Part shown: positions 1-64,000 of the stretch, piece by piece
Numbering within the stretch: position 1 is the stretch's first letter
Layout of the letters: each line of letters starts with the position of its first letter
Assembly (NCBI GenBank): GCA_034670405.1
Contig: JAXDDX010000051.1
Location: 2,489,001 to 2,553,000, forward strand
Direction: 5' to 3'
Length of the DNA: 64,000 nucleotides
DNA from: Hoplostethus atlanticus
Taxonomy: Eukaryota; Chordata; Actinopteri; Trachichthyiformes; Trachichthyidae
Notes under the pieces: generated by a model
Seen by the model: only the letters and a program-made list of their open reading frames with translations
The model's database searches: none
Told to the model about the DNA's origin: nothing
Translations under genes and position numbers: made by a program

Positions 1-1045
1 GGCTAATTGAACTAAATAATTAACAACAAATCAATAATATTCCTGACACATTCCTCTAGGGTCTCTTATTATAGTATCGCTATAATATTCCTAGAGAGAT
101 TGTAAATCTGATGTGATATTTATTATAGGATTCCTTTAGTTAGTTAGTGATTGAACACCGAGGTATTTGGGAGGTCCCAGTCGGCACTAACTAAACCTAA
201 CGACTGTGACTATTGCCTGCTTTGTATTATTGGCATGGTAAGTGTTACACATGCAACATCAATAGGCCTGCTGACTTTGCGACAGTACTAAGCAACTTCA
301 TGAATCAAACTGATGTCACATCTGCCGCTGTAGTTTTGGTTTTCAATTTCAAATTCACTTCATCTTGTAAACACAGTAGGGGATTATGAGTTGTGATCAA
401 ACTGTGGGTGTTAGCTGGTCTATGTTCTTCTTTCCGTGGTGTTTGGTAATATCCACATGATGGAGGAAGTGGTGAATATGAGGCCCTGTTGACAAATTTA
501 TGTTCAGGGCACAAGAGTTTTTAGCATCATGTCCTTTACATTTAATCAGTAAGGAAATCCCGTATCTCTTTTGTTTAGCATGAGAAGGCAGTAATGTACA
601 AGCAGGAGCTCAAGTTCCTTGTGAGAAAGACTATTTTTTTGCTGTATTCAGCAAGCAAACATGTTTATTTGTTTTGAGCTCCTGTTGACGCGGAGTATTG
701 GAGGCAGATCTGGTAATTAGACCTCATATTGATCTCTTTCATTCAATGGAATTCCAAGACTTTATAAAGATTAGATCGAGATCGACGAGTGAGTCTATAC
801 CGTCCTTCCTTCCCCTTGAGTGATGAGTCACTGTGTGTGTGTGCCGTGCCTTGCTGTGCCTAGTGGTGGGTATTTCCCCTCTGTGCCTTCCTCTCATTCA
901 CTTCCCCTTGTTGTGCTCTTTTTCTCAAACCTACTTTCTCATCCTTCGCCTACTCTGTCTCCTCCTCACCAGTTGTTTGGCTGTAGGTCCATTGTTCAGC
1001 TTTCTTACCCACAGTCCTTTCTCCCTGCCTTCTCTCCCCCATTAG

Positions 1046-2327
1046 CTCCAGTTGTGGGACACGGCGGGACAGGAGCGCTTCCGTAAGTCCATGGTGCCGC
1101 ACTACTACCGCAACGTTCACGCCGTGCTCTTTGTCTATGATGTTACCTGCCCTGCCAGTTTCAGGGGCCTGCCTGCCTGGATAGAAGAGTGTAGGCAGAA
1201 TTCCCTGGGCCAGGATATCCCCAGGTAAAGCAACACAAGTCTCTATATATACTGTCATGCACTAAAAGGTGCACCAGATTCACAATAAGCAATTAGCAAT
1301 AGATTTGGTGTTTGGTGGTGTCTTTTTCTTATTCCCCCCCGATAACTGGCCAAATGTAGATGACATGACGTCACATCAAGATATTTCCTGGGCAGCTACA
1401 ATGGATAGCAGGAATGATAGCAGAAATGTTTTCAGCTATCTAAAACATCAATGGTAAATGTCAGATTTTGGTGTCAGCCACTCAGAATCAAAGAGCAAGG
1501 GCTTCTTTCTAGACTCACCATTTGAACATTGAACAATCACACTGGGAGAAATCCACCGTAGAAGAGACAGATACCAATAGCTTCAATAGACCAGCCACAA
1601 GACATGTCATTTTTTGAAAAAGGGGTGCAGCCCTGATCACAGATGCGCCACAGTGTTTACAAACTAGTTGACTAGCTAGCTGTATGCCCACCGTCTGATT
1701 TGAAAGTTCACATCCCTTCTCTGGGGATTGTTGAAAGGAAATCACTAAAGTAGGAGTAGACGAGGCAGGTTGAGGGATAGCGGGTACATCAAAAGGTGAA
1801 GGTGAAGTCGAGATGCTGCAGTTTCAGGCAAAATAAGGATATCCTGTCTGTTTGAAATGTGTAATTACTAGCCAGGAGCAGATGTAGGACCCATTTCATT
1901 ATTCCTCCTGTTCAGTTGGACTCCTTGATTACGTGAACTCTTTTAAAAATGTAACACGTTTCTACCGTCTCCTTTCCTCCCCAGGTTCCTGGTGGGTAAT
2001 AAAATTGACCTGTGTGACCATATCAGGGCTGATGTTCGGGTGAGCCGGGAGCAGGCGATGAAGTTCGCAGAGGCCCATGGTATGACGCTGTTTGAGACCT
2101 CCGCCAAGAGCCCCCAACCAAAAAGTGGGGTACACAGACGAGGAGAAGGTGGCAACAGGGCGGTGCCATATCAACAGGACAAGGTGGAAGACATAGTCCT
2201 GGCTGTGGCCGCCAGGCTGAAGAGACAGAAGAAACCTTCAGCAGTGAACACCAGGGGATATGGCGGGTCTTTTAAAGTACCGGCCAAGAAAGGAGCAGAG
2301 AAAGACCTGTGGGTCTGCACCTGCTGA
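1046..2327 (+). CDS. rab33b: RAB33-type small GTPase, 3' part (two exons; first exon lies left of the window)
   Basis: The coding exons are 1046-1224 and 1985-2327, giving 173 residues that end at TGA. The frame runs across the splice (AG|G, Arg). What is seen: the G3 motif WDTAGQ, the G4 motif GNKIDL, the G5 motif ETSAK, and a C-terminal Cys-Thr-Cys that fits double geranylgeranylation. The stretch from RFRKSMV through HYYRNVHAV to WIEEC is typical of RAB33. RAB33 proteins act at the Golgi and, through ATG16L1, in autophagy. The P-loop and switch I are missing because exon 1 is upstream. The choice of RAB33B over RAB33A rests on the IEEC...DIPR wording and on MGARP and ELF2 next door, as on human 4q31. 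Between ETSAK and the last helix (KVEDIVLAV) there is an unusual in-frame insertion of roughly 17 residues rich in Gly and Arg. Family assignment is firm; the paralogue is likely. Confidence 0.88.
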
Positions 2328-2422
2328 GAAAGAGAGAGAGAGCACTGGCTTGTCTCTTCAGATTGAAAACTGACTTTTTAGAGCTTTTTGTATGTGTGTG
2401 TGTTTTTGGGTCAAAGTGTGTA

Positions 2423-2453
<31 letters not shown>

Positions 2454-2738
2454 ATAAGAGACTGTTAGCATGCAAATGTGTGGTTAACTTGAACGTGTTG
2501 TACGTTACGTGTTCATTCCTGACCAAAGGTGACCATTTGAAATGTACGTCTTTTTAAAATTTGAAGTTGAGTTGCTGTCATTTCTTATTTTGCGACTGAA
2601 GACCCAGATGGAAAACTGTGATGTTCGTCTTCTTGAAGTGATCTCAAAGTGCCTTTCCTCTAATACTCTTAATATTTATAGTGTACCATTTAGGAATCTT
2701 GTGTACATTTGTGATCTTATTGTTGACAATTGGTGTAA

Positions 2739-2744
2739 AATAAA
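2739..2744 (+). promoter_or_regulatory. Polyadenylation signal of the RAB33 gene
   Basis: This AATAAA lies about 410 bases after the RAB33 stop codon, in an AT-rich 3' untranslated stretch that also holds a TG repeat near 2395-2455. It is the first good signal downstream. Confidence 0.6.
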
Positions 2745-3249
2745 AGACTGTGAATGTAACATATGGCATTTGATGAAGGCTCTTATTCAAAGCACCTTGC
2801 AGTACCATGACTACATAGAGTTTTAGTATGTGTGGCCTCAGTGGGAACCCTGTCAGTGCTGTGCTCTTATTTTTTGGGATTTGATCACACTCAGTTTTTA
2901 CTTTCTTTTAGCATAGGAATGCAAGAGGCCACAACAGATGGTGGAGCAGAGTGAATGACTTGACCTTGGTTTTCTCAAAGCATCAACACACTAGAGGACC
3001 TACACTGACTCAACTTTCTCTTACTTACAGTAGAAGGAAGATAATGTTTTTTTATCCAAGTTGTTTTGGGGAACTCAGACTTTACCTGGGAAACTTTTGA
3101 AATGTTCTGTGCTAACCTTGAGTAAAACTTGTTTGGGTCTCTCTGTCAAGAGAAATGTTCAAAACCACATTTTAAAGCAGTGACTACCCATTTCATTTAG
3201 CATCTGGAACTGTATCCTAAAGTAGAAAACCTGAGGATTGCATACATGT

Positions 3250-3412
3250 ATTGGTGCAGCAGGGTAGCCTCATGAGTAACCGAAAGGTCATAGGTTCAAT
3301 CCTCACATCAGCCAATGTGTCCTTGATTCAAACGAACAAACGAACCCCCGTCTGCTCACTCATTGTGAGTTGCTGTGGATAAGAGTGTCAGTTAAATGCT
3401 GTAAAGGAATAC
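3250..3412 (+). repeat. tRNA-derived SINE fragment with common fish tail
   Basis: A B-box-like GGTTCAATCC follows an 'aaccgaaaggtcata' stretch. It is followed by the tail GGATAAGAGTGTCAGTTAAA, the widely shared 3' end of teleost SINEs and their partner LINEs. The copy is degenerate. It lies between RAB33 and MGARP. Confidence 0.7.
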
Positions 3413-3775
3413 ATGCTTGGGTTTCAGGTGGGTTGTTTAGAAGCTGTGTTAACTGGCTGCTCGTGTTTTCTCACCACAGCGCCGTGTCCAGACATCAGAC
3501 CAGTCATGCACTGGTCTTGTGCATGTGTAGTGTGGGCGATGGAGAGTGTATCACATGTGTTGTGATTGTATCTGTCTAATCGATGATTCAGAATCCATCA
3601 CATGATGTCTTCCAGATTATATCCTGCAACACAAGAGGCACTAACAGCTGTGCATGTGTGTGTGTCTATCTGTGTGCACGTGTGAGGCTACTATGACACA
3701 ATGGTGTAACATTCACCACCCAACTGGAAGATGTCTCTGTCTCAAGGAAGGAGGTTCTTCTTGATTCAAATCCCT

Positions 3776-3850
3776 TAACATTTTACGTATTTATCTGACA
3801 CTCGTATACAGAGCAACTTACAAAGAGTGCCACAGCAGAAAAAGCTTAAA
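3776..3850 (-). repeat. SINE/LINE tail remnant, reverse orientation
   Basis: The stretch 'atctgacactcgtatacaga' followed by 'gcaacttacaaagagtg' is a degenerate reverse complement of the fish SINE tail (normally ATTTAGCTGACGCTTTTATC). The rest of 2750-4980 shows no gene. Confidence 0.5.
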
Positions 3851-4689
3851 TTCCTAGATCACCAAAATGAAAAGTAACCAAAAACAAGGAGTGCAAAGCT
3901 CAGTACAATATCAATTGTACAATACAAGGCTGGAGGTGTGGATCCATGTGCAGCTTTATACACCAGGATTTTGAATTTGATACAAATTCAAAGTGCAAAG
4001 AGATGATCCCAGGGCAATCTCACTCCAAAAACCAATGCGTGTTGTTTGATACATGAGGTGAACACTTGCTGTCTTTAACCACAGGAGGACGCCAGACACA
4101 CTGTACATTCTTTGAGCCCATGTTGAAGTAAAGCGAGGTGTGACTATTGACTCTGGCCCAGCCTCTATCAACCTAACTATACTTTAGAGACATATTTAGC
4201 TATCGGTGCTTATAGAGAAAGAGCACTTTCCTCTCTCACTGTCCCTGTGTCTGTCTCTCCATCCGTCCGTCTACCTCCAGTACCATGTTTTGGGCCTGGC
4301 ACTCAGAGCCACGTGGGCCCACAACAGCACCCCGTAGTGTATTATGCAACCACTCTTAGCTGTCTTTCCGAGCAAAGGTCTCTACAGAGTTTCACAGCAA
4401 CAGGGATCCTTGATTTCATTGTATTATCATCATTAATATTGTAAGGGATTTTGAAAGATGTGAAGTTCTGCATCAAAGATTAAACAAAATGACAAAAGTG
4501 GCATTGAATGAGGAAAAACTTCCGCATTACTGTTTTTGAGTCTAGAATTATTTAGGACCTGTTCTCGACCGATGACCCAGATATTCAATATGCTTGAATG
4601 ACCTAATCATTATTTACCCTCACGAAAAAATAACTTTTAGTCATCCTATATGATTTTGTACGGCTATTATACGAATATCACTGTAAATA

Positions 4690-4825
4690 TCATCATCTCT
4701 TCTTTTAATCTTTTATTATTGGTTTTAATCTTTTACCTTTCTCCACTTTGTATCTGCACTTTTTATTTGTTGTGAAGCACATTGCATCTTAATGTATGAA
4801 ATGTGCTATATAAATACATTTAGAC
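4690..4825 (+). repeat. LINE 3'-tail remnant
   Basis: The block ends 'gtgaagcacattgcatctta' and then 'atgtgctatataaatacatt'. This resembles the 3' end of a LINE family common in fish, which usually ends with a gctatataaataaa-type sequence. No reverse transcriptase is visible. Confidence 0.5.
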
Positions 4826-4987
4826 ATTTCATTTGATTTCATTATGGTATAGGAGTAAGAAATACTCCTAATCCCCAAATAATACCCAGCAAAGTATCAC
4901 ATCTTCACGAATGAGTTTTCCAAAGAACAGTGTTGGGATCAGTCGTCTGTCAGAGAGGAGGAGGAACACTGACACTCTGCTATTCCC

Positions 4988-5030
4988 ATTGGACCGCAGG
5001 GAACGCTCCTCCTCATTCATTCTATAAAAG
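4988..5030 (+). promoter_or_regulatory. Putative MGARP core promoter (inverted CCAAT box and TATA box)
   Basis: ATTGG (inverted CCAAT) at 4988-4992 and TCTATAAAAG at 5021-5030 sit 105 and about 65 bases before the MGARP start codon. A short CA run lies between the TATA box and the ATG. This is a compact arrangement for a TATA-driven promoter; the transcription start was not observed. Confidence 0.6.
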
Positions 5031-5092
5031 CTCTTGCTGAACACACACACACACACACTCTATATTGTGTGACCATTCATCAGCGAGTAAAG

Positions 5093-8000
5093 ATGTTCTG
5101 CAGACGGGCATGGCAGAGACTTGGGCCCCTGGCACGGAGGGCATTCAAACCCTCATCCACGAATGGTGAGTCAGGTAACTGTTTGTGCAGGCGTTTTTTG
5201 TTGACTGGTTGTGGTGCGTATTTAAAAAAAAGTTTAATTTTCCCGATTGAGAAGCTTCCCGAGCTCTAAATGGGCTGTTTCATGCATTATTCTCAAATCA
5301 GTAGTTTTAACTGCATGTGTTAATGCAATGAAACTAAATGTAGGATGATTATTGCCGTGTGGCTAGTCGAGCGGCATCCGCCCCGGGCAGCCTGCGGGGG
5401 GGCGTGTCCTGCTTTGGGAACAGTCAGTCCTGCACATGAGTTATGAAACAGCGCATCACACGCGACAAAAAACTCACTCGAACCACGTTTATATAACTGA
5501 GCGACATTAAATGCACCCATGACCATCCATGCTGTATTTGTAACTAAACCAGTTTCCAAGCCATTTTAAGACTTCAGCAAGTAAACGTCCTGCCAGGCCT
5601 TTTCTCCACCTGTGCTCTTAACAAGGTGTTTGCAGTTATTGGTCCCTTCCCCATGTTGTAGAATGGAACTAATAAGAAATGATAAGAAAATTTACACTCT
5701 GAACCTGGATTTTACTGTTGTTGTTGTTGTTGTTGTCGGACTCCTATGAGCAGGGACAACCTGGGGATGAACATGCAGATTATTCCCTGTAGAAGAACCA
5801 GTTCCTCTTGAACTTGAAGCCATTAGGCCCACTAAGCTTTTTAAAACGTCCATTACCTCTGGCTTTTTCTCAGATTTCCCCAAAAGCCTCTCTTTAGTGA
5901 ATGTAATTGCGTTTTAAAGTGCTTGAGAGTTTGCATGTAAGATCAGGGGATTTGAGACTTGATCACTTGTATTTTTAGGTCTTTCTCTTTTCACGCGTTC
6001 TTGCCTGGATCATCCCTTTACTCGCTGATCTCTCCATGCGTCACTGCATGTGAAATTTAACCTGAGGGAGGTTGTGTGCTGTTGCTGCTGTAATTTCCTG
6101 TTTATAAACCACTAGCAGACCCCTTACTGATGCTGCAGGAACTGCATCGCCACACAAACTTGCAAGGCCAGAGCGGGCAATGATGGTCAATGTAACTATG
6201 ATGCTTTTTTTTGCATTCAGGTGTCAAGTGTATGCCAAAGAATGGTGTGTGTGTGTGTGTGCTAGTCGTTTTGCTGAATATCAATAAGTAGAAAAACAAG
6301 TCGGGGTTGCCAGGCCTTTGTCCCTGGGTGGATGGTGTTTAGTTTGCACACACCTGCTCTAGGTTGTGTGCAAAAGGAGATGTGACTGTCCTCATCTCAT
6401 CCACCATGCATGTCCATGTTTCATGGCTATAGAGCAACCTCCTTTGCGTTTTTTGTATGTGTTGCATGACATGCGTGTCCCTTTTTGACAGGCTTTAACC
6501 TGAGTGCAGGGATTAACTGATTACCTTTTTTAAAAATAACCTGCACTTGGCCTTGTCCAGGCACAGTGCTGCTGTGTCATGGGTATTAGAGGGGCAGAGA
6601 TAAGGTTGGGAGGACTTACTGCAAGGTTGGCTCAGCATCTATGATGGGATGGTGTTCATCTGTTAGCTGTTGTTTCCCATCACATAGCTTTTTTGTTTTG
6701 GTCAATGTATCCCTTGTATTTTAATGGTGGAGAATGGAAAGTTCTCAGTTAAATGATAGTTTTGGTTTCAATTGTCATAATAGATTGAGTTTGATAATTA
6801 CATTCCCTCAGGTAACAGAGGCTGAAAATGGGGTCTTTACTGTAGAAGCTGTTAGTAAAAATAACACTTTTTGTACCTGGAAATTTTGTAGGTAAAGTCT
6901 AAAGGGTTAAGAACAAGTAAAGCTGATTTTTGGTAAAGTTGGAAGAGTAACTCAGTTTGTAGTATTTAGTCCCTATCTTTATACGGAGAAGAGGTGTGCT
7001 TGGGGGGAAAAGCACAAGATGAATGGTGATTCTGTCTACATGTGGAGGGGGGAGGGGCTGTACATTGTGTTCCTTCACTGCTTCAACTGGGCTAGTCAGC
7101 TTGTCAGGGGAAAAATACACATTCATGTGTCCACACAGATAGCATAAAACCTGCTAAAAATTTCATAGAACTGTTTGGATACGTGCTTTTGTGTCTGATC
7201 TCAGAAGAGATTAGGTCAAGGCAGTGTTTTGGGATGAAGGGTGGTTTTATTTATGGCCTTCATGCACCACTGCAAAGTCTCTAAACACAAGGCAGTCTTT
7301 TTACTGGACATGCAAGCAGCATGTTAACCCTACCTAGCCACCGAAACAACAATGGCCTATTAAAGGTTGTCGAAGGCCTTGGATCCCCTTAATTTGTCAG
7401 TTTTCACAAGACGCAGTTGTATGACATGAACACAAGTCCACCAGATAATTTGTTTGGATGAAGATCTTAGCTCTTGAAGCAGGAAGGGTTTGTGTTTGGT
7501 TAAAGGGACAATTCAGTGTTTAACTTGGCTGCTGCTAAATCTTTCCATCTCCTCTGCTACAAATAAGTGGGGGTATATTGTGTAACTGGGTTAAGAGATC
7601 GAGCAAACAGAAGACGCTACTTTGTCCAACTTCAGATGGCGTCACAGCTCTGAATAAAGCAGTCCCATAATAAATGGTCCCAAAAATAAACTCCTTCTCA
7701 CCTGCTTATGCTTATTTTGGATTTCATGATGTGCAAGGTAAACCTTCCAGACGTGCCACAAGGCCACCCAATGGATAAATGATGGAGCGAATTACTCCAT
7801 CTATCATCAATGCACTCCATTTAAAAAGGCAAACAATATAAACATGAGCAAATGCAAACTTGATGAAAGTAGTTATGCAGAAGGTTTAAAAAAATATATA
7901 TATATATTATTATTTATTTATTCCCCCCCCCCAAAGTAACCTTCTTGGTGAATCTTCTACCTTCCCTTTCTGTGTCGTCCTCAGCAGCTCCAGTGCGGCA

Positions 8001-9908
8001 CATGTCCTTTGGGATCCCTGGTGGGTCCACCAACATTACGTACTTTCTTCTGTGTGGAGGAGGCCTCACCGCTGCAGTGGTCTACGTGAGTTTCTCGGAG
8101 TCCTCCATCACATTTTCTGTTTTCCAATTGTCTTCTTCCACTATTTATCCAAAGTCATGGAGCAGACATTACCACAGCTTTGGAACTGGAAGGCACTTTT
8201 GTGCTTTATAAAACACTCATTTGTTTCTACCGACTATATTGTCAGAGTAAATTTAGTCACCGTTAAAGCACAACAGTTGTAAACTAATCATTACTGGTAT
8301 GCTGCTTGCAAGGCACAGATGTATCAAATGTGTTGTCATGTTAGACAAAATGGTGGCGTAAGGGGGCCATTTTGAAATTCTGACATACTCCTTTGTGTTG
8401 TAACATGTCCATCTCACCTCCACAGGCCTACAAGACTATCAACGGTGATAGTGACAGATATAATGACAGACTTGCCGACATGGGCGCCAAGTCGAAGGGT
8501 GAGTCTACTGAATGCACTCCTCAATATGATGTATATCAGTATGACCCACACTTACTATATAGCTAACTGTCTAGTTCTGTCATTTGTGTCAGCTCAGTAT
8601 TCCCAAATTCAATAATGGAATCAAAAAGGTCCGGCCTTGTGTTGTCAGGTAGTGAAGGAATGTGGCACTGCTCTGAAACCATATAACATTCAGCTCACAG
8701 GCCTTCTGTAGCTGGCTCATCTGCTAAGGGAAGGCAGAAAATCTGGGGATGAGAGACTGTTTTGGCTATGCCACCCAAATATCATGCATGGTAGGCTGGT
8801 CACTCAATAGGTTAATCTGGCCTGTCCACTCTGATTGCGATTTGCAAATGATTTGTCTATTCAGCCAGTTTGGGCCTGGAGGATGGTGGCTGTGTGCCCA
8901 GACTAGCTAGCTAGTCTGTAAGGGTGTTAAGCTTCTGCTTTCACTGGTTCAGATCAGTACGTGCAGTCTGAGATTGTTACAGCTGGTCAAAAATAGTCCA
9001 AAGTCCAGCACCCTACAGAGTTGGGCAGTATATTGCTTTGGCTTTAAGATGGCCATTGACTGAATTGCTCTTTTCCAATTGGCTGTCTAGGTGCCTAGAA
9101 ACAATAATTAAGTTATTGTGATCAGCTTTTATATTGTGAGAATAAATGCAAATCCAGTGTATTTTTCTGTCATCACATATCATTGGTTTGTTACATGTGA
9201 CAGGACACCTGTGTTTCATTGATGTACTTTATGAGAATAAATAGCTTCATGAAAATCCTCTCCTAGCCATGTGCTGCACAAAGATCAATAACCTTTCCCA
9301 AGAAAAAGCATTAAGGCCCGAATACTATTCTTCCCAGTGCTCTGAGCACCACAATCCTAAATGCCACAAGTACTGAGGGAAGACTGACAAAGTTACATAG
9401 TCTCTCTTACAACCCCTTTATTGTTCTATCAGCAGCTCCTCCAGCTGAGGCAGTAGCAGAGGCCATAGCTGCCCCAGTTGAACCCGCCCCAGTGGAGGAG
9501 GCAGCACTGGTCGCAGAGTCTGTCGCTGCTCCTGCAGAAGCTGCAGCTCCAGCAGAAGAACCTGTGGCAGAGACCGCTGCTGAACCCGTCGCCGAGGTGA
9601 TCTCCGAGCAAGCGGCTGCCCCAGCTACTGAGGAGGTTGTTGCCGAGACTGCAGCTGATCCAGCGGTCACAGAAGAGGCTGCTCCACCTGTTGCAGTAGA
9701 GGACACCCCTGAAGCAGCTCCTGTCGCCGTGGAAGCAGTTGCCATGGAGGAAGCCCCAGCAGAGGCTCCTGCAGCGGAGAGTGCCGGTATGGCAGCAGAG
9801 GAAGTCCCTCCCCCTCCCCCTGCTGAGGCAGAGACTGGCCCTGCAGCCCCTGAAGCTGAAGCTGAAGCTGAGGCCGAGGCCGCCTCTGCTGTTCAAGAGG
9901 CTGCATAA
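5093..9908 (+). CDS. mgarp: MGARP, short isoform (mitochondria-localised glutamic-acid-rich protein)
   Basis: Exons 5093-5165, 7985-8085, 8426-8498 and 9433-9908 give 240 residues, the same length I recall for human MGARP. The start is the first ATG after the TATA box and opens a basic N-terminus (MFCRRAWQRLGPLARRAF) like a mitochondrial targeting or anchor sequence. Residues 29-41 carry an RHMSF...GGS block. Residues 42-60 are a single hydrophobic segment ending in AYKT, as in mammalian MGARP. The last exon is almost pure Ala, Glu, Val and Pro, with EAEAEAEAEA near the end. Known role of the family (also called HUMMR or OSAP): a mitochondrial membrane protein linked to mitochondrial transport and hypoxia. 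Exons 2 and 4 both begin at CAGCAG tandem acceptors, so one-residue variants are possible. A second 3' end is listed separately. Confidence 0.85.
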
Positions 9909-12900
9909 GGCTTTGATGGTTCTAGGTTCATCCAGAAGGGAGTGCTGTATGTCCCTCTTCTTTGGGCCCAGAAAAAATGGACTTATGAACCCCCCCCCTC
10001 CCCCCCCATTCAAAGATTCATAAATACCAGGGGCAAACAGCATTTGGTTTTCACTTCCAGTTGGTTGAAGGATACACTTGTGGTCCATCAGTCCAGTTTT
10101 TGGGGCCCTTTTCCCTAACCCCAACCCACCTTGCACAGACCCAAAATATAACCCTTGACAATAAGATGCCAGTTTAGATTACACTATTAAGGACACTTAA
10201 CTTCTGCTTGGAAAATTCAGAGCAAATTATGGTTTGGCCACTGTGAGGGCTGGAACTGAGTTGATGAATGTAACTAAAATTCCTGACACCTGTGTTTATT
10301 AAAAAATATATATATATTCCAAGTTTTCTTTACAACAGGACCTAAGCCTGCACCTTGTTCCTTCAGTCTTTTATTGCTTGCCACATAGTTTTCTCAGTAT
10401 TATCATCCAGCAAAAATGTAAGTGTCCTGTCCCTCAAGAATCTGAAGCATTTGTGGCAGGTTGTCAACTATAGAAACGATAAATCTATTGGATACTTGGG
10501 CTGATTATTCTGTAGGTTATTGTGAAATGTGACTAAAAACCTGCAAGCCCCTTTTCCTCCACCACTTGTCTACTTTTCCTCTCCCATAAAGCGCTATTCA
10601 TGCAACTCTTCCCAGAATTACATTGTAGACATTTAGTCTAAATGAATATCCTTGTACATCACCTGTGCTCCAGGAGTCAAAACAGACCTGAGTGCAGCCT
10701 GAATGCGGTTTGCTCCTGCAGTCTTCCTGCTATGACACTTCTGGCTCTACTAGATAATCACATCCATGTACTCTTCTGGGGCAAGCACAGATACTATTTA
10801 ACTAAACCAATGTCCCATCTGCTCAACATGAGATCTCTTATCAGTTGTTTGCAGCCAGTCTAAGCCAGTCTGCACCCACTTCATCTAACTGACCATTTGT
10901 TACTTCCACAAGTGATGAGGCAAGTCAGTCAGAACCTGCCAGCGTTTTGTACAGCACCAATTTACCAACCACATTCACACACGTCAGACCATTCAAACGC
11001 TGTGACCCTCGCTTTGACTAGCCTAGCCTTTACCAGCCTTAGAAATGCAAAGCCATTTTTGTTCCTGTTTATGTGCCAGTACTGTTCTGGTGTTTCTGGT
11101 TTCTTAACTGTGAAATTCTAATCTTTTGAGGAAACACTCTAGAAACTCATTAACCTCTGACTGTCAGTGTTGGATGTTTTGTACTAGTTTCAAAGTTGTC
11201 ATGACTAATATTTTAGTATTTTTCAAAGAATGAAACGGTATCACGGAATAATAAGGGAAGTTGAAGTTGTTCAATAAAGACATTGTCATTCTTTTTTGGT
11301 CCTATATTGCATTTTTGCATTTAAGTGTTTGTTTTTTGTTTTTTAAACCTTTTTTTTTTTTCTTATAGATATATAATAAATTCACAATTTCTGTAGGTTG
11401 TTGAACAAATAGCACCATGTCCAAAATTGGTTCAGGATCAATATGTAATCAGATATATTCTCTTACAGGCACCCTTTGTCAAGCAGTTGTCATACCAGGT
11501 ACTGGCTACTTTGTGCTAGAGTGCTTCCAACACCCCTCCTGTACCATACTCTAAGAACCTTTGTATGTGTTTTAAAAATACTTGTAGGTCTAAAATAACC
11601 CATTTCCTGTAGTTATTCCCGTCTGAAGACTCCCTGTGCCGTATTCATGCCCCTAAGCATTTGAGTTGAAGACTGACTGACTGCATTCTCGTTTGGCACC
11701 ATTTACAGTTGACTAAATCTGCCTTGAATGCCATGTTTCTACTTCTGCCTTTTTTTTTGCCACACCTGAGAAGCAAATGACACTTCACCTAACATGAACA
11801 GTCTTTGCCAATATTTTGGTCTGTATTAAGTTAGTCATAACTAAGAATGTACAAGAGGCAGAAGAGAGCTGCCTGCAGTAACCATGGCTCCATGTCAGAT
11901 GGATGTGACAAGTTCTGTTGTGGAGAAACTGATTTAAAAGCACACTACATGCATTAAACAGTGCACATTGTTTGTCAGCCTTTCAGATAACCTTTGACAT
12001 CCCACAAGACTTAATATTAATCCTATATGTAGATAGTTTCTAAACTTGTCTACGAATCAGAGTGCTCACAAGATACATATAAGCTAGCAGTTGTGTCTGG
12101 GTCTATGACAAATGTTTCAAAATTTGGGAGTTGAACCAATAGAAGGGGCATGAACTGGTTGAGTAGTCTCCTGTAGATTCCTGAACCTTTGGTGATTTCA
12201 TACCACTCAGTTGTAGCAGCCTGGTCAAGGTAAGTGGAATTTATACAACACAGCATTGCAGTCCATTAACAAAATCAAGTATATGCAATGATTAATCTAG
12301 TTACTGAAGTATTACATGTGTTGTACTGCCTTTTTGGCTTTACACTTTCACATTGTATCCATTCCATTTCACATATCCATTCTCCTGGCTATAAGCCATA
12401 TTGCTCACACTGCTGTAGAGCTTTACTATGGATTGCAAAACTGTGTAATATGGAAATCACAGTAAGGTCCACAGTACAGGAGGCTGTCAATCTCTTAAGC
12501 ATATTGCATTGCAAAATACAATACTATTACAAGGCAAGCTTACATCATACAGCAGTCACAATATTGATGTGCTTAAAGTAGAATATGAGACATCAAAAAG
12601 GCATTTATAGTCATGCTCTTGTGGCCATTTGAATGTGTGAACTCAAATTCACTCTGTATCTCAAAGCCATTACTTTATGTCCCCTTTTTCTCCTTCAGAG
12701 TCCCCACCAGACCTCCTTACGGCTGTGAAGAGCCTGGTCGGCTCTACAGTCGAGATAGCAGCGGCTTCTGTTGGTGAGACTAGCATAGTGAATGCCGTCC
12801 GGCATGTGGAAGGTGATGGGAAGGCACCCGGAGCTTTGGAATCCATAGTGGGGATGCTAGAACCAGATGTTCCAAAGGGAAACAAGGAGGAAGTAGTTGA

Positions 12901-14451
12901 AGAGGCAGTTCAAGCTGAAGCAGTTGAAGCTGCTGATGTAGCAAATGAGGAGGAGCCCAAATCTGTTGCTGTTGATATCCTCATAAAGGAAGTGGCTGAT
13001 ACAAAATTTGCAGAAGCTCCAGATGCTGAAGAGGTGATTACAGAGAAGACACCTGTTCCTGCTGCAGTAGAGAAGGAGGAGGAGGCTGCTGCACCTCCTT
13101 CTGAAGATGCCACAGTTGCAGCTCCTGTAGTGGAGGAGGTGAGAGAGGTTGCCTCTTCTATGGAGGCCTCCCCAGAAGAGGCTGCTACCCTGATTGAAGA
13201 AGCTGCTCCAGCTGACAAGTCCCCTGATGCTCAAACATCAGTGGAGGAAGCATTAGTTGAAGCCCTGGCAGAGCCAGCAGCAGAGGAGGCAGACCTGGAT
13301 GTCCTTTTAGCTGCTGAACCAGATTCGACATCAGAGGCACCACTAAAAGAAACCAAGCATTGCCACTCCTGCCACTCTGCTACAACATCAGAAGAGGAGG
13401 TGGCACCACCTGCTGCCTTGGGAGAGGAAGTGCAGGTGGTGGTCCAAGTGACCATTGACAGAGCTGTGGATGTAACAGAGGAAGCCACGGAGGCAGTGCC
13501 ACAAGTGGAAGGACAACGTAAGAACATACTTGCACACAAATATGTTTGTGGGCTTGGATTTGTTTACATTTTCTGGTATTTTGGGATCCTCAGGTGTGTA
13601 GGACAGACAAGCACATATTACAGAGAGAAACAGTGTGTAGTAGCCTACATCAGTGGTTCTCAATCCAGTCCTCAAGGACCCCCTCTCCTGGTGGTTTTAG
13701 CTCCAGCCTTACTCAGGCACACCTGAACCAATTAGAGGCTTCAGGTTTTCATGATACTTTAATTGGTTCAGGTGTGCCTCATGAAAACCACACATGGATT
13801 ATCACGTATTATTGCTGTTCCATTTTGTCTTTCAAATACAGCATCATCAGAGTCTTCCCCTGTATTTGGCTCTGACCAAATCTATTATTTTTCTGCCTAT
13901 ATCCACAGAGTCACAGGTGTCTAACTGGACTGTAAAAAGCTGCTCAGTGATGTAGTACAGTTGAGAAGGTAAAGAGTTAAAAATAGAAACACAGCTGTCT
14001 ATAGGACTCTGCATAGAACTAGCGATAGTAGAATGGACATCTCCAAGATAGGTGCTCTTCTTCAACAGCCACATTTTAGATGTCCCACAGATGAAGAGGA
14101 TGGTGTGAATCATATCCACTCACACACTTTCCTCAGAGCTCGCCACAAATTTGCCAATAGGGATAAAGAGGATTAGTAGTAGTAGTCGCCACAAATTCTG
14201 CTATTCACAGATGTATAAAATATGTCCATTCTACTCATTCTAATTCTATGATAAGAACCAAATATCGGTTCCTAAATCACTTGGTAATGCATTGTAAGAT
14301 TCTGTATTTCTATAAAACCAAACTATTGTTGTTTTTATGTGTTTCAGCCACAGAGACCATGGCGGTGGTGACAGCCCAGTCAGGAGATGATGACAGACAG
14401 ATGTGCCTTCTGGAACATTCACCTATCCATCAATCAAGCCAGGATGACTAA
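5093..14451 (+). CDS. mgarp: MGARP, long isoform using alternative 3' exons
   Basis: Exons 5093-5165, 7985-8085 and 8426-8498 can instead join 12699-13517 and 14348-14451, giving 389 residues. All phases agree: exon 3 leaves one base, the exon at 12699 begins AG after a polypyrimidine tract, and its GTAAG donor at 13518 leaves one base that fits the next exon. The long exon encodes a fresh acidic tail rich in Glu, Ala and Val (for example VEEAVQAEAVEAADVANEEE). The final exon adds a 34-residue end (PTETMAVVTAQSG...SSQDD). The protein keeps the same targeting and membrane segments but replaces the Ala/Glu tail with a longer one. That both tails belong to one gene is inferred from phase, composition and position; a transcript would settle it. 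Confidence 0.65.
9984..10006 (+). repeat. C-rich homopolymer tract in the MGARP short-isoform 3' UTR
   Basis: Two runs of C separated by one T lie about 80 bases after the stop codon. They are low complexity and not coding. Confidence 0.8.
11273..11278 (+). promoter_or_regulatory. Polyadenylation signal, MGARP short isoform
   Basis: The AATAAA in 'gttcaataaagacattgtca' is about 1.36 kb after the short-isoform stop. It supports the exon at 9433 being a true terminal exon. Confidence 0.6.
13650..13800. mobile_element. Short non-autonomous DNA-transposon-like element with 20-bp inverted repeat
   Basis: It begins with 'cagtggttctcaatccagtc' and 'ctcaaggacccc', a start seen in a common fish hAT-like repeat. 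It contains a perfect 20-bp inverted repeat (13715-13734 against 13760-13779, core CACCTGAACCAATTA) with a 25-base loop. It lies in the MGARP intron before the last exon and has no coding capacity. Confidence 0.55.
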
Positions 14452-15206
14452 TGAAAAGAACATGAGGAGAATTTGTTATAGGTTAAATTAATGATGTGTC
14501 CTTTCATAATGCTTTATTAATGTTCTAATTTTCTCTTTCTGTTTCTGTCCATATTGTATATTACAGCAGGAGGCCACCTTTGTAAAGTTTTGGGTAGTTG
14601 CACTCCCACTGTTTATCCCTGTGGAGTGAAATATATTCCCATTATGTCTCACTTCCTCCAGGTGCCACTGTTGCAAAATCTTTTCATGACCAGTTGAACT
14701 TAAATTTCTTGATAGACAGGGTAATTGGAAGAATGGGGGGTGATTAGTTTTCTGCTGCTCTAATGCAATGTTAGAGTTTTTCTGATTAAAGGGTGGATAT
14801 TTGCTTAATTATGATACTTAATTACCTACACCTAGCAATTCTAACAAATGTTGTTTATATTATATTTTTTTTGTCCCCCTGGGGTCCATATGCATAATAT
14901 GATAATGTTTGTGTGTAGAATGTATAATGTATATGTGCTTACAATACAATCATTGTCTATATTTTACATGTTACATCAAAGGATGGATAACTGAGAAACA
15001 ACTTCAGATTAACTTGTGTAAATTGATTCAGAAATATTCAGTTAGACGTTTATATTTCCATATAACACACTTCAAATTCTATATGAGTTGTGTATAGTTA
15101 ATTTCAAATATCTTTGTTAGTGCACTACCCAGAGAAATGAGTTCTTATTCACTGATCTGGAATGTAAAATTATAGTGCCATCATGTTTTTGTGCAGACAC
15201 TTTTTG

Positions 15207-15212
15207 AATAAA
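15207..15212 (+). promoter_or_regulatory. Polyadenylation signal, MGARP long isoform
   Basis: The AATAAA in 'tttttgaataaagaggtaca' is about 760 bases after the long-isoform stop and before the ELF2 upstream promoter. Nothing else is recognised in 14452-15600. Confidence 0.55.
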
Positions 15213-15599
15213 GAGGTACATAAACAGCGTCAGCTGTCCATGAAACTATTCTTGTGCTGAAACAATTGTTACTAATTCTCATTCGTATATGATTACGAGG
15301 GAAACGTTGTCGCACTGTGCTGGTGAATGTCAGTTCATTGACCATTTGGTGGAGACAAATACCTTTAGTTCATCTGCAGGGTAAGATTTTCGTTATTAGC
15401 TTTCTAGTACGGTTTTGATAAGACTTGCGACCGTCATCACCATGGGTCTAATTGCTCTAAAACAAAGCAAGAAGTAAGGAAATAAATCTAGACATGTGGT
15501 CAAACATAAGCTACAAATTCAGTGGTTATAGTGTATGGAATAGAGAAGGAGTTTGCAAACAAAATAAAAAGTCGTGTTAACAAAACGCTGGGAAACCAA

Positions 15600-16035
15600 A
15601 GAAAGGAGTTCATTCCAAAGAAAGCTCGAATGGTTTATTCCACGACCTGACGTCACGAGTGTCATTCGCTAGAACAAGCAAGCAAACTGACAACTGGCTT
15701 TGACCTGGATCAGTCTTCATTGGAGGAGGTGCAGCCCCTCTTCACGAGCGATTTGTGTATGTTTATTTATTGTCCCATATCAATAACAGAAGCGTCAGGG
15801 TTGCATTGTGTTTGTAATCATCCGTCTGGGTCGTTTCGGGCTCCTCATCATGGAGACAAACAGCCAAACAACAGCTAACGTGAGATGAGCTAGCGTTAGC
15901 CTCGGGACTCAAGCTTGACAGTTACTGGATGTCACACACAGACAGCGCGATTGCATTAGCCAGCCAGCTAACGTCTACTTGTTGCCTGAAAACTAAGTTG
16001 TTGCTCCATCACTGAGCAAAAACAACACTTTCAAG
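15600..16035 (+). promoter_or_regulatory. elf2: Putative ELF2 upstream promoter and non-coding first exon
   Basis: A full palindromic CRE (TGACGTCA) stands at 15648-15655. The stretch to 16035 holds repeated 'agctaacgttagc'-type words common in fish gene starts, and ends at a strong donor (CAAG|GTAAGTTC at 16035/16036). It would splice to the coding exon at 21903. The 5' end of the transcript is not visible from sequence. Confidence 0.5.
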
Positions 16036-17412
16036 GTAAGTTCAGGTGAGCTAACCTAACGTTCGCCAACATTAGCCGCATAGTTTGTAATTTCTGACAG
16101 CTTGTTAGAGCTAACTTAGCTAGCTAACGTTAGATAAGTGAAGTTAATGTCATTGTAATATTATGCCGCTTATAGCAAATTACTTGAGTTTGTGTGCGAG
16201 TTTGTGTGCGACGTGCGCTCAGAAATTGTGGTTATGGTGCTTATTTGGGTCTTTGCGCAGAAAGATTCATAGCCATCTAGGTTAACTACATTATTTATCA
16301 AATGGAAGAGCTGGCTAGTAATTCATTGATTAGCCCTTCTGCATTGAAGAGCAAAGGCAACAACAAACTCCCTTTCTGGCTTGCTGTGCATGCCTGACAT
16401 AATCTTGCTGTTACACCCCTCTCATAGCTCTCCATGTGTAACCAATTCAAACAGGCGGCCAGCCAACGGAGTGACAGCGAGCAGGGGTGGTTCTTGTCTG
16501 TAGCAATTTAGACCTTTGAGCTAAGTACATTGCCTTTCTGTATGTAGTAGGGTTATTCCTCTAAGCAAGCTAGTTTAGTTTCAATACAATTACATTGACA
16601 TTGTTGAATAGCAAGTGAATTTAAAATATTGTTTAGTGGCAAGATAATGTAGTGCCAGGTGGTGAGAAATGGGACAGTGACGCTGGTGCTATGCCAGCGT
16701 ATTATGGTAAGACTCTGTGTTACAATCTTGTGAAGTTTTCTACATTGCTTGCTGAAAATGTTGGTCTTGAAACTGGTCTTGGAACTTGCTTCCCTCCCTG
16801 TGTTTTGTCCTTTTGTCACCCATAAGCCTAATTTTATTTATTTATTTGCACAGTTTATTGTCGACCCCATCTTGACCGTCTTTACTGGTCATGGACTGGT
16901 CATCAATATGCTTTAGCAGTTAATATTAAACATAATTCTGAATGGGTGTGTCTTGTAGTAGTGTTTAGCGTATGTAGGCCACCATTAAACCAATGTCTTC
17001 ACTGTGAACTGTTGCTTGAGTGTTTTGTGTTGGAGCTAAAGAGAGAGGCCACTAGGGCAAAGACAGACACAGAGCACAAGGGTTGGGTTACCATGGAGAT
17101 AGGATGGATGGATGGGGGAAAGGAGAGGGGGTGGAGTGCTGATAAAAGTAAACTGATAGTGTCAGGTTCGATTGTCAAACAGTGGGACGGTTGTTGAGTG
17201 TGTGTGTAGCAAAAGGGGATGCACTCACCTGGAGGTTGATTGCCATTAGTCATACTGTGTAATCTCATATGGTAATGTACAGAAGGCCTGTTGTACTTTT
17301 AATCATCTTGGTTACTGCTCCTGGAATGATCCAGCAGATCAGCTGAACAGTATAAATGGAAAATAGCTCAACTTTATGAAGATGTCATTAGCCATTACAA
17401 ACTGAGGCACAG

Positions 17413-17623
<211 letters not shown>

Positions 17624-18300
17624 TGCTCATGTCATCTGTGTGTGTGTTAGAGGGCAGGGCACAAGGCAGGGTGTTGTATCGTTCGCAACAGCCCCGGTTA
17701 CTTGGAACAAAAGCTCTGTTGTTGAAAGATCATGTGATTGTGTGTGTGTGTGTGTTCCACCCTTGTCATGTGATCTGGGGGCAGGGCTGGGGCTAAGAAG
17801 TGCTGAGTCGCTCTGAGAGGTTCCTTCCACCGCATGGAGCAGGCAGCATACAGGCAGAGAGAAGAGGGGGATGGATGGAAAGATGGATGGATGGGTGGAA
17901 AGAAAGAAACCAAGCAAAGGAGAGAAGTGGGATGTCAGACAGAAAGAAGGGGTGTGGGAGAGAGAAAAGTCTTGACACTTTCTCTTTCTCATTCTTTCAT
18001 TCTCCTCCACTTTTTGTGGATTTTTAAACAGCAGCTAAGTGTAGATGTTTTTTGTGCGACAAGGCAAGTTTGGAATACTCTTCATCTTTGTTTGGATTTG
18101 TCCATTGGGATTTCATGGTGGGAAAGTTGGCCTGTCAGAATGAATCTGCAGTATACTGAGCGATCATGAGACTCTCTGACTGACTCACCAGTCGGAATAA
18201 CATTCGTAATGGAGTCAACCTCCTCACCCTTTTTTCACCCAGGTAATATAAAGTTCAAACTACATGCTTATTTGACTGCTCTTGACATCCTTTGTTTATA

Positions 18301-18411
18301 TTACATTTTGGACATTTAGCTGACGCTCTTATCCAGTAGAACAGTAGACAAGCTTATCCTCTAACACCAACATTACAAGCAATCAGCAGTGAGGAGTACA
18401 AGGGTCACATT
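18301..18411 (-). repeat. SINE tail fragment, reverse orientation
   Basis: The stretch 'ggacatttagctgacgctct' followed by 'tatccag' is the reverse complement of the standard fish SINE tail. It directly adjoins the perfect hairpin at 18412. Confidence 0.7.
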
Positions 18412-18466
18412 ATCAATGAAAGGTAAAACAGACAGTTAGCCGCTGTCTGTTTTACCTTTCATTGAT
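18412..18466. repeat. Perfect 24-bp inverted repeat with 7-base loop
   Basis: Bases 18412-18435 are the exact reverse complement of 18443-18466 (outer end ATCAATGAAAGG, inner end AACAGACAG), separated by TTAGCCG. It lies in the first ELF2 intron. It could be a snap-back made by template switching or a stem-loop RNA precursor; nothing in the sequence decides between them. Confidence 0.9.
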
Positions 18467-18709
18467 TCTTTCTTTTGCTTGGAATGTAGTTTTCCGTTTC
18501 ACATGGAAATGAAATGCAAAACTATGTGCAGGCAGTATAATAAAATGGTCTGTTCATAGTGTAGGCCTAATATGGACTTTAAACTGATTTTATGTTTGAT
18601 CTGATTGGTGATATGGCAGCCATCTGCTTGTGTTGGTCTAGTAGGTCCTGTAGTACCTGTTTGAATGCAACTCACAAGTCCTGTTTGAGGGCATTGACTG
18701 TTAACGGAT

Positions 18710-18712
<3 letters not shown>

Positions 18713-18796
<84 letters not shown>
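18713..18796 (+). repeat. (TG)n microsatellite
   Basis: About 84 bases of TG repeat in the first ELF2 intron. A G run at 18847-18858 follows. The remainder of 18800-21900 contains no recognised exon. Confidence 0.97.
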
Positions 18797-18797
<1 letters not shown>

Positions 18798-20179
18798 GTT
18801 TGACCTATTTCTGTTCTCTCGATTGAATATGCATATTCATTTATAGTGGGGGGGGGGGTCCACGCATGCGCATATTTCCATTATCTCAGTAGGCAGACAA
18901 AAAGAAAGAAATAGAGGTCAAGCCAACATGGATAGAACAAGATGAGGAGAGGAAGGACTACAAAAAAATGATCAGAGAAATTGCTCAATGTCAAGTTTAG
19001 TCTCTGGTGGAGGCCCAAGCTGATCCATTCAGTCAGTTTGGTGCCAGTTCATAGACCAAGGGAAGGAGAACATGCAGGCACTACAGCTCTCAAGGACTTT
19101 GTCTGTGCTTTGACGTGCTCTCTTTTCCCTCACTTCCCATCTCTCCGTTTATCTTTCTTTCTGGCTGACTGGCTGTGTCTCTCTCTGTCACTCACTCTTC
19201 TGATCTTTCTTTCTCATGGGGGCAGTAGAAAAATAGATTACAAAAACCTGTGTCCCAATCTCCAAACTGTTTCATGCACTTGCATCACAGCCTGCATCAG
19301 TTAAACAGACAAATAATATATGAAGACCCCGTGTCTATACCAGTCCTATGAGTTTAAATCCATACAGGCTGGAAAAGATTTTAAAAAACCCTGAAAGGTC
19401 TAGGTTAGGCCTTACAGTCAACAAGGGATTGCAACAGATTCAACCTATAGTTGGATACCAGTGCATCGGTTCTGGTGGCACACAACACACACCTTTCTTT
19501 GTTAAGTTTATTATTTGTGCCAGAGAGAAGACAGGGCACAAAAGAACCACTGGATTGTGAAATATTCAAACAAAGCTCATAATGGAAGGAGGAATAGAAA
19601 TGTGGATTGGTGGGAGTCAGTTTATTCCTCTGTAGTCTTCCTCTCTAGGTTCAGCAGCTTGCCCTTTGACTGTAGGAAAATGACTAAAAATGAGCAAAGG
19701 GAGACCCAGGTAAAGTAAGGTGTTATTCTGTCCTGAATCCCCGCCCTCACAATCTGGTTGGGAAATACTGACACTAGCCAACAGCCAAATGGTGGTACAT
19801 TGTGGTTGTGGCAACCAGCCACTTTGACTGATCGATAATAATGTGATACTTTCCCACTGAGCACTACACGTCTTTTCAATGTTGCATCGAAGCTTTAGCT
19901 CTCATATCGCCCAGGATCTTTTTGGCTGTGTATTTCCCAGTTTTAGACCAAGCAGTAAATACATTATTACATATTTAAATGATGCATAAACTGCTGTAAA
20001 TATCAGAAATATGTACCAGAGAAGTCCATATGTACAAGATAATGCTTACATTTCCATAGAATTCTTCTAAACTTTCACTTTTAACCCTATGTAGCCTAAT
20101 TTTAGCCTAGATGCTATAAACCATTTAGACGTCTTTTAAACAGTTAATCAACGTAAAATTGCTCAGTTGGTTATTAAGC

Positions 20180-20390
20180 CTTGCAGGGAAATTCTCTTTT
20201 CACTTCCCCTCTTTCACAGGGAGGTCAGAGTGCAGGTTCAGTTACAGTACACCACACTTGGTAGGGATTGTGTCTTGCTCAAGGACACTTCAGCAGGGAT
20301 GTTTGCTGTTGTGGGGGATATAGAACTCAGGTGCTCTGCTTGAAGGGCGGTCTCCCTACTCATTGTGCCACATTCTGCCCAAAGGATGGA
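20180..20390 (-). repeat. SINE-like fragment, reverse orientation
   Basis: Read on the minus strand it has 'gtgtccttgagcaagacac', the body sequence typical of fish tRNA-derived SINEs, preceded by a degenerate head. It is non-coding. Confidence 0.5.
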
Positions 20391-21902
20391 AATGTTTGTT
20401 TCTTTACCTACTTACAATGGTCTAGGACGTTGCTGCACAGCTCATGCTAATAGGCAAGCTAGTCTAGGTAAACCAGACTCTGTGCGTGGATTTGCCCTAC
20501 TGGTCTACACTCCCACAGCGTGTGAGAGAGACAAGCGCAACTCTGGGAAAACAACCTCTGAGAACAGTATTGGACTGTTTAGCTCAACTTAGGGTCTCAA
20601 GCCTTGATGGCACACACTCACACTGTAGAACCGGTGCAGACAGTTTGACGGCAACTGAAACTGCAGAGCTGTGCAACAGGAAAATATGTGCAATTTTGTT
20701 TTTGTGTAGCCTGGTTCTAAATGCTATGATATGCTTCACTGCTAAACCATTGAGTCTGTAGTGCAGCACATAAGAGCAGGCATCCAGATGCCTCTGTGAG
20801 ATCTGTTGTTTTGGGTTTTGGGTTTTAGCACAGTACCTGTGCATTGACATTAACATCTTCCCATCATAGCAGAATATATAGTTCTATAGGTCAGTGTCTG
20901 CTGTATGCCGTTGAGTAATTGAACAAAGGAGTTCCATTGGAGCTGATGTCATGTCGGTCTCAGTGGTGGAGGGCACACCAGCCCAGCATGACTCATCAAT
21001 TATACAGCAGGTAGAGTTACTGAGCAAGTCTCGACTCAGACACACCGCGTTAGAAGATGTTGTATGATGAGGCAGCTGCAGTAGGCTTGTACAAAATTCC
21101 AAGTTGTCTGTGTCATGCATACATTTCATATATGCAATTTGTCATAACCTTTGGATGAGGCCCAACCATTGAAAATGAACTATAAAATGTTGAAAAATGC
21201 ATGAGTGTTCATGAGAAACAGTTTTCTTAATTCCTGTAAATTACTGTGTCTGTGTGTGTGTGTGTCTGTGTGTGTGTCTGTGTGTGTCCATCTGACCCTC
21301 AATGCTCCTGCCTTACCCCTATATGGCATCCTATTATTGCCCCACAGAGCAGCCTGGAACAGGAAATGAGGGCCCTGTGGTTCTCAGCAGCTGTTACCAT
21401 GGCTCCAGTTCTCTCTCCCTCGGTCTTCCACTGGACTGTGTGTGAGTCAATGAGTTTGCTTCCTGTCAGTCCATAACTTCCTGTATAGGCAGACAGGCAC
21501 TTCCTGCGGGCGAAGACAGAGTATTAGAAGATGGAAGGGGTGTAGGCCTTTACCAAGGCCTTGGACTAGAGTTTGGGGGAGAGTGTAGGCGCTAAGCTAG
21601 GTCCAAGCAAAAGGCAATTTTATTTTGTAAAACATTCGACAGGATGTCAGGAGTGAGCGAACAGGATTCCTTTTCTGCTTTTGCTTTTCTTTTTAGTAAA
21701 GCATGCTGACTCATGCTGGCACAGCATGATAACAATCATTCGTTCATAACAATCATTTTTGACAAAATCAACTAAAACATGTTTTGTTAATCACTTTTCT
21801 CTCTCCAAGGGCCCACTGTTCACCAGACTGGCAGGAGCCACCAGGTGGAGGCGCTGTGGCAAGGCCTTGGCAGTGAGTGCCACTCCTTGAGGAGCATGAG
21901 TC

Positions 21903-32340
<10,438 letters not shown>

Positions 32341-33102
32341 AACGCACAGAACTGTGTGTGCGCACACACCTATCAATACCCATCTCCCATCTTCCCGTCA
32401 TCCTCCCATCTAGCCCCCTTCTGCCAGAGGGTTAGTTTGTACAGCCCTGAGGTACTTTTTCCTCTTATAATAACCAGCAACAGTCTGTGAGACTTTAAAG
32501 ACTCCTCAAGGCCCTTTTTTAAGTCCTTAAACCTGTCTTCACACCTGTCTTTTGACCAGAGCCTTGCTTTTTACCATTTACCACTTTACCATTCTCCCTC
32601 ACAACCACAGAGCAACCTCTTCTAGTAAAAACGTCATGTACGGAGCCCGAACCTCAATGAACCCCTGCAACATAGGAACCCACACAGGACTTTGAAGGGA
32701 CTTTTTCAGAAAGTTAAAGGGACCAACCTTGATCACTACATTTGTGTCCTCTCAATGGATCACTGTCACTGACTCAAACTTTGAAAATGGACAACTTGCA
32801 AAAAAAGCTGAAACACTACAAAACAAGGCAAATAATTAGAACCAACTAAAATGTGAACTGACAAGTGAAAGAAAAAGACTAAATAGGGGATGTAATGAAG
32901 CTGTGCTTTTGTATAGAACATTTGTTTATTATTTTGCCTCTGCAGATGTCGAAACCAGCAATTTATTTTTGACTATCACTGTGCAGATCTATTATGGCTG
33001 GTGCTATGTGAGTCCTACACAAAAGTGAGAGAGAGACCCGTAGAGAAAGTAGAGCTGGGACAAGCTCTTCAAGGAGAGAGATATCAGATAGAAAAAGGGA
33101 TG

Positions 33103-33118
33103 TGCGTGTGTGTGCGTG

Positions 33119-33202
<84 letters not shown>
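33103..33202 (+). repeat. (TG)n microsatellite in the ELF2 3' UTR
   Basis: About 100 bases of TG with some TGCG units, about 0.76 kb after the ELF2 stop codon. Confidence 0.95.
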
Positions 33203-33208
<6 letters not shown>

Positions 33209-33214
33209 AATAAA
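33209..33214 (+). promoter_or_regulatory. Candidate ELF2 polyadenylation signal
   Basis: An AATAAA directly follows the TG tract. Another stands at 33904-33909, so the UTR may be longer. Confidence 0.45.
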
Positions 33215-34254
33215 CTTATATCTACTATACAGTTTACGGAGCAAAAAATAACAGAACAGGCTTAGATTTTAATTCTCACATTTTTCATGTATTGTCTGAA
33301 CAGTAAGCTGACAATTGTTTTTGGCCTGTTTTAATACCTAGTACCAAGCACAGTATTATTGAAAGTAGGGCAACTCATGTTTGTATTTTAGTTTTCCTGT
33401 CTGCATCAGATTGTCAAATGGTCATATGGATTGAATCTCGTAGGTCTTTAGCCACGGATCTACAACATGTTCCTGTTTTGCAGAGCGCTTGGATTTTGTC
33501 CTTCTCGAGTGTCAAGGAAAAACTCTAGGCCTAGGATTTATTTAACAAGGAAAAGGGCCTCGGGTATTTCTTAATTCATTGTTTTCCGCTGAAGTGTGCT
33601 CTCTTCTCCACAACCCTACCTGGGCTGGCTGCATACAAATGCTAAGAAATGCATGCTGCCGTGTCTTTTTCAAAATCCTCATGGAATTATGGGTGCATGT
33701 AAGCTCACAAAAAAAGCCAAGAGTGGAAATGAAGCAAAGTTGTTACCTCCTTATTTGAATTATTAGATGGAGACAAGGACTGAGGCATTGTAAATCCAAC
33801 TGTGGATCCCAGATCACATTTCTTTTTGCTCAAAAACAGGGGGTCAATTTTGCTGGCATAGAATTCTCTAACTGCCGTTTTGGCCCTGCCCCTACATTTC
33901 CTTAATAAAATTTCTTTTTTGGTAATCTTAAAAGAGGGATATAAGAGAGGTGTTTTGCGTTCAGACTGAACTGTTTGTATATTCAACATTTGAAGTATAT
34001 TCTATTTTGTTGTACTCTTGTTTCAAAGTGTATTCAAGTAGATTTTACTGATATATAAAAAGATATTTGAAACCTGAAATTTGTCATTTTTACCCCCCCA
34101 TGGTTTTATGATTTTTATTTTTATTTTTAAAGAAATGATTGTTGCATAGAAGCTAGTGTGTAAAAGTAGGTAGGCATTACTACATGCTGGAAATGGTAAA
34201 CACTACAGCTACAGGGGATGGACAAAATAATGGAAACGCCTAAATATATATGTA

Positions 34255-35228
34255 ACTCAAGTACATAGTTTTTCTCAGTCGCTTTAGTACATTTCTCGAA
34301 TCATCCTTAAGATTTGCAAAACAGTAAGCGCATTTCTCGAAACAATTGGTACAAACAGCACCACACAATGGATTACCTGCAAAAGCCAGTACCTTGCTTA
34401 AAATCCTTAGTTCATCTCTCAAAAGTAAATATTTACGTCAGTGAACATGTCAGTGCCATCAGAATGACAAGTCCTTGTGTCATTGAGTACAAACAAGATA
34501 GTCAAAATGCTTAGCCATGTTGTCAATATAACAGTGTACTGATGGAAACTATGGCGAAGGGTTTGATGGCAATGATTGAAAATACACAAGGCTGCACTTT
34601 TTCTGTCTGGCATATATCAATTCAAAAGACATATACAACCAATAATTGTTCAAATTGTCATAATTGTTAGTCATTTGCCTAAATGTGCTAAAACATTTGC
34701 AAATGGTAACAAAGAGAAATGCTCTTTCTGTTGTGCACAAGAAACAAAATGTTGTCTTGATGACTTCAACTGTAATTCGAGAATTGAGCCAAAGCAACTG
34801 AGAAAAACTGTAGTGAAAGTCAAGATTTACTTGAGATCAATTCAGGACACAAAATAAGTCTAATAGAAATGTATAGAAAATATGCTTGACAGATTATGAC
34901 AACTGGTTCAACCATTTTGCATGTAATGACTTATTCAATGAACTAGTGCCTAGATGTTCTGGGGGGTAAGACTATTCAACAGAGAACCAATATAATACAT
35001 TTTGATCAACATGACATAAACTATTGATAATGTAGGAAACAGCAGACAGTTGGACATAATCATTTGCATGAAAGTGCCAAAGCATTTGTAATTTGTTCAA
35101 AAGAATGAGAAATTACTTTTATGATGTGCACAAGTGACTAGATGATGTGGAGGTTGAACAAGTAGTTTTGAGAATTTCAATTCTGATCTGAGAAAGCGTC
35201 CAAAGCGACTGAGAAAAACTGTAATACT
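34255..35228. mobile_element. Non-autonomous DNA transposon remnant with inverted ends and a duplicated right end
   Basis: The left end, 'agtttttctcagtcgcttt' at about 34267, recurs inverted as 'aaagcgactgagaaaaact' at about 35200-35219. The match continues inward for roughly 55 bases with mismatches. A second inverted copy of the end lies inside at about 34792-34811, and the bases before it (about 34660-34816) resemble those before the outer end (about 35050-35222). No transposase is seen. It lies between ELF2 and NOCT, and the superfamily is not recognised. Confidence 0.65.
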
Positions 35229-35694
35229 CTAATTGTGATTTCATTGTTTCGTTTTAGTCCTTTTTGATGTAGTGTTTCTGTTATTTCGTTACATATCAGG
35301 TTCAACAAAGAAAAGAGGAAGTGAAACGTAGATTTGAAGCTAATCTACACACCCAATAATCTGTTTGGCTGGAACAAAGCCCCATTTTTAACCAGTGATA
35401 ACGCAATGATTTATTTTTCCTCGTCCAGAGTACAATGTAGCACAAACACATTCTATGATACCTTGTCTCTGGTTGCTATGCATGTTTGGCATACCAGCTG
35501 GTTAACAGATATCATTGATACCTAGGCAGAGATAAACGATTTCTACAATTCTCCGTGTTGAGACAGAAATTAAATGATTAGATTAAAAGCTATAAATATT
35601 TGAGCTGCCAGAGTTAAATCCAGTCATAGGTGAAAAGAGATTTGAGTTGGTAGTTAAATACCAGACAACAAAACAAAGGTTTCTCCATGACATT

Positions 35695-35770
35695 TCTGTT
35701 TTACATATCAGGCATTCAGCTGACACGTATCCAAAATGACTAAGTTGCAATGAGTGCGTAACCAGCAGCG
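35695..35770 (-). repeat. SINE tail remnant, reverse orientation
   Basis: The stretch 'ggcattcagctgacacgtat' then 'ccaaaatgactaag' is a degenerate reverse-complement tail. The rest of 33215-36060 holds no recognised gene. Confidence 0.45.
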
Positions 35771-36064
35771 TAAGCTTTATTTCCCAAAGCAACCAAAAGT
35801 GCAAGGCTCAGGGCCATAGTACGGACTACCAAGGAGAGGTTTGCATTGTAACACAAAACTAGGGAAGAGAAGGTTGCCTATATCACTACCAGTTTTTTTT
35901 ACCTGGTAAATTATCTTTTTAGCTGGTATACTTGAGCTGGTATTTTGCTTTCTCTAACTTAGAAAACGGATGTCAGTATTTATCCTTCACCTAATACTAC
36001 ATTGCAAAAGCAGTTTGGTGATCAAGGGAAATATAAACCCCACACAAGTTTACTGCAAAAACAC

Positions 36065-36070
36065 TTTATT
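36065..36070 (-). promoter_or_regulatory. Candidate NOCT polyadenylation signal
   Basis: TTTATT on the plus strand (AATAAA on the minus strand) lies about 0.8 kb downstream of the NOCT stop. It is the most convincing signal between the two convergent genes. Confidence 0.5.
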
Positions 36071-36873
36071 CTCATTGACTCTGTAGTACATTGGCAGTAT
36101 GAAGTATGATTCTTCACTCTAATACAGTTCAATCTATAACAGTATGATTATTTTGAAATAAACATATGAAACAACAAATAATAATAACAGTTTTGCTGTG
36201 CTGCTGGTGGCGTTCCCAGAGAATTCATAGTAAGTACACAGCTGTGCAAACAAGTTGTGGACCAAGTAGGATCTACTGTGCCTCAGCTGCAAATGTTCTG
36301 AGGAGCCCAGTCCAGTGCTTTCATTCTTTAATGTCCTTGCACAATGTGTGTGTCATGTGGATATTGCAAAGTGAGTTCCCCAATACCACAAGTTGTGCAC
36401 TAAAGCTTACTTAACTGAACAAAACCAGGCTTGATTTATAGAAAAATAAAGACTGGTTCTGTGATATCAGTAGCATCCAGGTACAATGGAATTGAGGATC
36501 TGACCAAATCCATGTTTTCTTAAAAGGCCGCCAGTTTGTTCTAGTCAATAAAACATGTAATATAGGCTACATAACAATTGAAAATAGTGAACCCACTGGT
36601 TTCTCAAGGGATAAGCTTTGTGCAGACCGGATGAGAATCTTTCAGCATTGTACAGAATGATGTACACATTACTAGAACGGCATAGAAAACACTACCACAG
36701 TTCAGCTTTAGTGTTCGTCAGATAGGTTTACTGTCAAAACGAGTACTACCAAACGGGGAGGTAGGATTTAGTTGTTGCAGTACATGGTCGTGCAACTTGA
36801 GTGTCATAGGTTACTGGACCTTCTTCATTTCAGTGATAGTAACCCACCTTCCACTGTCTTCCTCCTCGCCGCT

Positions 36874-39800
36874 TTACGAGGACTCTTTCTCCTTGAAGCT
36901 GAAGTCACAGACCAGAGAGAGATGATCGGATGGATAGTTATAGGACGGAAGCCTGTTTGGCCCAATTTGTTCCTCAGTGGGCATGTCCAACACCGCTTCC
37001 ACACTCAGCTTGTTCTGAGTGTACCAGATATAGTCCAGTGTGCTACAGCACTCCCCTGTAGGCCGAATCTTCCATGTTGTGTACTCTGGCTCTGTCAAAC
37101 CGTCTTGGCTAAGTTTCTTATAGGCTGAGTCCAAACCGAGAGGCGACAAGGTGAAACGCCGGTAAACCTCCTCAGTTGGGATTGCGTTGAAATCACCGCA
37201 AACGAGCAGAGGTGTGTCTGAGTCAATGCCCGAAGGACCCGAAGGTTCGCCGAGGTGTTTCTGGATGAGGTTCTGGAGATGACGTAGGAGTTCGGAGCCC
37301 TGGGCGCTGCGTAGTCGCTCCCAGCCGCTACGGGCCTTCAGGTGGGTCACCGCCACACACACACACCTCCCGGTGATCCGGCACCGTAGCATCGTCACCA
37401 CGGCAACCTGTGGCAAAAGAGCAGCACGTGAATGTGTCAGTGGTGGCTTTCTGTCTTATGTGAATTTCATCAGTGATGGAAGACAGTCAGAGAGTAAAGT
37501 TTTAGAAGTGAAATTTAAAGCTGCATGTAAAAATACAAGCGCCATATCAGTCTAGTTCATGAAGTGGGGCTGTAACAGAGAAGACTGGCCCCTCCCCCTT
37601 CATTGGGGGGAGATTCACTCCACCCCAATGAAGTTTTGGAGTCGGGTAGATACATTGGAGCCATCATACTGTCTGCAGGGAGGGTGTGGGTTAGCCGGTG
37701 CTGGATGCAGGAAGAATCGGCCCACTAGCTTGACTCCCTCCTGCATCCAGCCCACACCTCACCCACACCCTCCCCCGAGTCTATCACACATACACATACC
37801 TGATTCAGCATGGCGGAGAGGCGTATGTTCACGCTATCCAGGAACTCGAAGCGTGACTGATCGAAGAACAGCGCACAGCCGTCGGGACCATTGTTGCCCT
37901 CAACATCCAAGCAGGGTGACCAGGGCTTAGGACAGAAGTTGCTACTGTAACCCAGGCCTGCAAGAATTGGCTGGAAGGTGTCGTAGTAGTGGTCTACTTC
38001 CTGTAGACACAGGATATGAGGCCGGTAGGTGAGGATCTCCTCTAAGATGAGGTACTTCCTTTGGGACCAGCTAAGGGCCTCCAGAGGACACTGGACAAAA
38101 CTGTCAACCCCCTCACCCAGCGCTGAAGGACAGGAGACAGAAAAGACAGATCAGATTGTTTGGCGTAATGCTGCATGCATGCCATATCCCAAGAAGCGGA
38201 AGAATGGGATGACATCTTGCCCACATCCAAAAACATTTTTATTCATGAATTTAACATCAACGATAAACAGCTTTTCGTAAGTAGAATTGATTGTACTAGT
38301 GTGAACTAATAATTTTCATTTGCCACCTGTGTTGACAAACTTGTCAGCAAGTGGGAGATTTTGAAGCCTACAAAAAATTCCCATGTGTCCTACTTGTAAT
38401 TACCACTAGGAAGCTAATGTGAACGTTTTTTTCCCAGTCGACAGGTCGTACTTATGGTAAATAAATCTGATGTGACGTGAACGTGGCATGAGACAGAGTC
38501 ATACTAAGTAAGGGGCCTACCTTGGGCCAGTATGTTCCATTGCATCACCCGGATGGGGCTGCTGGGGGCACTGTCTCCATCACTGGGGTGAATGAAGTTC
38601 CTGTGGAAGCGAGGCGGCCGGTCCCTGAGGGCCTCCTCACACTGGTGGAGCAGCTCCAGTGGGTCGAGGGGACACACGGGGGACCCCTGCCACTCCTGCA
38701 AGCGAAACATGAATGTGATGTACATTAGCTTAATTATTTTATCAAATAAAAACACTTCAATTTTGATACGCAGCCTTGTGCATCTTGGCAAATGCTGTTG
38801 ATGACCAAATATTAATCCCCTCAAAATGTATTCCACACTTTTCTGTATTGGACACTAGTGGGTATCTCTTCACTTGTGTATCTCCTCAACAAAAAAAGAT
38901 GGGATGAATAAAAGAGTAAAGTTGTCACCTGACTGAAAGCTGGATCCAGGTCCGTGTCTGGATGTTGGTGGGGGTCAAGGTGGGATTGGGGGAGAGGGAG
39001 AGGACGGCTGCTGCTGAGGGTCTGGGTCAGGGCACTATACAGCCTGGTGGCCCCGCCACCCATTGGACAAACTGGTGAAGAGGAGGAACATGGGGAGTGA
39101 GCAATGAGCGATGAGTAATGACATGTGGACACACACAGACACCAGCTGTTCCCCAGTCTAGGATCACACCCTGATGACATGGTTAACATGGTGACTGTGG
39201 AAACTGCTTTGGGTCAAACCAAAGTGGGTCAAACTGACTGAATTTGAATGCTTGCTGGGGCTAGTAGTGCCAGGCCTTTTCTATTCCACGGCCTGCAGAC
39301 TATGAGCAATAATATTAATAATAATTCATGGTATTTATAACACAAGCTTCATTTAAAAACAAACATCAAAGTGTCTCAAAAATTAGATAAGAGAAATGAA
39401 AAATAAAGTTGTTTTGCAAGGTATATTTTATATAGACATCTAGTTAGGATACTTCAAACAGACAAGACAGAGAGACTACATGGTCATGTGTACCAAACAT
39501 ACTTGTGTATAATCTTACACAAGTTTTGGCATTCAGTTTAATTTCATTTCATTTAGCAAAATGTCAATATAACATGCAAAAAGTGCATGATGCAGTTGAT
39601 CACTGAGAATAATAATATCTAGCAAATATCGAGCAAAATAAATGGGATTATTACTTTAGCCATAATCATGCTCAGAAAAAGATGGTCAGTGTTGGTCCTC
39701 CCACCAGGTTCGGGGTCAGTTCAACAAGTCGCTTGAAGTTTCTTTTCATAATCTATCAAATTCCAAAATGGACTGAAAGCCATATGGACCCTGTCTCTGC

Positions 39801-40294
39801 TCCATAGCCAGACACATTCTGGTGTCTAACATCTCTCCTCAGCTCCTCAAGACCAGAACCATATGACTATAAAAGGAGAGGTCAGACACTGGATGACCAC
39901 TGGATGTTTTAGATCTGTGTGTGTTTATGTGTGTGTGAATGAGAGAGAGACTTAATGACGAGCATCAACTCCATGAATAGCTGCCCCTCTTCCCCATAGT
40001 AAACAACGCCTGGTGCAATTAGATAAACTTTAATACAGCTATTTCAATAACCACCAAGAAATCCACACACATGCCAGGCTCTCTGCTCCATAACACAAAC
40101 TGAAAGTTTCATGATCCTCTATCCAATATCCAATCGAGAGTGGGAGACTATCTGCACGAGATATAACATCAACCATGCCTGATCATTATGTGATGAACTC
40201 AAAACACCCATATAGACTCATCCAAACATGTCCTGATGTAAATAAAATAAAGAACTATTCTCTTACCCATTGTCTCCATCATTGTCGACTGCAT
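36874..40294 (-). CDS. noct: Nocturnin
   Basis: Minus-strand exons 40294-40267, 39071-38929, 38695-38521, 38122-37800 and 37407-36874 give 400 residues with agreeing phases. The protein has the endonuclease/exonuclease/phosphatase fold: VMQWNILAQ, ILCLQEVDHYYDTF with its metal-binding Glu, NNGPDGCALFF, THLKARSGWERLRSAQG, CGDFNAIPTEEVY, LDYIWYT, and the terminal NYPSDHLSLVCDF with the catalytic Asp-His. This wording is specific to nocturnin, a circadian-controlled enzyme now known to remove the 2' phosphate from NADP(H). The first exon gives only nine residues (MQSTMMETM) before VCPMGGGATRLYSAL, so a long mitochondrial leader like the human one is not seen from this start. The internal MGGG start at 39063 would give a slightly shorter protein. 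NOCT is convergent with ELF2. Confidence 0.92.
37597..37773. repeat. Two inverted repeats in a NOCT intron
   Basis: CTTCATTGGGG at 37597-37607 is inverted at 37623-37633. GCTGGATGCAGGA at 37700-37712 is inverted at 37739-37751, and outside it GGAGGGTGTGGGT is inverted again near 37758-37770. Together these give two stem-loops inside an intron of 392 bases. Confidence 0.75.
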
Positions 40295-40615
40295 CCACTG
40301 TAGTTGGGTAGTGATATTTTTGCACCTCCACTTAATGCTTTTCTTACTCTAACAGATAAGTTAACGCCAGGAGGGTGAAGAGCAGAAGTGAGCTTTTTGT
40401 CGCAATAGGAGAGAGACAGTGACAGATGTGTTGTCGCTGTGTGTGAGCATTAGTCTGACTTCAAAAACTGTTCACTGGTCCCTATAAGCCTTAGAGAGAG
40501 AGAGAGAGAGAAGGAAGTATAGACGTCATCAGGCCATATGGGGTACTACAGGTCATGTGTTGCTGAAGATGGCGGGATATGCTGCACAATACAAACCGCA
40601 GCTCGCATGCGAGCA

Positions 40616-40620
<5 letters not shown>

Positions 40621-40658
<38 letters not shown>
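40621..40658 (+). repeat. (TC)n microsatellite upstream of NOCT
   Basis: An uninterrupted CT tract, with a matching GA tract at 40493-40511, about 0.2-0.4 kb upstream of the first NOCT coding exon. Confidence 0.95.
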
Positions 40659-40660
<2 letters not shown>

Positions 40661-41168
40661 GCACACTCACACTCACACATTGCTGATAGATACAGCATAC
40701 TGACTTAGTATCCCAGTTGCCCACACAATTACTTGAACACGTACATTGAGCAAGAGCGCAATTTAATGGAAACATGACTAGCACGCACACACACTTGCTC
40801 AGTCACACACACACACATACAAAACACACACACTAAAAATAGCAGAATGAGAATGGAGGATAAGTAATTTTCCATGGCTCAGAGTGCGTTAAAGCTAGAG
40901 TGGGGCTGAGGTTTGAGGTCATTCACAGTGGGTCATGAGGTTGCGTGTATGTACGTGTGTGCTGCAGTAACTTCCCCTGTTAGCGATGTTGTGACAGCAC
41001 CCAGATTACAATTCGGCGTCACAAAAGTTGACTTGCGTGCTGTTTGTGCTGTTTTTTTGAGAACACACAGCAATGGATTTGGATTTGTTGATCAGGAATG
41101 TGACTGCAATAACGTGTCTTGGAACAAAATGACGCTACTGTCTTTATCAGGCTTGCGCTCTGTTGCTT

Positions 41169-41176
41169 TGACGTCA
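41169..41176. promoter_or_regulatory. Palindromic CRE (TGACGTCA) upstream of NOCT
   Basis: A perfect cAMP response element about 0.87 kb upstream of the NOCT start codon. NOCT promoters in other vertebrates are known to respond through CRE-type sites. Whether this one acts is inference. The rest of 41200-43200 shows no gene. Confidence 0.35.
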
Positions 41177-43639
41177 TTAAGTCAGCACACAGAGGGAAAG
41201 ACAATAATGAACAGAAAGAACAGGGAAAAAAAACATCACATAATAATAGATAATCTCGTAGCCCAGTGGTATAGACGTGTTCAGATTTCTACAGGCAAAG
41301 CACAGAGAACCAAGCAATAAGCAACTGACACTCCAGCTACCGTACGCCAAACTGGCAAACTGGGCATTGTCCTACAGTCCAAACAGGCCTACTAATGCAT
41401 CACTTGAAGAGAGAGTGTCACTGTACCCTTTAGTGGCATATTGATATTTCCATGTAGACAGCTGACGCATTCATGACCCACTGGCTGGAGGGCACAGCAC
41501 CTTTGAATGTGGGTGTGTTTCTATGTTTGTGCATGTCCAGTCTTTCACAGCAACTTAAACAATTTCACTGCAACAGTTTCCAATTTGTAAGTAATTGTTA
41601 TTAAAGGTTTGATGATTTTTTTCACTCTCAAATGATCTGTTGATACTGGTACTAATGTATGCAACAGGTAATGTGAGTTTTTAATGTATTTGGTAACTAA
41701 ATAAGGTTTGCTTACATTGGCAATGTACTGTAGGTTAAGACTGGCAGTGCATCAAAACCAAAAATCTTATTTGTATAAACAATATTGTAAAATATGAAGT
41801 ATCACTTTAAACTCCCCAACTCTTCTCAACAAAAACACAGAAACCGAAGACAATTTCAATTCAATATTTTCTTAAACATTAGGCTAAAAAAAAGGAGTGT
41901 CATTCTGTGTTTATAACTAAGAGGATACTAAGAGGACGTCATGTATACATTACCTAGTTGTGGTGTTTGATTGCTACTCTGACCTTCAGATAAACCCCTC
42001 CAGCATTACCAGAGAACACCACCACTGCTGCCATAGCCAAGTCTACCCCACTTACCCCACTTTATAGAAGACAACATGCAGGAGTTGGTTTCAGCCTGAG
42101 GTGGGACGTCTGTAAACTCTAAACTAACCAAACTGGTTATCTAAAGAGACACATGACAGCCACTCACACATAACATAGCACACTAGTCTGTGTGTGCTAC
42201 ATAAGATAACATGGTGGCAGTCTGATTTGCTTGCGGAGACACTGAAATCTGTCCCCCTTCTCTCCCTTTTCATCATACAAATTGCCTTCAACCACACACA
42301 TTTACTCTGTAGGCATTGACATTACAGAGTATCAAATAATTCACCCACTTCGCCCCAAGAATTGGAGCCAATTCACTGAGACTGACTTTAGAACATCACT
42401 TATCACTTATCAAGGCCATATGAGATTCACTTTGTGTATAAACGTTGTTCCATCTTTGAGTTGCAAACCAAATCTGTCAGTTAGTAGCTGATTTAAAACA
42501 TCATGCCAAGTATCTGAGGTCATTTGAAGTAGTGAACTAGTACTTTATATACACACGCTGCAACATGACATACCACTACTGAAACCAATACAAAAACAAA
42601 TGCATGGATGAACAATAATAGAACGTCTATCCACACCCTGCTTGAGGTGCAAAATCATATGAGAAGAATGAGAGGAATATGATCTATTGCACACACGCTT
42701 TGATATTGTAGCGGGACAGACAGAGAGAACGTTCAATAAAATCCAAGCCATATATGAGCAAAAATCAGTTTCAGCATAGAATAAACTTTTTGCATGCATG
42801 TTTATCTGAAAACTTACCTCCTTACCAGAATGAACTGCTGCTTTCCCTTCAGCTCCACTCCTTCAGCTGCTGCCTTGTTTTCCTCTCTCTCTCTCTCTTT
42901 GCACATGTGCGTATGTGTATATGTATGAGGCACAAAAGGAGTGCATGTATATGTGTGTGCTTGCATGTTATTGTCAGGAGGGAAGTGTCTGTGGGTGGTT
43001 GCTTGACCGTCTAACAGCTGCGAGGCAAGGTCACAGCAACACAAGTGTGAAAGCTGGACAATACTGCCATCTGCTGGTGGGAGCCAGAGAGAGACAGTAT
43101 CTTCCACCGCCAACAGGGGTAGTCTTGACACAAACTAGAAAGAGGATGGTAAATAAACACGTCAGTATGAAAACTGGAGCAGCAAACGCCCATTTAAAAG
43201 AATATGAATCTTTATTTAGATATGACTAATACACAGGATATCACAATGATAGCAGAGGGAAGTAGTAAGCCAGACAGTCAAACTTTTGCAACAGAATGGA
43301 AACTATAGGAGTGATATCCTCGTCAAGCATTAGTTCCCAGTAATACATCAGCATGTGGCATATTCACATTGTTGTGTTGTTTTTCCATGTGTGTGTGTAA
43401 AAAAACTCAGTGATTGTCAATTTGCCTTTTAAAGGAAAAAAAGTTACTGAATTTGAGAGACATTGAATTTGTCCTCAGAGTGATGTCATCCGAGGGCGCT
43501 GAGCCTTGTTGTGTTAACAGCTCAATTCAATTCTTTTGATTAAAATTGTGATAATCCAAACACTTCAGTGAGAAATGCAGACATGAACATTTAGTTTTTA
43601 AGTCAGTAAATTGTTTTATATTCTTAGGAAGGCAAAGGC

Positions 43640-43645
43640 TTTATT
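43640..43645 (-). promoter_or_regulatory. Polyadenylation signal of the coiled-coil gene
   Basis: TTTATT on the plus strand, about 255 bases after the minus-strand stop codon. A second minus-strand AATAAA (43906-43911) lies within the last codons of the gene itself. Confidence 0.45.
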
Positions 43646-43899
43646 GACATACATTGAGAGGTGCAGCTAAGTGGGAAAAACATCCTAGCCAAGCAGGGCA
43701 CACACATAACTCACTTGTAGATTCTCATCTAAACCACATATTTGTGGTATATTGGAGCTTGGTTTGACGTTTATATATCTATTTTATATGTATCTCTACT
43801 ATCAGACTGTAAAATGCTCAGAATCGATAACAGGCACAAGGAGACTGGTAGCAATGTGAGCCAGTTAGCAGTTAGCGAATGAACTGTGCTCGCCTAAAG

Positions 43900-46098
43900 T
43901 TATGTTTTATTGTCCAGTAGTTTGCTAACGTAAAACAGTTGATGGTGTAGGTATGTGTTGATCTTTCCTAATCGAAGCCTCCTTGTCTGCAGTTGATTCA
44001 ACAGAAAACCCATAGACTCCAACACAACACCGTCACTGCCTTGACACTCCTGAGTAAACACTAAGTCCTCACTCCAGGCTTCCAGTAAACGCTCAAATAA
44101 GGCATGTACTTCTTTTCTGAGACAGCAAATCTCCTGCAAGTATCTGTCTTTGTCCTCCCTGGTGCTAGCAATGTCCTCTTTCATCTGCGCTACACACAGG
44201 TGCAGCCTGCTGTTCTCCACGTTGACCTGCTCCAGCTTCACCCCCTTGTCATAGATGCTCATCTCTATGGATCTCAGCTCTGAAGCCTGATTGGCAAGCA
44301 GGTCTATGTAACATGTTCTCATTGCCTCCAGCTCTGCCTTCATTTCCTCCTTGGGCTGAAGCAGAGAGCTGGTGTTCTCCTTTAGCCCCTGAATAGACAT
44401 CTCCAGCTGGTTCTTCCTACTCTCTAACTCAGAGGTGAGTGTTTTCAGACTCTGGTGCTTAGATTGCTCCTTGTCAAACGTGGCCTCCACCTCCTTCAGG
44501 ACCTCCTCTTTCTCTTCCACTTCCCTCTCCTTCTCCTCACTGCTCCTCACAACGCGTTCAGACTCTGCAGTGTATTGCTGAATTTCATGGTGCCGTGTGT
44601 TCTCCATTTGACTGTAGTCTAACTCAGCCTGAGCCACATGACTCATCAGCGAGTCTATCTCACAGCTCATAGATTGGTGCTGTTGGAGTGCAACCTCCTC
44701 TCGTTGTAGTTCCTGGTATCTCCTCCTAGTGTTGCTGACGTCAGAAGAGACTTTCGCCTCATGCTCCTCCTGCTCCCTCTTCACCTCCTCCACACACCGA
44801 CTCAACCGCCTCTTCTCCTCCTCAAAGTGTCTGATGTTCTTCTTCTCTGCATCCAGTTGGCCATGCATCTCTTCAAAATTCTTCTGAAAGAGATACTTGT
44901 TGATGATGTTGGTTTCTACGAGTTGCTTGATGTGCTCGTCCATCTCTCTTATCTCCATGCGCTGTTTGACTATAGAAGCAATGCGCTCCTGGAGTCGCAG
45001 CTTAGATCGCTCCAATCGTCGTGAGGCGTTGAGGTGGTCAGCACTAGCTTCATTCCTGTCTCTGTGCTGAGACTTGAATCTCTCAGAGACTTTAGCCACG
45101 GAATCCTGATAGACACTTCTCATTGCTCTACCCTCCTCCACCTCACAGTCCACCATGATAATATCTTTCTTAAGCTGTTGGATGCTGATGCTGAAGGACT
45201 CTCTCAGCTGACATAGGTCCTTCTCCAGCGTTTCTCTCTGTTGCGCCAGTTCCTGATGCATTTGGATCTCCTCCTTCAGCTGTTTCTCACACTGGCACTG
45301 AGAGGCTGTTAGTTTTTCTTTCCTGCTCTCCAACTGGGCCTTGTGATTAGTGAGCTCAGTGAGTTGGTCATGTTTGCCTTGTTGCTGGCTGTTAGCTCTG
45401 TCCAACTCTCTCCTCTTTCTTCTATTTTCTTGCCTCTGCTGCTGAATTTTCTCAATAATCTGGTCTACCTCTCTGAGCAGGTTGTCCTTGGTCACGGTGA
45501 AAGTCTCTTTCTCCAGTATCATGTTTTGCTGTAGGGTTATTTTGTTTTGTTTGACCGTAGTGATGCAGGTTTTTAGTTCTTCTACTTGGTTCAGAGTCTG
45601 GTTCAAGTGGATCTGCATGCTGGACTTTTGGCTAATTTGATAGTTCATGGCGACAATGTCATTCTCATGTTCTGCCTTCACCTGCTCCCTCTCTGGGTGT
45701 AGTGCAGCATTTTGTCTGAAGAGTGCTTCGTGTCTCTTCACCATGGCTTCCTGTAGCTGTGATATGGTGTTGAGGTCTTTTTGCAGCTGCTCCATCTCTT
45801 CGGCATTACATTCTCTGGCTGCTGCTACATCAGTCATGATTTCTTGGCTGATTCCATCCCGTATGTTGTGAATCTGGTGCCTCAGTTTACTGTTGGTTAT
45901 GGTTTCAACTTCTAACTGCTCATGGAAAGCACGCCTGGTTGCCTCCAGTTCAGTAATAGAAGCGATTATCTCTCCCAGATGGTGACTGGCTTCAGAAGTG
46001 AATGGTACTCCTTCCTCTTTCAGATGCTTGTCCAAGTCCCTTAAATGCTCCAAAACAACCATCACAGCAGGAGAGTCAGGAACCAAGCAAGAAGCCAT
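43900..46098 (-). CDS. ccdc175: Intronless 732-residue coiled-coil protein, probably CCDC175
   Basis: A single uninterrupted frame from ATG (46098) to TAA (43902-43900). From about residue 45 to the end the protein is almost continuous heptad-rich coiled coil: Glu, Lys, Gln, Arg and Leu dominate, and there is no signal peptide or membrane segment. The N-terminal block ITELEATRRAFHEQLEVETI followed by TNSKLRHQI resembles what I remember of CCDC175, a poorly known vertebrate coiled-coil protein; that comparison is from memory. Neighbours are NOCT (same strand) and the BED-PR/SET gene, which is divergent about 1 kb away. It is odd in lacking introns while every neighbour is split, so it may be an old retrocopy that stayed open, or the introns may have been lost. 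The intact frame argues for a working gene. Confidence 0.6.
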   Translation of the reverse strand: MASCLVPDSPAVMVVLEHLRDLDKHLKEEGVPFTSEASHHLGEIIASITELEATRRAFHEQLEVETITNSKLRHQIHNIRDGISQEIMTDVAAARECNAEEMEQLQKDLNTISQLQEAMVKRHEALFRQNAALHPEREQVKAEHENDIVAMNYQISQKSSMQIHLNQTLNQVEELKTCITTVKQNKITLQQNMILEKETFTVTKDNLLREVDQIIEKIQQQRQENRRKRRELDRANSQQQGKHDQLTELTNHKAQLESRKEKLTASQCQCEKQLKEEIQMHQELAQQRETLEKDLCQLRESFSISIQQLKKDIIMVDCEVEEGRAMRSVYQDSVAKVSERFKSQHRDRNEASADHLNASRRLERSKLRLQERIASIVKQRMEIREMDEHIKQLVETNIINKYLFQKNFEEMHGQLDAEKKNIRHFEEEKRRLSRCVEEVKREQEEHEAKVSSDVSNTRRRYQELQREEVALQQHQSMSCEIDSLMSHVAQAELDYSQMENTRHHEIQQYTAESERVVRSSEEKEREVEEKEEVLKEVEATFDKEQSKHQSLKTLTSELESRKNQLEMSIQGLKENTSSLLQPKEEMKAELEAMRTCYIDLLANQASELRSIEMSIYDKGVKLEQVNVENSRLHLCVAQMKEDIASTREDKDRYLQEICCLRKEVHALFERLLEAWSEDLVFTQECQGSDGVVLESMGFLLNQLQTRRLRLGKINTYLHHQLFYVSKLLDNKT

Positions 46099-46199
46099 TT
46101 TATCAGTATGTATTTAGTCCTATGCGTGTTGTGTCTGAATGCGCGTTTGTTTTTCATGATAGGTTGTCCGCCGTTAACTTGTGACTCGGTCGCCATGGT

Positions 46200-47040
46200 A
46201 ACCACTGCTCCCCCTCCCCCCACATTAAACACAACAAATAAGAATGCATGCTACGGCAAGTAAGTGACGCCAAAACGTTTTAGCAACGCGTCTTGTCAGT
46301 TGCCCAGCATTACTTGAAATAGTGTGATAGTGTGAATGCTATGGATTTTGTCACTAAACCAAAGTATACTTATAAAGTTTGGGTGATAGTCGGCGTTACA
46401 GCAAATGAAAATTGAAAACGATCGACGATCCTATTTGCCGTCGGTTAAATGCCGAGCGTTTTTTTTGTTGTTGTTTTGTTTAACCTGGATTTTTTTCATC
46501 TGAAATTCCGTATAAACTTCCCGAACCGACCTTAGAATTGTCATTGAACCTCAGTGTGTAAGTACACCATCAACACTGAGCTAAAAAAACCCACTATCAG
46601 GCACCTTCAGCGTTGGTTAATGTTAGCTAACGCCAAACTGTGGGTGGCAGTAACGGTCTAACCCTCAGTGTGCTCTCGTCTGTCCGGAAATACAGAAGAC
46701 ACAGATAGCATAGAAACAGATTAGGTAGAAGCTGCACTCCCATCATAACCAGATCATAAATCAGCCATCAATAGTCAATTAAACGGCTACCAACAAATGT
46801 TCCGCACTATAAAAGTTCAGAACATGAGCATTGGCACACGGCATGAGATTGAAAGAGGCGATGCTTTTCTATGGTTAAAGCTTAACCATTTAACTGAATA
46901 TTTCTGTTGAGTGGTTATGCTGAAATGTCTCAACTGCGACACTGTCGGAATGATGTCAATAAATCTAAAGCATTGTGTCCATCATCATTCTCGTGACACA
47001 GCAGTGTGTGTCCTTTCTACCCATCCTAAGTCTGTGTCGC
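46200..47040. promoter_or_regulatory. Intergenic region between two divergent genes
   Basis: About 0.9 kb separates the start codon of the coiled-coil gene (-) from that of the BED-PR/SET gene (+). It has 'gttagctaacg'-type words near 46620-46635 but no TATA box or CpG-dense core that I can point to. It probably holds both promoters. Confidence 0.35.
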
Positions 47041-47091
47041 ATGGCTAGCTCCCCGCCAAAGGAAGCACGCCAAAGAAGAGACCAAACATAA
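47041..47091 (+). CDS. Upstream open reading frame (16 residues)
   Basis: ATG at 47041 opens MASSPPKEARQRRDQT and stops at TAA 47089-47091, one base before the ATG of the BED-PR/SET gene at 47093. If it lies in the leader, ribosomes reaching the main start must leak past it or reinitiate. Confidence 0.45.
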   Translation: MASSPPKEARQRRDQT

Positions 47092-47092
47092 A

Positions 47093-50000
47093 ATGGATCT
47101 TATAAGTAAACCAAGAAGCAAATCTACAGTGTGGATGTATTTCGGTTTGAAAGCAGATGAAAAGGGACGACCTCTGAACGCTGGCGAGGTTATTTGTCGC
47201 TTATGCCGACAAATAGTACTTGCGAAAGGTGGGAATACAACAAATTTAAGAAGTCATCTAAAACGTCGACATCGTGCAGATTTTTATGAAACTGCTTCCT
47301 CCACGTCGCCGGGAACTTTCTCTGAGTGTCAAGGTAAAGTGGTTTACTACCAACTCTAACCTCAAAAGTCTTTGACTATTCTGCATGGATGGTGTGCATA
47401 AACATGGCGTCCTAGTACTATTGACATAGTACTAGGTACCCCCCCCCCCAATTGCTGTTTCTCAGTCCCACAATAATATGGATGCATTTGGGAGTGCAGG
47501 TTGCTTTGTACCACCCACTTGTTTACTAGCATGGTTAGGTGGTAGCCCTGATACAGGACCCTTTGAGAGTCTTTCATCATATGGCTGTTTACCTCTCCCA
47601 TAGGGTCCTGTCCTGCTCCATTGACTTTTTACTTCGGTACAAAGTGCCGAAGAACATGAGTCAGCCATGGTGTACGTTTAGTAGTTCGCTTCTATCAAGT
47701 AGAGGTAGAAGAGACATCAACAGCTCTGTTACGGAAGAGGAATCAAAAGGGCAAGAATAGTCAGTGAGGAATGAATGGACAGTGTATAACAATGATATCA
47801 TTCCAGGAGAATAATGTCAAATAGAATGACCAATTTTACTTTTTTATTCTCTCCCTCCCCAGGTTTCGACCTCAGCCAAGAAGAATTCATTGAGGACATC
47901 CCAGCTCTCCACTCCACACCAAATCAGAACTACATCCCAGATGCGGTGCTGCCACCTGGGGAGCCTTGGCTCCAGGGGGGATCCTCCCGGGCGAAGCTGT
48001 CCCTGCCTTCCTGCCTACGCCTGTGGAAGGACCCTGGGTCTGGTGGAATGGCTGATCCTCGATCCTCCAGTGAGGAGCAGATGGGCGAGATGAAAGTGTA
48101 TGCAAAGTATCACCTTCAGCAGGGCTTGATGTTTGGGCCCTTTGTAGGAGAGGTAGCCCGAGGACAACTGCAGAGCAACCTCAAATATGCATGGGCTGTG
48201 AGTAGACAAATTCGGAGCTTTAAATTACAGACAGCATTATGTAGTCATTACATAGCTAGCTCATAACATCTGATCAGGCGTAGGTTTTTGATTAATGCAT
48301 TACAACATGAATTTTCATTGCAACTTTGATTCAAAAATGAAATACAGGTTTATTGTTAAGGCGGTATGGTGACATTTTCTCTAAGGAGCACAAAATTTAA
48401 TTTATGAGCTTGTTCTGTAAATGATCATCCATTCAATTTCTTCCTTTTTCAGTTTTTTAGGTAGCACGATTATATTTCTATGAGAATATTCCATTAAAAT
48501 GGTAGTGCATACGCCAGTAGGAAGATATTCTAGTAAAATGGTGACATTGTAGGACCCTGGTTTAACGCTGGTCAGAGAGTAGGTTTTGTCTTCTCGAGTT
48601 TCTTGAAGTTACATGATAGACAGATGTAACCAAGGCAACCAGCATGAATTCTGCATAGAATCGATTATAAAAAATGTTTACTTACCATCGCTCCTATTTC
48701 CAGATTAGGGAAGATGCTGCTTTCTTCTACGTAGATGCTTCCAATGAAAACAAATCTAACTGGATGAGGTGGGCAGTTCTTATTGATTCAAGTGATGTTT
48801 CCCTCTTAACTAAGTTTTATTCTCCCTCTTTTTAAGTCTAGTGCAAATGGCATTTTACATTTTTCATAATGCAGCCTTTTCACTTGGCATTGTATTTCTT
48901 AGTTTTATCCATTGTTATACAGGGCTTTGTTGGCCAGTGGGGTTACGCATGTTAAGTCTGTCTTGTGTTTCAGGTATGTGACATATGTGGGCAGTGAGGA
49001 AGAACACAACCTGGTCGTGTTCCAGTTTTACCGTCACATCTACTACAGGGTCTCCCAGTCCATCCCAGAGGGAACAGAACTCAAGGTCTGGATTGGCAAG
49101 GATTATGCTGCCCTGCTGGGCCTAGAGATGGGTGAGTTCTGTGAAGTTTGCTCTTCTAGTCCAGTCCCCTGAAGCATGGACCATTAGATGCCATGTGGTA
49201 GGGCTGCACAATATTATCAAACACTATTGATAAACAATTCCTTCTGCTTAATATCTTTTTTTTTGCTGTGGTACACTACTAGCAAACTTTGAAGACAGAC
49301 TTGCAGATCTTAACTGTTGTTAAAAGGTCTTAAAAATCAGATATAGCTTGATAAAACCAGTACGCACCCTACATCTCTCTCCCATTTTTCTTTTCTTTGG
49401 GGTACAGGTGAGAATATGAAATGTGAAGTTGGAGACAAGGAGATGATCCTGCGGATCTTCCAGGACATCCAAGTGATCACCCTCCCAGAGCCCAACAGCT
49501 CCTCTCTTTGGTCAGACAACAGCCAATCACAGAGCCCCATGCCCATAATCAGCGATGTGACAAGCGTGTCAAACCCAGACGCAGCTGGTGATTCAGGTTC
49601 GGTTTCCGCCTCTGCCTCCAACTCCTCTTCCCTAGCCTCGTTCCCATCCCCTGGCTCTCATCAACCAGAAAAGTATGATTTTATTCCCGGAACTGAAAAG
49701 CTGCTGAGCTACCCAAACACTACCCGGAACGGGTCATGGCACTTCTTTGGGTTTGAGCCGGACCCAACCGGGCGGCCACTGGACCTGAATACAGTGGTGT
49801 GTAAGCTGTGTCTGGAGCATGTGGGCTGTGGAGGAGGAGCAGGAGACATCCAGAACCACCTGACCAACAAGCACCACATCAGACTGCGTGAGGGTGCCAA
49901 GGACCTCAAGGATCGGAGCCTTTTGACAACCGGTACCTATTGGCTACTATTGGTAACTGCTTTTGTTGGTGCTGCACAATTCATCAAAAATATAAAAGTT

Positions 50001-53000
50001 ACAATGTTGACTACCGCAATTTCCAAATTGAAAGGGGATATCATTTTTTCCTTAAGGAAAAGGTGTTCAAGTTGTATGTCAGTGAAAATCTGACAAACCA
50101 ACTCACTTTCTCTCCCATACACAATTTTATGAGCTATGAAAAGAAATATAAAAAGCTGTGGCCGTATGTTTTGCAATACACATCACAATTGCAATATTCA
50201 CGTACAATCACATTATTTTTTTGTCATTATTGTGCAGCCCTGATTCATGTTCACCTTGCTCTGCATGTACCTTTTGAGGCCAGTTAGGACCCAGACCCAG
50301 GGTCTCTTGGCCAGCTTAAAGTCTAGCTCAAAATCAATCATGCTTTTATTACAAGAGCCTGAAGAGATCCAGCTAGCAAAATCAGTCTATTCTTTTAAAT
50401 GACCTCTTAAAACACTTTTCCTAGACTGCTTTTATGTAATTGTCTCTACTGTGTTGAACGTGTCCCTTTGCTGTAACTATTATATTTTTGCTGTTTTTGT
50501 CATTTTACATCATTAGGATTTATTTCTGGTTATTTTGTTTACTATTTAATTCATTGTTTCTAATGTTTTACTTTTTACTTTTCTGACTATGAAGCACACA
50601 ACTTTGCTTTTGAAAAGTGCACACCAGTTGGTCAACATAGAGGACCGCAAGTAAATTATGCTATGTCTTGTATTTCCTACTGTTGGATACAACATGCATG
50701 CGGCCTGTGGAGGCCATGTTCATTGTAAAAATTTGAATTACAGCTTGAAGAAGCTGTAAGAAGCTTTTTTTTTTAAATGTGATGTCAAACTCTTGAAGTG
50801 AAGAGTCTCATTTAATCATTGATGATATGTACCGTTTGTCAACAGGTCAAAGATCACAGGCACTGATCCTCAGCAGTGGTCTTGCCAGCACACTCCCACA
50901 GGTCATGGCTACTCAAGTGACCAACGCCATTGCTAACTTTCTCATCAGGGACCTCCAACCTCCAGCTCTCGTTGAAGGGGAGGGCTTCAAACAACTGCTC
51001 CACACCCTGCTGCCCTCCTACAAGGAGCTGCCCTCAGCCTCCCTGCTGGGAAGCCTCCTGAAAGACAACCATGCCAAAGGCAAGAAGAGCTTGGCTCAGC
51101 TGTTAAGGAGAAAAACGGGGACTGGGGAAGATGAGGAGATTTTTAACTACACTGCTCCCATCGAGGTTGAGCCTAGGAGACGTGGTCGGCCTCCCGGCCC
51201 TCGGAGGGAAGTTCCTCACTTTGTCACTTTGAGTGTGGATGTTTGGTTCCATAAGTGGCTGGGCCACACTGAGAGGTACGTCACCCTCTGGGCACATTAC
51301 ATTGACACTAACTTCAGTTTTCAGAACCTAGCTTTGACAACCCAAAAACTGGCAGAGACAGGAGACTACAGCCTAGGAGCAGTGGAGGCCCAAGTGAAAG
51401 TTATGGCACAGGAGTGGGGAATATCCCAGTCCAATCTTGTCCTACTGGGAGGGGAGGGAAGGGAAAAGATGAGGACGGGGTTAACGAGGAGCAAGAAGAG
51501 TGGAGGGACAGCAGGCAATGGCCCTCACCCTAACTCAACGACATTTCTCGAGAAGGAGGACTCTGTGTCTTCTGACGAATTACAGGGTCTAGAACACGGT
51601 CATTCTTGTAGTGAAGGGCTACCATCTATCCCATGTTTCTTTAGTGCTGTGCAGGGCTGCATTGAGGAAGTGATGTCACATCCTGTCATCTCTAAGACTC
51701 TCAGCCTGTTCCATGGTGTTCTCTCAACCCTATTCCCACTACATGCTCAAAACAAAGGCAGATCTAAACAGCACATTCAGAGCCTGTTGCAAACCATGCC
51801 CAGGCAGGAACGGGCTCAGCTGAAGTCATGGACTCACAACCGACCAAGCTGGAATAACCTGTACTCTTTGTTGAGCGCCCTCGTCAAACATCGCAACCTG
51901 GTCTGTGATATGATAAAGGAGATAAGGGGTGAAGGCTTAACTAAAGAGGACACCACCGATCCCACTGCTTCAGATTCCAGTACAGCTGACAACTCTTATA
52001 CAAACTCCGCCTCCAACACGTCATCAGCGGGCATAAAGGCTCCCATGCGTTCTGAATGGAAGGTTCTGGAGGAGCTTTGCTTGGTCCTCAAACCTTTGGA
52101 TGTTGCTTGTCGAACCCTCGCCAAGGAGGCCTTCCCCCGTCTATCCCTGATCAAGCCCATCCTCACTGGCCTGCTCTCCTGCCACCTCATACCACGGCCG
52201 GGAGATTCGTCGGCCATCTTGAAGGAGGTGAAGAGGATGATGAGGCGGAACTTGGCGAGTTGCTATGACAACCCCGTGGTTAACAGAGCTCTGTGTGTGG
52301 CATGTTCCCTCGACCCCCAGTTCCATGGTCTGGGATTCATGGAGGCGAAGGTAAGTCATAAAGCAAAGAAAAGCTACACCAGGATTAATGAACTGTGAAA
52401 CAGTGAATCATTGGGTAATACCACTTGTTACTCTGATACAGGATAAACCATTATTATTGCCAGTGTTTCAATGGGTAGGCCACTTTGTATTTCACAAATT
52501 AAATTTCTAATTGTTCTGATTGTTTTCAAGGAGCAGACGGCCACTTTTGATTGGCTGAAGAAAGAGGCAGTCAAGATAGTGAAGGAGGACAAGAGGCGGA
52601 GCCAAACTAGAATGCAAAGCCAGAACAAGAGAAGCCCCTCCCCTTTGACACCAGAGTCAGAGATTGACTTCCTGCGGAGGAGCAAACGGCTCAAAGAAAC
52701 GGCCCCCGTCAACTTCAGAGAGCTTGATGATGTGGAAGACGAGAGCGACACAGGGGAGGCAGATGAGAACGAGTTGGCGGACCCAGTCTCTCAGGGAGGG
52801 CTCTCTGGTATGGAGTTCTTACTGGGAGACTTGTTTTGCTCTGTCCCACAGAACAGGCAGAGCTCTGTGGAGGAGTCTGTTGACATGGAGATGTCCGTCT
52901 TCAGAGCTGACAAGGGGGCTTCGCTGGGAGTGGAGCCCCTACAGTGGTGGAGGACCAAGGCAGGGCAGTTCCCACTGCTGGCCACGGTAGCACGGGCCTA

Positions 53001-53187
53001 CCTGGCTGCCCCGGCAGTGGCAGGTAGTGCTGCGCAGGACTTTGTGGGGGAAGGAGGAGGGGCCACGAACAGGAAGACGGCCAACATTCCTCCAGAGTGT
53101 TTGGATGTGATCTTGTTTTTGCATCACAACCACATGCCCACCACTGACATTGGGCATACTGTGGTTCAAAAAGATGACAAGACATAA
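47093..53187 (+). CDS. BED finger - PR/SET - BED finger - AT-hook - hAT transposase fusion protein
   Basis: Seven exons: 47093-47333, 47863-48197, 48704-48768, 48974-49131, 49408-49932, 50846-52350 and 52531-53187. They give 1161 residues with all phases agreeing. Residues 14-60 are a BED zinc finger (W14, C35, C38, H55, H60). Residues of about 100-266 are a PR/SET domain closest in my reading to PRDM9: IPDAVLPPG, FGPFVGEV, NWMRYVTYVGSEEEHNLVVFQ, IYYR, and VWIG where PRDM9 has VWYG (I254). Residues 377-422 form a second BED finger (C398, C401, H417, H422). R554-P557 is an RGRP AT-hook. VDVW at about 572 starts a hAT RNase-H-like core, and W1082-W1083 onward is the hAT C-terminal dimerisation block (PLQWW, FPLLATVARAYLAAPA, ILFLHHNH). 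The transposase ER-FS signature reads QDFVG instead. No terminal inverted repeats or target duplication flank the gene. A nuclear DNA-binding regulator is likely; I know no named gene with this layout. Confidence 0.85.
47411..47436. repeat. Perfect 11-bp hairpin in intron 1 of the fusion gene
   Basis: CCTAGTACTAT (47411-47421) and its exact reverse complement (47426-47436) surround the loop TGAC. A C run follows. Further inverted pieces (ACAGGACCCT near 47550 and AGGGTCCTGT near 47603) suggest a small palindromic element in this intron. Confidence 0.7.
49199..49245 (+). repeat. Fragment of a GGGCTGCACAAT-type hAT MITE
   Basis: 'agggctgcacaatattatca' is the left end of a very common fish non-autonomous element. 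Only this end is present, in the intron after the PR/SET exons. Confidence 0.5.
49969..50242. mobile_element. Non-autonomous hAT-like MITE with GCTGCACAAT ends
   Basis: The left end 'ggtgctgcacaattcatc' pairs with the right end 'attgtgcagccct' about 265 bases later, with AT-rich non-coding sequence between. The ends match the abundant fish repeat that starts GGGCTGCACGATAT. It starts about 36 bases after a donor site of the fusion gene. Confidence 0.6.
50290..50640 (+). repeat. LINE-tail-like sequence
   Basis: 'cctcttaaaacacttttcct', then T-rich sequence, then 'ctatgaagcacacaactttg' and 'cttttgaaaagtgcaca' resemble the degenerate 3' end of a fish LINE. There is no open reading frame. It lies in the intron before the transposase exon. 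Confidence 0.4.
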
Positions 53188-56100
53188 AGAGTGTCATATC
53201 ATACAGTCACTTCATAAAGTTAACCCACCATTGGGTACAAATGGCAAGTTAGCAGATTTTTTTAGCAAACCTTTCTCAGCACCTTGCCCCTTTGTTGGTC
53301 TACAAGGACCAACAGACCGACCATTGACACACCAAAGCATTAGGGTGGCTAAAATAACACAGCCCTTATGACGGTGCTCTTACAAAGACACACACACACA
53401 TACACACCAGTAGTAGCTTTTTAGCAAAAATGTTTGACTGGACACATTGAGGTTACAGACAGTGTCACACTTTCTCAGGAGTTAAAAAGTAAATTAGTCT
53501 ATTTACTCTGTACATTGTGGACTGTTGTCCAAACTGTTGTACTGCTGTCCTACGTTGACCTTTGTCTTTAATTTTAGTACCTTACAACGCCTCGTGCCTT
53601 ACGTCTTTTACATAATATACAGTTAAATGCAAAAATATTGAGACATTTTTGTCAAATTGGTTGTTTCTCCTCTGTATTAATCAAATTTGTATTTCAAATC
53701 CAACAATGCGGCAAAATTAACAATGTCTAGATTTATTTCATGTATTTTTTTAAACAGACATTGAACTATGTTACAACAATGCCATGCAATGAGTCAAAAT
53801 ACATGAAATAAATGTAGGCATTGTGAATTTTGCCTCAGTCATTGTTTGTACTAATTTGAGGAAAAACAACCAATTTCACACAGCTGTCCCAGTACTTTAA
53901 CTGTATATTACAGTAGGTTGATACATGTTTGTTTTTGTTATTCCAAATCCTGAATGATTGTCTGGATGGAGATGTGTATATACATTTATGAAGGGGGGAA
54001 AAACAAAGCATATCCATACATTTTAACTTCTCCAAATGATTAGTGATGAAGCTTAATATGGAACAAATTAAGTGATCAAAGAGGAAAACTGCTTGAAGCT
54101 GTAAGTGTTTGCCAGTGGTGGTCAAAGAAATGTCTTCTAGGATTGCTGTTGGTTTGCTTCACTTCAAAAGGTTATTTTGTGGATATGCAGTGAGAACTAC
54201 ATAATACATGTTAAGCATTTGCAAATGATTATGATGTATTGTTGATGATATGATGATTATGTCAATACTACATTGTGCAGCCTTAACACAGTGGATAATG
54301 ATTGATTGAAACACTTTAATGTGTGTTGTCTTCGACTGATATTCTCATTCCCTTTGCATCATTCCTGTGCATGAAGTCTGTAGAATACCAGCTTGTTTTT
54401 CTTCATGTCACACTGTATTGTAGAAATACCTGTCTGTCAAAGATACAAAAATAAATACAAAAACATTGTTGATCATTCATCTGTGACCATTTGTGGCCAA
54501 ATCCCCATTGTATCACACACAAATATACCATGTCTCAGTTTTGAGGTACTTGAGGATGTATGTGTAAGAGAACACTATTTTATGGCTTCCCTCATAGTGT
54601 CATTGTCCCAAACAAGGATGAAGCTGATTCCCAGAGGAACATAGGGCTGTACACATAATGTTAATGAAATATTCTATAATATGGATTTGATTTAATTGCT
54701 AAGTGAAAGGCAGTGCATGTGCATTTTTGATTTGATTTTTCTTTTATTGAAAAATATCAAAATATATTTTAAATTATCCAAAGCACTTAAAATGTATGTA
54801 ACTATTCTCATAAGTGCCAAAAAAAACCCATCAGAAATTGTTTTCCATCCCTTCTCAATTTTGGGTGGGTTTGTTTTCATGCTCCAAGCAGGCCTGTTGA
54901 CATGAACAGGACCAGATGGGGCAGTGAAAGATCCTAAAGATAGGATGGATAAACACCAGCAGATGGAGAAGATTCAGAGCAATGTCCATCTGCAACAGAT
55001 CAAAATGATAAATTTGCACCCTTGCCTCCAATCAATACTAGATTAATCAAAATGATGTGTGCGTGTGTACAGATACAGACAACTCATTCCATGGTGGTTT
55101 TATTCTCTCTTCTTTATTGTATTGATGTGAAAGAGAAATCTCTTAATTCATGACTGCACTTTACAGCATTATATTGATATACATATATAAAAAACATCCA
55201 GTTTTGAACTATTTCCACCTGTTACAAAACTAAACCCAGATCAAGTGATTATCAATGAGAACAATAACATACTTGCACTTAAAGAGGCCGTCCGAACAAC
55301 ACTCCTTCCATGGTAGTCACTGGCCACATTAATCACTGGGTAATACACAAGCAGGCGACTGATCAATTAAAAGGATGCCGGTAAAGGTGATCACCAGCGC
55401 TAAATTTCGGCACCTGATTAGTAGGCATGTCTTGGGCCTCTTAAGGGGAGGTTGGTGGGCCACCTATCTTAATCATACGGCAATAATCACTTCACCTTCA
55501 AAAGCGTAGTGTAGTAACAAAGCATAGTGCCAGAAAACAAGTATGTTGCACTTTAATCCTACCCGGTGTGCTAGTTTAAATCTAGACTACTTTGGCAAAC
55601 TAAAAGCACCACCACAAATATTCTTCACTTTGGGTTCAAGATACCACTATATAAACGTTGGGCGAAATCTGCAGAATTTGAGCCCAGACTTTGGCGATTC
55701 TGGAATCTGTCAATCTAGTTGGTTGCAACCCGGCGCGTGTGTGTGTGTGCTCGCGTTGCATGCATGTCTGTGTGTTTGAGGCTGTGTGGGCAGACGGGAG
55801 AGGTAGTGTGTATGGTTGAGGAGGCCTCCCCAGTGGTGGTGTACTAAACAATGGCTTAATCACTAGGAATCACAATGTCATAAAATAAAAGCAACAGATC
55901 ACAGCCAAAGAGTTATCATCATGATGATACAGACAAACAAAATCTTGTACCTCTTAAGTTTTAGAAAGAAATAATTTGCAGGTCTGATGTGCCACAAAGT
56001 TGCTACATATTTCTGGAACATTATCTAAACCTGCCGCCGACTCATCCTTCGTCTCCTTCATTAGACAAAAGAAACAAATGAAAACTCAAACACAATACAC

Positions 56101-57917
56101 AGGTGTGTTTTACCCCTTGTGTGTGACTTAACAGCATTGTTGTGAGTAGAGGGCGATGAGCAAACGGGTGGAGAGAGAGGAGAAAGGGAAAGCTATGAAG
56201 AGGAAGAGACAAGGTTTTAAGAGGTGAGGAAGAAGTGGGTCTATTTTACAGCATTTCAAGGATATGGCATGGAGGGTGACACTATGGATCCTGCAATTCT
56301 TTTTTTTTTTTTTAACATTAAGCTTTTATCTATTGTGTGTTCTCTGGACCTCACAGCAGTCTGGAGGGCGGCTTGAAACACAAGAAAGGAGGAGCAAGGT
56401 GGGCTGTGTATTTGAACGGTTAAAACCCACCAGGGCAGCATGTGTGGTTAGAGAAGTGGTGGCGAGTAGGAAGGTAGGTTGGCTAGGGTGTCTGTTGTCT
56501 CTCACATTAGCATGCTAGCTCGCAGACAGGACATCGTAACAGCAGCGTTATCAGGCTAGCTAGCTGTCGTCCATGGTGGGAGCTGTATTAGTGCTGTACT
56601 TGCTGGTTGTGTAAGGCAGTGAGCAGTGTGGGCCCCGCGTCTGGGCCGGTGACATTCAGTACAGTGACAGTGAGTAGGCGTGTCTCGTTATGGATGTTGA
56701 CATCTGGGCCTTTTTTGCATAAAGCCTCTTGGAAAATGGTGTGCCGCTTTGGGCTCGCTGGTCAGGTCGAAATAACCGCAGGAACTTCACTTGATAAGAC
56801 GGTCTCTCTCATCATCACCTCTAGTCTAAGTGACCTAATGCACATGGCCCCCAATCTCATATACTGGACTGGTGGGTTGGAAGTCAGTCTCTAATAAAAT
56901 AGCCTCCAGGAAGGAAAACAGTCAATCACATTCTAAACAGAGCACCAAGGCAATACGTGACTGTTTACCTAAGCGCGGCCTGACCACAGCCTTATCAAAA
57001 GCAACTACAAATTCATCGAGTTGAATATTATTACATTCTAACAATTGGTGTCATTAAGCCATGAATTTTCATCATATGGAGCCACAGATAATGTGGACAA
57101 CACCCTGCCAGTCTTCACACCGATGTTCATATTACAGAAACCTACTAGTTAAATAGACATTGAGCTCCAAGCAGAAGCTGCTGTGGCGAAAATGACACCA
57201 ATTCCCTTTTTCAGACATTTTTTTTTTTCCTATGGTGTGTTCTGTGTGGTAGTGGTGGACATTGATATGGTACTGAAATAAGTATGGTTAAGTATATAAG
57301 TACTGTATACTGTACGTATATAAGTATGGCATGATATGGTACATTTGTGAACAACAAGATACAAACAAGGAATGAGGTATAAATACAGCCACGTATCATA
57401 ATAGGCTTCAGCTGACTAAGGAGGACTGATCAAGAATTTCCACTTTGTGTTCAAAATTTTGCAGCGAGGGATAAAGTGAGTGAAACAGGATTCATCATAT
57501 CATTATGAAATTCTGGTTCTCAAAACCAATGAACTGTTAATTTACTTGAATTACGTTTCTACATAGAGAAAATGAAAACAAATGTTAATATAACATGTTT
57601 GATGGGGTGAATTTACTTTTACGTAACCACATATTTGGTTAAAATTACCCATCCGTTAAACGACAGGGGTTAGTTTTGTATATGTACACACTACCAATAG
57701 GATTTGATATATTTACAAGTTGGTAGAGGCACTTTAAGCACCATCGCTGGTCAAAATCACTAAATAGTAATCCCCAATAGCCTTTCAAAAGAGAACCATT
57801 CTTTCTGTAGTTCAACCGGCCCTGAAAAATGACCTCAGTAATGACTTATCAAACTTTTTTGCCAAATACAATTTATGGGAGTCTAGCTGAGCACTATTCA
57901 GCATTACAGAAGCCATT

Positions 57918-57951
<34 letters not shown>

Positions 57952-58065
57952 AAATTAAAGAAAGAATGGATACCTTGGGAAGACATGAGGGGGGAAGAGA
58001 CCACAGAAAAGAGGAGGGGGCAGAAAACGAAGGGGAGACTGCACTTGTGTGTCTGCTTGAGTCCC

Positions 58066-58127
<62 letters not shown>

Positions 58128-58357
58128 CTGTAGAATGGGTGATTATTTTGGGTGCGCCACTGATGTCTGTACACCGACATGTAACACTGCCTTTGTGTTT
58201 ATCAGTGTAGTGAGTTAAATTCAACCACAACCATGTCTGTGTGTGTCCGTGTGTGTGTGTGTGTGTGTGTGCTGTGATGGAATGAGAGGGTCAGGTGAGT
58301 GAGTGTCAATTTAAGGTGCAGTGGCGCACATGGACCAGCAGAAGGGGCTGAGTGGGT
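53188..58357. other. Gene-poor interval between the fusion gene and MRI1
   Basis: Apart from the MITE at 53616 and a single GTGCAGCC end near 54277, no exon with family support is seen. The left part probably contains the fusion-gene 3' UTR: AATAAA-type words occur at about 53807 and 54449. The right part may contain the MRI1 3' UTR, with a TTTATT candidate at about 55113-55118. Short GA and TG tracts lie at 57920-57947 and 58071-58125. Confidence 0.6.
53616..53908. mobile_element. Palindromic MITE with TACAGTTAAA ends
   Basis: Both ends read TATACAGTTAAA when turned outward, flanked by TA. The arms (about 53617-53760 and 53765-53907) are inverted copies with mismatches; for example, ATTTATTTCATGTATTTT occurs in both arms. 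The TA target and fold-back shape suit a Tc1/mariner-type MITE. It lies 0.43 kb after the fusion-gene stop codon. Confidence 0.7.
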
Positions 58358-63481
<5,124 letters not shown>

Positions 63482-64000
63482 GACCCAAACCAAACGAGGT
63501 GGATGGTGGGATCGGGTGGACGGTTGCGGTGCACACACACTCTCTCTCTCTCTCTCTCTCACACACACATACACACACTCGCTCTCTTTCTATCCCTCCC
63601 TCTCTCTCTCTCTCTCACTCACACACACTCTCTCGCGCTCAACAGACAGAAGTTGGAGTGACAGCGGCCTGGATGTCGGCGGTCCTGGGAGCCGTCGTAA
63701 AGTAAGAGGAGGGGAGTGGAGCTAGAGGGGGTGCGGTTGGGGCGGAATAAAAAGAGGGGGCGCCGGAGAATGCGTGCTAGCTTGCAAGCTGTGTGAATGG
63801 AGGAGTTTAGGGCGAGAGAGATGGCTCAGAAACCTCTTCACACTGACAGGGCAGACACGGAACCACGTGCTCCTCCTAACAGGAAGCCCTCCCTCCTCTC
63901 GCGGGTTCTCCAATTTTAATGTAGACTCCCTCCGCTCTATTTTGGTACCCGGCTTCTTCAGTCCCCTTTCTTCCCCTCCCCCTCTATCTTTTCCCCTTTG
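63482..64000 (-). promoter_or_regulatory. MRI1 upstream region with CT/CA tract and E-box
   Basis: A CT/CA low-complexity tract (about 63537-63640) lies just upstream of the start codon. A canonical E-box CACGTG stands at 63864-63869. No second gene is recognised up to the window end. Confidence 0.4.

Follow-up and report, generated by a model that had tools for sequence, protein, structure and literature searches.

A candidate gene in Hoplostethus atlanticus joining a PR/SET domain to two BED fingers and a hAT transposase-derived region

An open frame of seven exons joins a PR/SET domain to two BED fingers and a hAT transposase-like part in the 64,000-nucleotide stretch of DNA analysed here (the window). 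What the sequence itself shows is the joined frame, which domains it encodes and in what order, and the changes at catalytic positions. Judged from these, the locus is likely to be a single domesticated host gene in which a PRDM-type PR/SET unit has been fused with a BED-hAT transposase, giving a dimeric DNA-binding chromatin regulator. The features of the gene and its flanks are:

46100..46600, no strand: CpG-rich stretch between the fusion gene and a divergent, apparently coiled-coil frame (observed/expected 1.15)
47093..47333, plus strand: exon 1, start codon and BED finger 1, residues 1-80 (splice signals, Pfam zf-BED E 2.7e-10, GC3)
47863..48197, plus strand: exon 2, linker and N-terminal portion of PR/SET, residues 81-192, FGPF at 171 (splice signals, Pfam, structure-chain alignment)
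48704..48768, plus strand: exon 3, middle of PR/SET, residues 193-213 (splice signals, PRDM9 alignment)
48974..49131, plus strand: exon 4, C-terminal portion of PR/SET, residues 214-266, with IYYR and VWIG (PRDM9 alignment)
49408..49932, plus strand: exon 5, short post-PR stretch, Ser-rich linker and the entire BED finger 2, residues 267-441 (2ct5 match, BED1-BED2 homology)
50846..52350, plus strand: exon 6, hAT core with AT-hook-like RRRGRPPGPRR (552) and SVDVW (571), residues 442-943 (501 stop-free codons; motifs by eye)
52531..53187, plus strand: exon 7, end of the hAT core, hAT dimerisation region and stop codon, residues 944-1161 (Pfam Dimer_Tnp_hAT, Hermes alignment)
54450..54455, plus strand: possible polyadenylation signal, with another at 53807 (hexamer only)

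The seven exons (47093-53187) splice with matching phases to give a single frame, 1161 codons long plus a stop, in agreement with the single consistent frame described in the first-pass annotation. All six introns have a GT donor and an AG acceptor, and the donors agree at 6 to 9 of nine positions with the splice donor consensus. Among 2000 Markov-1 simulations matched in composition and length, none was stop-free over the full frame; read in its other five frames, the spliced sequence contains between 35 and 56 stops per frame. For the two large exons that encode the hAT part, 0 of 2000 simulations each came out stop-free, against 19% for the small exon 3 and 8% for the small exon 4. A broken pseudogene is rejected, save a very young one, because the 1161 codons hold no stop; selection is a plausible cause of the intact frame. 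The GC content of exons 2 and 4-7 (0.52-0.56, against 0.33-0.43 in the introns) supports the gene model. The low values in exon 1 (0.42) and exon 3 (0.38) count against reading the locus as one gene, and the AAG at the acceptor of intron 6 counts against the gene model.

The set of domains proposed earlier is confirmed: Pfam recognises BED1, PR/SET and the hAT dimerisation region, and BED2 is supported by a solved structure and by its homology to BED1, but the hAT core is not recognised by Pfam and the AT-hook was judged by eye. The PR/SET domain is, as had been described, split over three exons (2-4) that lie between the BED1 exon (1) and the BED2 exon (5). It matches Pfam PRDM2_PR (PF21549) at residues 150-263 with E 3.1e-33, above the cut-off, and the SET family is also above its cut-off. 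Among solved chains, after three of 19 rows were excluded as chance (two Affimers and CDC48), the best PR domain is that of PRDM9 (84 bits, E 1.1e-22), followed by PRDM1 (64.6 bits) and PRDM11 (63.3 bits). Identities in one alignment are 41/102 and 42/102 with PRDM9, 39/103 with PRDM1, 34/97 with PRDM11, 34/96 with PRDM2, 33/105 with PRDM12 and 32/103 with PRDM14.

A tree of eight PR sequences, which covers neither MECOM nor PRDM4, 5, 10 and 16, places the window domain close to PRDM9 and PRDM11 with an IQ-TREE support of 80, and its position outside that pair has a weak support of 62; in FastTree the corresponding splits have supports of 0.848 and 0.880. PRDM9 and PRDM11 score each other at 100 bits. 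The label "PRDM9-like" therefore holds for the nearest solved structure but not for descent, because the position outside the PRDM9-PRDM11 pair does not demonstrate an origin from PRDM9. A plain orthologue of PRDM9 or PRDM11 is supported neither by the structure-chain scores nor by the tree, and the domain appears to be at most a diverged member of the wider PRDM9/11 neighbourhood.

The residues that correspond to the catalytic tyrosines of PRDM9 are altered. If the 4ijd chain begins at PRDM9 residue 195, an assumption of ours on which the numbering of the FGPY, IFYR and VWYG tyrosines depends, the alignment replaces FGPY by FGPF (Y276F) and VWYG by VWIG (Y357I) and retains the tyrosine of IFYR (Y341) in IYYR, so that two of the three are changed. 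Y276, Y341 and Y357 are reported as the catalytic tyrosines of human PRDM9, and such changes are described for all teleost PRDM9 beta genes (PMC5519329). The PR domain is probably not a PRDM9-like methyltransferase, as far as its residues tell, although the same source states that PRDM7 retained H3K4me3 activity despite a change at Y357, which counts against an inactive PR domain (PMC5519329). A structure model of the domain from the single sequence has a pLDDT of 34, too low to be of use.

The two BED fingers are homologous, as judged from the sequence, and BED2 is the weaker. BED1 matches Pfam zf-BED at residues 11-61, above the cut-off, while BED2 (about residues 372-424) falls below it (13.4 bits against 20.6, E 0.081). 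BED2 does match the ZBED1 BED structure 2ct5 (E 0.0017) in a chain search from which three of eight rows were excluded as chance. The two fingers find each other by tblastn with E 3.4e-8 and 6.4e-8, and their global alignment score is 97, compared with a mean of -31 and a highest score of 17 over 1000 shuffles.

The exon that encodes BED1 has an unusual composition. Its GC3 is 0.29, compared with 0.61 for the remainder, and is lower than in every other 80-codon stretch (minimum 0.41); at fourfold sites G or C is found in 11 of 38, against 285 of 524 elsewhere (Fisher p 0.0037). This low GC3 hints at a separate origin of the exon.

In the hAT part the C-terminal region is the one recognised: Pfam Dimer_Tnp_hAT (PF05699) matches at 1065-1143 with E 2.5e-6, above the cut-off, and a 363-residue piece of the core gave no Pfam family. 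Ahead of the dimerisation region, we take RRRGRPPGPRR (552-562) to be an AT-hook-like motif and SVDVW (571) and SWNNLY (776) to be hAT motifs, all three judged by eye. The search of solved chains with the C-terminal region, from which 15 of 19 rows were excluded as chance (antibody chains), ranked an antibody chain (E 0.0063) above the Hermes transposase (E 0.017). In this weak alignment the catalytic glutamate of Hermes, presumably E572 of the SER motif, falls on Ala1111 of the window protein. The expected site of the second catalytic aspartate reads LVLLGGEG, in which no Asp motif is recognisable by eye. The best reading of these residues is that the protein would not be a working transposase. 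The first-pass annotation does not mention that both enzymes have changes at catalytic residues.

The joints between exons differ in how they are supported. Those between exons 2, 3 and 4 fall inside the PR homology and that between exons 6 and 7 inside the hAT part, whereas the interdomain joints (exons 1-2, 4-5 and 5-6) are supported by splice signals and phase, without homology across them. Similarity to PRDM9 continues past the joint of exons 4 and 5 for seven residues, two of them identical, in a search from which three of 17 rows were excluded as chance (two sigma factors and CDC48). Searched by itself, the 60-residue start of exon 5 matched nothing among solved chains. A common exon for PR and BED2 is not borne out by these two results.

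The interdomain introns 1, 4 and 5 bear no mark of the end of a gene or of a promoter, since AATAAA, ATTAAA and CpG-rich stretches are all absent from them (CpG observed/expected 0.25, 0.10 and 0.25). ATTAAA is present in introns 2 and 6, both of which lie inside domains. Intron 4, between PR and BED2, is 276 bases long, which leaves scant space for one gene to end and a second to begin. The donor of intron 1 is the best-scoring in 47290-47860, and its acceptor has 15 pyrimidines in 16 positions. The donor of intron 5 (CCG|GTACCT) scores 6 of 9, and three other sites within 49880-50100 score the same, which counts against that joint.

Roughly 1 kb away, head to head with the fusion gene, lies a 737-codon open frame on the minus strand (43900-46113) that is apparently a coiled coil and matches no family in Pfam at E values up to 1. 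The CpG ratio of 1.15 in the stretch at 46100-46600 compares with 0.20 to 0.64 in four other measured stretches. This stretch is perhaps a shared promoter, and the ATG of exon 1 lies about 0.5 kb beyond it. The 3' flank of the gene contains a palindromic element of 298 bp (53613-53910), likely a small inverted-repeat transposon, whose arms are 67% alike over the aligned length and whose 15-nt ends are fully complementary. Farther away, a long simple-repeat run at 17388-17729 can be read without stops in several frames, as repeats of Ser-Leu or of Glu-Arg. Open frames in 1947-39213 look like RAB33B, MGARP, an ELF2-type ETS factor and nocturnin, whose genes lie together on human 4q31 in a similar order. 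What we take to be MRI1-like exons (59685-63589, minus strand) presumably fall outside that human block.

Three other explanations compete with a single fusion gene. It is unlikely that the gene consists of PR, BED2 and the hAT part only, with BED1 encoded by a younger hAT fragment distinct from the gene or by an alternative first exon. The deviating composition of exon 1 fits such a gene (GC3 0.29 against at least 0.41 in other stretches, p 0.0037 at fourfold sites), as does the fact that BED1 is closer to the Pfam consensus than BED2 (E 2.7e-10 compared with 0.081). The frame of exon 2 moreover stays open on its upstream side, where ATGs lie in frame at 47814 and 47826; a product without BED1 is possible because of this opening and the deviating GC3, and the BED1 exon may, from its composition, be a later addition or an alternative first exon. 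Against this stand the strong donor and pyrimidine-rich acceptor of intron 1, its fitting phase and its freedom from CpG-rich stretches and polyadenylation hexamers, the position of the exon 1 ATG about 0.5 kb past the CpG-rich stretch, and the relationship of BED1 to BED2. The link to BED1 is the softest in the gene model. A wrong joining of two neighbours, one PRDM-like and one ZBED-like, is quite improbable. Its appeal is that the joints of PR to BED2 and of BED2 to hAT are splice predictions without homology across, and that exon 5 has in-frame ATGs ahead of BED2 (49416, 49443 and 49539). The gap of just 276 bases between exons 4 and 5, introns 4 and 5 free of hexamers and CpG-rich stretches, and phases that fit at both joints speak against it. 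So does the N-terminal position in which hAT proteins are reported to carry the BED finger (PMC8097297).

A hAT transposon that has captured PR/SET exons and is mobile now or was until recently is most improbable, even though BED-hAT parts are present and BED1 is near consensus. The flanks (44000-47080 against 53187-57000) contain one pair resembling terminal inverted repeats with an 8-bp duplication, mismatched at three of 12 positions. Such a pair also arose in four of 30 simulated sequences, and it is therefore indistinguishable from chance. This result, the replacement of the catalytic glutamate by Ala1111 and the lack of a second copy of the gene within the window led us to reject a mobile element; the unrecognisable second Asp motif and the six introns also count against mobility.

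With the single fusion gene as the preferred reading, all seven exons would be spliced into one transcript. Its protein would dimerise via the hAT C-terminal region and bind DNA through the two BED fingers and the AT-hook. The PR domain would serve mainly as a surface for binding chromatin or cofactors, or as an altered enzymatic module, rather than as a PRDM9-like trimethylase. The result would be transcriptional control at specific sites, with repression as its most likely form.

Parts of this architecture are known from other genes. The likeness to PRDM9 and PRDM11 lies in the PR domain, nearest to that of PRDM9 (41/102 identical), and the window gene differs by Y276F, Y357I and the added BED and hAT parts. 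In the PRDM family, C2H2 zinc fingers are described as following the PR domain, with the exception of PRDM11 (PMC2082429). No C2H2 finger or KRAB was found in the window protein among six Pfam families at E up to 1, and it has BED fingers instead. Teleost PRDM9 beta genes are likewise fish PR/SET genes with altered catalytic tyrosines; the swordtail gene is described as bearing a zinc-finger array, and no transposase part is mentioned among the passages listed (PMC5519329). With ZBED genes the window gene shares BED fingers and a hAT dimerisation region, and ZBED6 is reported to have two BED fingers as well (PMC9859435), but the window gene differs by the PR/SET domain between its BEDs. The DDE triad is reported to be conserved across ZBED genes (PMC3606216), and the window gene thus differs from them in having Ala1111 in place of the glutamate, as placed by the weak alignment to Hermes. 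SETMAR, described as a primate fusion of a SET-type domain to a mariner transposase (PMC12062965), resembles the window gene in combining a SET-type domain with a transposase and differs in the transposase, which is hAT in the window gene.

No relatives were found in viral contigs (two stretches returned) or in bacterial and archaeal genome contigs (17 stretches returned), the DNA of exon 6 had no match among plasmids, and the NCBIfam search returned no family. No PRDM-BED-hAT gene is described in the titles and abstract beginnings among the matches listed from the open-licence literature. Annotations of fish genomes may well contain the gene already, under no family name.

We suggest tentatively that the gene represents an unnamed family conserved in fish, or more widely in vertebrates, in which a PR domain sits between the two BEDs of a domesticated hAT transposase and transposase-derived DNA binding steers a non-canonical PR domain. 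New regulators are known to arise when host domains become fused to transposases, and teleosts are described as animals with reshaped PRDM9-type genes (PMC5519329). If the proposal is true, the family would be a meeting place of the PRDM and ZBED classes of regulators. If conserved, it would make it possible to test the way in which a chromatin domain acquires new genomic targets from a transposase.
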